Positions 1-64,000 of a stretch of 64,000 bases of DNA are shown one piece after another. Numbering within the stretch: the stretch's first letter is position 1; each line of letters starts with the position of its first letter. Both the position numbers and the translations under genes were made by a program. Location: contig NZ_JACSEU010000002.1 of the NCBI RefSeq assembly GCF_014334335.1, positions 102,405-166,404 on the forward strand, written 5' to 3'. Source of the DNA: Treponema sp. Marseille-Q3903. GTDB lineage: Bacteria > Spirochaetota > Spirochaetia > Treponematales > Treponemataceae. The notes below the pieces were generated by a model. That model was not told the origin of the DNA. It did not search any database and saw nothing but the letters and a program-made list of their open reading frames with translations.

Positions 1-1436
1 TCTTCGTTGTGTTTGCTGTTATAGCTTACAAGATCGTTTAAAGTGAAACCGTCATGAGAAGTAATAAAGTTTATCGATGCTAAAGGAGAACGTCCATCGT
101 GATTGTAGCAATCAGAACTTCCACATACGCGAGTTGCAGCAGCTGTTATGCTATTGTTGTCACCGCGCAAAAAACGCCTTATATCGTCTCGGAAACGTGC
201 ATTCCATTCGCTCCAGCGGTTATTCGGACCACCTGGGAACATTCCAAGGTGATAAAGCCCTGCCGCATCCCAAGGTTCGGCGATGATTTTTGTCTTAGCT
301 AGAACAGGGTCTTCATTTATTGCGACAGTCAGGTTTGGAACATCGCCATTCAAAACATTTCCGTTTCCCATGCGAGTCAAAATCGAAGCAAGGTCAAACC
401 TAAAGCCGTCAATATGCATTTCAACAACCCAGTAACGCAGACTGTCTAAAATAAACTGATAAGTAACCGGGTGATTACAGTTTACAGAGTTACCGCATCC
501 GCTGAAATTCATGTAATATTCTTTTCGAGCTTCAGGAAGAGAATAATAAACATTATTCTGAATACCGCGAAATTCAAACGTATAACCGTGTTCATTTCCT
601 TCAGCTGTATGGTTGTAAACTACATCGAGAATAACTTCAATTCCGGCTTTATGAAGCTCTTTTACAAGCTGTTTAAATTCGCGGACAGAGCCTCCCGGAG
701 TTTTGTCAAATGAATATGAAGTTTTAGGTGCAAAAAATCCTATTGTGCTGTAGCCCCAATAATTGACAAGAGTTTCTCCTGTGCGTGGATTTAAATTGTA
801 GTTTTCATTTTCATCAAATTCAAAAAGAGGAAGAAATTCTACAGCAGTGATTCCGAGTTTCTTTAAATAATCAATTTTTTTTGCAAATCCGCGATAAGTT
901 CCCGAGTCTTCCCCTACACCTGAATTGGCAGATGCTGTAAAACCTTTGACATGTGTTTCATAAATAACAGATTGATCAAGCGGAATACCAAGAGGTCTAT
1001 CTCCTTCCCAATCAAAATCATTATCATCTACGACAACGCATTTAGGAAAATCTGATAAATCTTGGATTTCTCCTTTTTCATTTAATGAAAATCCGTTTTT
1101 CCGAAGCTCATTGTATGAACGAAATACAGAACCATTTGTAAACGCTTTTGCATACGGATCAAACAAATATTTGTGATAATTAAAACGCAGACCTCTCATC
1201 GGGTCATACGGTCCGTCAATTTTGTAAAGGTACAGAGTTCCGGCTCCTATTCCAGGAACTAAAACGTGCCAAACATCACCGGTTCTGTTTAAAACAGGAT
1301 CAAAATCAATAATATGCGACGGTTGTTTATCGTCTTGTGAATTAAATAGAACGAGGCTAACCTTTGTAGCATCCTTACTGTAAATAGAAAAATTTACGCC
1401 GGCAGGTGTAACAACTGCTCCAAAAATGTTAAACAT
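1..1436 (-). CDS. glgX: Glycogen-debranching enzyme (GH13 isoamylase/GlgX type), C-terminal part outside window
   Basis: Reading leftward from an ATG at 1434-1436 gives 478 codons with no stop before the window edge, so the C-terminus is missing. The protein starts MFNIFGAVVTPAGVNFSIYS, an N-terminal CBM48-like segment, followed by a GH13 barrel. The three catalytic carboxylates are visible: Asp about 348 in FRFDLAS, Glu about 387 in IIAEPWD and Asp about 462 in TSHDG. The region around VVYNHTAEGN matches conserved region I. These enzymes hydrolyse alpha-1,6 branches of glycogen in the cytoplasm. No signal peptide is seen. Plus-strand reading frames over 77-713 are shadows of this gene. The family is certain; GlgX versus TreX/isoamylase specificity is inferred. 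Confidence 0.9.
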   Translation of the reverse strand, partial: MFNIFGAVVTPAGVNFSIYSKDATKVSLVLFNSQDDKQPSHIIDFDPVLNRTGDVWHVLVPGIGAGTLYLYKIDGPYDPMRGLRFNYHKYLFDPYAKAFTNGSVFRSYNELRKNGFSLNEKGEIQDLSDFPKCVVVDDNDFDWEGDRPLGIPLDQSVIYETHVKGFTASANSGVGEDSGTYRGFAKKIDYLKKLGITAVEFLPLFEFDENENYNLNPRTGETLVNYWGYSTIGFFAPKTSYSFDKTPGGSVREFKQLVKELHKAGIEVILDVVYNHTAEGNEHGYTFEFRGIQNNVYYSLPEARKEYYMNFSGCGNSVNCNHPVTYQFILDSLRYWVVEMHIDGFRFDLASILTRMGNGNVLNGDVPNLTVAINEDPVLAKTKIIAEPWDAAGLYHLGMFPGGPNNRWSEWNARFRDDIRRFLRGDNNSITAAATRVCGSSDCYNHDGRSPLASINFITSHDGFTLNDLVSYNSKHNE

Positions 1437-1539
1437 GATTGTGAAGTCTATCATAAATCAGATGTATTTTCCATATATATTTTTGATTTATCAACAATTC
1501 ATGCTATTTTCGGCATAAAGGCAATTAGCTATTTTTTAG

Positions 1540-1580
1540 TTGACGCCAAACTTATTAATTATTAATTTATAGGTAAGAGG
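1540..1580 (+). promoter_or_regulatory. Probable groES promoter and Shine-Dalgarno
   Basis: TTGACG at 1540-1545 is a good -35. An AT-rich stretch at 1563-1571 (TAATTTATA) is at -10 distance. AAGAGG at 1575-1580 is a ribosome-binding site seven bases before the groES ATG. No CIRCE inverted repeat (TTAGCACTC/GAGTGCTAA) is present, so HrcA control is not indicated here. Confidence 0.45.
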
Positions 1581-1587
1581 TAATAAA

Positions 1588-1860
1588 ATGAAAATCAAAC
1601 CGTTAGCAGACCGCGTTCTTGTTAAGAATGATAAAGCAGAGTCTAAAACATCAAGTGGAATCATTATTCCAGAAGCAGCACAGGAAAAAACTCAGACAGC
1701 AACAGTAGTTGAAGTTGGACCGGGCACTGATGAAAATAAAATTACAGTAAAAAAAGGTGACAGAATAATGTACGACAAATACGCCGGAACACAGGTAAAA
1801 ATTGACGGCGAAGACCATTTGATTCTACGCATGAGCGATATAATTGCCGTTATAGAATAG
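1588..1860 (+). CDS. groES: Co-chaperonin GroES (Cpn10)
   Basis: A 90-residue protein of normal Cpn10 length starting MKIKPLADRVLV. It has the typical mobile-loop region (ESKTSSGIIIP, about residues 18-29), the VGPG turn and the closing GEDHLILRMSDIIAV strand. GroES forms the heptameric lid of the GroEL folding chamber in the cytoplasm. No groEL lies next to it. From memory, groES and groEL are also unlinked in T. pallidum. The gene converges with the TPR lipoprotein gene, with only two bases between the stop codons. Confidence 0.96.
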   Translation: MKIKPLADRVLVKNDKAESKTSSGIIIPEAAQEKTQTATVVEVGPGTDENKITVKKGDRIMYDKYAGTQVKIDGEDHLILRMSDIIAVIE

Positions 1861-1862
1861 GT

Positions 1863-3710
1863 TTACTCGTTTATCATGAGTTTTTCTTTAAGTAAAGATG
1901 CCCTTGCGTTTTCAGGATACAGTGAATAAGAATATTCGGCTGAACGTAGGGCATTTTTTATATCTCCTTGACCTGCATAAATGCATGCAATCCTGTAAAA
2001 AATTTCTGAACGAAGAGAGTTGCGGCTTTCCCTGCCGGCAATTTTTCCATAAACATCAAGAGCTTTGTTGTTTTTTCCGAGTGAGACATAGATATCTCCG
2101 AGATTCATGCACGAAGCTGTAGATACATCTTGTGAAATAAATCCATCTTCTAAAATACCGCCGCTTTCGTAGACGCAATATTCGTAGAGGCGAAGTGCTT
2201 CATCAGTAAGCTTTTTGAATGCAGAAAACCATGCACCAAACTCCGCTATAGGCAAATCGTACAATCTAACCTGAGCGATAAATTGCTGCCAGAACGGCTT
2301 TTTTTCATCATACGAACCATTTGCGACTACATATTTATAAAAAAGATTCCATGCGTCGTCATATTGCTTTGTTTTGAGCAAAAAACTCAACGCATATTCG
2401 ACGAGAAGAACATCGTATCCATTGCCTTTTGAAAAACTGTTTTCGAGGAGCATCCACAAGTCGCGATTTTTGTCTTTTTCCGAAATAGATTTGTCTGTCT
2501 TATATTTTAAATCAAGCCTTGCGATATTGAGATAAGGGTCATTAGTCCGTTCAATAGAGCTGTCAATTCTGAAAATCGCATCGCTCAAAGGAATTTTTCG
2601 TCGATTGTCGTATTTTTCCATCTCCAAAGAACGAATTCCTGCACGGCGCAAAGCCTTAATCTCAGCATCTTCCTCGCGTTCAAGGCTGGAACGGTAAGCA
2701 AAATCTGAATAAAAAATCAGACCGGGAACAAAATCTTGCCAGCGATTTACAATGTAAAAAAGCAAGTCAGCGCTTTGCCCATCCATTCCTTGATTGCCTG
2801 CCCAAACTGCACTGTTGAGCAAAATTGTAGAAAGCAAAGCCTCGTCATTTTTACGGACGTTCATGTTGTCTATATTTAATACAATTGCCTGACGCGCCGC
2901 TTCTGCCGATTGCATGTCGGAAACTGCCATATACGCATCAGATTCAAGCGAAACTTGCCTGACCAAAGTTGTCTTAAAAATCGCTTTATTTGAATAATCT
3001 TTTAAAAGGCTTTTAGAAGCATCGAGCGCCTCAATTGAATCATAATATTTCCCGGCATCATAGTAGCAAAGCGCCCAAAAATAAGAGTCATCGACGTCAG
3101 CGTAATACTCTGGAACTACAGAAACCGCCTGATTGTACAGACCTTTTAAAAGGCAATAAACAGCACAGTTTCTGAGCCACATCGAATTTTTGCCGCCTTT
3201 ATATGCGTCCATAAAAATCTGATAATACATTTCATCGTTGACTAAAACGTCAAAAGTAACGTCTTTTTTCCACAGCATTTTGCGCAAAACAAACTCCGAA
3301 TATAAAGATGCGTATTTTGTCCCTTGAAGTTTTTGTGCAGTCTTTGCGCTCTCGTCTAGCCGTCCCTGACGCAAAAGAAAGTTCGTATAAACTGCAAGAA
3401 GTTCAACATTTCCGCTATTTTTTTTGAGTGCCTTTTGAAGAATTTTTTCAGACTTTACAGATTCTCCGAGTATTTGATATCGCTTGAAAACCCCGATATA
3501 CGACCACACATCGTGAACTTTTTTTTCAGTTTTTTTCAATTCTTTCAAAGCAGATAAAGTCTGGTTTTGCATAATCAGAGCATCGATTGAATCAAACTGT
3601 TTTGACAATGACTTTTGTTCCGCCTTCAGCCTGCAACCGAAAAAACAGAACAAAATGTAAGAAATAATAAAAATGAGGATTGTGTTTTTAAGCTTTTTTC
3701 GACTCTTCAT
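1863..3710 (-). CDS. Large TPR-containing lipoprotein, function unknown
   Basis: A 615-residue protein. Its N-terminus is basic plus hydrophobic and ends in a lipobox-like FFGC at about residues 23-26, so it is probably an envelope lipoprotein. The rest is helical with several TPR-like repeats, clearest in the first third (around ILQKALKKNSGNVELLAVYTNFL) and at the C-terminus (ALDVYGKIAGRE, IFYRIACIYAGQGDIKNALRSAEYSYSLYPENARA). TPR proteins usually act as assembly scaffolds, but no specific role can be read here. The ATG overlaps the end of nusB by 23 bp, with AGGAAAAG as a plausible ribosome site, indicating translational coupling. Position and type fit T. pallidum TP1014 from memory. Confidence 0.75.
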   Translation of the reverse strand: MKSRKKLKNTILIFIISYILFCFFGCRLKAEQKSLSKQFDSIDALIMQNQTLSALKELKKTEKKVHDVWSYIGVFKRYQILGESVKSEKILQKALKKNSGNVELLAVYTNFLLRQGRLDESAKTAQKLQGTKYASLYSEFVLRKMLWKKDVTFDVLVNDEMYYQIFMDAYKGGKNSMWLRNCAVYCLLKGLYNQAVSVVPEYYADVDDSYFWALCYYDAGKYYDSIEALDASKSLLKDYSNKAIFKTTLVRQVSLESDAYMAVSDMQSAEAARQAIVLNIDNMNVRKNDEALLSTILLNSAVWAGNQGMDGQSADLLFYIVNRWQDFVPGLIFYSDFAYRSSLEREEDAEIKALRRAGIRSLEMEKYDNRRKIPLSDAIFRIDSSIERTNDPYLNIARLDLKYKTDKSISEKDKNRDLWMLLENSFSKGNGYDVLLVEYALSFLLKTKQYDDAWNLFYKYVVANGSYDEKKPFWQQFIAQVRLYDLPIAEFGAWFSAFKKLTDEALRLYEYCVYESGGILEDGFISQDVSTASCMNLGDIYVSLGKNNKALDVYGKIAGRESRNSLRSEIFYRIACIYAGQGDIKNALRSAEYSYSLYPENARASLLKEKLMINE

Positions 3711-4155
3711 CTTTTCCTATTTTATCAAGCACTGCATTAATAAACTTATAGGAATCGTCTGACCCGTAATCTTTTGCAATATTTATAGCTTCATCGATTA
3801 TGATTTTAGGCTCAATATCTTTTTGAAAAACAATTTCGTAAGTGCTCGTACGCAAAATTGCTAGGGCAACTTTATTGATTCGTTCAAGAGACCAGTTTGC
3901 AGCAAGATGTTTTTTTATCATTTCATCAATCTCGTCCAAATGCTCGATTGTACCTGCAATTATCAAACTTGCAAAAGTTTTCTTGTCTTTAAAAGCTTTA
4001 AGAGCGTCACCCGATTCTTCGATTTTTTTTTCAGCCCGATTTTCAAAATCGTTTTCAAGCCACGAAAAAGTCAAAAGTTTATCAAGCGGTTCCCTGCTTA
4101 CGTCCCATGAATAAAGTGCCTGAAACGCAATTATCCTTTCTTTTCTCCTGGACAA
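3688..4155 (-). CDS. nusB: Transcription antitermination factor NusB
   Basis: 155 residues, the usual NusB length, with the all-helical NusB pattern: SRRKERIIAFQALYSWD at the start, FASLIIAGTIEHLDEIDEMI in the middle and the C-terminal signature around IIDEAINIAKDYGSDDSYKFINAVLDKI. NusB with NusE binds boxA RNA and supports rRNA antitermination. The start codon is TTG; no in-frame ATG is available near it, and GGAG lies seven bases upstream. The gene starts four bases after the foldase stop and overlaps the TPR lipoprotein start, so the three are probably co-transcribed. Confidence 0.95.
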   Translation of the reverse strand: MSRRKERIIAFQALYSWDVSREPLDKLLTFSWLENDFENRAEKKIEESGDALKAFKDKKTFASLIIAGTIEHLDEIDEMIKKHLAANWSLERINKVALAILRTSTYEIVFQKDIEPKIIIDEAINIAKDYGSDDSYKFINAVLDKIGKDEESKKA

Positions 4156-4159
4156 AATC

Positions 4160-5242
4160 CTACTCCCAACTCATCAACTTGTCTAGAGCTGAACCTGTTT
4201 TTTTCATTTCAACATTATCTGATGTATTCAGAGCAGCAGCCATCTCTGCGGCTTTTCCTCCAAGGTACTCTTGCTGTTTTTGCTGTGAAAGTGCAGAGCG
4301 GATATAATCGTAAACGGTAACAGTTGTATCAGGTTGAACAATATCGCTTATGCCGAGCATCTTTGCATCATATTTTTTAAGAAGGGCAATGAATCTGTAA
4401 TCATTTGAAGTTTCTTCAATGTCTGACACAAACCCTTCTTTCTGACTTGCTACAAAAAGAAGATTCTGATAAGTCATTCCGATAGAATTGGCATAGATTT
4501 CTGTTTTAGGGATTACTCCTGTAGATGCCTGATATCCGGAGCCTGATGCCTGAGATTGAACAATGATTTGCTCTGCCGTCAATTTTTTATCTTTATAACT
4601 GTTTAATAGCCCGTTCAGCTTGAGCTTAGCGGCGTCCGGGTCTTTTCCTTTTGGAACAATCACTATGAACAATTTGAGCATATCGCTCCACACAAATGAA
4701 GACTTATTGTTTTCGTAGTAAAGCCTGATTTCATCATCCGATGCAGCAACATTTTGAAGTCCCGACTGATTTTTTTGAATAACATACTGCTGTACAATCA
4801 AAAGATTTTTTAGATATGTCTTAAATTCGGAAGTATTCATTCCTGTCTGTTCAACCATAAATTGGTCGATCGATTTGTTTTGAGTTTTTTGAATCAACTC
4901 CGCAAATTCTTTTTCTGTAACATTTCGACCGATAGACTGACTCATCTGCTGCATAAAAACCTGATCTACGTAGCTGTCAGGAATTGAAATCCCATCTTTT
5001 GCTGCGGCTTGAATCAACAACCTGTCGCTGATTATTTTATTCAAAACATCTTTTCTTCCGTCAAGCGATAACGGTTTTCCAAGCTGCTTTTCGTAGTTAC
5101 TGCACTGTGTTTTAAGCTGCTTAAGAGTGATAGATTCATTTTTATTCAGCTTTACAACAGCGAGAACCTGAAGGTCAGACTGAGCAAACGCCATAGCAGT
5201 TGTCGCAAATAAAATCATCAAAGCAAGAACAATTTTTTTCAT
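4160..5242 (-). CDS. Periplasmic SurA-like peptidyl-prolyl isomerase/chaperone
   Basis: 360 residues with a Sec signal peptide ending AMAFAQ at about residue 20. Residues 30-160 resemble the SurA N-terminal chaperone helices (ITLKQLKTQCSNYEKQLG, DVLNKIISDRLLIQAAAKDGI). A divergent parvulin-like segment (about 185-290) follows, then a C-terminal helix. Such proteins escort outer-membrane proteins across the periplasm. In T. pallidum the equivalent position is held by Tpn39b (TP1016), as I recall. Parvulin catalytic residues are not obvious, so isomerase activity is uncertain and chaperone function is the safer inference. ATG start with GAGGA upstream. Confidence 0.75.
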   Translation of the reverse strand: MKKIVLALMILFATTAMAFAQSDLQVLAVVKLNKNESITLKQLKTQCSNYEKQLGKPLSLDGRKDVLNKIISDRLLIQAAAKDGISIPDSYVDQVFMQQMSQSIGRNVTEKEFAELIQKTQNKSIDQFMVEQTGMNTSEFKTYLKNLLIVQQYVIQKNQSGLQNVAASDDEIRLYYENNKSSFVWSDMLKLFIVIVPKGKDPDAAKLKLNGLLNSYKDKKLTAEQIIVQSQASGSGYQASTGVIPKTEIYANSIGMTYQNLLFVASQKEGFVSDIEETSNDYRFIALLKKYDAKMLGISDIVQPDTTVTVYDYIRSALSQQKQQEYLGGKAAEMAAALNTSDNVEMKKTGSALDKLMSWE

Positions 5243-5323
5243 TTTTATATCCTCATTTCTTTAGTCTCTTCTTTATAGTTATATAACAAAACTCATTTGA
5301 ACAAGTTACAACAGTTAATTTTA

Positions 5324-7150
5324 TCAGTGTTTATCAAGAGGAAGTCCCCCGGAGATGACTGCGCGAATACGACGCACGCCGGCTGATGAACTTTGTTCCT
5401 TTTGAATCTTGAATTGACCGATCTGTGCAGTGTGCTGAACATGCGGACCTCCGCAAACTTCTTTGCTGAACCAGTCGTTTTCGGCATCTCGGCCGATTGT
5501 GTAAACTTTTACGTCTTCCCCGTATTTTCCTGTAAACAACGCACGTGCCCCGGCTTTTTTTGCGTCATCAAGCGGCATAACTTGCATCGTAACCGGTAAA
5601 TCTTCTTTAATTTTTTCGTTTACAATATCTTCAACTTTCTGAATTTCTTCTTTAGTCATCGGGCGGTCAAATGTGAAGTCAAAGCGCATGCGTTCATTTG
5701 TGATGTTTGAACCTTTTTGAGCAACTTGTTCACCGAGAACATCTATGAGAGCCTGCTGCAATAAATGTGTTGCAGTGTGATATTTTGTTGTAACATCAGA
5801 CTGTTCAGCCAATCCACCTTTTGCAGCCCCAACTTCTGCAGTTTTCGATGCTTCCTGATGTTTTTTCTCCGCTTCTTTAAAACCTTCAACATCGACAGTA
5901 AATCCGTTTTCCGCACCGAGCTCTTGAGTGAGTTCAAGCGGATATCCGTAAGTTTCATAAAGATTATAAGCAACTTTTCCGCTGATAATCTTTTTAGGAT
6001 TTTTCATCAAATTAGGAAGCATCTTCTCAAATTCAGCTTCGCCTTTTTTCAAAGTCTGACGGAATTTTGCTTCTTCAGATGTAAGTTCGCTAAAAATTTT
6101 ATTTTTATTTTGTTCGAGCTCCGGATAAGCGATTTTGAAGTTTTCAACAACGGTGACTGCAACTTCTGCCATAAAATCTTTGTCAATTCCAAGTTTCATC
6201 CCGTGACGAACTGCACGGCGGATAAGACGACGAAGGACATAACCGGCTCCAACTCTAGCCGGGCTGACACCTTTTTGATCACCGAGAATAAATACAGACG
6301 AACGAGCGTGGTCTGCTATGATGCGAACAGACCTATCTTTTTCTTCATCAGTTCCGTATGTGTAATTAGAAAGTTTCTCTATCGTTTTAATGATAGGCTG
6401 AAAGACTTCTGTAAGATACACTGATTTTTTTCCTTGAAGGATGCAGTTAGTTCTTTCAAGCCCCATTCCCGTGTCGACATTTTTTTTAGGAAGAAGCTCA
6501 AGATTCTTTTCGTCTATGCGGTTGTACTGCATAAATACGTTGTTCCAAATCTCAAGCCAATTTTCAGGGTCCGTACCTTTGTTTGAACCTTTTGGAGGAA
6601 GATTTTCGCCGACCCAGTAAAAAATTTCTGTATCAGGACCACAAGGACCGGTTGGACCAGCAGCCCACCAGTTATCGCTTGCCGGAAGATACGCAATTTT
6701 GTCTTCCGGCATACCGTTAGCAATCCATGCAGCAGCCGCCTCTTCATCACGAGGAGCGTTTTCATCTCCGGCAAAAACAGTCACAGAGATTTTACGAGGG
6801 TCAAGCCCAAGCCATTTAGGAGATGTAAGAAATTCGTAAGAAAATCCGATAGATTCTTTTTTAAAATAGTCGCCGAGAGACCAGTTTCCAAGCATTTCAA
6901 AACAAGTGAGATGAGACGGATCCCCAACTTCATCGATATCACCGGTGCGTATACATTTCTGATAATCAGTAAGGCGAGTGCCAGCAGGATGTTTTTCACC
7001 GAGAAGGTAAGGAACAAGAGGGTGCATTCCAGCTGTCGTAAATAAAACCGAAGGGTCGTTTTCAGGAATTAAAGACTGCCCTGAAATTTCAACATGATTT
7101 TTTGATTTAAAAAACTCAATATATTTTGAGCGAAGTTCGTTAGCGTTCAT
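5324..7150 (-). CDS. alaS: Alanyl-tRNA synthetase, short spirochaete form
   Basis: 608 residues starting MNANELRSKYIEFFKSKNH, a textbook AlaRS N-terminus. It contains the class II aminoacylation domain (DPSVLFTTAGMHPL, GNWSLGDYFKKE), the tRNA-recognition domain, and the editing domain with HTATHLL (about residue 460) and CGGPHV (about 565). It charges tRNA-Ala and edits Ser/Gly mischarging. It ends soon after the editing domain (VISGGLPLDKH), so the long C-terminal C-Ala/DHHA1 domain of most bacterial AlaRS, which are about 870 residues, is absent. Short AlaRS proteins of about 600 residues are known in Treponema and Borrelia, so this is not a truncation in this genome. Confidence 0.97.
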   Translation of the reverse strand: MNANELRSKYIEFFKSKNHVEISGQSLIPENDPSVLFTTAGMHPLVPYLLGEKHPAGTRLTDYQKCIRTGDIDEVGDPSHLTCFEMLGNWSLGDYFKKESIGFSYEFLTSPKWLGLDPRKISVTVFAGDENAPRDEEAAAAWIANGMPEDKIAYLPASDNWWAAGPTGPCGPDTEIFYWVGENLPPKGSNKGTDPENWLEIWNNVFMQYNRIDEKNLELLPKKNVDTGMGLERTNCILQGKKSVYLTEVFQPIIKTIEKLSNYTYGTDEEKDRSVRIIADHARSSVFILGDQKGVSPARVGAGYVLRRLIRRAVRHGMKLGIDKDFMAEVAVTVVENFKIAYPELEQNKNKIFSELTSEEAKFRQTLKKGEAEFEKMLPNLMKNPKKIISGKVAYNLYETYGYPLELTQELGAENGFTVDVEGFKEAEKKHQEASKTAEVGAAKGGLAEQSDVTTKYHTATHLLQQALIDVLGEQVAQKGSNITNERMRFDFTFDRPMTKEEIQKVEDIVNEKIKEDLPVTMQVMPLDDAKKAGARALFTGKYGEDVKVYTIGRDAENDWFSKEVCGGPHVQHTAQIGQFKIQKEQSSSAGVRRIRAVISGGLPLDKH

Positions 7151-7320
7151 AATCTTTTATTATATTTAATTTCAGCGATTGTGTCATCAGGATTGTTTTT
7201 ATATTGTTATTGCAAGTTGTTGCGCACATATAAAATTGTCGCCCGTTCGATTTTCAAATTGAATCATTTGCGATATTTGTCGGGCCCCGTCGTATTTTCG
7301 TATTTACACAAAAGGGGTCG
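7151..7320. other. Intergenic region between alaS and the cassette remnant
   Basis: About 170 bases with no credible gene. It must carry the alaS promoter, leftward. An imperfect inverted repeat with GCCCG at 7241-7245 and CGGGC at 7281-7285 encloses the short palindrome TTCAAATTGAA (7253-7263). It could form a hairpin in the alaS leader, but no known riboswitch or T-box was recognised. Confidence 0.3.
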
Positions 7321-7394
7321 TTCTAACTATGAGCTTAAACGGTGGTGTGTGTGTGGGGCAGACACGTTTGTCGGATTTGAAGGCATTGTTATGT
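7321..7394 (-). repeat. attC-like integron recombination site B, after mazF
   Basis: Read leftward, the site opens with ACATAAC (7394-7388) two bases after the mazF stop and closes with GTTAGAA (7327-7321). The arms are imperfectly complementary around a central AC/GT-rich hairpin. Its first half shares the scaffold TAACAA-G--TTCAAA-CCGACAA with attC-like site A, about 23 of 28 positions. The opening ACATAAC is exactly complementary to the GTTATGT that ends site A. That is expected when one cassette lies between the two sites, because the cassette's leading bases derive from its own attC. Confidence 0.7.
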
Positions 7395-7396
7395 GA

Positions 7397-7735
7397 TTAC
7401 TCTATTAACAATTTTATATTATCAACTACTGAATCAATTTCTTCTTCAGTTGCTTTTTCTATAAAATCGCAGTTTCTTTGTTTCCAGTCGAGATTTTTTA
7501 TTTGATCACTAAGAATACAACCTTTTATAGAATGCTTGTCCAATACAATTTCAAAAGGATAGCCTTTTATATGACTTGTAATCGGGCAAAATAAAGCAAG
7601 ACCTATTTTCTGATTATACATTTTTTGAGAAATACAAATTGCCGGGCGATGACCTTTCTGTTCATGACCTGCGTGTGGATCAAAATCAAGCCAGACTAAA
7701 TCACCTTTTTCAGGAACATAACTTGAGTTTACCAT
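7397..7735 (-). CDS. mazF: MazF/PemK-family type II toxin (endoribonuclease)
   Basis: 112 residues with the MazF/ChpB fold pattern: PEKGDLVWLDFDPHAGHEQKG at the start, then HRPAICIS, FCPITSHIKGYPFEIVL and LSDQIKNLDW. These match the substrate-binding loop and the S/T-containing core of MazF RNases, which cut mRNA when freed from the antitoxin. ATG start overlapping the antitoxin end by seven bases. The stop codon is two bases from an attC-like site. The N-terminal Arg region common in MazF (GRRP) is HRP here, still in family range. The MazF family is firm; sequence specificity is unknown. Confidence 0.92.
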   Translation of the reverse strand: MVNSSYVPEKGDLVWLDFDPHAGHEQKGHRPAICISQKMYNQKIGLALFCPITSHIKGYPFEIVLDKHSIKGCILSDQIKNLDWKQRNCDFIEKATEEEIDSVVDNIKLLIE

Positions 7736-7962
7736 TCTTCCTTGCCTACTGAAAATCCTGCTGAAATTTCTGAATGAATATTTTCCGAAGAAACCATTTT
7801 AAGCATACCATCAAGAGTTTTTTTCTGAGGAAGAATAACTATCTTTCCTTTTTCAGCGATTACTTCAATTTTGCTTCCATTCTTTACGTTATTGTCTTTT
7901 GCCCAATGTGAAGGAATCCTGAAACCGAGGCTGTTACCCCATTTCTGAACGACTGCTTGCAT
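7729..7962 (-). CDS. mazE: MazE-like AbrB-fold antitoxin
   Basis: 77 residues. The N-terminal swapped-hairpin AbrB/MazE DNA-binding domain is clear (QAVVQKWGNSLGFRIPSHWAK, NGSKIEVIAEKGKIVILP), followed by a short acidic tail likely to wrap MazF. It should neutralise the toxin and repress its own promoter. ATG start with GGAGGTG upstream. A promoter and a palindrome containing the -10 lie immediately before it. First gene of the two-gene operon. Confidence 0.92.
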   Translation of the reverse strand: MQAVVQKWGNSLGFRIPSHWAKDNNVKNGSKIEVIAEKGKIVILPQKKTLDGMLKMVSSENIHSEISAGFSVGKEEW

Positions 7963-7982
7963 AATTCACCTCCATCACTTTA

Positions 7983-8012
7983 AGTATATACATTGTATAT
8001 TCTTATTGTCAA
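7983..8012 (-). promoter_or_regulatory. mazEF promoter with palindromic operator
   Basis: On the minus strand TTGACA (8012-8007) and TATACT (7988-7983) are separated by 18 bases, a strong sigma70-type promoter. The perfect 15-base palindrome ATATACATTGTATAT at 7986-8000 overlaps the -10, an ideal position for autorepression by the AbrB-fold antitoxin. Having its own promoter is typical for toxin-antitoxin genes in integron cassettes. Confidence 0.65.
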
Positions 8013-8042
8013 GAGATTATATTAGATAAAAAAACTTTATTT

Positions 8043-8096
8043 TTATTTATCTTCAGATTTAAAATACTTTCGATAATAAATATCAGAAATAGACAT
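8043..8096 (-). CDS. Possible 17-residue mini-ORF in the cassette
   Basis: ATG at 8094-8096 preceded by AGAGGTG, encoding MSISDIYYRKYFKSEDK and a stop. It lies between the broken membrane-protein gene and mazEF. The good ribosome site is the only support. It may be a gene remnant or chance. Confidence 0.2.
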   Translation of the reverse strand: MSISDIYYRKYFKSEDK

Positions 8097-8122
8097 AGTA
8101 TGAGCACCTCTTTATAAGAACC

Positions 8123-8294
8123 TTAACCTTGTGCATATAAGTTCTTGTGAAATTCATCGCTCATTTCTGCGTAATATTCCAATTTCTGATTTAATTCACA
8201 ATTTTTATAACTAAAACACCTATTACAACAAACGCTAACACAAGAAATATTTTTATTCTTGTATTTTTATAACTTTTTCATTTACATCTGACAT
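8123..8294 (-). pseudogene. Small single-pass membrane protein gene with two homopolymer frameshifts
   Basis: An ATG at 8292-8294 follows AGGAG at good distance. The frame opens as MSDVNEKV then shifts. Adding one A to each of two A5 runs (8264-8268 and 8202-8206, minus strand) gives one continuous 57-codon frame: a short polar start, a membrane helix (IKIFLVLAFVVIGVLVI) and a polar tail containing NQKLEYYAEMSDEFHKN. Because both lesions are the same kind, either A-run sequencing errors or replication slippage could explain them. The function is unknown; it is the first gene after attC-like site A. Confidence 0.5.
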
Positions 8295-8328
8295 AATTTT
8301 TTCTCCTAGCAACCTGGTACGGTCATCC

Positions 8329-8398
8329 ACATAACATTTGGTTGTACCGCAAACGCAAGAAAAGCCTTGCGTTGTCGGGTTTGAAAACGTTGTTAGGC
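8329..8398 (-). repeat. attC-like integron recombination site A, after the ParE-type toxin
   Basis: Read leftward the site starts with the canonical inverse core GCCTAAC (8398-8392), directly after the toxin TAA codon, and ends with GTTATGT (8335-8329). A central hairpin with stem ACGCAAG/CTTGCGT lies at its middle. Its left half is strongly similar to attC-like site B near 7.4 kb. Size (70 bases), core sequences, imperfect dyad symmetry and position next to a stop codon all fit attC. Confidence 0.7.
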
Positions 8399-8740
8399 TT
8401 AGTTTCCATAATAACGAGATAATTTTGAAATTATTATATCTTCAAAATTTCTTCGACCATCAATGATTGTATGAACAATTACCTTGTTATCAGATATTTC
8501 ATAGAGGATTCTATAATATTCTTGAATAAGTTCTCTATATCGTAAAATTCCTTGCTTTTCCAGTTCTGGGACAACCCTACCACTTTTGGGGTGCCTCTGC
8601 AACGACATTACATTTTTTTCAAATTCAGAAATTAGTTTTTCAACATAATTCTGCGACAAAGAAAAATAATATTCTATAATTTCATTCAAATCGTCTTCTG
8701 CAAACCGAGAAACTATAACTTTTCTAATTTCATTTTTCAC
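8399..8740 (-). CDS. RelE/ParE-family toxin
   Basis: 113 residues with the RelE/ParE pattern: IVSRFAEDDLNEIIEYYFSLS, then FEKNVMSLQRHPKSGRVVPEL and the C-terminal strand core LRYRELIQEYYRILYEI plus VHTIIDGRR. ParE members poison gyrase and RelE members cut mRNA at the ribosome; the sequence alone does not separate them, although the helical N-terminus favours ParE. GTG start overlapping the antitoxin by 11 bases, with AAGGA upstream. Its stop touches attC-like site A. Confidence 0.88.
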   Translation of the reverse strand: MKNEIRKVIVSRFAEDDLNEIIEYYFSLSQNYVEKLISEFEKNVMSLQRHPKSGRVVPELEKQGILRYRELIQEYYRILYEISDNKVIVHTIIDGRRNFEDIIISKLSRYYGN

Positions 8741-9014
8741 AGTTATATTTCCTTTTCAAGTTTGAAAAGACTTCTGTTGCAGGTTTACATTTTCCTTTTT
8801 TTACATCTTGTTCAGAAAATTGAATGATTTTTAACAGGTTAAAGGCATTTTTCATTTCCTGATAAGATTCTACATCTATTAAAACAGCTCTTGATTCCCC
8901 ATTTTGAGTAATTACAAGAGGTTCTTTCCTATCATTGACAAAATTCATCATATCAGCCGCATTTGTTTTGATGTAAGAAATTGGTTTTATACATTCTTGA
9001 ACATTCGTAATCAT
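8730..9014 (-). CDS. Phd/YefM-family antitoxin
   Basis: 94 residues starting MITNVQECIKPISYIKTNAADMM, the Phd/YefM DNA-binding fold, with the diagnostic KEPLVITQNGESRAVLIDVESYQ segment. The C-terminal tail probably binds the toxin. ATG at 9012-9014 was chosen because GGAG sits just upstream; an in-frame TTG at 9062 would run through the promoter and operator. First gene of the antitoxin-toxin operon, overlapping the toxin by 11 bases. Confidence 0.9.
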   Translation of the reverse strand: MITNVQECIKPISYIKTNAADMMNFVNDRKEPLVITQNGESRAVLIDVESYQEMKNAFNLLKIIQFSEQDVKKGKCKPATEVFSNLKRKYNCEK

Positions 9015-9022
9015 GATTGTCT

Positions 9023-9054
9023 CCAGTCTTTTTATTATGCCATATTTAGACTGG
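9023..9054 (-). promoter_or_regulatory. Operator/promoter of the Phd-ParE pair
   Basis: CCAGTCT (9023-9029) and AGACTGG (9048-9054) form a perfect seven-base inverted repeat, 18 bases apart, just before the antitoxin RBS. A -10-like CATAAT in minus-strand reading lies between the arms. The layout suggests autoregulation by the antitoxin or complex. Confidence 0.5.
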
Positions 9055-9190
9055 AATAACAATTGTTTTTGGATAAAAGTATCATCAATAATTTAAAGAG
9101 GTGTACACCAAAGGGAAGCAGTTCAATCCCACGAAAAACCACCCCGCTAATTATTGCCAACAGCTTTGACTGCCGCTTGTGGAGCAATTT

Positions 9191-10747
9191 TTATCTCGTG
9201 AAAGTGTATACTTTTCCTTCGGTTACAAAACAATCTTTTGGGGTAACTTTTACCGGACTAAAAATCACTGTGTCAAAATCTGTAACAACTTTTTCGACCG
9301 TCTGTTTTTTTACAGTTTCTGTGATTGTCTTTGTTCCGAACTGCATCGCATAGACTTCGCCGAAAATCGAAGTGTCTCCATCTGAGCGAAATTGAATTAC
9401 ATTGTAAGCGCCGGCTTTCCCTGTAGAATAAACTCCTGTTTCATCTATGCCGTTATACTTTGCCTTGTAGTTGTAATCGGTAAATGATACTTCTACTGTA
9501 GAATCTGAAGATGTCCATAAAGGAGCTTTTTTTATTTCATTGTTATAAGTTGCAAGTTCTACATCGTCTTTTTCATTTTCAAAAGAGCTTTGAAGGCTGA
9601 GCTTTTTGTATTTACCGTTCCAAAGTGAATCGCTTTTTATGATGATATTTACATCATCCCTGAGGGCAACTTTAATTTCATCAAGGCTCGAAACTGAAAC
9701 ATCAAAACGCCTGTGTAGATTCATTATGTCTGCATTTGTTGTCGAAATATAAATACCATTGTGGCGAAGTTTTCCATCTTCCCACTCGTAAACTTCCTGA
9801 TAATCTTTGTAAAGCTGGATAATCTGACGGTCATCGTAATTAAAATAAAGATATCTGATATTGCCATCAGTATTGTCCGTCTTGTACCAAAGCCCGTCCA
9901 AAAATTTTGCAAAAGTCTCGATAGTTCCATCTTGAATTTTTGAAAGTGCGGTCTCTGCAAGCCTGTCTGCATTTACTCTAATCTGCCGGTAAAGTTCGTA
10001 TTTTTGAGCAGAAGGATTCCACCTATATTCCTGCTGAATCTGATTTTGGTTGATTTTTTTTGTGTCTTCCGAATTTCCGTCAGTTTCCGCTTTGTCAGAC
10101 TTATAAACCCAAACAGAAAAACTTTCTCCTTTTGATAGCGCCAACTCATAAGCTTCTGATCGCTCTGTCTGCTGAATAAACACTGTTCCGTCAGATTCAA
10201 AATCGCCGATCAATTCCATATCATTTTTCCCATTGCCTGCAACAAAATAATAGATTTTCATCACATAATTTCCATCATCTGCGACTCCGTGATAGATGAG
10301 AGCTTTTTTGTGCTCACCTGTTACATCCATTCCTGAGTATGAAAAAGTTCTTGTTTTTGTAAACTTTGTATCAATCGGCGTAAGTCTCTTGAAAGCTCCT
10401 GTTTTAGGCTCAAGCAAAGCAGGTACAATCCAAAGACTCTGTGAATTGGATTGTCGAATAACGATAACCTCATCATCATAACCATCGTTGTTTATATCCA
10501 TTGTAAGCGTGCTTATCAGAGTTTCTCCTGAATACAATGGAACAAATGTTTCATATTTTTCAGTTTCGTAAGATTGGCGCTCTACTTCAGTTTCAGCATC
10601 TGAATTTGAAGAAGATTTAGGCGTTACAATTTTTGCCCGCGTCATAGTTTTTTCTCTATAGTTAAAAAATACATTTGTCGCAAGGAATGCAATTCCAATA
10701 ACTGCAATTGCAAAAATAAACATTAAAGTTACTGTTTTAGACTTCAT
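9191..10747 (-). CDS. Pallilysin-related adhesin (Tp0751-like), without the HExxH motif
   Basis: 518 residues from the ATG at 10747; a TTG seven codons upstream is less likely. An N-terminal membrane anchor or signal helix (VTLMFIFAIAVIGIAFLATNVFF) is followed by a repeat-like segment with NNDGYDDEVIVI. A domain at about residues 275-415 aligns by eye with T. pallidum Tp0751: FLDGLWYKTD matches LLAGLWIQTE and SDSLWNGKY matches STSMWDGQY. Tp0751 is a lipocalin-fold host-matrix and endothelium adhesin. Its HEVIH stretch corresponds to DEIK here, so a zinc protease activity is not supported. The protein is more than twice as long as Tp0751. Surface or periplasmic location is inferred. Confidence 0.75.
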   Translation of the reverse strand: MKSKTVTLMFIFAIAVIGIAFLATNVFFNYREKTMTRAKIVTPKSSSNSDAETEVERQSYETEKYETFVPLYSGETLISTLTMDINNDGYDDEVIVIRQSNSQSLWIVPALLEPKTGAFKRLTPIDTKFTKTRTFSYSGMDVTGEHKKALIYHGVADDGNYVMKIYYFVAGNGKNDMELIGDFESDGTVFIQQTERSEAYELALSKGESFSVWVYKSDKAETDGNSEDTKKINQNQIQQEYRWNPSAQKYELYRQIRVNADRLAETALSKIQDGTIETFAKFLDGLWYKTDNTDGNIRYLYFNYDDRQIIQLYKDYQEVYEWEDGKLRHNGIYISTTNADIMNLHRRFDVSVSSLDEIKVALRDDVNIIIKSDSLWNGKYKKLSLQSSFENEKDDVELATYNNEIKKAPLWTSSDSTVEVSFTDYNYKAKYNGIDETGVYSTGKAGAYNVIQFRSDGDTSIFGEVYAMQFGTKTITETVKKQTVEKVVTDFDTVIFSPVKVTPKDCFVTEGKVYTFTR

Positions 10748-10854
10748 AGTTCTAAATAATATTGACAAATCTACTTTTTCTCAAGGTATATGAGTTAGCA
10801 ATTTAAAAACCATAGCGTTGCAAGTTGTTCAACAATTAATTGCAAATATTTCAC

Positions 10855-10931
10855 TTTACGCAATGTTTATAATTAAATATAATTTTGTCAGATAATTTAA
10901 GCAAATCACAAAGTATTTTATTTTAGAGGAG
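10855..10931 (+). promoter_or_regulatory. Probable ilvC promoter and Shine-Dalgarno
   Basis: TTTACG (10855-10860) and TATAAT (10878-10883) are 17 bases apart. AGAGGAG at 10925-10931 is a strong ribosome site before the ilvC ATG. Upstream, a TTGTTCAACAA palindrome (about 10825-10835) may be an operator. No T-box or attenuator was recognised. Confidence 0.4.
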
Positions 10932-10937
10932 ACAAAA

Positions 10938-12416
10938 ATGGGTGAAAATTACTTCAACAAAATCACATGGCGCCAAGCTCGCCTTCAGTTGGGACGCTGC
11001 CGTTCTATGGCAAAAGAAGAGTTTTCAGATGGCGTAAACGTCCTTAAAGGTAAAAAAATTGTAATCGTCGGATGCGGTGCACAGGGATTGAATCAAGGGC
11101 TTTGTCTTCGTGATTCAGGGCTCGATGTCAGTTATGCTCTCAGAGAGTCTGCAATTTCGGAAAAACGTCAATCTTGGAAAAATGCTGTAGAAAATGGATT
11201 TAGAGTTGGGACTTATGATGAAATAATTCCGACTGCTGATTTTGTCGGAAATCTCACTCCTGATAAACAACACTCTGCTGTGATTTCAGAAATAATGAAG
11301 CTGATGAAAAAAGGCGCTGCGTTGTGGTACTCACACGGTTTTAATTTGATTGAAGAAGGAATGCAGATTCGCCCTGATATAACTGTCGTGATGTGTGCTC
11401 CAAAGGGACCGGGAACAGAAGTTTGGCATGAATTCCAAAGGGGATTTGGAGTTCCGGACCTTATCGCTGTTCATCCTGACAACGATCCGGAAAAAAAAGG
11501 CTGGGCTTATGCGAAAGCTCTTGCAGTTGGAATGGGCGGCACTAAAGCCGGCGTGCTTGAATCTTCGTTTATTGCGGAAGTAAAATCAGACTTGATGGGA
11601 GAACAGACAATTCTCTGCGGCATGCTCCAAGCCGGCACAATAGTTTGCTTTGACAAAATGATTGAAGAAGGAATAAGCCCTGAATATGCGACAAAATTGC
11701 TGATGCACGGATGGAACGTAATTTCCGAAGCTCTCAAATGGGGTGGAATCACAAACATGATGGACAGGCTTTCTAATCCTGCAAAAATCAAAGCTAACGA
11801 ACTTTCAAAAGAAATCAAAAAAATCCTGACTCCGCTTTACCAAAAGCACATGGATGACATAATCTCAGGCGAATTCTCAAGAATAATGATGAAAGATTGG
11901 GCAAACGGCGACAAAGATTTGCTTTCATGGCGCGAAGATACTGGAAAACTCCCGTTTGAGTCTGCAAAAGAAACATCCGAAGAAATTTCCGAGCAGGAAT
12001 ATTTTGACAAAGGGATTTTGATGGTTGCGATGGTAAAAGCCGGCTGTGAGCTCGCATTTGAAACAATGGTTGATGCGGGAATTAAACCTGAATCGGCTTA
12101 TTACGAATCGCTTCACGAAGTTCCGCTTATTGCAAACTTAATCGACAGAAAGCGTCTTTATGAAATGAACAGAGTTATTTCCGATACGGCAGAATATGGC
12201 TGTTATTTGTTCAGCAGAGTTGCCGTTCCTATCATGGAAAAAGAGCTGATGCCAAATCTCCATGCAGACGTTGTAGGAAAAGGATTGAGCCTCAAAGACA
12301 ATTCTGTAAACAACGCAGAACTTGTAAAAGTAAACGACGAAATCAGAAATCATCCGATTGAAATAGTTGGAAAAAGATTGCGCGATTACATGACCGCGAT
12401 GAAAGCTATAATTTAA
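10938..12416 (+). CDS. ilvC: Ketol-acid reductoisomerase, long class II form
   Basis: 492 residues, the length of the Escherichia coli-type (class II) enzyme with duplicated knotted C-terminal domains. The Rossmann motif VGCGAQG is at about 44-50, followed by SHGFNL and PKGPGTEV. Metal-binding carboxylates are in [14 protein letters not shown] and again in the second repeat ([13 protein letters not shown]). It converts acetolactate or acetohydroxybutyrate to dihydroxy acids in valine and isoleucine synthesis, using NADPH. No other ilv gene is adjacent, so it stands as a single-gene unit. Class II enzymes are less common than the short form in bacteria. Confidence 0.97.
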
Positions 12417-12429
12417 AAAACATCAACAG

Positions 12430-12453
12430 GGGGTGGCAGAATTTTGCCGCCCC
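12430..12453. terminator. Hairpin between convergent ilvC and Na/Pi transporter genes
   Basis: GGGGTGGCA (12430-12438) pairs with TGCCGCCCC (12445-12453), nine pairs with one G-T wobble and a six-base loop. In minus-strand reading a T-run (GTTTTTT) follows after about ten bases, on the ilvC side. It probably ends transcription from one or both sides. Confidence 0.6.
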
Positions 12454-12474
12454 GCTCCTCTCTCGTTTCAAAAT

Positions 12475-14121
12475 CTAAATATTTACAAGCACTTCCGAAA
12501 TGTTAAAACAGTTGTCACCGATATGTTCAATTGTACGAACTAGGTCGATATACAAAAGTTCAGATTTGACATCTGCACCGCTCTCAAGCCGTTTGCGGGC
12601 AACTTTTTTAAGGTCTTTTCTGAATGCGTCGATTCCGTCTTCGAGTTCGCGTGCTAGTTCAAGCTTTTCAGGCGTGATGTGTTTGTTGATATTGATTCTT
12701 ATAAACTGAAGGAATTGTCGGGCTAATTCTATATAAGGTAAAAGGCGTTCCATATCATCCTGCTGGAACTTCATCTTCTTCTGAATGCTGCGGACAATCA
12801 GCATGACTGTAGCATAACAACTGTCGCTCATATTTTCAAGCTCATCTACAATCTGAATCATATTTGAAACATGATTGAGCTGTTTTTCAGTCAGCTGCAA
12901 AGATTCACATTTTATTAAATAACGAGTAATTTGCTCATGCATCTGATCGACATAATTTTCTGCACGCTCGCTCGCTTCCTCGTACTCTTCAATAAATTTT
13001 CGATCGCGTTTCATAATTCCAATCTGAATTTTGTCGAACATATCTGTCACGACATCTGTCATATCGGCAATCGCTTTTTCTGCCTGAATTATGTGAATTG
13101 CGGCACTATCCTTTGTGACAAGCTCAGTGAATTCGAGCCTATATGTAGAAGAAGTAGATTCTTTGTCATCTTTGATAATCTTTTTTGAAAGAGCAACGAG
13201 AAGTGACTGCAACGGAAATAAAGCGAGCGTTGAAAGCATTTTAAATACTGTGTGAAGCATTGAAATGCGGATAGCGATGTTTGAATTAACTCCGCCGGGA
13301 GTCAACAAAACTACAAGGTTCAAAAATTGCTCAAAGAAAAGAAGTGCAAAGAAAGTTCCAAACACATTGAACATAACATGAATAGATGCAGAACGTTTTG
13401 CATCTGCATTTGTCTTAATCGAAGCAAGGACTGCATCTATTGTAGAACCGAGGTTGCTTCCCAATGTCATCGCTGCAGCAAGTTCCCAAGAAACCAATTT
13501 ATTGTAAGCCATCGTTATTACAATAGCAGAAAATGCTGAAGAAGAATGAAGCAAAGCTGTGATTATGATACCGATTAAAAACCCAAGAAGAATTGCCAAC
13601 GGTCCGGTGCCTTGAATCTTTAACAACCAGCCAAGATTTTCGTACGTAAATACAGAAGACAGCCCACTTATTCCCAAGAAAAGCATGGCAAATCCCATTA
13701 TAGCTTCGGAAATATTTTTCCATCTTCCTTTCTTAAAAATTGAAAAAAGATACCCAAATCCAAACAGAGGAATTACAAAAGTTGAGATTTTGAAGTTGAA
13801 TCCGAAGATAGAGACAATCCATGAGGTGATTGTAGTACCGATATTCGCACCAAAAATAACACCTACAGATTGTGATAAAGTCATCAAGCCCACATTGACA
13901 AAAGTTACAACCATAACAGTTGTTGCACCTGATGACTGAATTATCATTGTAATAAAGAGTCCTGTTAAAAGCGACATGAAACGGTTGCCTGTTAGAACAG
14001 AAAGTGCTCTCTGTAAACGTTCACCGGCACTTTTTTGAACACCGTCACTCATCAATTTCATCCCATAAAGGAGAAAGCCAAGACCGCCTATCAGTTCTAA
14101 TATAAGTTTTACGATATTCAT
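12475..14121 (-). CDS. Na+/phosphate cotransporter (NptA type) with C-terminal PhoU-like domain
   Basis: 548 residues. About eight membrane segments carry the inverted Na/Pi-cotransporter repeats, each with its QSS-type motif: TMIIQSSGATTVMV near residue 62 and LLHSSSAFSAIV near residue 191. From about residue 340 a soluble helical region (AEKAIADMTDVVTDMFDKI, QIVDELENMSDSCYATV, IEHIGDNCFNISEVL) matches the PhoU domain. It likely imports phosphate with Na+ and may be regulated through PhoU. The polyphosphate genes near 56-59 kb are a possible sink. Single gene, convergent with ilvC. Confidence 0.92.
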   Translation of the reverse strand: MNIVKLILELIGGLGFLLYGMKLMSDGVQKSAGERLQRALSVLTGNRFMSLLTGLFITMIIQSSGATTVMVVTFVNVGLMTLSQSVGVIFGANIGTTITSWIVSIFGFNFKISTFVIPLFGFGYLFSIFKKGRWKNISEAIMGFAMLFLGISGLSSVFTYENLGWLLKIQGTGPLAILLGFLIGIIITALLHSSSAFSAIVITMAYNKLVSWELAAAMTLGSNLGSTIDAVLASIKTNADAKRSASIHVMFNVFGTFFALLFFEQFLNLVVLLTPGGVNSNIAIRISMLHTVFKMLSTLALFPLQSLLVALSKKIIKDDKESTSSTYRLEFTELVTKDSAAIHIIQAEKAIADMTDVVTDMFDKIQIGIMKRDRKFIEEYEEASERAENYVDQMHEQITRYLIKCESLQLTEKQLNHVSNMIQIVDELENMSDSCYATVMLIVRSIQKKMKFQQDDMERLLPYIELARQFLQFIRININKHITPEKLELARELEDGIDAFRKDLKKVARKRLESGADVKSELLYIDLVRTIEHIGDNCFNISEVLVNI

Positions 14122-14195
14122 GTTTAAATAATATCTGAAAATAATAAGCTTTTCAAGAAAAATAAAATCAAGTATAATGCACGCAGGGTGTGGGA

Positions 14196-14975
14196 ATGAA
14201 AATCAATAAACCGGTAGTTTCAAAGCTTTTTGCAATTTTGTTTGCGGCATCATTTTTTACCGGACTTACATGCTGCAAACAAGAACAGATTGAAACATCG
14301 ACATCAAATACAATCGAAATAAAACTTCAGACAGGAAATACAGAAAACTTAATCTCGACACCTCAAAAATGGCATGTTACAAATAAACGAATCTTGGTTC
14401 TTTTTGGTTATGATTTCAACACGCCGGAAATTAAAGAAACTATCATTGAAATGCTCGGAGACAATTATGGGCTCGATCAAGATGGAGGATTGATTTACCC
14501 ACTTGTATATCCTGATGATTTTAAACGCGGTACGCGTTCTTATATAAGCGAACTGACATCGTATCTTCAGTCAGATGATAAAGAATTTGCCGGTGTAATT
14601 TTGCTCGGTGCTCCTGAAAACACACATGCAGCTCTCGCAAGAAATCAGGACAAGTGGAATCAAGAAGTTCCTTACGCAGTCATCGCTCTTTTCCCGCAAG
14701 ATGACGTGCTCGGGATTGAATCGACATGCGACATAGTGCTCGATAAAGGTCTATCAGCAGAAATCACAGACGACGAAGTTGAAGGTGAACTTATTGCAGA
14801 AGCTCCTGAGATTATAAAGCAGGCTGTCGATTATCTGATAGATACGGAAACTTCTTTTACCCGCGACTCATCTTTACAGCGCCATTTGAAAAACATTTTG
14901 AAAGATTTTAAGTTTCATCATCACACGGATCCTGAAACAGGATTGCAATCTATAAATCACTTTATTTTAAATTGA
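14196..14975 (+). CDS. Putative lipoprotein of unknown function
   Basis: 259 residues from the ATG at 14196 (an in-frame GTG lies two codons earlier; CAGGG is upstream of both). The signal sequence ends in a lipobox-like LTCC at about residues 27-30. The mature part has alternating strands and helices (RILVLFGYDFNTPEI, EFAGVILLGAPENTHAAL, YAVIALFPQDD, CDIVLDK), which looks like an alpha/beta periplasmic-binding or Rossmann-like fold. No family name can be given with confidence. It precedes the metallophosphoesterase on the same strand. Confidence 0.7.
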   Translation: MKINKPVVSKLFAILFAASFFTGLTCCKQEQIETSTSNTIEIKLQTGNTENLISTPQKWHVTNKRILVLFGYDFNTPEIKETIIEMLGDNYGLDQDGGLIYPLVYPDDFKRGTRSYISELTSYLQSDDKEFAGVILLGAPENTHAALARNQDKWNQEVPYAVIALFPQDDVLGIESTCDIVLDKGLSAEITDDEVEGELIAEAPEIIKQAVDYLIDTETSFTRDSSLQRHLKNILKDFKFHHHTDPETGLQSINHFILN

Positions 14976-15026
14976 TTTTTTACAAAACGAGATTTTTTGG
15001 CAAAACGGGATTTTCGGCAGGATTTT

Positions 15027-15680
15027 ATGGAATTCACACAGAGAATTGATGGCTTAATTGGCGAAGAAAAATATATCAAAATGCTTGAGACTAAAGACCT
15101 CTCTCGTCTGCTTGTTGTTTCTGATTCACACGGAGAAACTCCGGCTCTAAAATCAATAATCAAAAACTTTGGAAAAACTTGCGACGCACTTATTTTTTGC
15201 GGAGATGGACTGTGCGATATTGCGCGCATATTAAACAACTACAATTTAGATGAAGAATTAAAAAACAGCATTCCTCATGTCATCGCACTTGTAAGGGGAA
15301 ACTGCGACCCAAGTTCCTACCCTGTCACAAAAGAATTTTTCATAACTGCCCCAGACTCGCAGGCTCTAAAAGTAAACGGTCAAAATATTATGATTTTTCA
15401 CGGTCACAAAGAAGGCGTCAAATACGGAATCAACGCTTTGGACTTTGCGAAAAGAGATGAAAACTGTAAAACTTTTTTTTACGGGCACACACACGTTGCA
15501 AGAGAATTGCACAAAGGTGATTTTACTTTTATAAATCCCGGAAGCTGCTCATATCCTCGTTCAGGCCAACCGCCAAGTTTTGCAATTGCAACTGTCGGAA
15601 AAACGTTTATCTCAACTTCATTTATAAAAATTAACTATGAAAGTGCAGATAAAAGATTTTCTACATGGCAGCCATTCTAA
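15027..15680 (+). CDS. YfcE/MJ0936-type metallophosphoesterase
   Basis: 217 residues from the ATG at 15027, preceded by GGCAGGA; a TTG at 14997 is the alternative. Calcineurin-like metal motifs are in order: VVSDSHGE, FCGDGLCD, VRGNCD, FHGHKEG and YGHTHVARE, then FINPGSCSYPR. These fit the small YfcE subfamily of phosphodiesterases and phosphatases. The usual GNHD is GNCD, which is the normal variant in this subfamily. Substrate unknown; cytoplasmic. Its 3' end overlaps the convergent MBL gene by 20 bases. Confidence 0.9.
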   Translation: MEFTQRIDGLIGEEKYIKMLETKDLSRLLVVSDSHGETPALKSIIKNFGKTCDALIFCGDGLCDIARILNNYNLDEELKNSIPHVIALVRGNCDPSSYPVTKEFFITAPDSQALKVNGQNIMIFHGHKEGVKYGINALDFAKRDENCKTFFYGHTHVARELHKGDFTFINPGSCSYPRSGQPPSFAIATVGKTFISTSFIKINYESADKRFSTWQPF

Positions 15681-16332
15681 ACCCGAACGAATCATGACCA
15701 GGGTAAACAAGAGTGCCGGAAGGAATAATTTTGTAAAGTTTTGCGAGGCTTTGACGCATTTTTATATCATCACCTCCAAGCATATCCGTTCGTCCGTATC
15801 CACCGTAATCAAACAAAGTGTCGCCTGAGATTAAAACGCTCTCAGTTTTCTTTGATTCGGTATCGCAGACAAAATCACTTTTATACAGACAGATTGAACC
15901 TGGAGTGTGCCCCGGTGTGTGAATAACTTTCCATTCAAAAATGATGTCGCCGTCTTTCACAGTTACATCACAATGCGGCTGCTCTGAAACGACATCCAGC
16001 AAATCAGACATTCCAAAGCTGCCCAAAACAGCCCTGTTCATTGGTCCAGGCGGATTTATCAACTCGGCTTCTTCCGATTTATGAACGTATATCAATGCAT
16101 TCGGGAAAGACTGTTTCACTTGCTTGATGCCTGTTATATGGTCAAAATGAGTGTGAGTTAGGACGATTCCAACACAATCAAGATTTTTAGATTTGATAAA
16201 ATCAACGATTTTTGTTTCATCACCTGAGAGTTTGCATGCGGCGGGATCGACTACAAAGCATTTTCCTTGCTCAACAGGAACAATCAGAGTGTTCACGCCG
16301 AGAATTCCTGTCTGAATTACTTGAATTTCCAT
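15661..16332 (-). CDS. MBL-fold metallohydrolase (GloB/YcbL-like)
   Basis: 223 residues with a complete dinuclear zinc set: HTHFDH at about 60-65, HTPGHTPGS with the next His at about 140, SGDTLFD with the bridging Asp, and the final His in VYPGHD. The compact size and the GGYGRTDMLGG loop match the glyoxalase-II-like YcbL subgroup. It may hydrolyse a thioester such as S-lactoylglutathione or another small substrate; the specificity cannot be read. ATG start. It lies downstream of the DbpA-domain gene after a 58-base gap. Confidence 0.9.
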   Translation of the reverse strand: MEIQVIQTGILGVNTLIVPVEQGKCFVVDPAACKLSGDETKIVDFIKSKNLDCVGIVLTHTHFDHITGIKQVKQSFPNALIYVHKSEEAELINPPGPMNRAVLGSFGMSDLLDVVSEQPHCDVTVKDGDIIFEWKVIHTPGHTPGSICLYKSDFVCDTESKKTESVLISGDTLFDYGGYGRTDMLGGDDIKMRQSLAKLYKIIPSGTLVYPGHDSFGFRMAAM

Positions 16333-16390
16333 ATGATAAATAGCGGAGAATCATAAAAACTGTTTTACAATCTTTATAATCCTCCTGTTT

Positions 16391-17206
16391 TTATACGCCG
16401 AACGGTTCCTTATCAGCGGCTGCTTTTTCGGCTGCCATATACGCAGCTGCGTCTTCTGCCGACATATCCGATTCGGAAATACCTTCGCCATTTGAACTGC
16501 TGTGTTGCATATCAGACTCTGAAGTCTGATTTCCCGTATTTTCAGTTCCATCAGCTTCGTCATCATCAAGTTTTTGATGACTGTAGCTTACTGCAAGCTT
16601 GCGTCCTCTGTAATCATAACCGTTTAATTTGTCGATCGCTGTCTGAGCGTCCGAAGTATAAAGCTGAACAAATGAATAATTAGCTAAAACTTTGATATCT
16701 CCGATTCTCTCGCGGTCGATGCCTGCAATTGCTATAAGAATTCCAACAAGGTCACGCGGATAGACTCTGCGGTTTTTACCGATGCTTATAAAAATCGATG
16801 TTGCTTCAGATTCAGGAATCTCTACACGTGGATGGCGAGGTCTTTCTTCCTGAGTTTCGTCTGCAAATGATTCTGTCTCTGTCTGGCGGTCGGCACGTGC
16901 AGTTTTAAATTCTTGACGATTGTTGCGATTGTTTCTATCCTTGCGGGCATTTCGTCTGTTTCGTTCATCGCGGTCCCCGTTATCGCGACTGCTGCCTCCG
17001 AATGAACGGTAACGTTTTAAAGATTCTTTTAACATGTATGCAATGACATACTTTCTCACAGTTAAAGGAACATTCTTCTTAAAAAGTTTATTCAAGTCTG
17101 CAAGAATGTCTACATTTTCTGTTGTTCTAACTCTCTCTGTTGCCTGCTGAAGATACTCAGCTAACTGATTTTCATTAATTTCAAATTCATGATTAAATGA
17201 CATCAT
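16391..17206 (-). CDS. Stand-alone DbpA-type RNA-binding domain protein
   Basis: 271 residues. An N-terminal helical region (1-70) leads into a low-complexity linker rich in Arg, Asp and Asn (about 75-125). The C-terminal DbpA RNA-binding domain (VYPRDLVGILIAIAGIDRERIGDIKVL, SFVQLY, LNGYDYRGRKLAV) covers about 138-210, and an Ala/Ser/Glu-rich tail follows. In DEAD-box helicases this domain targets the helicase to 23S rRNA hairpin 92. Here it occurs without a helicase core, so it may be an RNA chaperone or adaptor. The start overlaps the UPF0158-GNAT stop by four bases (ATGA). Confidence 0.82.
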   Translation of the reverse strand: MMSFNHEFEINENQLAEYLQQATERVRTTENVDILADLNKLFKKNVPLTVRKYVIAYMLKESLKRYRSFGGSSRDNGDRDERNRRNARKDRNNRNNRQEFKTARADRQTETESFADETQEERPRHPRVEIPESEATSIFISIGKNRRVYPRDLVGILIAIAGIDRERIGDIKVLANYSFVQLYTSDAQTAIDKLNGYDYRGRKLAVSYSHQKLDDDEADGTENTGNQTSESDMQHSSSNGEGISESDMSAEDAAAYMAAEKAAADKEPFGV

Positions 17207-18111
17207 TTTTCTCCTAGTAAATATCCGGAAAGTGTTTTCTTAAAACCTGTACGTATCAATAACGGCTGTAGAAAATCCGGAATAATAAAATCTGGAATTA
17301 AAATCCATTTCTTTTCGAGCTTTTGAATGTTTGTAACGCACATCGAAATAAGTTCTGTGCTTATTCCAAGCCCTCTAAATTGTTCAGGAACAAAAAGACT
17401 TGTGACAATCATAATCTTTTCCTGATTTTTAATAATTGGCGACGCTGTTATACACCCTGCAAAATCATCTGAAAGACTTCGGCAAACAATACCGATTTGG
17501 CAAATACAGTCTGCGGCTTCAAACTCAGTCCGCCATATTCTGTAAATCGCATCTCTGACTTCAGATGGCAGTTCTTTATCGTCATTTCTGTCTGCGGCAA
17601 TATTTAAAAGGATTGTTTCTTTGTCCGAAGAATCATATTCTCTAAACGAAAAATCATCATGCACAAGAGTTTCATCTGATTCCGGCAACTGATCAAGTTT
17701 CTCCAATCCCCATATTTCACGCAATGAATTGTACCAATCGTTGATACGTGCTGACATAATTCTGTGCTTAAAAATGTGCCATCGTTTATCAACTTCTGGA
17801 TAATTTTTTATTACATTTCTAAAATTTCTGAACACCCCTCTTCCTGAATGGAGAACATTTTGCAATTCATCGCGCGCAATCGGCGAATTGAGATGATTTA
17901 CAAAATCTTCACGAACAGAAAACCCGTCTGCGGAATCCCATTCAGGCAAACTGTAATATTTTTCATTGTCAACCGAAATCCTTTCACCCGAAATTCCGGC
18001 GTTTATTTCCACTAACCGATTTGCAGAAGCATCTACAACAAATGAAGAATCTTGGTTTTCCATCGCCGAGATAATGCTGTCCGTAAGTTGATCAGTCAGT
18101 TCAAAAATCAT
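17203..18111 (-). CDS. UPF0158-like domain fused to a GNAT acetyltransferase-like domain
   Basis: 302 residues. Positions about 20-125 match the UPF0158 pattern: VVDASANRLVEI, a dF segment, GRGVFRNFRNVI and W-F spacing. From about 150 the sequence resembles GNAT acetyltransferases, with the acetyl-CoA loop region VTSLFVPEQFRGLGISTELI (about 245-265) and the ending RTGFKKTLSGYLL. GNAT proteins acetylate amines with acetyl-CoA; the substrate is unknown. It starts three bases after clpP and overlaps the DbpA-domain gene, so the three are one transcription unit. The fusion is unusual. Confidence 0.72.
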   Translation of the reverse strand: MIFELTDQLTDSIISAMENQDSSFVVDASANRLVEINAGISGERISVDNEKYYSLPEWDSADGFSVREDFVNHLNSPIARDELQNVLHSGRGVFRNFRNVIKNYPEVDKRWHIFKHRIMSARINDWYNSLREIWGLEKLDQLPESDETLVHDDFSFREYDSSDKETILLNIAADRNDDKELPSEVRDAIYRIWRTEFEAADCICQIGIVCRSLSDDFAGCITASPIIKNQEKIMIVTSLFVPEQFRGLGISTELISMCVTNIQKLEKKWILIPDFIIPDFLQPLLIRTGFKKTLSGYLLGEK

Positions 18112-18114
18112 AAA

Positions 18115-18726
18115 TTATTTTGGCAAATCTGTGCACTTTGTGACAATTTTACTTATAAGTCCATATTTTACAGATTCATCTGCATCGAGCCAAAAATCGC
18201 GATCAGTATCTTTTGTAACTTGCTCAAGTTTTGTTCCGGTTGCATCTGAAATAATCTTGTTCAGTTTTGCGCGGATTTTTTCCATATCTTTCGCATAAAT
18301 TTCAATATCGGTTGCAACTCCACGCATTCCACCGAGCGGCTGATGAATAAGATAGCGGCTGTTTGGAAGCCCGAGCCTGTTTTCTTTATCAACAGCAAGC
18401 AAAACAAGAGTTGCGGCAGAAGCTATCAATCCCATACCAATCAGGTATACAGGAGACTTTACAAAACGAATAATATCATAAATTGCGAATCCTGCATCTA
18501 CATCTCCTCCTGGAGAATCGATATACATATAAATCGGTTTAGTTTGTTCCGAATCAAGGATCAAAAACTGACGTACGATTGAATCAGCGAGTTCCTTATT
18601 TATTTCTCCTGTGAGAATAATCTGGCGTGTTTTTAAAAACTTTTCTGAAAATGGATCAGGTGTTTTTGGAGTTTTTTCTTCCTCATCATCACAAAGAGGA
18701 ACTTCGTAAATTGATTTTGTTTTCAT
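18115..18726 (-). CDS. clpP: ATP-dependent Clp protease proteolytic subunit
   Basis: 203 residues, normal ClpP length. The catalytic serine is in IASAATL (Ser about 103, the usual QAASMGA position) and the histidine in RYLIHQPLGG (His about 128). The third residue falls in the DTDRDFWLDADE segment. SPGGDVDAGFAIYD is the classic early motif. ClpP forms the 14-mer chamber degrading substrates delivered by ClpX or ClpA. The GLIASAAT sequence is divergent, suggesting a ClpP2-like paralogue. First gene of the clpP/UPF0158-GNAT/DbpA-domain unit; no clpX follows. Confidence 0.92.
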   Translation of the reverse strand: MKTKSIYEVPLCDDEEEKTPKTPDPFSEKFLKTRQIILTGEINKELADSIVRQFLILDSEQTKPIYMYIDSPGGDVDAGFAIYDIIRFVKSPVYLIGMGLIASAATLVLLAVDKENRLGLPNSRYLIHQPLGGMRGVATDIEIYAKDMEKIRAKLNKIISDATGTKLEQVTKDTDRDFWLDADESVKYGLISKIVTKCTDLPK

Positions 18727-18847
18727 ACAGATAATATAATAAAAAAAACTTGAGTTGGCAATGTATAAACTTGATGGCTGAAAGAATCTGCCTTATAATA
18801 TTTATAAATGCGAGACAGAACTTTAGCATATTAAGGAGATGATGTAT

Positions 18848-19540
18848 ATGAACGTACATAACTTGATGGAAGACATTGTTATTAAATCTGTAAATAAAAT
18901 TTATGATACAATCAAAGAAAGTGGGGCAGCGTGGCTCAGTTGCGACTGCGAAAACTGCCGTCTTGATACAGTAAGTTATGTATTAAACAGAATTCCGCCT
19001 AAATATGTAATTTCAGGTCGAGGTGTAACATACGCAGCCGATACGATTTACAGCCAGCAGATGGCAGCAGATATAGATTCCCTTGCTCTTGAAGGAATCA
19101 GAATTGTAAGCAACACAAAGCGCCCGTTCCACACACATGACAGAAAAGAATGCACTGTTGAAGGGGATTCAAAGCCGGCGTTCAATTTTTCAACATTCAT
19201 GGGAAGCATTCTTGACGGAACAACTTTTGAACCTGTTACCGGGGCAACGCTGCTCCTTAAGTTAGATGGCAAACAAGTAGAGATGGCAGACAAAACATGG
19301 TCAAACCCATATACGACAGTAAAAAGCACAAAAGGAAAATATTCTTTCTGGGTAAAATCTATCAGTGCGGATAAAGCGGGAATCTCAAAAACTTTTCACT
19401 TTTCACTTGAAGTAAAGGCGCCGAATTACGAGCCTTTTGTATATCATTTTGAAATTCCTCTGATAAGCGAACCTGGTACGCGAAATGAATTGGATTCAAC
19501 TTATTCGTTGAAATTAAAAGATTTGGTCTTATTCAAATAA
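18848..19540 (+). CDS. ComFB-domain protein with extra C-terminal beta domain
   Basis: 230 residues from the ATG at 18848, nine bases after AAGGAG (18833-18838); ATGs at 18839 and 18842 are alternatives. Residues 1-65 match the ComFB (late competence FB) domain: HNLMEDIV, CDCENCRLDTVSYVLNRIPPKYV with its cysteine pairs, probably metal-binding. The C-terminal half (about 115-230, GSILDGTTFEPVTGATLLLKLDG to the end) looks like a beta-sandwich of carboxypeptidase-regulatory type. ComFB proteins bind cyclic dinucleotides in some bacteria; whether this one does is unknown. Monocistronic. Confidence 0.72.
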   Translation: MNVHNLMEDIVIKSVNKIYDTIKESGAAWLSCDCENCRLDTVSYVLNRIPPKYVISGRGVTYAADTIYSQQMAADIDSLALEGIRIVSNTKRPFHTHDRKECTVEGDSKPAFNFSTFMGSILDGTTFEPVTGATLLLKLDGKQVEMADKTWSNPYTTVKSTKGKYSFWVKSISADKAGISKTFHFSLEVKAPNYEPFVYHFEIPLISEPGTRNELDSTYSLKLKDLVLFK

Positions 19541-19640
19541 GCCGATATCTGATTTTCCAATTTCCATATAGTTTTGTTATACACATATCCTCGTTTTACC
19601 TAATAATTATATCAAACACATAATTCAATAGGAAATTTTT

Positions 19641-21122
19641 ATGGATACAGTTATTGTAAATGCCGATTACGACGGCAAACAAATTAGCCGCGATATTTAC
19701 GGTCATTTTAGTGAGCACCTTGGACGCTGTATTTACGGCGGCTTTTGGGTTGGAAAAAATTCCGATATTCCGAATATCAACGGGTACAGAAAAGATGTTG
19801 TAGAAGCATTTAAAGAGATTGATATTCCAAATCTTCGCTGGCCGGGCGGATGTTTTGCTGATGAATACCATTGGCGTGATGGAGTCGGTGCTTGCGAAAC
19901 ACGAAAACGCATGATAAACACCCATTGGGGTGGAGTTTTAGAGGACAACAGCTTTGGGACAGACGAGTTTTTCGGATTGTGTGAAATTTTAGGCTGTAAA
20001 CCATACGTAAACGGAAACGTTGGAAGCGGTTCTGTTCAAGAAATGTCTGAATGGGTTGAATACATAACATTTGGAGGCGAATCTCCTATCAGTAAGCTCC
20101 GAGAAAAAAATGGACATAAAGAACCGTGGAAACTTCCGTTTTTTTGCGTTGGAAATGAAAACTGGGGCTGCGGCGGAAACATGAAACCTGAATATTATGC
20201 AGATTTATACCGCCGTTATCAGACTTATGTACGTCAATATGGCGCAACAAAAATATTTAAGATTGCGTGCGGTCCAAACACTTCCGACTGGAACTGGACA
20301 GATGTCTTAATGAAAGAAGCTGGAAATTTTATGGACGGGCTCTCTCTTCATCATTATACGATTGAACCCGACTGGAGCAACAAACACACGGCGACAGGCT
20401 TTGATGAAAAAGGCTGGTATATTGCCCTCAAAAATGCATCTTTTATGGAAACGCTTATCAGGCGGCATGATGAGATTATGTCAAAATATGATCCCGAAAA
20501 ACGTGTAGCACTTGTCGTTGACGAATGGGGAATGTGGCATGCTGTTGAACCGGAAACAAACCCGGGATTTCTCTATCAGCAAAATACTATCCGTGATGCT
20601 CTTGTGGCAGGAATTACGTTAAATATTTTTAACAATCACTGTGACCGCGTACGGGTTGCAAATATTGCACAAGCAGTAAATGTCCTTCAATCTCCTGTCC
20701 TTACTGAAGGCGATAAGATGATAAAGACTCCAACATGGTACGTTTTTCATATGTATAAATCGCACATGGATGCGACTCATCTCACGAGTTCTGTTGCCTC
20801 TAATGAAATCGGGATGGACAATGCTCGTATCATTTCGCTCACATCATCGGCTTCATACAAAAGAGATGTTTACACTGTAACTTTGACAAATGCGTCTCTA
20901 AGAGAAAACAAACAAGTTTGCGTAAAGCTGAGTGGTCTTTCCCAAAAAATTAAGTCGGCAGAAGCTACAGTTTTGACCGCCGATAGCATGAACAGCTGTA
21001 ACACATTTGCGCAACCAGATAGTGTAGTTGAAAAAAAAGGAACTGTAAAAATCACTTCTGAGAATGAAGTCGAAGTTACATTGCCTGCAATGAGTGTTTT
21101 GCAACTGACGATGACAAAATAG
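19641..21122 (+). CDS. Alpha-L-arabinofuranosidase, family GH51
   Basis: 493 residues, the normal intracellular GH51 length, without signal peptide. Signatures: [16 protein letters not shown] at the start, [18 protein letters not shown], acid/base Glu in [10 protein letters not shown] (about 174-176), HHYTIEPDW, and nucleophile Glu in VVDEWGMWH (about 296). It removes arabinofuranosyl residues from arabinoxylan or arabinan fragments taken up by the cell, suggesting plant-derived sugars in the habitat. AGGAAA precedes the ATG. The zinc-ribbon gene follows closely. Confidence 0.96.
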
Positions 21123-21127
21123 GCGAA

Positions 21128-21385
21128 ATGGATAAGATTATCTGCCCTGTCTGTGACAATAAAGCATCGCTCGCCTCAATGGACATGACTCCTCAGCTAG
21201 TAGAAGAGCTTGCCGCTCATGAACAGATTTTTGATTATGTAGGCGAATCTTGTTACAACGAGCGGCTCAAAATCTGTAACAATTGTTCAGAGCTTATTGG
21301 AGGAATGACATGTGCGGTCTGCGGTTGTTTTGTCCATTTTAGAGCAAGGCATAAGACATCAATCTGTATAAAAGGAAAATGGTAA
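21128..21385 (+). CDS. Small cysteine-rich (zinc-ribbon-like) protein
   Basis: 85 residues with eight or more cysteines in paired arrangement (ICPVCDN, CYNERLKICNNC, MTCAVCGCFVHFRARHKTSIC). The CxxCGCFVxxRAR ending resembles a small uncharacterised zinc-ribbon family (DUF6171-like, from memory). It starts six bases after the GH51 gene and is likely co-transcribed, but there is no evident functional link. It may bind nucleic acid or protein. Confidence 0.65.
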   Translation: MDKIICPVCDNKASLASMDMTPQLVEELAAHEQIFDYVGESCYNERLKICNNCSELIGGMTCAVCGCFVHFRARHKTSICIKGKW

Positions 21386-21409
21386 AAGCTCCAGTGACTT
21401 TTTAATTAT

Positions 21410-22057
21410 CTACCAGTTTTCGAGATTCCATTCAGCTCCATCAAAACCGCAAAGCTCTCTAAAATAAGGCACTTTATAAAACGCCTCGATAAATCCCAGC
21501 CAGTCTTCAACATTTTTATGATGAAATCTCTGGATTACGATGGTTTTGAGTTGAAGGAAATTTGTACTCACCGTTGCCCAGAGTTCAAGTCCGCGTGGAA
21601 GATTGTGAACAAGGACTTCAAAGGCTTCGTAAATATCTTGCTTGTTTCCTGACTTTTTTGCCATTACATATTTTGCATAATTATTGCGCGTTTCTTTTTT
21701 TGAATTTTCAGAAACATATTTTGTGAATGGGTCGTAATCTGAAGTCATGAATTTATCCATGCTGTGCATTGTCGACTGCGACATAACTATATCGGCAAAA
21801 TGATAGCGCTGGAATTCAGGCATAAATACACCATTGCCTTTTATATCAAACACGACGAGAATGCCTTTTAAATAAGCGTCGTGTGATTGATGAGAATGCA
21901 TATTTCCGCCAAGAGCTTTTGCAACTTTCCACTGCCTGTTATCATCAGTTTTATCAAAAGAAACAGATGTATCAATTTCTCCTGCGTTGAAAGAATTTGA
22001 TTTTGCGTTTAATGCTCTGTCAAGCCCGAAAACTTCTATATTTTTAACTTCTACCAT
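21410..22057 (-). CDS. Conserved hypothetical protein, phage-type
   Basis: 215 residues from the ATG at 22057, which has AAAGAGG upstream; a longer frame to 22105 lacks a ribosome site. Visible motifs are SHQSHDAYLKGILVVFDI, FQRYHFADIVMSQSTMH and a C-terminal WATVSTNFLQLKTIVIQRFHH. I recall similar proteins in phages and Firmicutes, sometimes likened to ThyX-type thymidylate synthase complementing proteins, but the ThyX RHR signature is not clear here. No function is assigned. It converges with the zinc-ribbon gene. Confidence 0.6.
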   Translation of the reverse strand: MVEVKNIEVFGLDRALNAKSNSFNAGEIDTSVSFDKTDDNRQWKVAKALGGNMHSHQSHDAYLKGILVVFDIKGNGVFMPEFQRYHFADIVMSQSTMHSMDKFMTSDYDPFTKYVSENSKKETRNNYAKYVMAKKSGNKQDIYEAFEVLVHNLPRGLELWATVSTNFLQLKTIVIQRFHHKNVEDWLGFIEAFYKVPYFRELCGFDGAEWNLENW

Positions 22058-22141
22058 TTTTGACCTCTTTATAATAGATTTATGGATGCAAGCATGAACC
22101 TGCATCCATATCTTAAAGAGTATACAAAATTTTACAAAAAA

Positions 22142-23491
22142 TTAAAACTTACCGCCGCCAAGTTTTACAGTAAGCTTAAGCGATGTCACAGGAACTTTGT
22201 TATAATCTTCCCAGCTTACATTTGGTCCTGCCGAAATACTAAAATTATCAAAAGGCGAATAATTCAGCATTGCAGATGCAGTGACATGGTTGATTTTTGC
22301 ATTATTTGAGAGTTTTGCGGCGTTCAAAGCCATAGTTTCTTCGGCAGACAGATCAGTTCGAGAGAGCGCATCGTCTATGCTGTGCTTACCAAAATTTGCC
22401 ATAGCAAATACTGTCGCTGTAAGATTTTTAGCATTTCCTAACTTTCCAAAACTAACATTCAACGTAATATTGTGACCGTAAGTTCCTAACTCATGGGCAA
22501 AGTCTTTTTTATTGCCGTCAAAATAATACTGTCCCATCAAATTGATTTGAGGGTCTTTCCAGTAATAGCTTAAGCCTGCAGTAGCCTGCAAAATACTTGT
22601 TTTACCATTCCAATTTGTATTTTTTTGCCATTCAGATAAAGCGCCGTACTGATAAACAACTTCACCAAACAGCGAGACTTTTTTTACGCTTCCGCTCGCG
22701 GTTACCATCGCCTTAGGAGCGTTCTGGTATTTCCAAAAACCACCAACTCCTAATTCCCAGCCTCCAAGTACAAATTCATATTTACCGGCAAGTCCTGTGC
22801 TTCTCGCGTAAGAATCAACAGTTCCGGCAGCAAAGTCAGTTGAGGGAATTACATAAAGCCAAACACAGTTGCGAGAATCAGGGAATGTGATTTGTGTGCG
22901 AAGATTTAGAGCGCCGTTCACCTGCTCTGTAGGGTTTTCCGGGTCGATTGAAGATGTGTTGATTACATCAGACACAGGGCTGAAGAAGTAACCTGTTCCC
23001 CAAGTGACAGTGTGAAGACCAAAGCGGAAAAAAACTCTGTCGGCAAATGAAAAATCTGTGAACATCTCTTTTAGCGTAAACCAGTCTTTTACGGATGTTC
23101 CGCCGGGAGTTGTAATTGCCTTTACTTCAAACGGATAAGCAATTCCAAACTTAGTATACATTCGCAAAGTTTGTGTTGGCCTTGCGTCAACTGACAAAAA
23201 AGAACTCAATGATGGGGAAAGTTTTGTATCTTTTATATTTTCGCCAATATTTTTACCGTTTTCTTTATCAAAAAGCGTTGTTGTTGTAGAAATAGAAGCG
23301 CCAAGGCTTCCTCCTATTTTTACAGAACCATTTTCAAACAAAGAACCTTTGCTCAAATCTGATTTGGCCGAAACTTCATTAACCTCTTCAATTCCGTCAT
23401 CGCCAAACAAATCTTCATCTGCCTGTGCGAATAGACTGTTCCCTACAAAAATAAACGTCGCAAAAAGTGCGATATATTTAAATTTCTTCAT
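22142..23491 (-). CDS. Outer-membrane beta-barrel protein of the ABC/LolA-like operon
   Basis: 449 residues from the ATG at 23491 (GGAG upstream). The signal peptide ends near NSLFAQA (about 22), followed by an acidic linker. The rest has alternating amphipathic strands with Gly/aromatic turns (VKIGGSLGASIST, FRFGLHTVTWGTGYFFSP, YEFVLGGWELGVGGFWKY) and ends LKLTVKLGGGKF, a terminal strand ending in Phe, typical of outer-membrane barrels. It is last in a five-gene operon with an ABC ATPase, two permeases and a LolA-like protein, so it is probably the outer-membrane component or cargo. No family name is certain. Confidence 0.72.
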   Translation of the reverse strand: MKKFKYIALFATFIFVGNSLFAQADEDLFGDDGIEEVNEVSAKSDLSKGSLFENGSVKIGGSLGASISTTTTLFDKENGKNIGENIKDTKLSPSLSSFLSVDARPTQTLRMYTKFGIAYPFEVKAITTPGGTSVKDWFTLKEMFTDFSFADRVFFRFGLHTVTWGTGYFFSPVSDVINTSSIDPENPTEQVNGALNLRTQITFPDSRNCVWLYVIPSTDFAAGTVDSYARSTGLAGKYEFVLGGWELGVGGFWKYQNAPKAMVTASGSVKKVSLFGEVVYQYGALSEWQKNTNWNGKTSILQATAGLSYYWKDPQINLMGQYYFDGNKKDFAHELGTYGHNITLNVSFGKLGNAKNLTATVFAMANFGKHSIDDALSRTDLSAEETMALNAAKLSNNAKINHVTASAMLNYSPFDNFSISAGPNVSWEDYNKVPVTSLKLTVKLGGGKF

Positions 23492-23578
23492 ATTATCTCC
23501 AAAATAACTCGACACGATTTTACGCAGATATGTACCGATATTTTTCGTACAAATCTGCATCTATATGCGCCACAAAAA

Positions 23579-24340
23579 CTAGTTCAATCCTTCAAGATAC
23601 GCTTTTGTAAAAATCTTGTTTGGCAATGTGTCAAAAGTCAAATCAGAGACAATCTGAGTTGTCTGCTCTCCAACGTTTAACTCATCGCGTATGATCGCCT
23701 GCATTGCAACATAACCTGCAGGAACTTTTGCGTATTTTGGAAAGAGAATTGTGCGCATCAATCTGTCTGAGCCGGAAAAATCTTCCTCTTTTAAAATAAG
23801 AGTAACATCCTTTCTGACATAATATTTTACTTTAGCATAAGAAGGCTCTGTAGTCTTAGCTTTCAAAGTGATGATATCTACATCGAATTTGCCAAGTTTT
23901 CCACTTTCAATCGCCTCAACATCGTAATTATTTCGCCACCTAGTTTTGTTCTGCTCAACGTCGTCTAAGTTTACATTTGAGTCGCCGAGCGCTTCTTTTA
24001 TGGAAGTATGTGAAAATTTACGACCGATTGGATCATAAGACCAGATGTTGTCTCCATCGCGAAGATATCCTATCCCTTTATCTGCTTCAGGGAAAAGCTG
24101 AACCATTGTCATCAAGTTTTTGTGTGTGCGCTCAAAAATCTTGTACTGAAGATTTGATTTTGGTTTGCCGGGCTTTTCAATTATGAGCGAAAGTGTCGCA
24201 GAATAATCGCCGTTGTAAGCGAGGATATCTTCTGTAGACTCCATAATCTTATATGCGCGCTCTGAATCAATATCTGATGCATTTGCAAAAACTGATGTGA
24301 GAATTGAAAACACAAATAGTAACGATAATATTTTTTTCAT
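23579..24340 (-). CDS. LolA-like outer-membrane lipoprotein-sorting protein
   Basis: 253 residues with a signal peptide (KKILSLLFVFSILTSVFANA). The mature part has the LolA/LolB half-barrel pattern: YSATLSLIIEKPGKPKSNLQYKIFER, MVQLFPEADKGIGYLRDGDNIWSYDPIGRKFSH, and the late segment IVSDLTFDTLPNKIFTKAYL. Such proteins carry lipids or lipoproteins across the periplasm in a hydrophobic cavity. It sits between the permeases and the outer-membrane barrel, which supports a carrier role between the two membranes. Confidence 0.82.
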   Translation of the reverse strand: MKKILSLLFVFSILTSVFANASDIDSERAYKIMESTEDILAYNGDYSATLSLIIEKPGKPKSNLQYKIFERTHKNLMTMVQLFPEADKGIGYLRDGDNIWSYDPIGRKFSHTSIKEALGDSNVNLDDVEQNKTRWRNNYDVEAIESGKLGKFDVDIITLKAKTTEPSYAKVKYYVRKDVTLILKEEDFSGSDRLMRTILFPKYAKVPAGYVAMQAIIRDELNVGEQTTQIVSDLTFDTLPNKIFTKAYLEGLN

Positions 24341-24365
24341 ATTATAAATCTCCTTTAGTTATCGA

Positions 24366-25718
24366 TTATTTAACAGTACGCAAGGCTTCGGCAGGATTCA
24401 TTTTTGCAGCCTGTTTTGCGCTTCCTCGTACCGCAAATGTCGTAAGTATAATCAAAATCAAATACTGGATTATGATAGAAACAATCGAGAGCTTGAATGT
24501 AAAATGCCCCTTTTTAAGAAAGAACGAAAGCGATTCATTTGCAATTGGAATAAAATGAACAATTGTCATAACAATTGTCGCAATAATCAATCCGGCAATA
24601 GCACCGATTATACATAAGATAACCGCCTCATTTGTAAATATCCGCCGAGTATCTTTGCCACTCATTCCGAGAGCACGCATTGTTCCAATCTCACGGATTC
24701 GTTCATACAAAACCATGCGATATGTATTTGAAACGCCGACCATTACAATCAAAAGAATTACGATTAAGATGACCGTCGTAATGATATGAACAATGTTCAG
24801 TACAGTCTCAATCTGCGGAACCTGGTCATAAAATGTTGTAGACATATATTTAACGCCTTGCCACTCGTACTTTTTGTTTGGATTTACTTGTTTTCGAAGT
24901 CCTGTAGCAATGTTTTTTGGATTTGTTCTCATTGCCTCAGCACGGCTCGTGACGCTTACATCAGGATTTGACTCGTGGTCTTTGCTGATTCTCTCTTCAA
25001 TAAAGTTAGCCAAAAGAGTCTGCTGTTTTTTATTTTTTAGATAAACAGAAAAAAGAGAATATCCACCGACAGGCATCTCTAAAAATTCATTTACATCTTC
25101 AATATCAGCATAAGATTGTATTGAGCTGAAAAATCCACTTGATTTTAGGATTCCGGTCACAGTCATATCTGCAAATGTATTTTGGCCATAAACTGTAGTC
25201 GTAGAATAAAGGATATTGTCACCGACTTGCAAGTTCAATGCGGATGCTGTTTTATCGCTGATTATAATTCCATTTTTGATATCTGTGTTTACACCGCCCG
25301 AAACAAACTGAAACGAATCGTTCAGCCTCTTATCCTTAAGGTCGCGTCCATAAAGCTGAATAGTATTTTTTTTACCGCTAAAAATGATATATCCATAAGA
25401 ATCTGTGAACGATGAGTAATATTCATAAGGAATTTTACTTTCATCTACGATGTTCTTGATATAATTTTTATTGCGCATGATGGTTGCGGTTGACGCTTTT
25501 CCTCCAGGGGTAGAAGGCTTAATATATTCAAACCCCTGAATCAGCACATTGCCACCTAAAAGTTGAGTAATCTGATTTTCAAGATTCCCGACCATACCCG
25601 TTGTCAACCCTTCGATTGCTGTTACAACAAAGAATCCGAATGCAATTGCAATCGCAAGAATAGCATTACGTCGTTTGTTACGAGTAAGGTTTCTTAACGC
25701 CAAATTAACTGTTTTCAT
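24366..25718 (-). CDS. ABC transporter permease, FtsX/LolC-E family (second)
   Basis: 450 residues: an N-terminal membrane helix after LALRNLTRNKRRN, a large periplasmic domain (about 45-300) and three C-terminal helices with the FtsX-type coupling region MVLYERIREIGTMRALGMSGKDTRRIF. This topology is that of LolC/LolE and MacB permeases, which extract or push substrates from the outer face of the inner membrane. It follows the first permease by 13 bases. The two permeases are similar, especially in the RNL-K start and EIGTMRA(L/I)G, so they probably arose by duplication and form a heterodimer. Confidence 0.9.
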   Translation of the reverse strand: MKTVNLALRNLTRNKRRNAILAIAIAFGFFVVTAIEGLTTGMVGNLENQITQLLGGNVLIQGFEYIKPSTPGGKASTATIMRNKNYIKNIVDESKIPYEYYSSFTDSYGYIIFSGKKNTIQLYGRDLKDKRLNDSFQFVSGGVNTDIKNGIIISDKTASALNLQVGDNILYSTTTVYGQNTFADMTVTGILKSSGFFSSIQSYADIEDVNEFLEMPVGGYSLFSVYLKNKKQQTLLANFIEERISKDHESNPDVSVTSRAEAMRTNPKNIATGLRKQVNPNKKYEWQGVKYMSTTFYDQVPQIETVLNIVHIITTVILIVILLIVMVGVSNTYRMVLYERIREIGTMRALGMSGKDTRRIFTNEAVILCIIGAIAGLIIATIVMTIVHFIPIANESLSFFLKKGHFTFKLSIVSIIIQYLILIILTTFAVRGSAKQAAKMNPAEALRTVK

Positions 25719-25731
25719 TTCAATTTCTCCT

Positions 25732-27258
25732 CTACTCTTTGCTCAGTGCCTTAATTGGTGTAATTTTGAGTGCTGATTTTACAGGATACATATTTGCAAA
25801 TAAGCCTCCAACAATCGCTACACCAATTATAAGAATGACAATCTGTGGGGTTGGGCTAAAGTGAAGCATTCCGCCACCAAGAATTTCCTTTGCAATCGCA
25901 TTTGTGATTGTTAAGTTTAACGAATTAAAAATAAGCATCACAATAAAGGCAAAAATAATTCCTCCTACAGATGAGAGCGATGTAAGGATTAATGCTTCAG
26001 AATTGAAAAGACGTCTTACAAATTTCTTCTCCGCTCCAATAGCGCGCATTGTTCCAATTTCACTAGTACGCTCAAAAACAGAAACGACCATAGTATTCAT
26101 GATGATGATAAATACAACGATTGCAAGAATTATGATAAGGATATTGAAAATATATCCTATTCCGTCAACTGTACTAGAATATGAATATGCCCCTTTTTTC
26201 CAGTTCATAGCCTGCGCGTTTAACCCTTCCTCTTTAAAGCGTTTGTTGAGTTCCACCACGAGTCTTTTATCAGCGCGAGCATTATCAAGCCTTAACAAGA
26301 TATATTGCCACGAACCATCATCAGTTTTGTTGAGTTCATTGCGGAGAGTTGTATCACCGAGAATATTATCAAATCCAACTGATGAATCACCGAGAACGGC
26401 TGAGCCACCGTCCATCGAAACATCATCTTCATAGCCAAACAGGTCGTCTTCAGACAAAGATGAAAGTGAAAGATCCACATTACTAGGCAATTCCTCCTTA
26501 AAAGAAGAGGCATAAGTCAAATCCGCAAAGGAACGGGCAAGACTTGGCTCACAGTAAATTGGCTGATACATCGCAGAATGCTCGTTTGCAGGTTTGTATA
26601 TGCCGGAAACTTTTGCTTCACGAATCTTTCCACCAGATGACATCCCCATAATCGAAACTGCATCTCCAACTTTTAAATCTTTTTTGTAGACAGCTTTTAT
26701 ATTTTCTAAAATACGATTATCAACAATTATCTCATTTGAACCCGGCGTTGGATAAGAGCCCTCGATTATTTTCAAATCAGGGAACATATCTCTATAAGTT
26801 CCGTCTTCGCCAGCAAAGAGTACTGCACTTGGATATTTTGAATAATCTAAATCATCATTTTCTGTTAACACCGATAAATCAACTTCAGTTCCAATAGAAA
26901 CCATAACTGTTGCTGTAATTAACTTTGTCTGTTTTTTTACGCTTTTCGTCTCTGCAATAATTTTTTCAATTTTTTCAAGGTCAGCAAGCCCCGGAACCTT
27001 CAGACTGTCGATACTGCCTCCTGTTGAAATCACGCCACCAATATCTATTATAGTTCCTTTTTCCGGAATTGGAGAAATCACAATATCGGAAGTAACATTA
27101 GCTCTAAAATCTTTTTCAAGCCCACGGTTTATAGATTCAAGGAACGAATTTCCCATGATTACAATCGCTACTCCAAAGAGTATAAACAAAGAGATAATCA
27201 AGGTTTTAGATTTATGTTCCTTAAGATTCCGCAGTGCTAATTTTATTATATCTTTCAC
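25732..27258 (-). CDS. ABC transporter permease, FtsX/LolC-E family (first)
   Basis: 508 residues starting at a GTG (27258) with AGGAG six bases upstream. One N-terminal helix is followed by a periplasmic region of over 300 residues and three C-terminal helices with VFERTSEIGTMRAIGAEKKFVRRLF. The periplasmic domain includes an acidic, Ser-rich insertion (LSLSSLSEDDLFGYEDDVSMDGG, about 255-275) not present in the other permease. The gene begins nine bases after the ATPase gene. Likely heterodimer partner in a LolCDE/MacB-like system. Confidence 0.9.
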   Translation of the reverse strand: MKDIIKLALRNLKEHKSKTLIISLFILFGVAIVIMGNSFLESINRGLEKDFRANVTSDIVISPIPEKGTIIDIGGVISTGGSIDSLKVPGLADLEKIEKIIAETKSVKKQTKLITATVMVSIGTEVDLSVLTENDDLDYSKYPSAVLFAGEDGTYRDMFPDLKIIEGSYPTPGSNEIIVDNRILENIKAVYKKDLKVGDAVSIMGMSSGGKIREAKVSGIYKPANEHSAMYQPIYCEPSLARSFADLTYASSFKEELPSNVDLSLSSLSEDDLFGYEDDVSMDGGSAVLGDSSVGFDNILGDTTLRNELNKTDDGSWQYILLRLDNARADKRLVVELNKRFKEEGLNAQAMNWKKGAYSYSSTVDGIGYIFNILIIILAIVVFIIIMNTMVVSVFERTSEIGTMRAIGAEKKFVRRLFNSEALILTSLSSVGGIIFAFIVMLIFNSLNLTITNAIAKEILGGGMLHFSPTPQIVILIIGVAIVGGLFANMYPVKSALKITPIKALSKE

Positions 27259-27267
27259 GGCAAACTC

Positions 27268-28119
27268 CTAAATTTTATAAACATCTGAGCCAGTCTTGTG
27301 TTCGTCATTTTTTACCTGACCGTCAAGAATATGAACAACATGGTCGCACATATCTACAATACGTGAATCGTGCGTAGAAAAAATAAATGTAGTCTGCAAA
27401 TCCGGATCTTTATTCAAAGATTTCATCAATTTTAGAATCTGTTCAGAGTTCTTTGAGTCAAGGTTTGCTGTAGGCTCATCGGCAAGAATTACAGGCGCTT
27501 TTGTGACAAGAGCGCGAGCGATTGCAACACGCTGTCGCTGTCCGCCAGAAAGTTCGTTTGCCTTATGATTTTTCCAATCAGAAAGTCCAACCTTTTCCAT
27601 CAAAAAGCAAATCCATTCTTCTTTCTGAGCTTTTGTAAAGCTATCTACAGGAGATTTTGAATCAGGATTTTTTGATTCAAGAAGAAGAGGAAATTCAATA
27701 TTTTCGTAAACATTTAACACAGGAATAAGGTTGAAAGTTTGGAATATAAACCCGATATGTGAGCGACGGAGAGCTGTGATTCTGCGGTCGAGCTTTGGAG
27801 GGATTGAAACAAGCGTTTTTTTCTTTTTACCACCATCTTTCTTAGATTCAGAAGTCGCCCATCTAGTATCGGCAACTTCAGTTTTCAAAAGGTCAACGCC
27901 ATCGTAAACATCAGTTCCTCCAATCACAATTGAACCGGAACTCGGCAAGTCTATCAAACCTACCATATTTAAAATTGTCGATTTACCGGAACCAGACGGT
28001 CCTGAAATCGCAGCAAATTCTCCTTTTTCAATTTCAAATGTAACACCACGTACCGCTTCAATCCTTTCTTTTCCAAGAGGATAGAACTTGTGCACATCCT
28101 TCAAACTAACTACAGCCAT
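27268..28119 (-). CDS. ABC transporter ATPase, LolD/MacB type
   Basis: 283 residues from the ATG at 28119, seven bases after AAGGAG. Motifs: Walker [11 protein letters not shown]-loop [24 protein letters not shown], signature LSGGQRQR, Walker [14 protein letters not shown] and switch STHD. An insertion of roughly 45 residues rich in Lys/Ser (around [13 protein letters not shown]) lies between Walker A and the Q-loop, which LolD normally lacks. It powers the two FtsX-type permeases. First gene of the operon. Confidence 0.94.
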
Positions 28120-28235
28120 AACATTCTCCTTAACTGTCATTTTTTTATATTAAGACGATTTATAAATCACCATTATACTGTATCTAACATAGTATAATTA
28201 TCGTAGTATGTCAATATATTTATATATAATCATTT

Positions 28236-28898
28236 TTATTGTGAAATAAGATTTTTCTTTCCCCAGTTTTGAACTAAATCTTGCGTTTTTTTAGAAAGCA
28301 GGACTTTCACGAAAAGAACATTTGCCTGACTGAACACGCTCTGCATGATTTCCTGCTGCTCTGCTGTAAAACGGCTCAAGACCCAATCTGCTACCCCTAT
28401 TTTATCGTTATCTGGTCTGCCGATTCCGAATCGTAAGCGCCAAAAATCAGGAGTATTTAAAACGAGCTTAGTTGAACGCAAACCGTTGTGTCCGCCGAGC
28501 CCTCCGCTCCATTTTAGGCTTACAAAACCTAACGCAAGTTCAAGCTCATCGTGGACAATCATAATATCTTCCGGTTTGATTTTATAAAAGTTTGCCGCTT
28601 CGATTACGCTTTCGCCGCTGAGGTTCATGTAAGTCATCGGTTTTAAAAAAAATATGCGGTCAGGGGCTTCTTGAGGGACTGCGACAGGCGTTCCGTCCTT
28701 TTTTGAACAGATTTTTGTTTCGCAGGCAAAGTCGGCAAGTTCACTAGGTGTGACGCTTGCGATTTCGCCTTTAAATTTGCTCTGCCATTTTAATTTATCA
28801 GCAAACGGCAGAGAGTCTTCAAAATACCAAGCAATGTTGTGCCTGGTTTTCTCATATTCTTTCCCATAATTCCCCAAAAAAACTGCCAGCTTTATCAT
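28236..28898 (-). CDS. pth: Peptidyl-tRNA hydrolase
   Basis: 220 residues, with the Pth signature FLGNYGKEYEKTRHNIAW (catalytic His about 20), KPMTYMNLSGES, the catalytic Asp in IVHDELELALG and GGHNGLRS. It releases peptides from prematurely dropped peptidyl-tRNAs. A 25-30-residue insert (around ACETKICSKKDGTPVAVPQ) makes it slightly longer than usual. The ATG overlaps the DUF4340 gene stop by four bases, so it is translated as the last gene of the Gld-type ABC operon. This is an odd home for a housekeeping gene. Confidence 0.95.
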   Translation of the reverse strand: MIKLAVFLGNYGKEYEKTRHNIAWYFEDSLPFADKLKWQSKFKGEIASVTPSELADFACETKICSKKDGTPVAVPQEAPDRIFFLKPMTYMNLSGESVIEAANFYKIKPEDIMIVHDELELALGFVSLKWSGGLGGHNGLRSTKLVLNTPDFWRLRFGIGRPDNDKIGVADWVLSRFTAEQQEIMQSVFSQANVLFVKVLLSKKTQDLVQNWGKKNLISQ

Positions 28899-29827
28899 TT
28901 TGCAAGTTCATCCGTATTTTTGAGATATTTATCTACACTGTTTTTGTTTACTTTGAATGTATATGGAGTTTCACTCGATTTTCCAAAATACTGCTGAGCT
29001 GTTTCGCTTTTCGACATTTTCTTTTCATAAATTTCAACTGAAGTTGTCTTAGTTGCATGCTCAATTTTGGCAGAAACAATTTTTGTTCCTTCAAGATTTG
29101 CGTCGTCTTCATACCATTCGCTTGTTGTAAGATTTGCAAAACCTTCAAGAAAATTCTTTGCTTTTATAGAATCAACTTGAATATCTGTCCCACTTACATT
29201 CCATGAAACTTCTTCGCCGTTTACAATCCTTGAAACGGTGACAGTTTTTCCTTCTACGCCATTTTTTGAATAATCAGTGATAGAAATCCCTGTCATCTCT
29301 TCGGCATTCAAATTGAATACGATTTCTGAACGGATTTTCTGAACATTTGTTGCAAAAATATCTTTTAATTTTCCTGCAATAAGATAAATATCTTTACCGT
29401 CGTCAAAAGTTCCATAACATTGGGAATCGTTTATAGCTTTTTTGCCGATTGTGACTGTTCTCAAAACTTTATCGCCTTTTTTTACTGTCACTACAGTTGC
29501 CTTGCCTTCATTCAGTTCATAGCGTTCCACTTCCGATTGACGCGAAGTAGAACCGACTTTATTGAGAGCTCTGATAGAAGATAACGAGCTAATAAATTCG
29601 TCGACAGTTGCCTGATTTGCAGGATACTTTTTCTCTCCTACAAACCATTTTCCATCATCCATTTTGATGTTTATATTTTCATCAGGAGTGATGATTCCGA
29701 TAGAGTCAGGGGTGTCTGTAAATTTAAAATATTTAGTCGTATCATGTGATTTTCTGCCCCACTGAAAAATGCAGACAGCCAAAAGAACGACATCTGCAAT
29801 AATCAAAATCAATTTTCTAGTTTTCAT
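28895..29827 (-). CDS. DUF4340-type envelope protein of the Gld-like ABC operon
   Basis: 310 residues from the ATG at 29827; a GTG at 29836 is the alternative. One N-terminal membrane helix (LILIIADVVLLAVCIFQW) precedes a periplasmic region with repeated beta segments (IGIITPDENINIKMDDGKWFVGEKKYPANQATVDEFI and a second similar unit with KAKNFLEGFANLTTSEW). This is the DUF4340 pattern, which commonly follows GldG in ABC operons. Role not established; it presumably assists the transporter on the outer face. Confidence 0.8.
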   Translation of the reverse strand: MKTRKLILIIADVVLLAVCIFQWGRKSHDTTKYFKFTDTPDSIGIITPDENINIKMDDGKWFVGEKKYPANQATVDEFISSLSSIRALNKVGSTSRQSEVERYELNEGKATVVTVKKGDKVLRTVTIGKKAINDSQCYGTFDDGKDIYLIAGKLKDIFATNVQKIRSEIVFNLNAEEMTGISITDYSKNGVEGKTVTVSRIVNGEEVSWNVSGTDIQVDSIKAKNFLEGFANLTTSEWYEDDANLEGTKIVSAKIEHATKTTSVEIYEKKMSKSETAQQYFGKSSETPYTFKVNKNSVDKYLKNTDELAK

Positions 29828-29839
29828 CTCAGCCACCTT

Positions 29840-31906
29840 TTATTCCTGTTTTGTAATTGTTCTTGTGTCATCAGGATTGTATTTTTTATTGATTTCTCTT
29901 TTGCGTTTTATGCGCATTCTCCAGACGATAAACCATACAATCACAACCCCTAAAGTCAATCCGTACTGGCAGAATATCTTCCAGAAGTTAGCTGCGGCAG
30001 AACTTTTCACGGTGAGGTTGTTTACAGCAAGGCTTTTTGTACGCATAGCGCACAAATCTTCGTTTCCATTCATATAATCTATGACGTTCATGATGAACAT
30101 AGAAATTGGAGTTGAACCACTGTCATCTGTTACTTGACCAGTCGTAATTGAAGATGAGCCTGCGACAAATATTTTTCCGGGCATCACGCTTGAAGCTATG
30201 TGATTTGATGTGACAAGCTCGTTGCCTGAATTTCCAGAATTGTTTTCCTGAACCGGAAATCCTTCGAATGCACTTTTGAATTTTCCTTCGACCATCACTG
30301 CTAATGGGTAAGATTTTAATTTGTCTTTTGCAGGCGGCTGAATCATCAGCGGATTCAAAAGAATTCCATCAGACATTGTCCAAGCTTCATCGGAAGATTT
30401 TGCGAGAACGGTAACTTTTGTATCATCGTCAGCTTCCGCATCCGAAATATCGAGTGAAGAATTCTCAAGCATTATCACAAAACCGAGGTTGTTTGTAATT
30501 GCACTGTTTTTAGCAAGCTGACTTTTGTGCAAGACAGGAGCCCAATAATAGTTCAACTTTCCGTACTGTTGATTGTTTACCTGATAGCTGTTTGAATCCA
30601 TCACCATGTTGTTTTCAATTTTTACACCATATTTATCCAACAACCTGCTTATGTTTGACGTATTTGGAACATAGCTTGGCATTGAATAACCCCTCATTTG
30701 GTCATTGTCGTCGGCATAAACTCCTGACAAAAAAAATAAAATATTTCCGCCGCGCATTACAAACTGGTCGAGCTTATACAATTCCTCTTCCGTGTAATCA
30801 TTTTTTGAGCCGTTTACAATCACCGAATTCATTCCCACAGGAATATCCGAAGAGTTCAAATCGATATCTTCAAGTTTATACATGCCGGAAATCAGAGTTT
30901 GCAAGTTGCCTGCATTTTCCGCTGAAGTGTGTTTCAACTCTCCATGCCCGGTTATATATCCGATTGAAGTCACATTAGACAAAAGGCTCTGTAAACCATC
31001 TGTGATTGCAGACTCTACATCTTCAAGTCCACCGATTGAATAACCAAAGAATGACTGCTTGATTTCAAATGGGAGGCTGTAAAATTTGTCACCGTGTTCG
31101 AGTATAAGCCCTACAGCCGCCTTTTGAGCCTCTTTATTGGAGTCGGTGTAAGAAACAGACTGAATACCGTATTTTTCTACAAGTGCGGTAACTTGCGCTG
31201 TTGAAGGAGATACGTGATTAAAATCGAGCCTGTCCATATTCTTTGCATTTACGCTCTTGTATGCTTTTTTTACGATATCTTCCGCCTGTTCAGCGCCGTT
31301 TATCCCAAGCTGCTTAAGAGAATCGCTTAAATAAAGAGTCAGCGTGATTTTATCGTCTTTTTTTAATCCTGCGAGAGTATCAGACATTGAAATCATCTTC
31401 GACATTGCAGATGTAAGTTTAAATTCAAAACTGTCAGCCGTCGTGATAGGGTTTATTGTCTGTATGCTGTCGCCATAAGTGATGACGATGCCCATGTACC
31501 CCTGTTTGAATCCGACTTCGTTGTTTTTTACTTCCTGAATCTGAATCCGGCTCAAACCGAGACTATCGGCAAGTTCTGCATTTTCCGGTTTTGTTGTATC
31601 TACAAATGAAACAGAAAAGTTTTTATTTGCGACTCCTTTGTATTCAACGAGAATATCTTTTACATATTGAGCTACACTGTTATAAGGAGACGGAAGATTT
31701 TCGTCAAAAAAAGCTCTCACAGAAAGCGGCTGCTCAAGATTTTTTACAACTGTTTTACTTCCTTTTGAAAGCGAGTAAGATTTTGGAGCCGTAAGGTCAA
31801 ATCTTGCAAACAAGTTGTAACTTGCGAGATTTATAAAGACAATCAGAAATAAAAATAAAACAAAATCTGATTTTGGACTTTTTAGCCAGTTTATTATTTT
31901 TTTCAT
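29840..31906 (-). CDS. GldG-like ABC transporter auxiliary protein
   Basis: 688 residues, one membrane helix at each end (VLFLFLIVFINLASYNLF near 20; LTLGVVIVWFIVWRM near 655) and a large periplasmic domain. The N-terminal part has the GldG pattern LTAPKSYSLSKGSKTVVKNLEQPLSVRAFFDENLPSPY, and the middle GYITGHGELKHTSAENAGNLQTLI plus DQFVMRGGNILFFLSGV matches the DUF4350/GATase-like fold. In Bacteroidetes GldG works with GldA and GldF in gliding; here it only indicates transporter type. Twelve bases after gldF. Confidence 0.88.
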   Translation of the reverse strand: MKKIINWLKSPKSDFVLFLFLIVFINLASYNLFARFDLTAPKSYSLSKGSKTVVKNLEQPLSVRAFFDENLPSPYNSVAQYVKDILVEYKGVANKNFSVSFVDTTKPENAELADSLGLSRIQIQEVKNNEVGFKQGYMGIVITYGDSIQTINPITTADSFEFKLTSAMSKMISMSDTLAGLKKDDKITLTLYLSDSLKQLGINGAEQAEDIVKKAYKSVNAKNMDRLDFNHVSPSTAQVTALVEKYGIQSVSYTDSNKEAQKAAVGLILEHGDKFYSLPFEIKQSFFGYSIGGLEDVESAITDGLQSLLSNVTSIGYITGHGELKHTSAENAGNLQTLISGMYKLEDIDLNSSDIPVGMNSVIVNGSKNDYTEEELYKLDQFVMRGGNILFFLSGVYADDNDQMRGYSMPSYVPNTSNISRLLDKYGVKIENNMVMDSNSYQVNNQQYGKLNYYWAPVLHKSQLAKNSAITNNLGFVIMLENSSLDISDAEADDDTKVTVLAKSSDEAWTMSDGILLNPLMIQPPAKDKLKSYPLAVMVEGKFKSAFEGFPVQENNSGNSGNELVTSNHIASSVMPGKIFVAGSSSITTGQVTDDSGSTPISMFIMNVIDYMNGNEDLCAMRTKSLAVNNLTVKSSAAANFWKIFCQYGLTLGVVIVWFIVWRMRIKRKREINKKYNPDDTRTITKQE

Positions 31907-31917
31907 TTGCTCACCAC

Positions 31918-32637
31918 CTAGTTTTTTGCATTCTGTTCAATTTTTACTGTGATAACAAAGAACAGTCCTGTAAGAGACAAAAAGTAAATCAAATCTCTTG
32001 TGTCGATTATTCCACGCGCAATTGAAGTAAAGTGAGACTCGGCAGAAATAAAGCTAAAAAAGCTCACGATAGACGATGGAAGAAATATCAAAAACGAATC
32101 AACAAGAGTCAGGACAATACAGATAATAAATCCTGTAAAAAAAGCGATTATCTGATTTTTTGTGATTGATGTCGCAAAGATACCGATTGCCGTATAACTT
32201 GCACATAGAAAAATCGCTCCAATAAATCCTCCGATAATTGGACCAAAATCAGGAGAACCAAAAATCGCTACGGGGATAATGTAAAGCAACGTCGGAGAAA
32301 TCATCACGATTGTGCTGATGCAAGATGCAAGATATTTACCGGTTACGACTTGAATTTCAGTCACAGGTAAAGTCATTAGAGTTTCAATTGAACCGGACCT
32401 TTTTTCTTCGGCAAAGATACGCATTGTAAGAGCCGGAACAAAAAAGGAGAGCAACAGAGGAAGATAGGAAAAATACTGGCGAAGCTCCGCCCTGTTACCC
32501 AAAAAGAAAGCGGAAAAAAATAAAATTCCAGTGATAATTAAAAATAACCCGGTGACGATATATGCAATCGGACCTGTAAAATATGTTTTGAGTTCGCGCT
32601 TCATTATTGTGATGGCAGGATTTTTAGCTTTCATCAT
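31918..32637 (-). CDS. GldF-like ABC-2 permease
   Basis: 239 residues with six predicted membrane segments. Typical ABC-2 features are IMKRELKTYFTGPIAYIVTGLFLI at the start and the cytoplasmic coupling helix ALTMRIFAEEKRSGSIETLMTLPVTEIQVVTGKYLA. The start codon overlaps the ATPase stop by four bases. It forms the membrane channel of the GldA/F/G-type transporter; cargo unknown. Confidence 0.9.
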   Translation of the reverse strand: MMKAKNPAITIMKRELKTYFTGPIAYIVTGLFLIITGILFFSAFFLGNRAELRQYFSYLPLLLSFFVPALTMRIFAEEKRSGSIETLMTLPVTEIQVVTGKYLASCISTIVMISPTLLYIIPVAIFGSPDFGPIIGGFIGAIFLCASYTAIGIFATSITKNQIIAFFTGFIICIVLTLVDSFLIFLPSSIVSFFSFISAESHFTSIARGIIDTRDLIYFLSLTGLFFVITVKIEQNAKN

Positions 32638-33572
32638 TGCACCTCCGTCAGTGTGTGGAATACATCTTCAAGACTGTTCTTTTGGATCGCCATCTCGTAA
32701 AGAGGAAATCCTTTTTCTGCAAGTTTTTTTGCAACACTAGGGCGAATCTCTTGCTGACCTTTTACAGATATCAAAAGTCCTGTCAGTTCAGTGCCGTCGA
32801 CCGAAACTTCCGCCGTAGATTTTGCGACAGAATCGACACCTTCGATTGTCTCAACAGCTTTTGAAACATCTTCGTAAGAGCCGTCGACTATAACTTTTAC
32901 AGCAAGCTCGTGACCGAAACGGTCTTTCAATTCGGAGATTGGGCTATCAGCAACAAGTTTTCCGCCGGCAATGATTATTGCACGTGAACACAGCGTTTCA
33001 ACTTCGCTCAAAATGTGAGTTGACACAATAACTGTTCTTGTCTTTCCGATTTCGCGGATTATAGCACGGACATCTTCAACTTGATTCGGGTCGAGCCCTG
33101 ATGTCGGTTCGTCAAGAATTAAAATTTCAGGGTCGTTCATAAGAGCGTGGGCGAGAGAAACTCTCTGCCGATTTCCGCGTGAAAGTTCTGAAATATTTTT
33201 CCCCATCACTTCTTTCAGTCCGCATTGTGCACACAGAACAGGAACTTTTTCTTCTGGATTTTTTCCTTCAATCTCTGCAACATACTTAAGATAATCTTCA
33301 ACAATCATATCTCCATACAGAGGAGCCGACTCCGGCATGTAGCCGATTTTTTTCTTTGCTTCGACAGAATTTTCAGAAATATCGACCCCGTCTATTTTTA
33401 TACTTCCTGATGACGGGAGAATAAAACCGGTAATCATTCTCATTGTAGTTGTTTTGCCAGCGCCATTCGGCCCGAGAAGTCCAACAATCTGTCCTGTTGG
33501 AATTGAAAAGCTGACATCATTTACCGCACGAAAATCCCCAAACAGGCGGGAAACGCGGGAAACTTCAATCAT
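32634..33572 (-). CDS. GldA-like ABC transporter ATPase
   Basis: 312 residues. Walker A is GPNGAGKTT (about 36-44), signature LSRGNRQRVSLAHAL, Walker B ILILDEPTSGLD and switch STHIL. A C-terminal regulatory domain of about 90 residues follows, as in ABC-2-type exporters (ends LEDVFHTLTEVQ). Strong GGAGG ribosome site before the ATG. First gene of the ATPase/permease/GldG/DUF4340/pth unit. Confidence 0.92.
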   Translation of the reverse strand: MIEVSRVSRLFGDFRAVNDVSFSIPTGQIVGLLGPNGAGKTTTMRMITGFILPSSGSIKIDGVDISENSVEAKKKIGYMPESAPLYGDMIVEDYLKYVAEIEGKNPEEKVPVLCAQCGLKEVMGKNISELSRGNRQRVSLAHALMNDPEILILDEPTSGLDPNQVEDVRAIIREIGKTRTVIVSTHILSEVETLCSRAIIIAGGKLVADSPISELKDRFGHELAVKVIVDGSYEDVSKAVETIEGVDSVAKSTAEVSVDGTELTGLLISVKGQQEIRPSVAKKLAEKGFPLYEMAIQKNSLEDVFHTLTEVQ

Positions 33573-33651
33573 TTTAGTCCTCCAATTTTTTGAAATAATT
33601 TTCGAGTATATTAACAGAACAATTCAAAAATAAAAATAGTTACTTAAAAAT

Positions 33652-36600
33652 TTAAAATGATGCAACAAAGTCGAAAGTCATTTTAAATTCTTTTGACTGT
33701 AAAAAATATTCGCCTTTTGTTTTAAATTTGAACACCGTGCTTGAGAGTTGACCTATAGGAGCTACAAAATCTATATCTAAAACGCAATAAACACTGTCGT
33801 TTAAATATGTGTTTGAAAAAACTCGTCTCAAGTAATCTTTCTCGCGGATATCGGGAAGTCGAATTTGATTCGTGTTGTAATCGAGACGAATGTTATAACC
33901 GCCGAACAATCCGAATCGCGAAAAATATAGATAAAGTTTTGGAAGCCCGTTTTGAATTTCGTTGCCTAAAAGCATAGTCTGAACTGATGCATCAAGCGCG
34001 TTTCCCTGCCTGTTTAAGATTTCTACTTTTATAGTTGACGGCATGCTGAAAACCCACCCGTTTTTAATTGTAAACATATTCAGACGAGGAATTTCAATTG
34101 CCCCGAAAAGCCCTAAGTTGATCTGCGTGATTTCAATAAACTTTTTGTTGTACAACGCTTCAAGTTGAGCTTTTGTAAGATTTTTTTCAGCGTTTTTTGA
34201 ACCTGCCGAATTATCGTTTTCTGCACGCACCTTATTCAAAACATTTAGTTCGTATAAATCCCAAAATGAAAAAATCCTTGCGCCAAATGAAAACCCTCTC
34301 TTTTCATATTTTGAGAGCCCGTATTGATGGATATTTGAATATTCTGCGGAACCGGAAATTTCAAACGTGCTGTAAGCGTCGTAAAAAGACGGCCAATTTG
34401 CAAGGGGTTCATTTTTATTGCCGTTTTCATCAACTTTGTTAGAATCATAATAATCTGTTGAAACTTTCCAATTGGAGTTCACGTTAAAATTCAGGCGGTT
34501 AAAACTTGTCCGCAAAGATGTTGTCCAAAATGTACCTGCGAGCATAAAAAAATCATATTCACCTTTTTTATTAAAATTCAATTGCGATGAGAGCCTTATA
34601 TCGACAGGGGTGGAATTGTTTTCCACAAAAGCAGAAAAAGAAAAATTTTTATTTTCAAGCGATTCTTCGTGTTTCATTTTTCGCTTTTCTTCTTCGGTAG
34701 GATTGATTACTTTTGAAAAACTCAATTTTGCAAAAGCAGAAGCGGCAGAAATTACCGCCTTGTTGTTCATAAACGGGTCGGACTGTGTTTTTAGAGTAAA
34801 ACCGACTGCCGGCCACAAGCTTGGCTGTTCATCGATTGAAATGTATTTTATAGCAAACAAAGGGATAATCGAGCCGTCAATAAGGTAAGAAAACGGATTA
34901 TACCTTTTAAGCTGATATTTTTTTTGGATATCAGCGATTGTGTATTCAACAGTATCATTATTTTTGAATTGCAAGTCTTTGCACTCTAAAACTTCAGCAT
35001 GTTTAAAACTGAGATTTTCGAACTTTATTTTGCGAAGTTCATTGTTTTCAACAAGTTTTGAACAAAAATAAACAACATCTTTTTGAAGCGTCGGATAATA
35101 TATTCCACCGGATAAATCGACAGACTGAATATAGACATTTTTTATATCGTTCGCTTCATCTACAGTAAAATATCCCATTCGCGTAAACGAATTAGAAGCT
35201 CTATCAACATACTCAAATGAATAAGATTTTTCACCAAAAGCTCTGAGATTTCTGATATTTATTTGCCCTTCGTCCTGAGTTCTAAAGTTCCAGCGTTTTT
35301 CTTCCCCAGACTCCACTTCGATTCGGAGAACCGATTGTCTGTTGTTTTCCGAAACAAGGCAAAAAATCGTACCATTATCTACTCCGACAGGAGTAAACGG
35401 AATTATTGTTCTGGAAAAAAGTTTTTCATAAATCAGAGATATATCATCTTTGCCGTCTGCAAGAGTAAAAACTTTAAGATGGGGAATCTTGTCAGAATCA
35501 TCTACCCCAACGATTGCCATCGAGCCGTCTTTCAAATTGATTATCTCAGAATCTCTCAAATCGAACTTGCGCTCTAGAAATTTTCGCTCTTTGATATTGT
35601 AAATCATCGTCTTATTTTCATAAAAAAAAGAATTATTTTTTATTATAGAATAAGAAACTGCAAGGTATTTTCCATCAGGCGAAAGAGAGAGTTTTTCAAT
35701 TCCGTCTGCAAGGAATAGGAGCTGACGCATATCAAAAAAACTGAATCTATCGTAAATGTCTACTTCGTGGCGGATTCCGTCATACCATATAAGCCCAAAA
35801 TCTGTAGAAAGGATGTGTTCATAAAGCCCCTGATTATCTTCAAAAACTTTTTGAGTAAGAAGTTGAAATTTGCTCATCTCTTCAATATCATCCGGAAGCA
35901 AAACTGAATCTTTAAATTCTTCCCAAAGCACGGAAATCGACTTTCCATAAACTTTGTAAAAAATTTCAGGCATAAAAAAAAGATGAAAGTTGCCGCATTC
36001 TTTCCAAAGCTCTATATATTTTTCAACGCCGTACGCCTGCATCAAATACGCCGAAAATGCCGAACACGCAGCTTCTGAAAGAACATCTCCTGGATAAATA
36101 TCTCTCTTAGAAGAAGCTTGAATCCAGTTCGGAAACTTTCCCTCAAGTTTCGCCTGTGAAAGAATCTGCAAAAAATATCCATCGTTAAAACGTCCAAAGT
36201 GCGAGTTTTCTTGTGTTTTTGAAACATAATCTTCCGCATAATAAGAAAACCCTTCGATGAATGAAAAAGGGAGATTCAACGTTGAAAGCGGCTGATAAGA
36301 TTCAATTTTAATATATTTGTTTATGCCTGACTTTACAGAAGAAGCAATCGCCGAAAAAACTTCGTGAAAAAAAAGTGAAAGCAGCGGATATTCAAAACAA
36401 ACATCGTCAATTCCGGGAACTGCGTCGTATATTATTATTCGGTTGTAAGGCGACGATGTATATTCTACGGAAAGTTTATCGGAATCGGGAGAGATGATTA
36501 CAGGCATCCTCAAATCTTCATCAAAATTCAAAGCGTCTTTTGCTCTTTGATAAACTGAATCTGCATTTTCGGCAAGAAGATTTGCGGTAGATGCCGAATT

Positions 36601-36765
36601 TGACGGGAAAAGAATATCGAAATGCTGAGTCTTAATTACATAAACGTTGCGCGGACGCGCCATCACTCCGGATGCAAACAATTGAACGGAAATTAAAAAG
36701 AGAAATAATGTGATTGAAATCTTTTTATTTACAGAATGACTGCAAAACTTTTTTAAAAATTGCAA
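33652..36765 (-). CDS. Large surface protein: peptidase-MA-like domain (degenerate), beta-propeller and barrel
   Basis: 1037 residues, TTG start within argD (41-base overlap, AGAGG six bases upstream). The signal peptide is at about 14-33 (KKISITLFLFLISVQLFASG). Residues about 40-290 resemble a gluzincin-like peptidase MA domain: LFFHEVFSAI (134-138 HEVFS where an active enzyme has HExxH), FIEGFSYYAEDYV, and ACSAFSAYLMQAYGVEKYIELW. A TolB/DPP-like propeller with SPDGKYLAVSY follows, then a strand-rich C-terminus ending KMTFDFVASF, like an outer-membrane barrel. Loss of the second zinc His argues against protease activity. Probably an outer-membrane protein that binds protein or glycan. Confidence 0.65.
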   Translation of the reverse strand: MQFLKKFCSHSVNKKISITLFLFLISVQLFASGVMARPRNVYVIKTQHFDILFPSNSASTANLLAENADSVYQRAKDALNFDEDLRMPVIISPDSDKLSVEYTSSPYNRIIIYDAVPGIDDVCFEYPLLSLFFHEVFSAIASSVKSGINKYIKIESYQPLSTLNLPFSFIEGFSYYAEDYVSKTQENSHFGRFNDGYFLQILSQAKLEGKFPNWIQASSKRDIYPGDVLSEAACSAFSAYLMQAYGVEKYIELWKECGNFHLFFMPEIFYKVYGKSISVLWEEFKDSVLLPDDIEEMSKFQLLTQKVFEDNQGLYEHILSTDFGLIWYDGIRHEVDIYDRFSFFDMRQLLFLADGIEKLSLSPDGKYLAVSYSIIKNNSFFYENKTMIYNIKERKFLERKFDLRDSEIINLKDGSMAIVGVDDSDKIPHLKVFTLADGKDDISLIYEKLFSRTIIPFTPVGVDNGTIFCLVSENNRQSVLRIEVESGEEKRWNFRTQDEGQINIRNLRAFGEKSYSFEYVDRASNSFTRMGYFTVDEANDIKNVYIQSVDLSGGIYYPTLQKDVVYFCSKLVENNELRKIKFENLSFKHAEVLECKDLQFKNNDTVEYTIADIQKKYQLKRYNPFSYLIDGSIIPLFAIKYISIDEQPSLWPAVGFTLKTQSDPFMNNKAVISAASAFAKLSFSKVINPTEEEKRKMKHEESLENKNFSFSAFVENNSTPVDIRLSSQLNFNKKGEYDFFMLAGTFWTTSLRTSFNRLNFNVNSNWKVSTDYYDSNKVDENGNKNEPLANWPSFYDAYSTFEISGSAEYSNIHQYGLSKYEKRGFSFGARIFSFWDLYELNVLNKVRAENDNSAGSKNAEKNLTKAQLEALYNKKFIEITQINLGLFGAIEIPRLNMFTIKNGWVFSMPSTIKVEILNRQGNALDASVQTMLLGNEIQNGLPKLYLYFSRFGLFGGYNIRLDYNTNQIRLPDIREKDYLRRVFSNTYLNDSVYCVLDIDFVAPIGQLSSTVFKFKTKGEYFLQSKEFKMTFDFVASF

Positions 36766-37897
36766 GACCTTCCTCTATTTCGCGGTCACTGATTGTAAGA
36801 GGTGGCAGAAATCTGATCACATCAGAACCGGCTGTTGTTGTGCAAAGACCTTCTTCAAGACAACAGACTTCTATATCAAAAGGTTTAATTGACGAATCAA
36901 TTTGAATCCCGATCATAAGTCCACTTCCGCGAATATCTTTTACAATTGGAATATTCCAGCCGCTGATTGCTCCGCGGATATAGTCGCCGGCGTTGTTAAC
37001 TCTGTCAAGAAAATCATAATCCGAAACTGTTTCTAAAACGACTTTTGCAGCTGCACATGCGAGCGGGTTTCCTGCAAATGTAGACTGATGGTCCCCAGCA
37101 ACCAAAACATCAGATGCTTTCCCACGAAACAAACACGCTCCCATTGGAATACCGCCCGCAATTCCTTTTGCAAGTGTCACCACTTCCGGATTAAACCCGA
37201 GCCTGTCGCTTGCGAGGAATATCCCTGTACGTCCGATTCCTGTTTGAACTTCGTCTGCCATAACAATTGCTCCGGCTTTGCGTGCCGCGTCTGCTGCGTT
37301 TTTTGCCCACACAGGATCAATCAAATTTACTCCACCTTCTCCTTGAATGCACTCAATAAAAAGAGCTGCGGTTGTATCGTCAAAAGCCGTTTTTAGCGCT
37401 TCAAAATCGTTTGCCTTAATCGTTTTAAAACCTGACAAATACGGAGCAAAGCAGTCGGGATGAAAACGCTTTTGACCGGTCGCCGTCAATGTTGCAATCG
37501 TCCTTCCATGAAACGAACTCTCCAGAGTTACAATCGTCTTCCGTTTATCACCGCCGTTAAGCTGACCGTATTTTCTAGCGAGCTTAATTGCAGCTTCATT
37601 TGCTTCAGCTCCTGAGTTGCCAAAATAACCGTGATTAAAACCTGTGACCTCGAGAAGTTCTTCTGCGTATTCAACTCCGACATCTGAAAAATAATAATTT
37701 GAAATATGAATTTGCCGTTTAGCTTGACGAGAAATAGCCCGAACAAGAGGTTTATAATTGTGCCCAAGACAATTAACTCCAATGCCGGCTATAAAGTCGA
37801 TATATTTTTTATCTTTTTTATCCCACATCGTAGAGCCTTTAGCTTTTACAAAAGTTATATCAAAAGAGCCGTAGTTGTTTACGATCTTTTTATTCAT
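36725..37897 (-). CDS. argD: Acetylornithine/ornithine-type aminotransferase
   Basis: 390 residues of class III PLP aminotransferase. Visible are the GNSGAEANEAAIKLARKYG phosphate-binding region, ADEVQTGIGRTG with the cofactor Asp, and the Schiff-base lysine in VTLAKGIAGGIPMGA. The length and the SFHGRTIATLTATGQ and STFAGNPLACAAAKVVLE motifs fit N-acetylornithine aminotransferase of arginine synthesis. No other arg genes are nearby, so ornithine or another omega-amino acid is also possible as substrate. Its end overlaps the downstream large surface protein gene. Confidence 0.9.
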   Translation of the reverse strand: MNKKIVNNYGSFDITFVKAKGSTMWDKKDKKYIDFIAGIGVNCLGHNYKPLVRAISRQAKRQIHISNYYFSDVGVEYAEELLEVTGFNHGYFGNSGAEANEAAIKLARKYGQLNGGDKRKTIVTLESSFHGRTIATLTATGQKRFHPDCFAPYLSGFKTIKANDFEALKTAFDDTTAALFIECIQGEGGVNLIDPVWAKNAADAARKAGAIVMADEVQTGIGRTGIFLASDRLGFNPEVVTLAKGIAGGIPMGACLFRGKASDVLVAGDHQSTFAGNPLACAAAKVVLETVSDYDFLDRVNNAGDYIRGAISGWNIPIVKDIRGSGLMIGIQIDSSIKPFDIEVCCLEEGLCTTTAGSDVIRFLPPLTISDREIEEGLAIFKKVLQSFCK

Positions 37898-37955
37898 ATT
37901 TTACCTCTGTGGCTCAGTATGTCGATTTTAAACTGAAATATCAATAAACGTGTTC

Positions 37956-37979
37956 GCAATTGTGTCTGCAATTGTGTCT
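37956..37979. repeat. Short tandem repeat in the argD-oppA intergenic gap
   Basis: GCAATTGTGTCT occurs twice head to tail (37956-37967, 37968-37979). Degenerate copies and two occurrences of GAAAATGCGC follow up to about 38030. The 155-base gap has no gene. It lies upstream of argD and just after the 3' end of the peptide-binding protein gene. Confidence 0.5.
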
Positions 37980-38052
37980 GAAAATGCGCATACAAACTTG
38001 TCTCAAAATGAACCGGAAAATGCGCCCACAATCCATAAGATTTGGGCTACTC

Positions 38053-39636
38053 TTATTTCATCACGATGTTCGGGATTTTTATTTTTTCAGCCTTTTTGAA
38101 AATATATTTGAGTGGATGAAAATCAAACGCATTTACTGCCCACCCGCCAACTTCATTTAAATCTACATAATTGGAAGTTACTGTTCTGTATAACGGGAAA
38201 ACAACGCCGTCATCTAATAAAATATTTTCTGCTTGTGCTAAAATATCATATCTTTCACGGACATTTACAACAGCAGCTTTTTCCAAAAGCAAATCGTATT
38301 CTTCGTTGTGCCAGCCTGAATTGTTCATTGAAGAACCACCGCGGAACAATTCCAAAAATGAAAGAGGGTCTGCAAAATCGCCAATCCAAGATGAAAACAA
38401 AATATCGGCATCTGTATCTTTTACTTTTGAATAATACTGATAAGAGGGAATTTCTCGAATCTTGACTTCTATTCCGAGAGGCTCGAGTGCGTTTTTAATC
38501 GCTGCAAGGCGCTCTCCTGTTAAATCGCCTTCAAAAACCTGAAAAACAAGCGGAATAATTGTTTCCTGCGGAACTCCATATTTTTTGCGAGCCTCGCTCA
38601 TTTTCATAGAAGCTTCAACTTGGTCTGAATATTCAAATCCTTGGACATCAGGATATCCGCTCAAAGGGTAAACAAAAGTATTAGCTGGAATCAAATAATT
38701 TTTGTGAATATCGTCCCAAGGAAACGCTTCTAAAACCGCATTCCTGAATTCAGGATAATTCCACAAACGTCCGGATGAGCTTTTATTTGCCTCATTTTTT
38801 GTAACTCTGAAGTAAAAAAATCCTGTACCAAAAAGAGCATTTACCTGTATCGACTTTTGGTCAAGGATTTTTGACTGAGTCGCACTTCCACAAACCCAGT
38901 CAACGTTGCCCATGTTGTAGTTGTAGGCATTTTCATCAGAATTATCTGACTGAACAAAAGTGATTTGCTCAAGGGCGACGTTTTCCTTATCCCAGTAAAG
39001 CTGATTTTTTTTCAGCACGTATTGATTTTCATCAAACCTTTCGAGTACAAAAGGGCCGCTATAAACTTCGGGAGATTTGTTTGTAACCGAAAAAGCAGTG
39101 TGGCAAAGAATTCTTGTAAGGTAATTTGCCGGTGTGTCCAAATAGATAGAAAGTTTATCTTCACCTGTTGCATAAATTCCTACATCTTCAACAGTTCCGC
39201 GCCCCTGCCGAAAATCTCTTACACCGCGAACGATATCAAAAAGAGATGCAAACGGCGCAGACTGATTTGAAATCATCCTTATCCAAGAACTTTTTACTTC
39301 TTCTGCTGTAATTTTTTCACCGTTGCTAAAGAAAACATCATCTCGCAAAGTGATTGTCCATCTTTTTTTGTCGCGGCTGATTTTAAAATCTTTTGCAATC
39401 GCTAACTGCGGTTCAAGAGTGACAGGATTCATCGTAAACAGCCCTTCAAAAAGGCCGTTCAAAATCTGAGTATCGCTGGCGTAATCTGTCAGGTGTGGAT
39501 TTAATTCATGAATTCGTTTTGTCTCAAGAATTGTAAAATTTTTCTGCAAGTCATCAGTTTCAGCTGCAGACAAAAAACATGACATCAAAATGAATGCCAT
39601 GCAAGCAAAAGAAAATTTGATTTTAAATTTTATCAT
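38053..39636 (-). CDS. Oligopeptide ABC transporter substrate-binding protein (OppA/DppA family)
   Basis: 527 residues from the ATG at 39636; a GTG one codon earlier is possible. The signal sequence includes LMSC, so it is either a lipoprotein or cut at SAAE. Family motifs: DYASDTQILNGLFEGLFTMNPVTLEPQLA, WTITLRDDVFFSNGEKITAEEVKSSW, and the late FSSWIGDFADPLSFLELF with SSMNNSGWHNEEYDLLLEKA. This is solute-binding family 5. It delivers peptides or similar solutes to an ABC importer, but no permease or ATPase genes are next to it. Starts right after the unrecognised 468-residue gene. Confidence 0.93.
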   Translation of the reverse strand: MIKFKIKFSFACMAFILMSCFLSAAETDDLQKNFTILETKRIHELNPHLTDYASDTQILNGLFEGLFTMNPVTLEPQLAIAKDFKISRDKKRWTITLRDDVFFSNGEKITAEEVKSSWIRMISNQSAPFASLFDIVRGVRDFRQGRGTVEDVGIYATGEDKLSIYLDTPANYLTRILCHTAFSVTNKSPEVYSGPFVLERFDENQYVLKKNQLYWDKENVALEQITFVQSDNSDENAYNYNMGNVDWVCGSATQSKILDQKSIQVNALFGTGFFYFRVTKNEANKSSSGRLWNYPEFRNAVLEAFPWDDIHKNYLIPANTFVYPLSGYPDVQGFEYSDQVEASMKMSEARKKYGVPQETIIPLVFQVFEGDLTGERLAAIKNALEPLGIEVKIREIPSYQYYSKVKDTDADILFSSWIGDFADPLSFLELFRGGSSMNNSGWHNEEYDLLLEKAAVVNVRERYDILAQAENILLDDGVVFPLYRTVTSNYVDLNEVGGWAVNAFDFHPLKYIFKKAEKIKIPNIVMK

Positions 39637-39640
39637 CACT

Positions 39641-41047
39641 TTAAAGCCCTAAATTCTTCATTTGTTCAGATTCATCTTTAAATGAAACATATTCGCCGCG
39701 TTTTTTGTTACAATTTATGATTGAATTTCTGAGCGCAGACAGTTCTATCTGCATTCCTTTTACTCTAGCCCGAAAGTCGATGTCGACCATTTTCTTAAAA
39801 TGCGCATCAAGCGAGTTTATGATTATAAACGCAGACTGAAGTTCGGAAATCTGTTTGTTTACAAATCCGAAGATGACATCTTCACTTGAAGACTCAATCT
39901 TTGAAAATTCCATACCTTTGCTTGCAATCCCTGAAAAAAATCGCTCTTTTTTAGAAAGTTCAGCAAGAAAATCAGTTACATTGACTTTTTGCATCCGTTC
40001 CATTTTACTCTTTTGATCTTCGATAAGAAGATTTACAATCTTTTCTTTTTCTTTTAGATTGAACGCTTTTTTTATTGCCGCAATCAACATATTAAAAAAG
40101 TTTTTCTTTTTCTGATAAAGAAGATTAAAATTTTCGACGAGTTTTTCATGAAGTTGTATCAAAGTCGGAGCACATCCGCCGAGCGCTAACACAACCCCCA
40201 TCAAAAGTTCTTTGCTGCTTGGGCCTGCCTTTTTTTGCATTTCTGTTTTTGAAGAATTCTTTATTTGAAGGCGAGCGATAACAGCTTCTCGTTTTTTTTC
40301 TTTATCAGGATCGTGATCTTCTGCTATTATTTCGTTGATTAAGTCATTGTAAAAAGGCTTTTTTCCTTCAACTTTTGCGTAAAGCCTTTTGATTTCAGCC
40401 ATCTCTCCTTCAGCAGATTCAGCCGCCTTTGCTTTGTCAAATTCAGGATGCCCGAATAAATCTTTTCGCAGCTCTCCCTTGTAAAGCTCCCTTTCAAAAG
40501 CCCCGAGTTCATTTAGAATTCTATTTATTTCTACAGACATTTTTGAACATTTTTCGCAACAGTCGTTCAGCATGCTTTGAATGACATTTGGGGCTCCATT
40601 CCTTGTCTGAGCGATCGCCAACGCAAGGGCACGCGTATTCATCCGCGCATTATTTAAAGAAAGATTTTCCCATTCAAAACACTTGTTTAAATCTATAAGT
40701 TTTTTAACTTTCAGCAAAGAAATGTTCTCTACGGAAAAACGCAGATAAGTGCAGATAAAGTCTAGCATTGTTTCATATTCGGAAAAGCGTGAACCAAGCT
40801 CGGTAGAAAGATCGTTTTCTGAGAATGGAGAAATGTCGGGGACTGAAATATCTGAAATCCGCTTATCAAGCCTGTAGGGATCCGGTTGAATAACTGATTT
40901 TTTTACGAGAGCGCCGTAAAGGTTTTTCACACAAGAATGCATGAGCCTGTAATTGCTGAGAAGCTGCTCAAGGCATTCGGAATTAAACCATTCCTGTTTT
41001 TTGTTGAGAGCTTCTTGCAGTTCTATTTCAAATTTTTCTTCGTCCAT
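39641..41047 (-). CDS. Unrecognised helical protein of the cyclase locus
   Basis: 468 residues, ATG start, no signal peptide. Predicted mostly helical with coiled-coil character (ELQEALNKKQEWFNSECLEQLL; AFNLKEKEKIVNLLIEDQKSKMERMQ) and one short hydrophobic, Cys-containing stretch (LLMGVVLALGGCAPTLI, about 282-298) that is more likely buried than membrane-spanning. I do not recognise the family. It lies 46 bases after the repeat-containing membrane protein and just before the peptide-binding protein, all leftward. Confidence 0.6.
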   Translation of the reverse strand: MDEEKFEIELQEALNKKQEWFNSECLEQLLSNYRLMHSCVKNLYGALVKKSVIQPDPYRLDKRISDISVPDISPFSENDLSTELGSRFSEYETMLDFICTYLRFSVENISLLKVKKLIDLNKCFEWENLSLNNARMNTRALALAIAQTRNGAPNVIQSMLNDCCEKCSKMSVEINRILNELGAFERELYKGELRKDLFGHPEFDKAKAAESAEGEMAEIKRLYAKVEGKKPFYNDLINEIIAEDHDPDKEKKREAVIARLQIKNSSKTEMQKKAGPSSKELLMGVVLALGGCAPTLIQLHEKLVENFNLLYQKKKNFFNMLIAAIKKAFNLKEKEKIVNLLIEDQKSKMERMQKVNVTDFLAELSKKERFFSGIASKGMEFSKIESSSEDVIFGFVNKQISELQSAFIIINSLDAHFKKMVDIDFRARVKGMQIELSALRNSIINCNKKRGEYVSFKDESEQMKNLGL

Positions 41048-41093
41048 ATCTATTTTATCGGCACATAAACATTAACTGCTTAGAAATATTATT

Positions 41094-42707
41094 TTACAGA
41101 AAACTTACAGAAGAACCTTTTTTTATCGATGAAAAATCTATAGGTAAAAGATTTCCATATTCATCTTTTGCAACTTTGAAAGAGAACGAACCGTCTTCAT
41201 TTTCAACAACAACACCTTTTACAATCGAATCCCCGTTTTTAAGCTCAGCTTCTGCACCTTCAGCGCCTTTTTCTTTTACCGTCATGCGTGCCGATTCGGA
41301 AACATAAACTTTGATGTTCTCATAATCGGTTGCTTGAATAACTATCGCCTTAGTGTCCGTACCGTTCATCATATTTTCAAATATCGATTCATAATCTTTT
41401 TTCTGCTTCCCAAAAATAGATTCATAATCTTTTTTCTGCTTCTCAAAATTAGATTCGTATTCTTTTTTCTGTTTTTCAAAAATAGATTCGTAATCTTTTT
41501 TCTGCTTCTCAAAATTAGATTCATATTCTTTTTTCTGCTCTTCTTTTTGCTGTTTCAGCGATTCTATTTGATTCCCAAGCGTATCGATTTTTCTATTTAA
41601 TAAAACAGTTTCGTTGTAAAAATCTGAAGTTGAATCGAGGAAAGATTCTCCCATGCCGTTGACGAGCGTTCTCGCCGCTGCAACGTATTTTGGAATCGAA
41701 TTTTTTTGCGGAATTTTCGCAACTTGGTCGTCGAGATATCTGTAATCATCATAAAGTTGCTGATACTTTTCTACTGCTGCATTGACTTTTTTTGAAGACA
41801 TGTACCTCGCATTCATTCCTGCTGCTCCGTCAAAATCGGGAGTTTGTGTAATCTCTGTCTTCTCTATAATCGAAGTTGCTTTTCTATCGCTAAGATTTGG
41901 GTCGAGTTTATCGATTTCTTCCTGATAGTTTTTAGAAACGCGACCTACCGACTCACGGATTTGTTGAGTGCTTCTTCGCTGAATATCTATAATTTTCTGA
42001 TTCAGCTCTGAAATGCGCTCTTCATACTGCGATTCCATTTTTCTAAGTTCAAGATTGCGGAGCTGGCGTTCACTGTCTAAAGCTTTTTCTTTTTCACGAG
42101 CAGATTCAATTTTTGTTGCGTCAAATTCTGCAAGTTGAGAGCCATAAGCTTCAACTTCTTTTTCCGCTGCGCTGATTTGCGGGTCGTATTCAAGATGAAT
42201 GTCAGAGACGCTTTTTTGATATTTTCGTTTTGCAGCTTTTACCTTTTCATTGTAAACGCTTTTTTTAGATATATTCATAGAATCAATTACGAATATGTCG
42301 TTGTCCAAAACCGCTTTTGCCGCTTTTAATTTGTTTTCCATATCGCCAACGATTAAAGACCTGTTTTTTACCGCATCATCGTAATGAGCCTGAGCGATCG
42401 CAACAGTATCTAAAAGTGATTTTAGATTTATTGATTCAAATTCTGCAAGGCTTACTTTAATTTCTTCGTTTTTAGAATGAATCACATAGTTGATTAAAAA
42501 AGCGGAACCTGCGACAACAGCAAAAACACAAAACAAAATAAAAAAAGTGAAAGGAGATCTGTTTTTTTTCGTTTTTTGATATTCTTTTTCAATGTCGTAA
42601 GTTTTATCTACAGAATGCGCATGAATTGAACTCAACTCATCTCCGAGAAAGAGCATTACTTTTTTATGAATTTCGTTCTTTGAAACTATTTTGTCGTCAT
42701 TGTCCAT
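41094..42707 (-). CDS. Single-pass membrane coiled-coil protein with 11-residue repeats
   Basis: 537 residues from the ATG at 42707 (GGAG six bases upstream; a start at 42719 is possible). A cytoplasmic N-terminus of about 50 residues is followed by one membrane helix (FTFFILFCVFAVVAGSAFLINYVI). A long coiled coil follows (about 80-430), Lys/Glu/Gln-rich. Near its end five tandem units of type EKQKK(D/E)YES(I/N)F appear, then a small C-terminal beta domain with VYVSESARMTVKEKGAEGAEAELKNGDSI. It starts just after the nucleotide cyclase gene ends. Function unknown; an envelope scaffold is plausible. Confidence 0.7.
   Translation of the reverse strand: MDNDDKIVSKNEIHKKVMLFLGDELSSIHAHSVDKTYDIEKEYQKTKKNRSPFTFFILFCVFAVVAGSAFLINYVIHSKNEEIKVSLAEFESINLKSLLDTVAIAQAHYDDAVKNRSLIVGDMENKLKAAKAVLDNDIFVIDSMNISKKSVYNEKVKAAKRKYQKSVSDIHLEYDPQISAAEKEVEAYGSQLAEFDATKIESAREKEKALDSERQLRNLELRKMESQYEERISELNQKIIDIQRRSTQQIRESVGRVSKNYQEEIDKLDPNLSDRKATSIIEKTEITQTPDFDGAAGMNARYMSSKKVNAAVEKYQQLYDDYRYLDDQVAKIPQKNSIPKYVAAARTLVNGMGESFLDSTSDFYNETVLLNRKIDTLGNQIESLKQQKEEQKKEYESNFEKQKKDYESIFEKQKKEYESNFEKQKKDYESIFGKQKKDYESIFENMMNGTDTKAIVIQATDYENIKVYVSESARMTVKEKGAEGAEAELKNGDSIVKGVVVENEDGSFSFKVAKDEYGNLLPIDFSSIKKGSSVSFL
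41373..41537 (-). repeat. 33-bp tandem repeat inside the coiled-coil gene
   Basis: About five consecutive 33-base units encode the 11-residue motif EKQKK-YES-F, alternating D/E and I/N between copies. The unit fits three heptad-like turns of an 11-residue hendecad coiled coil. Copy number could vary between strains by slippage or unequal recombination. A Phe-rich plus-strand frame over the same span is a by-product. Confidence 0.85.
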
Positions 42708-44404
42708 ATTCCTCTCCATTCTTTTGGTGCGCTTTTTGTGCCCATTCTCTCAATAAAAGTTTGTGCAACGTCCAACTTGAGCTTTTTCAATATCTTCCGA
42801 GCTGTTTTCCAATCTCCTGAATAATATGATTGTAATCCTTCTTCAAAAGAATCGTACTGAGCAAGCAAGCTGCTCTCAACTTGTAGAGTATCGAGTGGGA
42901 AATAAATTTTCTTTTGTTCTGTCTTTCCTTTTACTTGAACTGTATCGATTTCATAAAATTTGTAACGCTCAGTCTCTTTTAATACTTCATCTTTGATATA
43001 TTCTGAAACAATCACAGGTATATGATATATTCGCGTGAGCCCTTCAAGACGTGAAGCCGAATTTACAGTATCTCCGATTACAGTGTTTGCCATGTGAGCT
43101 TGGAGCGGGTCGTCTAAATCGTTTCGACCGATTGTTCCATAGAAAACATTGCCACCGTCGAGCCCTACTCCTACATCTACCATAACAGCGTTGAAAACAC
43201 GTTCTTCTGATTCAGAAAGCGTTCTATTTTTTTCAATTTCAGCGCGCCTTTCAGTCATGATTTGTCTAAGCTCCGCAGTAGATATAGTGATGTCCCACGC
43301 AGATACAACCGCATCATAAGATTTTGAATGATCCGATTGAAGCGTTCCATAAACGGCAAGTATCGCATCTCCAATGATAGAACCTACAATTCCTTTATGG
43401 CTGTGCACATTTTGGATTACGCGGTTATAATGAACGTTCAAAACTTCGATTATGTCATTGCCAAGTGTTTCCGTCCTGTATGTAAAACTTTTTACATCGG
43501 AAAAAAGCATTGTCAATTCACGCTGATTGCCTTCAAGCCCGACATTTTTTCCCGAGTAAGCTTTTGCTACAATATCTTTGGAAACAAATTTCTGGAAAGT
43601 TCCAAGCAGACTGTTCACCTGCGCAGAAAGAGCGTTGAACGAAGCAGCCATATATGTTACGTCATCATTTGCAGCTTTTGAAATATCTATAAGGTCAAGC
43701 TGCTTTTTCTTCTGCATTTGAATAAGGTCTTCGGTAAACGTACGGAGCGTTTTAAACTCGTGTATCAAGATAATATAGCCAATGATAATGAATCCCAAAA
43801 TCAAAGCAAAAATAAGCATCCCCGAATACATATAGACATGTCTGTTCTTTGCTAACTGGTCAGCACGGAGCTCTGCACGGACTATGTAATAGCCCCATTC
43901 TTTTTGATATTTATAAACGCCGAAATATTCTCCTTCCTTTGTCGAAAAAACAATGGAGCCGTCTTCTATGCCTTCTGTGTTTTTCTGATTTAAAAGATCA
44001 AGAGTTTGTATATCGGGAAAACCATTATTCCACGAAACTTTTTCATCAGCGCATTTAAAAAATTGAATTTCGCCGTTGAGGTTCATTCCAAAAGCAATGC
44101 TGCCGGGATTAGAAAAGCCGGCTTCTGCAACATTATTCATCGCCGCCACGCTGTCATCGTAATTTCCTGAATATAAATAAATCTGATACTGATTTGAAGA
44201 CATATCGTACAGAACTTTTAACTTATCTACCATGATTGAATTCTGCAAATTGATGATCTGTTTTTGAGAAAGCTGTATAGAGATATAGTTTGTAGTAATA
44301 TTTGATAAAAGAATCAATGATATGAAAATCAATAGAATCTTTAATCCGATAGGAACAATTCTTGTATTTCCTACTCTAGAAAAGACTTTGAATTTGCCGG
44401 ACAT
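42686..44404 (-). CDS. Membrane-bound class III adenylate/guanylate cyclase
   Basis: 572 residues. Two membrane helices (about 20-42 and 195-217) flank a periplasmic sensor domain. A HAMP-like segment leads to the cyclase domain (about 290-490), with both metal aspartates present: LFSDVKSFT (about 301) and IIGDAILAVYG (about 345). GDTVNSASRLEGLT matches the catalytic Asn/Arg region. The domain makes cAMP or cGMP. A helical C-terminal tail (SFEEGLQSYYSGDWKTARKIL) looks TPR-like. T. pallidum TP0485 is a comparable cyclase from memory. Its stop overlaps the coiled-coil gene's start region. Confidence 0.92.
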   Translation of the reverse strand: MSGKFKVFSRVGNTRIVPIGLKILLIFISLILLSNITTNYISIQLSQKQIINLQNSIMVDKLKVLYDMSSNQYQIYLYSGNYDDSVAAMNNVAEAGFSNPGSIAFGMNLNGEIQFFKCADEKVSWNNGFPDIQTLDLLNQKNTEGIEDGSIVFSTKEGEYFGVYKYQKEWGYYIVRAELRADQLAKNRHVYMYSGMLIFALILGFIIIGYIILIHEFKTLRTFTEDLIQMQKKKQLDLIDISKAANDDVTYMAASFNALSAQVNSLLGTFQKFVSKDIVAKAYSGKNVGLEGNQRELTMLFSDVKSFTYRTETLGNDIIEVLNVHYNRVIQNVHSHKGIVGSIIGDAILAVYGTLQSDHSKSYDAVVSAWDITISTAELRQIMTERRAEIEKNRTLSESEERVFNAVMVDVGVGLDGGNVFYGTIGRNDLDDPLQAHMANTVIGDTVNSASRLEGLTRIYHIPVIVSEYIKDEVLKETERYKFYEIDTVQVKGKTEQKKIYFPLDTLQVESSLLAQYDSFEEGLQSYYSGDWKTARKILKKLKLDVAQTFIERMGTKSAPKEWRGIWTMTTK

Positions 44405-44523
44405 TTTTTTACCCCCAACCGATACATTTTAAAATAAAACAAAAGTAAGTAATCTGTCTGTTTTGTAATTCTTTAATTATAAATGAATTGAACATTTTCT
44501 GCAATTTTTTTATCATCATCGGT

Positions 44524-46248
44524 ATGAGCAACGAAAATGCACAGTCGAATAATAAATCGCTTTTAAAATCCGGATTACTCCTCTCATTGATGACATTTAT
44601 GTCTAGAATTATGGGACTGCTCCGCGAAATGACAAAAGCGGCTTTTCTCGGAACTTCTATGTATGCAGACGCCTTTACGACAGCATTTATGATTCCAAAC
44701 TTGCTGCGGCGGCTTTTTGCAGAAAATGCAGTTTCGGCGGCTTTCATTCCGACTTTCAAAAAATATCTTTCAAAAGGTGATGAGCAGGAAAACCGCCGTC
44801 AAACTCAGGAATTTTTAAAATCGACTTTTACGCTCGTCTCTTTTTTGACAGCGTGTATCGTCGTGCTCGGAATCGCCATCACTCCGTTTATCACGCCGAT
44901 TTTCTGTAAAAAACCGATTGACCCTTACAATATCACGTTGTTTGTTCATTTCAAAATGTGGCTCGCAAGCAATATGCCGGCATTGTTCACACCTCCTGTA
45001 ATTCCTTCCGCAGAAGATTATGCCGCACAAATTCAATCATGGCTTTCAAAAAAGAACGAGATTACAGTGCTGACAAGGATAATGTTTCCTTATCTTTTTG
45101 TGATTTCTATTGCAGCATTTTTTCAAGGAATATTAAACGGCTGTAAAATCTTTGCACCGTCGGGATTTACTCCAGTTCTATTCAACGGAATTGTCATTGC
45201 AGGAACATATATTCTTTCGCCTTTCACAGAAAACCCTGCACGCGCTATGTCGTTCGGAGTTATTGTCGGCGGCATTGTTCAGGCACTCTTCCAGTTGCCG
45301 TTTGTATTAAAAACAAAATGGAGCGTTTGCTTTACTTCTCTTAAAAAAACATTTACAAATCCCGGAACAAAAAAAGTTGTCGCACTTATCGTTCCAACAA
45401 TAATCGGAATGGCTGCTTATCAGCTCAACGACCTTGTATCAACAGCTATCGCAAGCAGAACAGGAGACGGGATAGTCTCAAGTCTGCAATACAGCATAAG
45501 ACTTCAGGAACTTATACTAGGAATTTTTGCGGTCTCTATAGGGACTGTAATTTTACCTGACTTAAGCGGATTGGCAAACAGCAAAAGATGGGAAGAGTTC
45601 AACAATATGCTGATTCAGGCAATAAAAATCATGACTTTGATTTCAATTCCTGTAACAGTGTATTCTTTGATAACTGGAAAAGAATTGATATCTCTTTTAT
45701 ATAAATCAAAAAAGTTCGACGATGAATCTGTAAGGCTGACGCTTGGAGTTTTTCATTTTCATATTTCAGGGCTTCTTTTTATCGCATTAAACAGAATTAT
45801 TTCGCCGGCATTTTATTCACAAGGCAATACGAAGCTGCCGACACTCGCCGGAATTTTGAGTTTCGGAGCAAACATCGTCCTTGTATTCATATTATCAAAG
45901 TTTATGGGCGGAAACGGGATTGCGCTTGGATTAACTCTTGCAAGTCTGATAAACACAATCTTTTTGTTTGCATTTATGAAAAAGATGAAATCGATGAATA
46001 TTCGCCGAATTGCAAAAAGTACGATTATTTATATAATCAAAATATGTATTTATTCCGCAATCGCTGCACTTCCATGCATCCGACTTCATCCAATCATCGT
46101 AAGAGTTTTTGCATCATACAAAAGAATTATAGCATTTGGAATGCCGGTCATGCTCACAGCGATTTTATTCGGAACGATAGGTGTCGTTGAACTCGTAATC
46201 ACAAAAGATGAAATTGTAAAAGCAATTTTTAGGAAGGTAAAAAGATGA
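44524..46248 (+). CDS. murJ: Lipid II flippase MurJ (MviN)
   Basis: 574 residues from the ATG at 44524, weak ribosome site; a TTG at 44488 is less likely. It has about 14 membrane segments and the MurJ signature start LLSLMTFMSRIMGLLREMTKAAFLG with DAFTTAFMIPNLLRRLFAE, then FIPTFKKYLSKG and MFPYLFVISIAAFFQGILNG. MurJ flips the peptidoglycan precursor lipid II to the periplasm. Slightly longer than the common 510-520 residues, with a loop insertion around 145-180. It overlaps the M24 peptidase gene by four bases. Confidence 0.95.
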   Translation: MSNENAQSNNKSLLKSGLLLSLMTFMSRIMGLLREMTKAAFLGTSMYADAFTTAFMIPNLLRRLFAENAVSAAFIPTFKKYLSKGDEQENRRQTQEFLKSTFTLVSFLTACIVVLGIAITPFITPIFCKKPIDPYNITLFVHFKMWLASNMPALFTPPVIPSAEDYAAQIQSWLSKKNEITVLTRIMFPYLFVISIAAFFQGILNGCKIFAPSGFTPVLFNGIVIAGTYILSPFTENPARAMSFGVIVGGIVQALFQLPFVLKTKWSVCFTSLKKTFTNPGTKKVVALIVPTIIGMAAYQLNDLVSTAIASRTGDGIVSSLQYSIRLQELILGIFAVSIGTVILPDLSGLANSKRWEEFNNMLIQAIKIMTLISIPVTVYSLITGKELISLLYKSKKFDDESVRLTLGVFHFHISGLLFIALNRIISPAFYSQGNTKLPTLAGILSFGANIVLVFILSKFMGGNGIALGLTLASLINTIFLFAFMKKMKSMNIRRIAKSTIIYIIKICIYSAIAALPCIRLHPIIVRVFASYKRIIAFGMPVMLTAILFGTIGVVELVITKDEIVKAIFRKVKR

Positions 46249-47399
46249 AAAAATATACAAAAGAACAGATTGAAACAATTTTTAAATCGCGCCGAAACAG
46301 ATTGGCAGCATGGCTTAAAAAAAACAACACCGGAGCTTGCGTATTTATAGATAACGAAGAACATCGCGATCCTAGCGTTCCGTATTACACAAACCATCCA
46401 AACGACGCCGTCCTCATAATTTTTAAAGACGGCTACACAGTTCTCATTCCGTGGGATGAAAACATTGCGAACATGCAAGGACATTTTGACAAACTCGTCC
46501 CATACACTCGCTACAAAAACAACTCGATTGATGCGACAAAAGCGGTTTTGAATTTATGCCAATCTCATGCGGAAAACAACAAAGTTGAACTTCCTGAATA
46601 TTTAACATATCCGCAGTATTTAAGATTTATAGACGCTTTGAGCAATTATGATTGCCGATGTCGTGAAGACGGTGCTCACAATTTTACTGTTGAGTGCCGA
46701 ATGATAAAAGATGAATATGAAATTGAATGTTCAAAAGAAGCAGCGCGTGTCGGCGACATAATCATAGACGAAATTGATGTTGAAATTCGCGACGGACGAA
46801 TCAAAACAGAAACAGACGTTGCACTTTTAATAGAGAGAATGCTACGCGAAAACGGATGCCAAAGGACAGGATTTGATACGCTTGCAGCAGGGCCTTCAAG
46901 AAGTTTTGCAATTCACGCATTCCCGGGATACACTGATGCGGCATGGCCTGCGCAGGGACTTTCAATCCTTGATTTCGGCGTTGTCTACAATGGGTACACT
47001 AGCGATACAACTGTGACAGTTGCAAAAGGGCCCCTCACTTCTGAGCAGGAAAAATTAGTTGACCTCGTTCAAAAAGCATACGACGAATGCCTTAAACTTT
47101 ACACAAAAGAAAACACAGTTTATGAAGCAGCAAAAAAAGCAGACGCAGTGTTTGCAGCGGCAAAACGCAAGATGCCTCACGGACTTGGACATGCGACAGG
47201 ACTCGAAATTCATGAGCAGCCGTTTATAAGCACTCGCAAAGTTTCAGAACAGAAATTCAAACCGGGAATGATTGTGACTCTGGAACCGGGATTGTATGAC
47301 AAAGATTTAGGCGGCGTTCGTCTTGAAAATGATGTGCTTATCACAGAAGACGGCAACGAAGTTATTTCGCATTCACGAATCATAAGAATAGATTTTTAA
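46245..47399 (+). CDS. M24 family metallopeptidase (Xaa-Pro aminopeptidase type)
   Basis: 384 residues in creatinase/prolidase form: an N-terminal domain of about 150 residues, then the pita-bread domain. Metal ligands are present: Asp in LDFGVVYNGYTSDTTVT (two Asp), His in HGLGHATGLEIHE, Glu in TLEPGLY and Glu in VRLENDVLI. It probably removes N-terminal residues before proline in peptides. Cytoplasmic. Coupled to murJ by ATGA overlap. Its 3' end overlaps TatD by 20 bases. Confidence 0.93.
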   Translation: MKKYTKEQIETIFKSRRNRLAAWLKKNNTGACVFIDNEEHRDPSVPYYTNHPNDAVLIIFKDGYTVLIPWDENIANMQGHFDKLVPYTRYKNNSIDATKAVLNLCQSHAENNKVELPEYLTYPQYLRFIDALSNYDCRCREDGAHNFTVECRMIKDEYEIECSKEAARVGDIIIDEIDVEIRDGRIKTETDVALLIERMLRENGCQRTGFDTLAAGPSRSFAIHAFPGYTDAAWPAQGLSILDFGVVYNGYTSDTTVTVAKGPLTSEQEKLVDLVQKAYDECLKLYTKENTVYEAAKKADAVFAAAKRKMPHGLGHATGLEIHEQPFISTRKVSEQKFKPGMIVTLEPGLYDKDLGGVRLENDVLITEDGNEVISHSRIIRIDF

Positions 47400-48222
47400 T
47401 ATTGCAGTCTACGATGTCGGAGAGCTTTTCAGATGAAATATTTCTCGCCTTCGCAACAAAATCGTAGACATATTCTACAAAAACAGGGCAATTAGGTTTT
47501 CCTCTGTGCGGAGCAGGCGCTAAATACGGAGAATCTGTCTCACACAAAATTCTGTCATCAGGGACATACGCAAGCAGCTTTGTGACTTCTTCAATCTTTG
47601 CTTTTTTTGTATATGTGACACTTCCAGAAAAACTGATATACCAGCCGAGGTCTAAAAAGGCGCGCGCTTGTTCAAGCCCGTAACTGTAGCAGTGGATAAT
47701 TCCGTTGTTGTAACCAACATTTTTAATGCAATCTAAAGTGTCTTCAAAAGCGTCTCGGCTGTGTATTATTGCAGGAAGATTTAAGTTTTGGGCAAGATTG
47801 AGCTGAGCTTCAAAAAGCTCCCGTTCACCGCGATATGTTTTTTCGTCAAAATCATCTTCTTTTCTGCCGTCTGCACCTGCCGGATTCCAGTGATGGTCGA
47901 GTCCGAATTCTCCGAGTGCCACGATTTTATTTTCAGGATGAGAAAGAGAGTCATCTACAATGCTGCTCTTTAACAATTCGATTTTTCTTTCACGGTCATG
48001 AATCGCTTCTATATCAGGCCAGATTCCGGCGGAGTATTTTACAAAAGGAAAATTTCCGCATTTTTCGACAGCCTGTCTGCGGCTTTTTAAATCATCGGCT
48101 TTTGTTCCAATATCTAATCCAAAAAAGCAATTTTGTTTTGCCATCGTTGAAAGAATTTCCGTCCCATCTAGTCCACATTCTTCTGAAAGCATCTTGAAAT
48201 GAAAATGAGTATCACTGAACAT
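47380..48222 (-). CDS. tatD: TatD family metal-dependent hydrolase/DNase
   Basis: 280 residues from the ATG at 48222 (start MFSDTHFHFKML). The TatD metal motifs are in order: THFHF, GEFGLDHHW, IHSRDA, HCYS and CETDSPYLAP. TatD enzymes are 3'-5' exonucleases or deoxyribonucleases. Start choice: the TIM-barrel begins immediately there, and the upstream extension to 48294 is an implausible hydrophobic run. No good ribosome site was seen. Confidence 0.94.
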   Translation of the reverse strand: MFSDTHFHFKMLSEECGLDGTEILSTMAKQNCFFGLDIGTKADDLKSRRQAVEKCGNFPFVKYSAGIWPDIEAIHDRERKIELLKSSIVDDSLSHPENKIVALGEFGLDHHWNPAGADGRKEDDFDEKTYRGERELFEAQLNLAQNLNLPAIIHSRDAFEDTLDCIKNVGYNNGIIHCYSYGLEQARAFLDLGWYISFSGSVTYTKKAKIEEVTKLLAYVPDDRILCETDSPYLAPAPHRGKPNCPVFVEYVYDFVAKARNISSEKLSDIVDCNIKNLFL

Positions 48223-48374
48223 AAAAATAATATAAAAAAAATGAAAAAGTAAGTCAAACAACTTCACGTAAAGCATGAACTCACCGTTCGCCATCTCAGC
48301 CTAAACAGATGATGTGCTCGCCGCTGCCTTAAATAAAAATGACATTTTTCAAAATAATCGTTATATTATAAACA

Positions 48375-48779
48375 ATGACAGACATTGGAAAATTTTTGAG
48401 CGATGTGCAGAAAATCAAAAAATTCGACAGACACAATAACAGCGGAAAAAGCGATTACAACAGAATACAAAATGATTTGAAAAAACTGTTTGAACGTTCC
48501 TCATCATGCCCGCCCAATCTTCCCAATTCTCTATACGAATATTGGGAAAACACTTATATATTTAATTCTCAAGACATTTCATCAGAGCCGACAGATGAAA
48601 ATCTCGGCAAACTCGGTGCAATGCTCGCATTTCTTGAAAACAGCGACGAAGACCAAAACTTGCTTTCCGATGATGACTGGAAAGAAATTGCCTGCCTTGT
48701 AAATTACGAGTCGGAAGAGCTTCCCGTTGAAGTCCTTCAAAATCTGATGACAGTTCTTGTAAGCAAAGGCGCATATTAG
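48375..48779 (+). CDS. Small acidic hypothetical protein
   Basis: 134 residues, ATG start, no signal peptide. Acidic and helical (TDIGKFLSDVQKIKKFD; DDDWKEIACLVNYESEELPVEVLQNLMTVLV). No family recognised. It ends 14 bases before the radical SAM ATG and probably shares its transcript, which is the only clue to function. Confidence 0.6.
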   Translation: MTDIGKFLSDVQKIKKFDRHNNSGKSDYNRIQNDLKKLFERSSSCPPNLPNSLYEYWENTYIFNSQDISSEPTDENLGKLGAMLAFLENSDEDQNLLSDDDWKEIACLVNYESEELPVEVLQNLMTVLVSKGAY

Positions 48780-48793
48780 ATAATTTGAACGAT

Positions 48794-49753
48794 ATGATTA
48801 AACCTGATTTTTCAAAATGCAATTTATGCACGCGCAATTGCGGCACAGACAGAGCTTCGGGAAAACTTGGATTCTGCCGTGAGCCGGCAGAACTCCGAAT
48901 TGCATTTGCAGGACTTCATTTTGGAGAAGAACCTCTCGTGACAGTTCATGGTGGAAGCGGGACTATTTTCTTTACAGGCTGCACGTTGCGTTGTAAATTC
49001 TGCCAAAATTATCAGATTTCACACGACGGACTTGGAAGAATAGTCGATTCAACAGAATTCACAAGAATATGCCAAAAGTTGCAAGATGCCGGCGCCGAAA
49101 ACATAAATCTTGTTACGGGAAGCCATAATATTCCAAAAATTTCAGAATATCTCAGAGATGCCCGCAATGTCGGAATTACAATTCCTTTTTGCTGGAACTC
49201 TTCTGCATACGAATCTGTGGAGATGCTTGAATTGTTGAAGGGGCTCGTCACAATCTGGCTCCCCGATTTAAAAACTCTCAACTCAGACCTTTCGGAAAAA
49301 CTGTTTGCCGCCCCTGATTACCCTGAAATCGCAAAAAACGCAATCACGTGGATGCTGAAAAACAATCAGATAGACATTGTCACAGTAAATAAAAACGGTC
49401 AAGAAAAAGACAAAATGCTTTCGGGAGTAATTGTTCGGCATCTTTTTTTACCCGGAAAATTTGAAGAAACGGCAGATGTCCTTTGCTGGCTGAAAAAAAA
49501 TGCTGACAAACATGCATGTATTTCGCTTATGAATCAGTACACCCCTATTCCTGCAAAAAAAGGCAAAATCAACGAATTTGAAGACAGGCTCGTCAACAGA
49601 CAGGAAGACCGCGATATTCAGGACTTAATTGAAGCATACGATTTTGATTATCTTTTCTATCAGGAATTGAGCGAAGATACGAGCTGGCTTCCTGATTTTA
49701 CACGTCCGCAACCGTTTTCAAATAAACTAGCAACACCTATCTGGCATTGCTAA
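48794..49753 (+). CDS. PflX-like radical SAM protein (COG1313 type)
   Basis: 319 residues from the ATG at 48794 (an in-frame TTG lies nine bases upstream). Radical SAM cluster motif CTLRCKFCQNYQIS (Cys-x3-Cys-x2-Cys, about 62-69). An N-terminal Cys set (CNLCTRNCGTDRASGKLGFC, about 9-28) may hold a second cluster, and a further conserved part is FCWNSSAYES. This is the PflA-like PflX family; the target is unknown, as no glycyl radical enzyme gene is in the window. Confidence 0.85.
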   Translation: MIKPDFSKCNLCTRNCGTDRASGKLGFCREPAELRIAFAGLHFGEEPLVTVHGGSGTIFFTGCTLRCKFCQNYQISHDGLGRIVDSTEFTRICQKLQDAGAENINLVTGSHNIPKISEYLRDARNVGITIPFCWNSSAYESVEMLELLKGLVTIWLPDLKTLNSDLSEKLFAAPDYPEIAKNAITWMLKNNQIDIVTVNKNGQEKDKMLSGVIVRHLFLPGKFEETADVLCWLKKNADKHACISLMNQYTPIPAKKGKINEFEDRLVNRQEDRDIQDLIEAYDFDYLFYQELSEDTSWLPDFTRPQPFSNKLATPIWHC

Positions 49754-49754
49754 A

Positions 49755-49909
49755 TTTTTACGACAACCAGAATATTAATTTTAAAAAATGCAGGTGGACA
49801 GGAACCTCCTTGCAAAACGGCTTCCGCGCTCCGCTTGTGCAGATGTTTTTCAAGTCAGTCCATGTCCACCAGCGTCATCATAATTTGACTAATTCTGGTC
49901 ATCGTAAAA
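49755..49909. repeat. Long nested fold-back element
   Basis: A 155-base imperfect palindrome in the gap between the radical SAM gene and the XPB gene. Outer stem: ACGACAACCAGAAT (49760-49773) against ATTCTGGTCATCGT (49892-49905), 12 of 14. Middle stem: GGTGGACA (49793-49800) against TGTCCACC (49863-49870), perfect. Inner stem: CTTGCAAAAC against GTTTTTCAAG (about 49809-49853), 9 of 10. Resembles a MITE-like or structured-RNA element. It has no integron core (RYYYAAC) sites. The remaining gap to 49986 shows nothing else clear. Confidence 0.6.
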
Positions 49910-49986
49910 TTAATCTGAAAAATGGGAATGGATTTTTTCATTTTTATAGTACAAGCATAAAAAAAACTGTATAATCATAATTTGCG

Positions 49987-51729
49987 ATGAATTATGAAAA
50001 TCCTCTGATTGTTCAAGGTGACCATTCGCTGTTGCTTGACGTTCATGCTCCGCTTGCAGAAGAATGCCGCAATGCTCTTATTCCATTTGCTGAACTCGAA
50101 AAATCACCCGAACACTTACATACATATAAACTTTCTCCGCTCTCTTTGTGGAATGCCGCAAGCGCAGGATTCACCGCAGATGAAGCAATCGCTGTCCTTG
50201 AAAAATATGCGCGCTACGATGTACCACAGTCAATTCCAATATGGATCAAAGAAATCTCAAGCAGATTCGGCAAAATCAAGCTGATTGAAGCGCCCGATAT
50301 TGAAGTTCCAGAAAACGGAAACTCTTCAAAGAAAATAACCGAGCATTTTTTATATCTTGTCGCTGACTCTCTTCCCGTTTTTAAAGAAATCGGAGCAAAT
50401 CAAGCTGCAAAAAAAATGTTGACGCTGACTTTCGAAAACAGCGATGCGCCTGAATATTCATTTTTGCTAAAGCTGACAGACCGCGGGACAATCAAACAGA
50501 TTTTGCTTCAATCAGGCTGGCCTGTAAAAGATGAAGTTGCTCTCACTGATGGAGAACATCTCGACATCTCTTTGCGAAAGACAACTTTGCACGGAAAACC
50601 TCTTATAATCCGCGAATATCAAAAAAATTCTGCACGTGCGTTAGTCGGCGACAAAAGACCTGGTACAGGTTTCGGAACTATCGTGCTTCCGTGCGGAGCC
50701 GGAAAAACGATTGTCGGCATGGAAATCATGGAAATGCTAAAAACATCTACTCTTATCATAACGACAAACATTTCCGCAGTTCACCAGTGGATTGATGAGT
50801 TGCTCGATAAAACTGATTTAACTTCAGATAAAGTTTCTGAATATTCCGGCGAAACAAAAACAATAAAACAAGTGACAGTTGCAACATACCAAGTTTTAAC
50901 ATGGCGACCCGACAAAGACGGTCCGTACCCTCATTTTTCAATTTTCCACAAAAGACATTGGGGGCTGATTATATATGACGAAGTTCACATGCTTCCGGCT
51001 CCTGTATTCCGCGTTGTTGCAGAGCTTCAAGCAGTGAGACGCGTTGGGCTCACCGCAACTTTAGTTCGCGAAGACGGCTGCGAAGGGTATGTATTCAGCC
51101 TTGTCGGTCCAAAACGCTACGATGTTCCGTGGAAAGAACTTGAGCGCGAACACTGGATTGCTTCTGCGGAATGCATAGAAGTACGTGTAGACTTACCATC
51201 GGAATCGGAAATAGACTATGCAGTTGCCTCTCCGCGAGAAAAACACAAAATTGCCAGCATGAACAAAGCAAAATTGCCGATTGTAAAAGAGATAATCGAT
51301 AAATGTCCAACAGACAAAATCTTAGTTATCGGGCAATATCTCAGCCAGCTCGAAGATATCGCAAAAGAACTTGACTGCATTTTAATCACCGGAAAAACGC
51401 CGAATTCCCAACGAGATAAAATATATTCTGATTTCCGCGAGGGAAAAATAAAAGTTCTTGTTGTTTCAAAAGTTGCAAACTTCGCAATAGACTTACCCGA
51501 CGCTTCTCTCGCAATTCAAGTGAGCGGAACTTTCGGAAGCCGTCAAGAAGAGGCTCAGCGACTTGGAAGAATATTGCGTCCTAAAGAGCAAAAGTCACGT
51601 TTTTTTACTTTAATTACGCGAAACACAGTAGAAGAACAATTCGGCTCCAACCGCCAAAAATTTTTAGCAGAGCAAGGATATGAATATAAAATCATAAGAT
51701 ACGACGGAGAATTAGACATTGCAGACTGA
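49987..51729 (+). CDS. XPB/Rad25-type superfamily 2 DNA helicase
   Basis: 580 residues. Helicase core: IREYQKNSARALVG, Walker A LPCGAGKT (about 234-240), Walker B IIYDEVHML (DEVH, about 329), LTATLVREDG, then the second RecA domain with VIGQYLSQLEDIAKEL, VVSKVANFAIDLPDA and motif VI QEEAQRLGRILRPK (about 522). The N-terminal 200 residues precede it, as in bacterial XPB. XPB translocates on and opens dsDNA in repair and transcription in archaea and eukaryotes; bacterial XPB is known in Treponema, including T. pallidum TP0380 from memory. Overlaps the following gene by 11 bases. Confidence 0.95.
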   Translation: MNYENPLIVQGDHSLLLDVHAPLAEECRNALIPFAELEKSPEHLHTYKLSPLSLWNAASAGFTADEAIAVLEKYARYDVPQSIPIWIKEISSRFGKIKLIEAPDIEVPENGNSSKKITEHFLYLVADSLPVFKEIGANQAAKKMLTLTFENSDAPEYSFLLKLTDRGTIKQILLQSGWPVKDEVALTDGEHLDISLRKTTLHGKPLIIREYQKNSARALVGDKRPGTGFGTIVLPCGAGKTIVGMEIMEMLKTSTLIITTNISAVHQWIDELLDKTDLTSDKVSEYSGETKTIKQVTVATYQVLTWRPDKDGPYPHFSIFHKRHWGLIIYDEVHMLPAPVFRVVAELQAVRRVGLTATLVREDGCEGYVFSLVGPKRYDVPWKELEREHWIASAECIEVRVDLPSESEIDYAVASPREKHKIASMNKAKLPIVKEIIDKCPTDKILVIGQYLSQLEDIAKELDCILITGKTPNSQRDKIYSDFREGKIKVLVVSKVANFAIDLPDASLAIQVSGTFGSRQEEAQRLGRILRPKEQKSRFFTLITRNTVEEQFGSNRQKFLAEQGYEYKIIRYDGELDIAD

Positions 51730-53821
51730 TAACGAAATTTCAAGATGGGAGGAAGCGATTATATCGTTGCCCGATGAGCAGTTTTTTAACACTATGCGAT
51801 TGTACCTCGGCGAGATAAAAACCCCGTACAACAAACAGCGTCTGACACAAAAACTTGCATCATTTATCTACAATGAAAAAAACTCAAACAGCATCATAAC
51901 TCTGCTCGATTCCTTTGATGTAAAAATCCTAACTGCAATTTCCATAATTCCAGGCGCAACTCAAGAAATTTTGACAGATTTTTTTTCAGGGAGTTTCCGG
52001 TTTTCAGAGATTTATGCCGAAATAGCAAATCTTACAGAACGCCTGATAATCTATAAAAGTAAAAATAAAATTGACGGCAGAGAATTTTTGAAGATAAATC
52101 CGCTGTTGGAAGAAAAAATAAAACCTTATCTAAACATAAAATCAATCTTCCCTGATTACACAGTTTCGTCTTTTTCAAATGAGGATGTCTTTTCGCTTTC
52201 ACCAAACTTGCTTTCAGCTTTTATATCCTATATAGAAGTGCACGGAATTGCATACAAAAGCAACGGTGAAATTAAAAAAAATGAAATTGCAAAACTTGAA
52301 GATATCTTCCCAGTCAGGGCAAAGTTTGTAAAATTTTTGATGAACGCATTTATAAATCTTTCGTTTGTAACAGAAACCGAGAAATCTTTTAAAATAAATA
52401 AAACGAGAATATCGTCTTTTGCAAAACTCCCCGAAAATCAGCAGTACGCACTTTTGTGTGCAGCGTCTGTTTCTCGTTTTAGCAGCGAAGGACTTAAAAA
52501 AGAAGCCCAGCTTTTGCTCGACTGCGTTACGTCGATCCCTGAAAGCGGCTATACACGCGAATCGATTTTGAAACTCGCTTTTATTGCGGGAACGTTTACA
52601 GAAGACGGCTCCGCAATCGCAAAAAAGAGCAGGTTCAGCATGATTCTCGAATCGGCACACTCGACATCTCGATGGACAGACGATCCGATGCAAAATGCAA
52701 ACCTCTTGGACAGAATGATAGAATCGGCTGCTGTATTTGGAATTCTTCAAGAAATCGGAAAGACATCAGACGGCAAAATTTTATACAGAAGTAATTTCAA
52801 ACCTCAAAATGAAATAGCAACAGATTCTATGGCTCGCACAGCTCAATTTCCAAGAGTATTAAACATAGATTCGACGTTTACAGTCACGATTATGCCGGGG
52901 CTTCCGCTTTCAGAACTCATTCCGCTGACATCTTTTATGGTTATAAAAAAATTCGGCGTTGTCACAGAATTTGAAATTACAAGACAGTCAGTTTCCGCAG
53001 GGTTCGATATCGGCTGGCTTCCGCAATCGATTTTTGAAAAGATTGAATCATTTTCTGCATACGAAGTTCCAAAAAGCATCAAAACAAACATCACTGAATG
53101 GTACAGCGCCTATTCTTCTGCAATGCTTTTTCACGGATTCATTTTAAAAGTGACAGACAAAAACATAACATTTGCCGAAAACAATCCAAACTTTAAAAAA
53201 TACATCAAAGAAAAACTCGCCGAAGGCATATACCTTTTGAACATTCCGTTTGATTCTAGCATAGACGAGTTTATCAAAAAAAGCGGATTTGATTTTCTTG
53301 GAAGCGTAAAATCTTCTGTTACAGAATCAGAATTTGTAACTTTTCCTCTTCTGAGAGCCGGGAAAAAACTTTCAATCTTTGAAACAACATCAGATGAGGA
53401 AACTTTGCAGACTTCTATTGCCGCCGCTGAAAAACTTTTAAAATCTCTAAAAGAAAATCTTGAATGTACGGATATGGACAGCAACAAAAAGAAAAGCCTC
53501 TCGCAGAGAATTTCAAACAGACTTATTCTTTCAAATGAACAACTTTCAAACACCGCAGTTCGCACTGAGATTCTTGAAGCAGGCGGAATGGATTTTGCAG
53601 GAAAAGTTCATCTCCTCGAAGCTGCTGTAAAAGATGACGATATTGTAGAAATTACGATGCCCAATCCGAATTCAAATTCATTTATCACATTGATTGGACG
53701 ATGCCTTGAATTGTCAAAACAGGCAGGAGAGGCAGTTGCACGGTTTGAAATTGAACCGGAAAAAGGAATAAAAACAAGCCTTGTAAGCAGAATAACAAAT
53801 CTGCGTCGGCTGAAATATTAG
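51719..53821 (+). CDS. XPB-associated protein with helicase C-terminal-3-like domain
   Basis: 700 residues, TTG start with GGAG nine bases upstream, within the XPB end. Residues about 380-470 (INIDSTFTVTIMPGLPLSELIPLTSFMVI, EITRQSVSAGFDIGWLPQSIFEKIESF, VPKSIKTNITEW) match the Helicase_C_3 domain (Pfam PF13625). The N-terminal 350 residues are helical with winged-helix-like spacing (LLDSFDVKILTAIS). No ATPase motifs. Position and coupling suggest a partner of the XPB helicase, and the pair occurs in the same order in T. pallidum (TP0380-TP0381, from memory). Exact role unknown. Confidence 0.8.
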   Translation: MQTDNEISRWEEAIISLPDEQFFNTMRLYLGEIKTPYNKQRLTQKLASFIYNEKNSNSIITLLDSFDVKILTAISIIPGATQEILTDFFSGSFRFSEIYAEIANLTERLIIYKSKNKIDGREFLKINPLLEEKIKPYLNIKSIFPDYTVSSFSNEDVFSLSPNLLSAFISYIEVHGIAYKSNGEIKKNEIAKLEDIFPVRAKFVKFLMNAFINLSFVTETEKSFKINKTRISSFAKLPENQQYALLCAASVSRFSSEGLKKEAQLLLDCVTSIPESGYTRESILKLAFIAGTFTEDGSAIAKKSRFSMILESAHSTSRWTDDPMQNANLLDRMIESAAVFGILQEIGKTSDGKILYRSNFKPQNEIATDSMARTAQFPRVLNIDSTFTVTIMPGLPLSELIPLTSFMVIKKFGVVTEFEITRQSVSAGFDIGWLPQSIFEKIESFSAYEVPKSIKTNITEWYSAYSSAMLFHGFILKVTDKNITFAENNPNFKKYIKEKLAEGIYLLNIPFDSSIDEFIKKSGFDFLGSVKSSVTESEFVTFPLLRAGKKLSIFETTSDEETLQTSIAAAEKLLKSLKENLECTDMDSNKKKSLSQRISNRLILSNEQLSNTAVRTEILEAGGMDFAGKVHLLEAAVKDDDIVEITMPNPNSNSFITLIGRCLELSKQAGEAVARFEIEPEKGIKTSLVSRITNLRRLKY

Positions 53822-53858
53822 ATAATTTTGATTTTTGGGACGGCAATCAGAGCGTAAA

Positions 53859-54485
53859 ATGGAACTTTACATTGTAAGACATGGCACAACAAACTGGAAT
53901 GTACAGAAGAGATTTCAGGGAACGACAGACATTGAACTCAACAGCAACGGACGAAAGCTAGCAAGCGAACTCGGGAAACGCCTAGATCATGTTGATTTTG
54001 ACTGCATATACTCTTCTCCGCTTATTCGTGCGTACGAGACAGCGTGTTTAATTCGCGGACACAAAACTTATCCGATAATCAGAGATAAAATGCTCACGGA
54101 AATCAGTTTTGGAGAGTCTGAAGGAATTCCATACAACGAATGGATAAACACAGAACTGCCGAGAAAATATTTTTTCACACGACCGGAAAAATACGTTCCT
54201 CCTATCGGTGGCGAAACGCTAAATTCTGTCTGCAACAGGACAAGGGAATTTGTAAAGACTGTGATAGAGCCAATAAATGCAAAAAATCAAAATGCGAGAG
54301 TTATGATTGTCGCTCACGGAGCGCTTCTTGCTGCAATGATGTGCTACCTCGACAATCACGGAATTGAAAATTTTTGGGGAGCCGGGCTGAAAGGCAACTG
54401 CGAAGAGACTATTTACAATTTTGATGGAAACAAATGGATAAAGACTGCGGAAGATGAAGTACACAAAAATCCATATCAAGCGTAA
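53859..54485 (+). CDS. Histidine phosphatase (phosphoglycerate mutase superfamily)
   Basis: 208 residues from the ATG at 53859 (a TTG at 53835 is possible). Catalytic RHG motif in LYIVRHGTTNWNVQ (about 8-10), then FQGTTDIELNSNGRKLA, YSSPLIRAYETA, ITFGE-type segment EISFGESEG and the second His in IVAHGALLAAMM. Acts as phosphatase on a small phosphate ester such as a sugar or cofactor phosphate. Same direction as the XPB pair and tsaC, spaced by short gaps. Confidence 0.9.
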   Translation: MELYIVRHGTTNWNVQKRFQGTTDIELNSNGRKLASELGKRLDHVDFDCIYSSPLIRAYETACLIRGHKTYPIIRDKMLTEISFGESEGIPYNEWINTELPRKYFFTRPEKYVPPIGGETLNSVCNRTREFVKTVIEPINAKNQNARVMIVAHGALLAAMMCYLDNHGIENFWGAGLKGNCEETIYNFDGNKWIKTAEDEVHKNPYQA

Positions 54486-54503
54486 AAATTTGGAGAAATA
54501 CAG

Positions 54504-55112
54504 ATGATTTTAGAAAAATCTCAAGATTCAATTGAAAAAACGGCGGAAGTTTTGAAAAGCGGCGGAATTGCAATTTTGCCGACAGACACTGTCTACGGAT
54601 TCAGCGGAATCGCAGATATTTTTAATTCAGATAAAACTCCCACACCTAAAACTGATTTTAAGACAGATGTGAAAATACGTGCAATAAAAGGTCGTTCGGA
54701 GACAAAACCTCTGATTCAGCTTATTGCAAAACCTGAAGACATAAGACTCTACACAGATGATGATATCCCGCCGGAATTACTTTCAAAATGGCCTGGTGCT
54801 TTGACAATTATCGTAAGCACAAAAGAAAAATCGCCGTTAGTGCAAAACGTGCCGACAGTCGCTTTTCGTTGTCCCGGTGACCCATGGTTACGTAAAATAA
54901 TAGAAATGAGCGGTGCACCTATCTACAGCACAAGTGTAAACAGAAGCGGTCAGCCTATCTTAGATGAAGAACATAAAATCATCGAAGAGTTCGGGCAAGA
55001 AGTTGATTTAATTATAAAAGACGGTGACAAAAAAGACGCCCTGCCGTCAACGTTGGTATCAATTGAAAACAGCACAGTAAAAGTTTTACGGCAAGGTTCC
55101 GTATCGGTTTAA
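54504..55112 (+). CDS. tsaC: L-threonylcarbamoyladenylate synthase (YrdC/Sua5 family)
   Basis: 202 residues, the single-domain TsaC length. Motifs are AILPTDTVYGFSGIA, IKGRSETKPL, WPGALTIIV, VAFRCPGD and YSTSVNRSGQP. It makes threonylcarbamoyl-AMP for the t6A37 modification of tRNA. An insert of about 20 residues (DIFNSDKTPTPKTDFKTDVK) is present early. ATG with GGAGA upstream. Followed by an inverted repeat. Confidence 0.94.
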   Translation: MILEKSQDSIEKTAEVLKSGGIAILPTDTVYGFSGIADIFNSDKTPTPKTDFKTDVKIRAIKGRSETKPLIQLIAKPEDIRLYTDDDIPPELLSKWPGALTIIVSTKEKSPLVQNVPTVAFRCPGDPWLRKIIEMSGAPIYSTSVNRSGQPILDEEHKIIEEFGQEVDLIIKDGDKKDALPSTLVSIENSTVKVLRQGSVSV

Positions 55113-55117
55113 AATAT

Positions 55118-55170
55118 AACAGCTCTTTGCAAGACCGAATAACAAAGCTCAGGTTCTACAAAGAGTTGTT
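55118..55170. terminator. Inverted repeat after tsaC (possible terminator)
   Basis: AACAGCTCTTTG (55118-55129) pairs with CAAAGAGTTGTT (55159-55170), twelve positions with one G-T pair, around a 29-base loop. It lies between the convergent tsaC and lipoprotein genes. No T-run follows on either strand, so termination is only a possibility. Confidence 0.35.
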
Positions 55171-55192
55171 TGAATGCAGAATAGTGTTTTAC

Positions 55193-55585
55193 TTATTTTG
55201 CAAAAATTTCTACATTATTTCCGGTTCTGTGAAAGAGTACACAATGATATTTGGGGTCAAAAAAAATTTTCTTAACTTTCTCAAATTTTGCAGCGCCGAC
55301 TCCTAAGTCTCTAATTCTATTTTCAATCTCAACTTCTGTGAGGGATTCAGTTTTTAAATTACCTCTTGTGACAATAATATCAAAGTTTTTATCATCAAAC
55401 GCCGTTGCCCACCAATACCCGTCGTCCAAATCGAAGTTAGGAAAATAATCTTTTATCGTTGAAACAGTGTTTTCTCCACTGTATACAACGTAATGAGGAA
55501 CGGTGTCGTTTTTACACCCAGCTACACAAACACAAACAAATAAAACTGCCAAAGCAGCAAATACGACACTAAACTTTTTTTTCAT
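55193..55585 (-). CDS. Small lipoprotein, function unknown
   Basis: 130 residues from the ATG at 55585, with AAAAGGAG upstream; longer frames to 55642 lack support. Signal peptide with lipobox VAGC (about 22-25). The mature domain has an alpha/beta pattern (VYSGENTVSTIKDYFPNFDLDDGYWW, FDIIVTRGNL, VEIENRIRDLGVGAAKFEKVKKIFF). No recognised family. It follows ppk in the same direction after 63 bases but has its own ribosome site. Confidence 0.65.
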   Translation of the reverse strand: MKKKFSVVFAALAVLFVCVCVAGCKNDTVPHYVVYSGENTVSTIKDYFPNFDLDDGYWWATAFDDKNFDIIVTRGNLKTESLTEVEIENRIRDLGVGAAKFEKVKKIFFDPKYHCVLFHRTGNNVEIFAK

Positions 55586-55648
55586 TTTTAATCTCCTTTT
55601 AAAAATTACACCTTCAGTGTACAACAAAACATAAAAAAACACAAATTT

Positions 55649-57772
55649 TTATTTTCTTCTCACTTCAAATTGTTTTTCCGTGTTTTTCGGTCGCTTTTCA
55701 TTTAGTCGCTTGTATTTTTTATAGAGTTCCGACTGCGCTTCAAAAGGAGATGATTTTTTTGAATGACGTATCGGCTCCCAGCTTCCATCTGATTTGAGTT
55801 CCATAGCTTTTGCGTTGTCTAAAAAGTATGTATCTAAAATCGACTTTACATCTGCAAAACAATCTTTATCAAGAATCGGGAACATCAGTTCAATTCTTCG
55901 GTCTAGGTTACGGCTCATCCAGTCTGCGCTCGAGCAATACAGTTCAGGAGTTCCGCCGTTTTGGAAGAAAAAGATGCGCGAATGCTCAAGATATCTGTCA
56001 ACAATTGAGACGACTTTTATATTTTCACTCAGTCCAGGCACTCCGGGAACAAGCATACATATTCCGCGTATATTTAAGAGAACTTTTACACCGAATTGAC
56101 TCGCCTTGTACAAAGCCAAAATCACTTCTTTGTGGGTAAAGCTGTTCATCTTTGCAATTATGAGTCCCGGATTTTCAGGAGTGCTTCGTTCAATTTCACG
56201 GTTTATCATAGAAATCAAACGAGACTTAATAGTGACAGGAGCCATCGAAAGACAGTTCATATTCTGCAAAGTTGAATAACCTGTAACAAGATTAAAAAAT
56301 TGAGTTGCATCGTTTGCAATCTGAGGGTTTGTTGTGAAAAGTGAAATATCCGAATAAAGTTTTGCAGTTTTTGTGTTGTAGTTCCCTGTCGCAAGGTGAA
56401 CATATCTGCGGATTGTATCGCTTTCTCTACGGATAACCATTAAGATTTTTGCGTGGACTTTAAGATTTACAAGTCCGTATATCACAGTTACACCGGCCTG
56501 CTCTAAAGAGTTCGCCCATGCGATGTTTCGCTCTTCGTCAAAGCGTGCTTTAAGCTCTACAAGAACTATTACTTGTTTTCCATGTTGTGCCGCTCTCTCA
56601 AGCGCATCTATGATAGGAGAATCTCGCCCTGTTCTATATAAAGTCATTTTGATGGCAAGAACATTTGGGTCATCTGCCGCATCATTTAAAAACTTCACAA
56701 CAGGTTCGTAACTTTCGTAAGGGACATGAAGAATCTTGTCATGAAGTTTCAAAAAATTCCAGTAAGGTTCATCTTCCGGCAAATCTGAAGGATAAAAGTG
56801 TTCCCATCTGTCAAAACTCAACTTACCGTATTCATCGGCGTCGCGAAGCTCCATCAAGTCTCCGGGATTTATGATTTGGTCTACTTTGTAAACGTCATCA
56901 TTTTCGAGCTCGAGTTTTTCCATCAGAAATTTTTGAATAAAATCGCTAGAACGGTTGCATGTCATCTGAACGGGAAACGAAGATTTTCGCTGAATCAAAA
57001 CGTCTTCCATCGCATTGATAAAGTTTGTGCCTGCATCTTCATCAACTGCAAAATCAGCATCGCGGGCAACTTTAAAAAGCAAAGTCTCTTCTACCTGAAA
57101 TCCGGGGAACAAGTTTGTGCCAAATTCTGTGACGATGTCTTGTAAAAGCGCAAACTGTTTTTCCTTTTTATACGATGATGGAAGCCAGTAGATGTTTGAC
57201 AAGCCGCTTGGAATCTCGACAAATGCAATTCTGGGCAGGTCATCGCTTCCTTTGAATTCTTCAGATGTTATTTTGATTCCCGAAATCGGTTTAAGCAAAA
57301 ACGCAACATAAGATATGAGATTTTTGATATGAGGGAATTCTTCAACATCTGTCCTGAGAGGAGTCAAAAGCGGATAAATTTCCGTTTTAAAAACGCCTTG
57401 CAAAAACTCAGTCTGCTGCTGATTGTACTGAATCGGAGAAATATAAACTAATCCTTTTTCTGCAAGCGACGGCAAAATGTCAGACATCAGGCATTCCTGC
57501 TGAGTTTTTATAATCTGATGCGCACGTGCAGAAATTGAAGATAAAACCGTCTGAGGAGTAAGCCCGCCGGCATCTACTTTTTTCGGGTTTTCCATAAGCA
57601 TACGCTTTACAGAAGCAACTCTAACTTGAAAAAACTCATCAAAGTTGGATGTAACGATAGAAAGAAATTGGAGACGTTCAAGCAATGGCAATTCCTTGCA
57701 CAATCCTTGAAAGAGAACTCTATAATTAAACTCAAGCCAACTCAATTCCCGATTAAAAAATCTTGATTCCAT
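55649..57772 (-). CDS. ppk1: Polyphosphate kinase 1
   Basis: 707 residues, the usual PPK1 length. It starts with the N domain (FFNRELSWLEFNYRVL) and contains the phosphorylated histidine in VHLATGNYN (about 460), VHAKILMVIRRES with the conserved KxHxK, SRNLDRRIELMFPI, and the second His in YLEHSRIFFFQNGG. PPK1 reversibly adds the ATP gamma-phosphate to long polyphosphate chains. It follows ppx after 42 bases; making and degrading polyphosphate are thus encoded together, possibly fed by the phosphate transporter at 12-14 kb. Confidence 0.96.
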   Translation of the reverse strand: MESRFFNRELSWLEFNYRVLFQGLCKELPLLERLQFLSIVTSNFDEFFQVRVASVKRMLMENPKKVDAGGLTPQTVLSSISARAHQIIKTQQECLMSDILPSLAEKGLVYISPIQYNQQQTEFLQGVFKTEIYPLLTPLRTDVEEFPHIKNLISYVAFLLKPISGIKITSEEFKGSDDLPRIAFVEIPSGLSNIYWLPSSYKKEKQFALLQDIVTEFGTNLFPGFQVEETLLFKVARDADFAVDEDAGTNFINAMEDVLIQRKSSFPVQMTCNRSSDFIQKFLMEKLELENDDVYKVDQIINPGDLMELRDADEYGKLSFDRWEHFYPSDLPEDEPYWNFLKLHDKILHVPYESYEPVVKFLNDAADDPNVLAIKMTLYRTGRDSPIIDALERAAQHGKQVIVLVELKARFDEERNIAWANSLEQAGVTVIYGLVNLKVHAKILMVIRRESDTIRRYVHLATGNYNTKTAKLYSDISLFTTNPQIANDATQFFNLVTGYSTLQNMNCLSMAPVTIKSRLISMINREIERSTPENPGLIIAKMNSFTHKEVILALYKASQFGVKVLLNIRGICMLVPGVPGLSENIKVVSIVDRYLEHSRIFFFQNGGTPELYCSSADWMSRNLDRRIELMFPILDKDCFADVKSILDTYFLDNAKAMELKSDGSWEPIRHSKKSSPFEAQSELYKKYKRLNEKRPKNTEKQFEVRRK

Positions 57773-57814
57773 AACTTCTCCTTCAACATTTAAAAATGAA
57801 CTTATAAAATGCGC

Positions 57815-59344
57815 TTACAGCAAAATCACCTTATAGCCAAAAACAGATTCAAACATTCCCGCTTTTTCATTCAGCGCAATCTTTTCAAGAACAGTGTTTT
57901 CCGAGTTTTTTGTATGAATTATCATTGAATCCTGCTGTATTTTTATTGAAAAATCGCTGAATTTCTGAATATGACCGCGGTCCATTGCATCTGCAATTCG
58001 GAGAATCGCTGTGAGTTTCAATATTGTCATGCGGTCTGAACGAGGCAACATAAGGAAACTGTCTTCGTCTTGCGGAATGGAATTTCCTTTATGATATTTT
58101 GCGATTTCGGATACAATCGTGATATCTTTTTTTGAAAGCCCAAAAATTTCTGAGTTGCGTATGATGTAGTTGCTGTGAATATTGTGATTCTGGTAGCGTA
58201 TAAACGAGCCTATATCATGCAGAATTGCAGCGATTTCCAAAAGCAAGCGAGCATGCTCTTCGAGTACAACTTCATCTTTCAGCGCATCGTAGATTTTTGT
58301 CGCAATTATTCTTACGCATTCCGCATGCTTTTCATCTCCGTGATATTTACGTAAAAGTCCGCGAGCCGATGCCGTTATCTGCATCTTAAATTCTCTCTGC
58401 AATTCGTCATTTTCTACAGAGTGTTGGCTCAAAATCAGACCGTTGCGAATATTTGTCTCTGGAACAAGAAGTTTTTCTGCCTTTGTAAAATTGAGAAACA
58501 AATTATATATCAAAAGGCTTACATGAAGGTTTTCCGCTTCGCTGTAAGGAATCTTAAATCTTGCGACACATTCATCTACGCTGTATTCCTGAATTTCGTC
58601 GACAAAGTCTGAAAAATCTTTTTTATCGATTTCCCAAAGGAAAGTTGAAATCGGGCGACCTTTATGAAGTGCCGACAAAGTGATGTCAGGTCCGACTGCG
58701 ATAAAATGCTTTACGCGGTTGAGATTCAGTTCACTCTCGAGCGAGCCTTTTGTGTTATTGATAGATTCTTGAACGTAGCGTTGCAAATCATTGTAAGAAC
58801 CTGTCTGATTTCTCATCTGCTGGTCGATTCTTACTGTTCCGATCCTAAGGCTGTGGACGCCCGCCATCTTGCCGTCAGACATCATCATAATTTCTGTCGT
58901 ACTTCCGCCTACCACAAGTATCACAGTGTCGTCTTTTTTAAATCCTACAGGTTGGTCTTTTATACATTCAGATACAGCCAGATACATCAGTTTATTTTCT
59001 TCAATTCCGTCTACAATTCTGATTTTAAATCCTGTCTGAACAAGTACCCTGTCCATAATCGGGTCGCAGTTTTTTGCATCGCGGAACGCACTTGAAGCGA
59101 TACATGTACATTCACCTGGAGAAATTCCCCACGAAGCAAGTTGCTCACGGTAACGCAAAAAAATCTGAATAAGTTGATTTTGGGTTTCCTGACTTATGAC
59201 TGTGCTGGTAAATACGTCTTTCCCTATTGCTAAAGGTCTGTCAGAACGATCGAGGATATTTTGTTTTCCGTCGTTTGAATACTCGGCTACAAGGAGGCGC
59301 ACCCCTGTTGAACCGATTTCAATGACTGATTCCGGGGTTGCCAT
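57815..59344 (-). CDS. ppx: Ppx/GppA exopolyphosphatase with C-terminal HD domain
   Basis: 509 residues. ATPase-like actin-fold N-terminus SVIEIGSTGVRLLVAEYS; CIASSAFRDAKN and VVGGSTTEIM are phosphate-binding motifs. The C-terminal part holds an HD-type domain with the LHDIGSFIRYQNHNIHSNYIIRNSEIFGLS pattern, as in long Ppx/GppA. It removes terminal phosphates from polyphosphate or pppGpp. Begins nine bases after the glycosidase stop, ATG start, and is followed by ppk1. Confidence 0.94.
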   Translation of the reverse strand: MATPESVIEIGSTGVRLLVAEYSNDGKQNILDRSDRPLAIGKDVFTSTVISQETQNQLIQIFLRYREQLASWGISPGECTCIASSAFRDAKNCDPIMDRVLVQTGFKIRIVDGIEENKLMYLAVSECIKDQPVGFKKDDTVILVVGGSTTEIMMMSDGKMAGVHSLRIGTVRIDQQMRNQTGSYNDLQRYVQESINNTKGSLESELNLNRVKHFIAVGPDITLSALHKGRPISTFLWEIDKKDFSDFVDEIQEYSVDECVARFKIPYSEAENLHVSLLIYNLFLNFTKAEKLLVPETNIRNGLILSQHSVENDELQREFKMQITASARGLLRKYHGDEKHAECVRIIATKIYDALKDEVVLEEHARLLLEIAAILHDIGSFIRYQNHNIHSNYIIRNSEIFGLSKKDITIVSEIAKYHKGNSIPQDEDSFLMLPRSDRMTILKLTAILRIADAMDRGHIQKFSDFSIKIQQDSMIIHTKNSENTVLEKIALNEKAGMFESVFGYKVILL

Positions 59345-59353
59345 TGTAATCTC

Positions 59354-60781
59354 CTAAAGTTTATCAATAAGCATAGAACATTTACCGCTTGGAATCGGCA
59401 ACGTCTTTTTCTTCTGGTCAAGAATGTTGATGGTAAAGTAGTAAAGTTTTTCGCTTTCCATCTGAATTTCCCAGCCACGCGAACTCTTGTTAGAGAGAAT
59501 TGTAATCAAGTTGCGTTTGAGTGAAAGATTTTCAATTCCCATAATTTCGAGGTTTGGAATAATCCAGTCCACAGTCTTGCGCGGCAAACTGATTGAAAGC
59601 CCTATCACATTTTCAATCATCAATGCGATTGTCGAAAGCCCTACAGTGAGCAGATAACGTGGACGTGCATAATCAGATTCATTCATTTTAGCTTTACCCT
59701 CCTTGTTTGGAAGATAAGCTTCAAACAAATCGCCGGGCTCTTTATTTTCGTTAGGCATCAGTCCTTCAAGTACATAATAAAGATGACGGATTGCACATTC
59801 GCGAGCAAGCTCATAGCGTGCGTATTTTTCAAGCCCTTTGATTACCATAAAGTTAAAAGCAGGCATTACGCTTCCACAAAATCCCATACCTTCTTCACTG
59901 AAATTTTCGTCATCAGCGCTGAGAGTCGGGAACGGATGTTCAGTTCCGAATGTTTTTGGGTTGTTTAGATGAGCAACAAGCAAATCGGCTTTATCTGCAT
60001 TTGGAATCTCTGCGAGCATTGTCCAATATCCGGCGATAGTTTTTAGATTCAAGCGCTTTTCGTCTTTGTCTAAATCATAATAAAACCCTGAATCATTATC
60101 CCACATCAAAGCATTGATTTTTGTTTTAAGCGCAAAATACATTTTTCTGTACTGAAAACTTATATCTTTATCGTTCAAAATATCTCCCAATGCGGACATA
60201 TATGATGCATTGATTGCCATACAAGCATTGAAGTCAACCGGATAAAATACATTTTCGCGCGGCGAATTTATCATAGATGTGGCGGAAATTGGAACCGAAT
60301 AAAGCCCGTTTTCCTGTTTAAAAGAATCGTCGATCCATTTCATATATTTTTGAAGCGCAGGCATCACGTCTTTGATTCTTTTTTTGTTTGCTGACTTGTG
60401 GAAAAGATTGAATTCAGCAGGGGCAAATAATGGCAGTCCAATTCCTTCAGGATTATCTTTGTCAAGAATAGGCGTGTCTGTTTTTACATCGTATTTCCAG
60501 CGTATTGCACCGGACTCTTCCTGCCTTTCGTAAAAATAATCGATATTTTTGCATGCATCAAAATTTCTGTTTGAATATACCAAAAAATAAGAGGAAACAA
60601 TTGATTCAAATTGATTTATCACCAACTGCCCGTCATTCGGATAAATAAATAAGCCCTCTGAATCCTGCTCTCCGGTTTTTGGATTTATCCAAAATGGTGA
60701 AACCCAGCACCATGTTTTGTTATAGATATCTACAAAATCCTGATCATAAAAATGGATTTTTGGAAAATCGTGCTTATTCAC
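59354..60781 (-). CDS. GH37/GH63-like (alpha/alpha)6 glycoside hydrolase
   Basis: 475 residues, GTG start with AGGAG five bases upstream, no signal peptide. Features of the trehalase/GH63 barrel: WCWVSPFWINPKTG, a central GSVMPAFNFMVIKGLEKYA segment, then GDLFEAYLPNKEGKA with the candidate catalytic Glu and YARPRYLLTVGLSTIALM. The substrate could be trehalose, glucosylglycerate or another alpha-glucoside. It opens a leftward group with ppx and ppk1, linking sugar and polyphosphate reserves. Confidence 0.7.
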   Translation of the reverse strand: MNKHDFPKIHFYDQDFVDIYNKTWCWVSPFWINPKTGEQDSEGLFIYPNDGQLVINQFESIVSSYFLVYSNRNFDACKNIDYFYERQEESGAIRWKYDVKTDTPILDKDNPEGIGLPLFAPAEFNLFHKSANKKRIKDVMPALQKYMKWIDDSFKQENGLYSVPISATSMINSPRENVFYPVDFNACMAINASYMSALGDILNDKDISFQYRKMYFALKTKINALMWDNDSGFYYDLDKDEKRLNLKTIAGYWTMLAEIPNADKADLLVAHLNNPKTFGTEHPFPTLSADDENFSEEGMGFCGSVMPAFNFMVIKGLEKYARYELARECAIRHLYYVLEGLMPNENKEPGDLFEAYLPNKEGKAKMNESDYARPRYLLTVGLSTIALMIENVIGLSISLPRKTVDWIIPNLEIMGIENLSLKRNLITILSNKSSRGWEIQMESEKLYYFTINILDQKKKTLPIPSGKCSMLIDKL

Positions 60782-60907
60782 AAAAACTCCTAAATATAAA
60801 TTACGTTAAATTCAAAATGTGCGTCTATAATATCTAATATATCACATTTTTCTCAAAAAAGTTGAAAAATATTTCAAAATTTATTTAAATCTGTTAAAGT
60901 ATCTTAA

Positions 60908-63736
60908 ATGTCAAAAATAAAAAAGGCTCTCGCTCTATTTTTTTTAATTTTTTTCGCTTTTTTTTTGTACGCAGCTCCTGCAGATTTTTTGCAAGAATAC
61001 ACTCTTGAAAACGGTCTTAAAGTCTTCCTTTTAGAAAACAATTCCGATGCGTTAGTCCACGTTGAATACATTTGCCGTGCAGGTTTTTCTGCACAGACTC
61101 AGGAAACATGCGGATTTTATAAACTATTTACGCGCCTGGTTCAAGCAGCAAATCAATCGCTCAATTTCGCAGATGTTCAGTGCTATGCAGATTCATCACG
61201 ATATGTTCTAAAAATAAGTCCAGCTGAGACAGAGAGCACTCTTGAAACGCTTTCAACCGCATTTTTACAGCCGGAATTTTCTGATGAACTTCTTTCACAT
61301 GAATTAAACACTCTTAAAGCGGAAGTTCAGTCAAACGCAAACGAAATGTCAACATTTATAAACGCCGCAATAGACTCTCGAGTATTTTCTGGTTCTCCAT
61401 GGAAACACGACTCTGGAATCTATCCTCCTCTGTTCAAAAAAACAACAGAAAAGACTGCTCGTAACATAATCAAAGACATTTCTGACAGATGGTATATCCC
61501 AAAAAACAGCGCTTTATTTATCAGCGGAAATATAAACAGCGAAAAACTTCTTATCACAATAAAAGATACTTTTGGCCGCTTTTATTCCCCATTCAATACT
61601 CCTGTTCAAAAATCAAGCGCGCCGGTAAACAGCCACAGAAAATATGTGCTTCATTCAAAAGAACTTTCAAAAGAGCTGACTCAAGTTGTTGTCCAGTACA
61701 CAATGCTCAATATGGAGCAGGCTGATTTGATGGCTGCAGTTCTCGATAACGATTATTCGACTTTCAAGCAACGGCTTTCATCTTACTCGGAATTGAATAT
61801 CGCGGGAAATGAATATATAAATGTTTCAGCTGCCCACAAAAAAGACAGCTCTCGCTTAATCATTCAGACTTTGATTCAGCCGCCTGAAGACAAAAAAAAC
61901 AAACTCTCTTCACTTCAACAGGTACAAAAATTTTTAGACGATGTAAAAAACGTGCCTTTAACAACAACAGACGCAGAATTCCAGTATGCAAAAAATCAGC
62001 TTTCACATAGTTTTAATTACATCGATTCTAGTCCACAGAGTTTTATGAATAATATTGCGTCTTTTTGGGCAATTCAGCAGTACACTCCTACTGTTGAATA
62101 TGAAAATTCAGACGAAAAATCTGAAAACGAATATCAGTCTCTAACAGCAAAAAGCATGTTCAACCACCAAAAACTTATTTCCGATGTAGTGGCAGATGAT
62201 GTCCTAAAAACTTATCAGGCAGAAAATCCGTTCGTATTCGTAATCATAAGCGATGAAGATTACAAAAAAAATAAAAAAGGATATGCCGCCGCGGGTTTTG
62301 AAGAGATAACACAAAAAAACGCTTCTTGGTATGTTCAAAAAATGTTCCAAAACATGAAAAAAGAGAACGACAATCAAGTTCAATATTACAACGGTTTACG
62401 CTACAGCGAAGACGACAACAATTATTATCAAAAAAATATCGCATCTGTAAAAAAAATTACGCTTTCCAATGGAATTCCCGTTACATCAAAAAAAAGCGAA
62501 ATTTCGTCAGGTGTTTCAATGATACTTTCCATCGCTGGCGGAAAATTGAACTCGTATGATGACAACGGTTTTGAAGATGTGATGATAAATCTTTTATCTA
62601 CACTTATTCAAAAAGAAATACAAAAAAAACAGATAGAAGGAATTATCCTTGCAAGTCCAAATATCATATTTAAATGCGGACTGTCAAGCGGATATGTTTT
62701 GATTGAGTTTGAAAAAGAAGATACACTTGCGATATGCGACGCTATTTCAAAAGCGCTTGTATACGGAGAAATAGTCCCGGCAGATGCAGACCGAGCAGTC
62801 GGCTCACGCCAATACAGAAAACGTCTTGAAAACGGAACTGCCGCAAATCAGATGCTCAGCATTGCAATAAGCAACCTAGATTCAAAATCGCCGTTTGCAA
62901 AAGTATTCGACACAGAAAAAGATATTCTAATCGACACCGGTTACAAAAAAATTGTAGGCGCATTCCCTCAGCTTCTGGATTCGAGCAGATATTCGGTTAT
63001 TCTGGCAGGAAATTTCGACGACAACATTTTTGACGCACTTGAAAAGTCGATTGGCCAAGATGTGCTGCCGGCAATCAACTCTCGGCAAACAGCAGACAAC
63101 ACTGCACCTGAAGAGCCTCTCTACACACTCGCCGAAATTCCGTCGAACAAACAGCTGACAGTCCAGATACGTCATACATTTCTGACAGACGTGCCGGCAG
63201 ACAAAGCGGGACCTATGCCAGCCGTTTTAATTCCAACAACAGAGTTCACCGACCCCGTGATTTATATCAACAAAGCCCCAAAGCCTGACAAAAAAGAATA
63301 TGCACTTTACTGCGCGATTTTGAATTACATCAGTTCATTGCTACGCAAAAAATACTCAGTAAGCGCACAGTTTCCTCAGTACGGCATGGACTTTGGCGCG
63401 ATAATCGTCCAAAACGCAGCTCACACAAAACAACTCGACGCAGATTACAAAAACGCCGTTCAGCAAATTCAAAAAGAACTTCAAAATCCGACCTCGCAAA
63501 ACATATTGCAAAAAATAAAAAACGAATGGATTTTAAGCGAGATGGAACAGACGATTGATAACTCAGGCACAACAAAATTGATGCAAAAAGGATTGGAACT
63601 AGGATTCGCCGCAGATTATTATTTATATCAGTATAATTTGATCCAAAGCGCAGAAGCCGAAGATTATCTAAAAACGATGGAATATTTTCCAGTAAAACCA
63701 AATTATCGCATTTACTCAGCCGACAACAAAAAATAA
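60908..63736 (+). CDS. M16 (insulinase-type) peptidase family protein, zinc motif lost
   Basis: 942 residues with a signal peptide (KKALALFFLIFFAFFLYAAPA). Two M16-like halves: YTLENGLKVFLLENNSDALVHVEYICRAG at the start and ITLSNGIPVTSKKSEISSGVSMILSIAGGKL at about 515-545. Active M16 proteins have HxxEH about 15 residues after the glycine of the early strand; here that stretch reads GFYKLFTR (residues 71-75 YKLFT), with no His or Glu pair, and the second half also lacks it. So it is an inactive M16 protein, perhaps a binding or structural subunit in the periplasm. No typical ribosome site before the ATG. Confidence 0.8.
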   Translation: MSKIKKALALFFLIFFAFFLYAAPADFLQEYTLENGLKVFLLENNSDALVHVEYICRAGFSAQTQETCGFYKLFTRLVQAANQSLNFADVQCYADSSRYVLKISPAETESTLETLSTAFLQPEFSDELLSHELNTLKAEVQSNANEMSTFINAAIDSRVFSGSPWKHDSGIYPPLFKKTTEKTARNIIKDISDRWYIPKNSALFISGNINSEKLLITIKDTFGRFYSPFNTPVQKSSAPVNSHRKYVLHSKELSKELTQVVVQYTMLNMEQADLMAAVLDNDYSTFKQRLSSYSELNIAGNEYINVSAAHKKDSSRLIIQTLIQPPEDKKNKLSSLQQVQKFLDDVKNVPLTTTDAEFQYAKNQLSHSFNYIDSSPQSFMNNIASFWAIQQYTPTVEYENSDEKSENEYQSLTAKSMFNHQKLISDVVADDVLKTYQAENPFVFVIISDEDYKKNKKGYAAAGFEEITQKNASWYVQKMFQNMKKENDNQVQYYNGLRYSEDDNNYYQKNIASVKKITLSNGIPVTSKKSEISSGVSMILSIAGGKLNSYDDNGFEDVMINLLSTLIQKEIQKKQIEGIILASPNIIFKCGLSSGYVLIEFEKEDTLAICDAISKALVYGEIVPADADRAVGSRQYRKRLENGTAANQMLSIAISNLDSKSPFAKVFDTEKDILIDTGYKKIVGAFPQLLDSSRYSVILAGNFDDNIFDALEKSIGQDVLPAINSRQTADNTAPEEPLYTLAEIPSNKQLTVQIRHTFLTDVPADKAGPMPAVLIPTTEFTDPVIYINKAPKPDKKEYALYCAILNYISSLLRKKYSVSAQFPQYGMDFGAIIVQNAAHTKQLDADYKNAVQQIQKELQNPTSQNILQKIKNEWILSEMEQTIDNSGTTKLMQKGLELGFAADYYLYQYNLIQSAEAEDYLKTMEYFPVKPNYRIYSADNKK

Positions 63737-63753
63737 GTTATATTGTCACACTG

Positions 63754-63782
63754 AAAAAAAAGGAGGGAGAAGTCTCTCCCTC
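63754..63782 (-). terminator. Rho-independent terminator for leftward transcripts
   Basis: GAGGGAGA (63763-63770) and TCTCCCTC (63775-63782) pair perfectly with a four-base loop. In minus-strand reading an eight-T run follows. It stops transcription coming from the IS element before the M16 gene end. Confidence 0.75.
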
Positions 63783-63787
63783 GCTAC

Positions 63788-63849
63788 CAAGCCAAACAGC
63801 TCACAGATTTTCTCGACAGACTCAGCGTTTTCTTCCGCCAGTTGGCTTG
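63788..63849. repeat. Inverted repeat next to the IS element
   Basis: CAAGCCAA (63788-63795) and TTGGCTTG (63842-63849), perfect eight-base arms, 46-base loop, followed by ACCCTCTCTAGCGGGGG before the IS end. Origin unknown; may be part of the target site or of a repeat. Confidence 0.45.
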
Positions 63850-63873
63850 TCCGCTACCCTCTCTAGCGGGGGC

Positions 63874-64000
63874 TGAACTGACCCCATTTTTTTAGACAGT
63901 TGTTACGCACATTTTAGGCTGAAAGTCTTTGGTGATTTCCAGCCTAATTTTTTTTGTATGCGGTCCTTGTTATAGAACTGAATAAAATCAGTTATTAGTT
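63874..64000 (-). mobile_element. IS3-family insertion sequence (IS150-like), one end
   Basis: A terminal inverted repeat begins TGAACTGACCCC at 63874 followed by ATTTTTTTAGACA, matching the TG...GACA ends of IS150-group IS3 elements. The C-terminal codons of a transposase read into it from the right. The rest of the element lies beyond the window edge. Confidence 0.8.
63903..64000 (-). CDS. IS3-family transposase OrfB, C-terminal fragment in window
   Basis: The last 31 codons plus stop (63903-63905) are visible, leftward. The residues include FIQFYNKDRIQKKLGWKSP, the typical DDE-transposase tail of IS3 OrfB (FYN--R-Q-KL---SP). The gene enters from the right edge, so the catalytic DDE residues are outside. 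It is flanked by the inverted repeat of the element. Confidence 0.85.
   Translation of the reverse strand, partial: LITDFIQFYNKDRIQKKLGWKSPKTFSLKCA

What the first reader, a model, noticed from the sequence alone, without database searches (positions are those of the whole stretch)
7321..9060. Remnant of a chromosomal integron cassette array carrying two toxin-antitoxin pairs
Seen directly: two 70-74-base attC-like sites, each directly after a toxin stop codon, share about 23 of 28 positions in their left arm. The GTTATGT that ends site A is exactly complementary to the ACATAAC that opens site B. That is the signature of one inserted cassette, since a cassette carries its own attC ends. Established: T. 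denticola has a large chromosomal integron and cassettes often carry toxin-antitoxin genes. Inference: this is a cluster lacking an integrase, or the edge of a larger array. GCCTAAC of site A predicts a GTTAGGC at the start of the Phd-ParE cassette, which I could not find.
Basis: partly seen in the sequence, partly recalled or inferred. Interest (0 to 1): 0.7.

Follow-up and report, generated by a model that had tools for sequence, protein, structure and literature searches.

The report
Stray integron cassettes carrying toxin-antitoxin genes
Two toxin-antitoxin gene cassettes, with the recombination sites that integrons use, sit between two ordinary genes of a treponeme whose full integron lies elsewhere in the genome, and some of its relatives carry stray cassette sites at several places.

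Summary
Sites A (7321-7394) and B (8329-8398), minus strand, are the window's two best matches to a covariance model built from 19 attC sites of this genome's own integron (E 0.0028 and 0.00034). Their left arms rank 1 and 2 of 127,950 positions (31.6 and 25.7 bits; next 9.2). An intact IntI with 29 attC sites lies on another contig. So this is a two-attC cluster without its own integrase (CALIN): a 1,008-bp MazE-MazF cassette with matching ends (7/7) and a Phd-ParE cassette whose left end I could not fix. Of 46 relatives' loci examined none has an attC here; in 36 alaS follows in the same orientation, within 100 bp in 20, against 2.04 kb here. An attC directly follows 16 of 29 related MazF and 6 of 29 related ParE genes; in G060 both genes lie inside its integrase-linked array. 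Two more outlying attC loci exist in this genome; some closed relatives have up to about eleven. Best explanation: integrase-mediated (attG-type) insertion outside the array; the insertion point is unproven. Known kind of element; the dispersal is the interesting part.

The parts
7321..7394 (-). attC site A: outer box ACATAAC, end box GTTAGAA (the last box would be flanking DNA if the cassettes were inserted here)
   Evidence: R1 21.8 bits, E 0.0028 in window; left arm rank 2 of 127,950; aligned with resident attC sites
8329..8398 (-). attC site B: outer box GCCTAAC, end box GTTATGT
   Evidence: R1 25 bits, E 0.00034 in window; left arm rank 1, right arm with end box rank 1
7327..8334 (-). MazE-MazF cassette, 1,008 bp from the TT of B's end box to the G of A's end box
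   Evidence: start box GTTATGT equals the reverse complement of end box ACATAAC, 7 of 7; the cut point G^TT is recalled integron knowledge
7397..7735 (-). MazF-type toxin gene, 112 aa
   Evidence: PF02452 E 2.5e-23; NF007386 135.2 bits, cut-off 120
7729..7962 (-). MazE-type antitoxin gene, 77 aa
   Evidence: PF04014 E 2.6e-11
7983..8012 (-). promoter-like site TTGACA-18-TATACT upstream of mazE; relatives' DNA similarity to this unit begins at 8005-8045 in 28 of 29 loci
   Evidence: pattern scan, 11 of 12 bases; number of sites in the region (12) is not above shuffles (mean 9.4, sd 3.0); similarity limits
8399..8740 (-). ParE-type toxin gene, 113 aa
   Evidence: PF05016 E 9.4e-13
8730..9014 (-). 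Phd/YefM-type antitoxin gene; ATG at 9014 chosen by eye, the listed ORF opens at 9062
   Evidence: PF02604 E 2.9e-15; sequence
9034..9062 (-). promoter-like site upstream of phd (TTGTTA-17-CATAAT with TG); relatives' similarity begins at 9046-9071 in 28 of 29 loci
   Evidence: pattern scan, 9 of 12 bases; similarity limits
9063..9190 (-). stretch that should hold the left end of the Phd-ParE cassette; end not resolved
   Evidence: no GTTAGGC; two GTT only
7159..7187 (-). promoter-like site of alaS (ATGACA-17-TATAAT), recognisable by eye in several relatives' short spacers
5324..7150 (-). right flank in cassette direction: alaS
   Evidence: NF002436 884.4 bits, cut-off 529
9191..10768 (-). left flank in cassette direction: pallilysin-related protein gene
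   Evidence: NF033751 378.9 bits, cut-off 150

Best explanation
The segment is a two-cassette cluster of attC sites without its own integrase (CALIN), made of integron cassettes that were inserted between the pallilysin-related gene and alaS. Most likely the integron integrase, this genome's own or that of an ancestor, joined a folded cassette attC site to a non-array sequence carrying G^TT (an attG-type event); the second cassette entered by a further event or together with the first. Each cassette is a self-contained toxin-antitoxin unit with a promoter-like site of its own, so it could be expressed and kept without the integron's promoter. Shown: attC identity, matching ends of the MazEF cassette, a resident IntI with an unbroken frame, a locus without attC in the relatives examined, the same kinds of genes next to attC elsewhere. 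Inferred: integrase as the agent, the attG target, order of events, expression and addiction.
For: attC. The model's stem: 96.9% of cells paired and a covariation score of 0.348, reached by none of 500 shuffles and by no slid version; two of its five measures are not clear of the shuffles (pairs changed on both sides 8, reached by 17 of 500; further pair types 13, reached by 275 of 500). Resident integron: IntI C1:681914-682861, 487 bits to TIGR02249, cut-off 265; 368-aa ORF matching solved IntI4 (2a3v, E 1.5e-76) over residues 61-368; 29 attC sites from 684,335 to 723,739 (listed; one of them, 693,640, only). Locus in relatives: 46 pallilysin loci were fetched, of 185 other genomes with a match; in 36 alaS follows in the same orientation, 20 of these with 28-94 bp and 16 with 132-1,451 bp between the ends of the BLAST matches; 8 had no alaS within reach, 2 had it in opposite orientation; no attC in any of the 46 at E up to 1 (29, 17). 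Mobile genes: ParE in 28 of 196 and MazF in 36 of 196 genus genomes at E up to 1e-10, this one included in both; an attC on the same strand begins within 30 bp of the toxin match end in 16 of 29 MazF loci (29 fetched of 40 other matches listed) and 6 of 29 ParE loci (all other matches listed). In G060 the MazF (86%) and ParE (75%) relatives lie at C1:3,241,132 and 3,257,373, inside the attC run that follows its IntI at 3,223,344, while its pallilysin-alaS spacer is 76 bp (L075). Second outlying pair in this genome at C1:2,122,647-2,123,676 with matching ends GTTAGAT/ATCTAAC.
Against: The exact insertion point is not seen: no GTTAGGC at the left, and about 130 bp between site A and the alaS promoter-like site plus up to 128 bp at the left have no counterpart in the short spacers. 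The relatives compared are different species (pallilysin at most 62% identical), so loss in some of them cannot be excluded. Sixteen of 36 spacers are longer and several hold other DNA, so this spacer takes insertions of several kinds. A and B score low for the genome as a whole (E 0.111, 0.0131), so both sites look somewhat decayed. Thirteen of 29 MazF and 23 of 29 ParE relatives have no model-detected attC just downstream. No mobility or expression was tested.
Confidence: 0.8

Rival explanations
1. Relic of an ancestral array: an integron once stood at alaS or was moved there by rearrangement, then lost its integrase and all but two cassettes.
For: CALINs have been proposed to be degraded integrons (PMC9024848, passages seen). 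Sites A and B score below most resident ones.
Against: No attC in any of the 46 relatives' loci examined, a full integron elsewhere in the same genome, and no match to the integron-integrase family on contig C2.
Confidence: 0.12
2. The segment came in by homologous recombination of flanking DNA from another treponeme in which the cassettes already stood here.
For: Related toxin genes are spread over the genus (ParE 67-87%, MazF 58-94% protein identity among the listed matches).
Against: No relative examined has attC sites at this locus (46 loci).
Confidence: 0.05
3. The two hairpins are transcription terminators or other repeats after toxin genes and have nothing to do with integrons.
For: They follow stop codons directly.
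Against: No terminator-like site in 7100-9300; left-arm sequences match resident attC sites of an IntI-linked array far above any other place in the window, and the MazEF boxes match 7/7.
Confidence: 0.02

Closest known systems
CALIN, cluster of attC sites lacking an integron-integrase (IntegronFinder 2.0, PMC9024848; passages seen)
   Same: Two attC sites at one place without an adjacent integrase, meeting the default threshold of two.
   Different: IntegronFinder's own models were not available here; a model made from this genome's array was used.
CALINs away from the main integron in Xanthomonas (PMC12444791; passages seen)
   Same: About half of those genomes have attC clusters at loci other than the integrase locus.
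   Different: Different phylum. The authors find fairly conserved positions and contrast them with the broad attG landscape seen in E. coli; here the alaS locus has no attC in the 46 relatives' loci examined.
attG integration by integron integrases (Loot et al. 2024, Nat Microbiol; not held; known from citing passages and from recall)
   Same: Cassettes outside attI/attC arrays in a genome with an intact-looking integrase.
   Different: Shown experimentally in E. coli; here only inferred from natural genomes, target bases unresolved.
Chromosomal integrons of Treponema (Wu et al. 2013, PMC3607928; parts 1 and 2 of 4 read, passages)
   Same: IntI points towards the cassettes; arrays with strain-variable cassettes.
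   Different: The words toxin, scattered and outside do not occur in its main text; in the parts read, its only integrase-less case is T. phagedenis, at the syntenic integron locus.
Toxin-antitoxin cassettes of oral Treponema-type integrons (PMC4909258; passages seen)
   Same: HicAB, HigBA, RelBE and MazF systems as cassettes; start and end boxes fully complementary in 51 of 58 cassettes.
   Different: Those cassettes were recovered by PCR from saliva DNA, without information on stray chromosomal positions.

Membership tests
integron attC site | outer boxes: AAC and GTT cores with the treponeme-type consensus RYY(/R)YAAC and GTTRR(Y)R(Y)Y(R) | tested here: met
   All four boxes fit the relaxed consensus quoted (PMC4909258). 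By the stricter RYYYAAC/GTTRRRY (recalled) only GCCTAAC fits; ACATAAC, GTTATGT and GTTAGAA each depart at one base, and the first two occur in the resident array as well.
integron attC site | inner arms and paired stem shared with attC sites of an IntI-linked array | tested here: met
   A has one extra base in its right arm, and right arms alone rank low without the end box
integron cassette (MazE-MazF) | start box is the complement of the box that opens its own attC | tested here: met
   7 of 7; control 19 of 28 resident cassettes
integron cassette (Phd-ParE) | same box match | tested here: not met
   no GTTAGGC in 9060-9194; 4 of 28 resident cassettes also match at 5 or fewer of 7. It is described as a cassette with an unresolved start because its own attC (site B) follows ParE, as in 6 of 29 relatives.
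CALIN | at least two attC sites close together with no integrase beside them | tested here: met
attG insertion | insertion at G^TT of a non-attI, non-attC target with an otherwise unbroken empty site | tested here: inconclusive
   relatives too distant and left end unresolved
attG insertion | integrase catalyses the reaction | not testable with these tools
   needs a recombination assay
type II toxin-antitoxin pairs | family of both partners | tested here: met
   PemK/MazF, MazE, ParE, Phd/YefM
type II toxin-antitoxin pairs | toxicity and neutralisation | not testable with these tools
   none

The most novel reading that the evidence does not exclude
Part of this treponeme genus runs a dispersed integron: one integrase serves not only its array but cassettes spread over as many as about eleven chromosomal places, which gain, lose and exchange cassettes in place, so the genome itself acts as the cassette platform and attG-type insertion is a regular route of gene gain in nature.
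Probability: 0.4. Interest if true: 0.65.

Novelty: new member of a known kind. Interest (0 to 1): 0.42.

Why it matters
Integration of cassettes outside arrays is known from laboratory work; natural examples that can be placed on a tree are what would show how often it matters. These treponemes offer a resident integrase, sister genomes (G063, G066) that are mostly 92-97% identical in the blocks compared, with some blocks at 80-87%, and stray sites whose cassette content differs between the sisters, so insertion targets and rates could be read from genomes. Toxin-antitoxin cassettes are the cargo at the alaS site, but I found no significant excess of such cargo at stray sites over arrays.

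Tried and rejected
Rejected: terminators (no terminator-like site); a larger array at this place (no third attC); a decayed third attC in the 130 bp before alaS or in 9063-9190 (half-site scans rank nothing there above 144th).

Led nowhere: the left end of the Phd-ParE cassette from relatives' DNA, because similarity stops at 9046-9071 in 28 of 29 loci and at 9014 in one. Exact attG targets from sister genomes: beside an ffh-like gene (named by eye; one SRP54 match in the gene set) G063 and G066 share the first two cassettes, with GTTAGGC at the start in both, and differ after that; G091 has the flanks almost joined but lacks some flank bases of the others, and G072 has other DNA there. At L166/L178 cassette content differs but the attC sites are not plainly the same one; at L164 no clean empty site appeared. 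An excess of toxin-antitoxin cargo at stray sites: 17 of 76 last genes at stray attC sites against 22 of 136 in arrays, Fisher P 0.27; 15 of 74 without the window, P 0.46; 20 of 76 if PIN_3 is added without checking its overlap with PIN, P 0.10. Helix-turn-helix matches (HTH_3, 4 in each set) were left out. The sets came from 78 stray and 150 array attC sites, opposite-strand duplicates dropped; 2 and 14 had no ORF. The stray set contains some plain chromosomal genes and a 22-kb run in G063 that may be a second array. The family tables show only the first 25 families, so counts are lower bounds. Rfam found nothing at gathering scores. DNA folding alone was weak: z -0.44 to -1.71 for either strand of both sites. 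Naming the organism: one search returned four loci, three from MAGs titled Spirochaetia, Spirochaetales and uncultured Treponema sp., and one weak match in a Ruminococcus MAG; the window's own record may be left out there.
Full report
What is there. The window is C2:102405-166404 of a 2.51-Mb, four-contig genome, 98.66% complete. Between a pallilysin-related gene (9191-10768) and alaS (5324-7150), all read on the minus strand, stand Phd/YefM (8730-9014), ParE (8399-8740), MazE (7729-7962) and MazF (7397-7735), each matched by Pfam above its cut-off. After each toxin stop is an attC-like site: B (8329-8398) after ParE, A (7321-7394) after MazF.

Are they attC sites? I first looked for an integron in the same genome. 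It has one IntI over the curated cut-off (C1:681914-682861, 487 bits, cut-off 265; seven further matches, all below), in a 368-aa open frame that matches solved IntI4 over residues 61-368. It is followed by a run of attC sites from 684,335 to 723,739 on the same strand, the arrangement described for Treponema (PMC3607928). I aligned 19 of these sites, leaving out long or broken ones and both window sites, and built a covariance model. Its stem is supported: 96.9% of cells paired and a covariation score above all 500 shuffles and all slid versions; the number of pairs changed on both sides (8 of 19) was reached by 17 of 500 shuffles and the number of further pair types by 275 of 500. In the window, with filters off, B and A are the best two matches (E 0.00034 and 0.0028); the third has E 0.073. 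A plain matrix of the left arm puts B and A first and second of 127,950 positions at 31.6 and 25.7 bits; the next scores 9.2. The right arm is less telling: with the end box B is first and A 389th of 127,952 (A has one extra base); without the end box A is 31st and B 58th of 127,966. Genome-wide E-values are weaker, 0.0131 and 0.111.

Cassette ends. In a cassette the start box should be the complement of the box that opens its own attC. In the resident array 19 of 28 consecutive cassettes match 7 of 7 and 24 of 28 match at least 6; 10,000 permutations gave a mean of 3.2 and a maximum of 10, and non-partner pairs match fully in 71 of 756. The MazE-MazF cassette matches 7 of 7 (GTTATGT, ACATAAC), giving 1,008 bp from 8334 to 7327. 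The Phd-ParE cassette should start with GTTAGGC; it is not there.

Was the spot once empty? I fetched 46 relatives' loci that hold the pallilysin gene, among 185 other genomes with a match. In 36 alaS follows in the same orientation; in 20 of these the distance between the two BLAST matches is 28-94 bp, in 16 it is 132-1,451 bp (some of the longest seem to include coding sequence beyond the match); 8 had no alaS within reach and 2 had it the other way round. No attC was found in any of the 46 at E up to 1 (29 loci, 17). The window's distance, measured from the same ends, is 2,043 bp. Several short spacers show, by eye, the same alaS promoter-like stretch that lies next to alaS here. These are other species (best pallilysin identity 62%), so the junction cannot be read base by base.

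Are these genes cassettes elsewhere? ParE has relatives (E up to 1e-10) in 28 of 196 genomes of the genus and MazF in 36 of 196, this genome counted in both. I examined all 29 other listed ParE matches and 29 of 40 other listed MazF matches: 16 of 29 MazF and 6 of 29 ParE loci have an attC on the same strand within 30 bp after the toxin match. Thirteen and 23 do not, at the threshold used (E up to 0.1). In G060 both genes (MazF 86%, ParE 75% identical) lie inside its integrase-linked run of attC sites, while its pallilysin-alaS spacer is 76 bp (L075). So cassettes of the same kinds stand in an ordinary array in a relative whose alaS spot has none. This is the best single comparison.

The wider pattern. 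In this genome two other places outside the array hold attC sites: a pair at C1:2,122,647-2,123,676, whose enclosed cassette has matching ends GTTAGAT/ATCTAAC and which follows a ToxN-type (type III) toxin gene, and a single site at C1:1,111,957 with no evident cassette gene. The lower of the pair is weak by itself (E 0.126 genome-wide), and further candidates at 1,023,064 (E 1.16) and 730,056 (E 7.5) are not counted. Of 20 relatives scanned with the same model 16 had matches at E up to 0.01; the listing was cut, so the following are lower bounds. Reading that list against the IntI positions, by my count, G063 (one contig) has 19 attC sites at about ten places outside its array, G066 13 at about eleven, G067 10 at about five, G048 5 at about four, G001 3 at two or three, G199 1, and G060 none listed. 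G067's IntI match is partial and below the cut-off. G043, G070, G184 and G024 had no attC match. So dispersal is strong in some lineages and weak or unseen in others. G063 and G066 are mostly 92-97% identical in the blocks compared, 80-87% in some; they differ in cassette content at outlying sites, for example beside an ffh-like gene, where both begin with the same two cassettes and differ after that. G063 also holds a fused, internally deleted copy of this MazE-MazF unit beside an outlying attC. None of these gave a clean base-level empty site.

How it most likely works. Inference from established integron biology (cut between G and TT, folded bottom strand; recalled): the integrase recombined a cassette attC with a chromosomal target, placing the cassettes between the two genes without breaking either. 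The attG route is known from E. coli work (Loot 2024, not held; cited in the passages). Both toxin-antitoxin units have promoter-like sequences close to where relatives' similarity begins (8005-8045 in 28 of 29 MazEF loci, 9046-9071 in 28 of 29 Phd-ParE loci), which fits the reported view that toxin-antitoxin cassettes carry their own promoters (PMC11023631, passages), so they could persist outside the array. The scan itself found no more promoter-like sites than shuffles give. I tested whether stray sites favour such cargo: 17 of 76 against 22 of 136, P 0.27. They do not, as far as these numbers go.

Against known work. The element meets the CALIN definition. CALINs apart from the integrase locus are reported in about half of Xanthomonas genomes. 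Toxin-antitoxin cassettes from oral Treponema-type integrons are reported. Searches for Treponema or Spirochaet with CALIN and attC, and for Treponema with integron, attC and cassette array or toxin-antitoxin, listed no paper whose title or shown abstract start describes stray cassettes in treponemes; most of the listed papers I did not open, and subscription journals are mostly missing. Hence: a new member of a known kind, with a lineage pattern worth a proper survey.

Noticed in passing
L070:8679-9197 (C1:2,123,679-2,124,197 of this genome): A ToxN-type toxin gene of a type III toxin-antitoxin system (PF13958, E 1.1e-38) directly before an outlying attC; the next cassette has DUF3781 and SAP-domain genes. 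The RNA antitoxin was not looked for.
   Followed up: partly
L165:2650-2893: A stretch of roughly 240 bp of G063 matches more than 30 listed places in G066, G091 and G072 at 76-99% identity, like a short dispersed repeat or non-autonomous element.
   Followed up: no
L163:7890-8189: A fused, internally deleted copy of the MazE-MazF unit beside an outlying attC of G063: a stray cassette gene in decay.
   Followed up: partly
window 7179-7206 and 29863-29891: A 29-bp near-repeat (93%) of the stretch just upstream of the alaS promoter-like site, E 2e-4; meaning unknown.
   Followed up: no
L073, L076, L017, L024, L026 spacers between the pallilysin gene and alaS: Several relatives carry other inserts in this spacer, some with long inverted repeats seen by eye: the spacer seems to be a tolerated landing place.
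   Followed up: no
C1:685,511-685,601, 693,640-693,792, 704,940-705,090 and 714,769-714,877: Four resident attC sites are 91-153 bp long, against 62-67 bp in the 19 that were aligned.
   Followed up: no
G043:C1:297251-297739: A partial IntI match with two TAG codons in a closed genome with no attC match at E up to 0.01: apparent integron loss.
   Followed up: no
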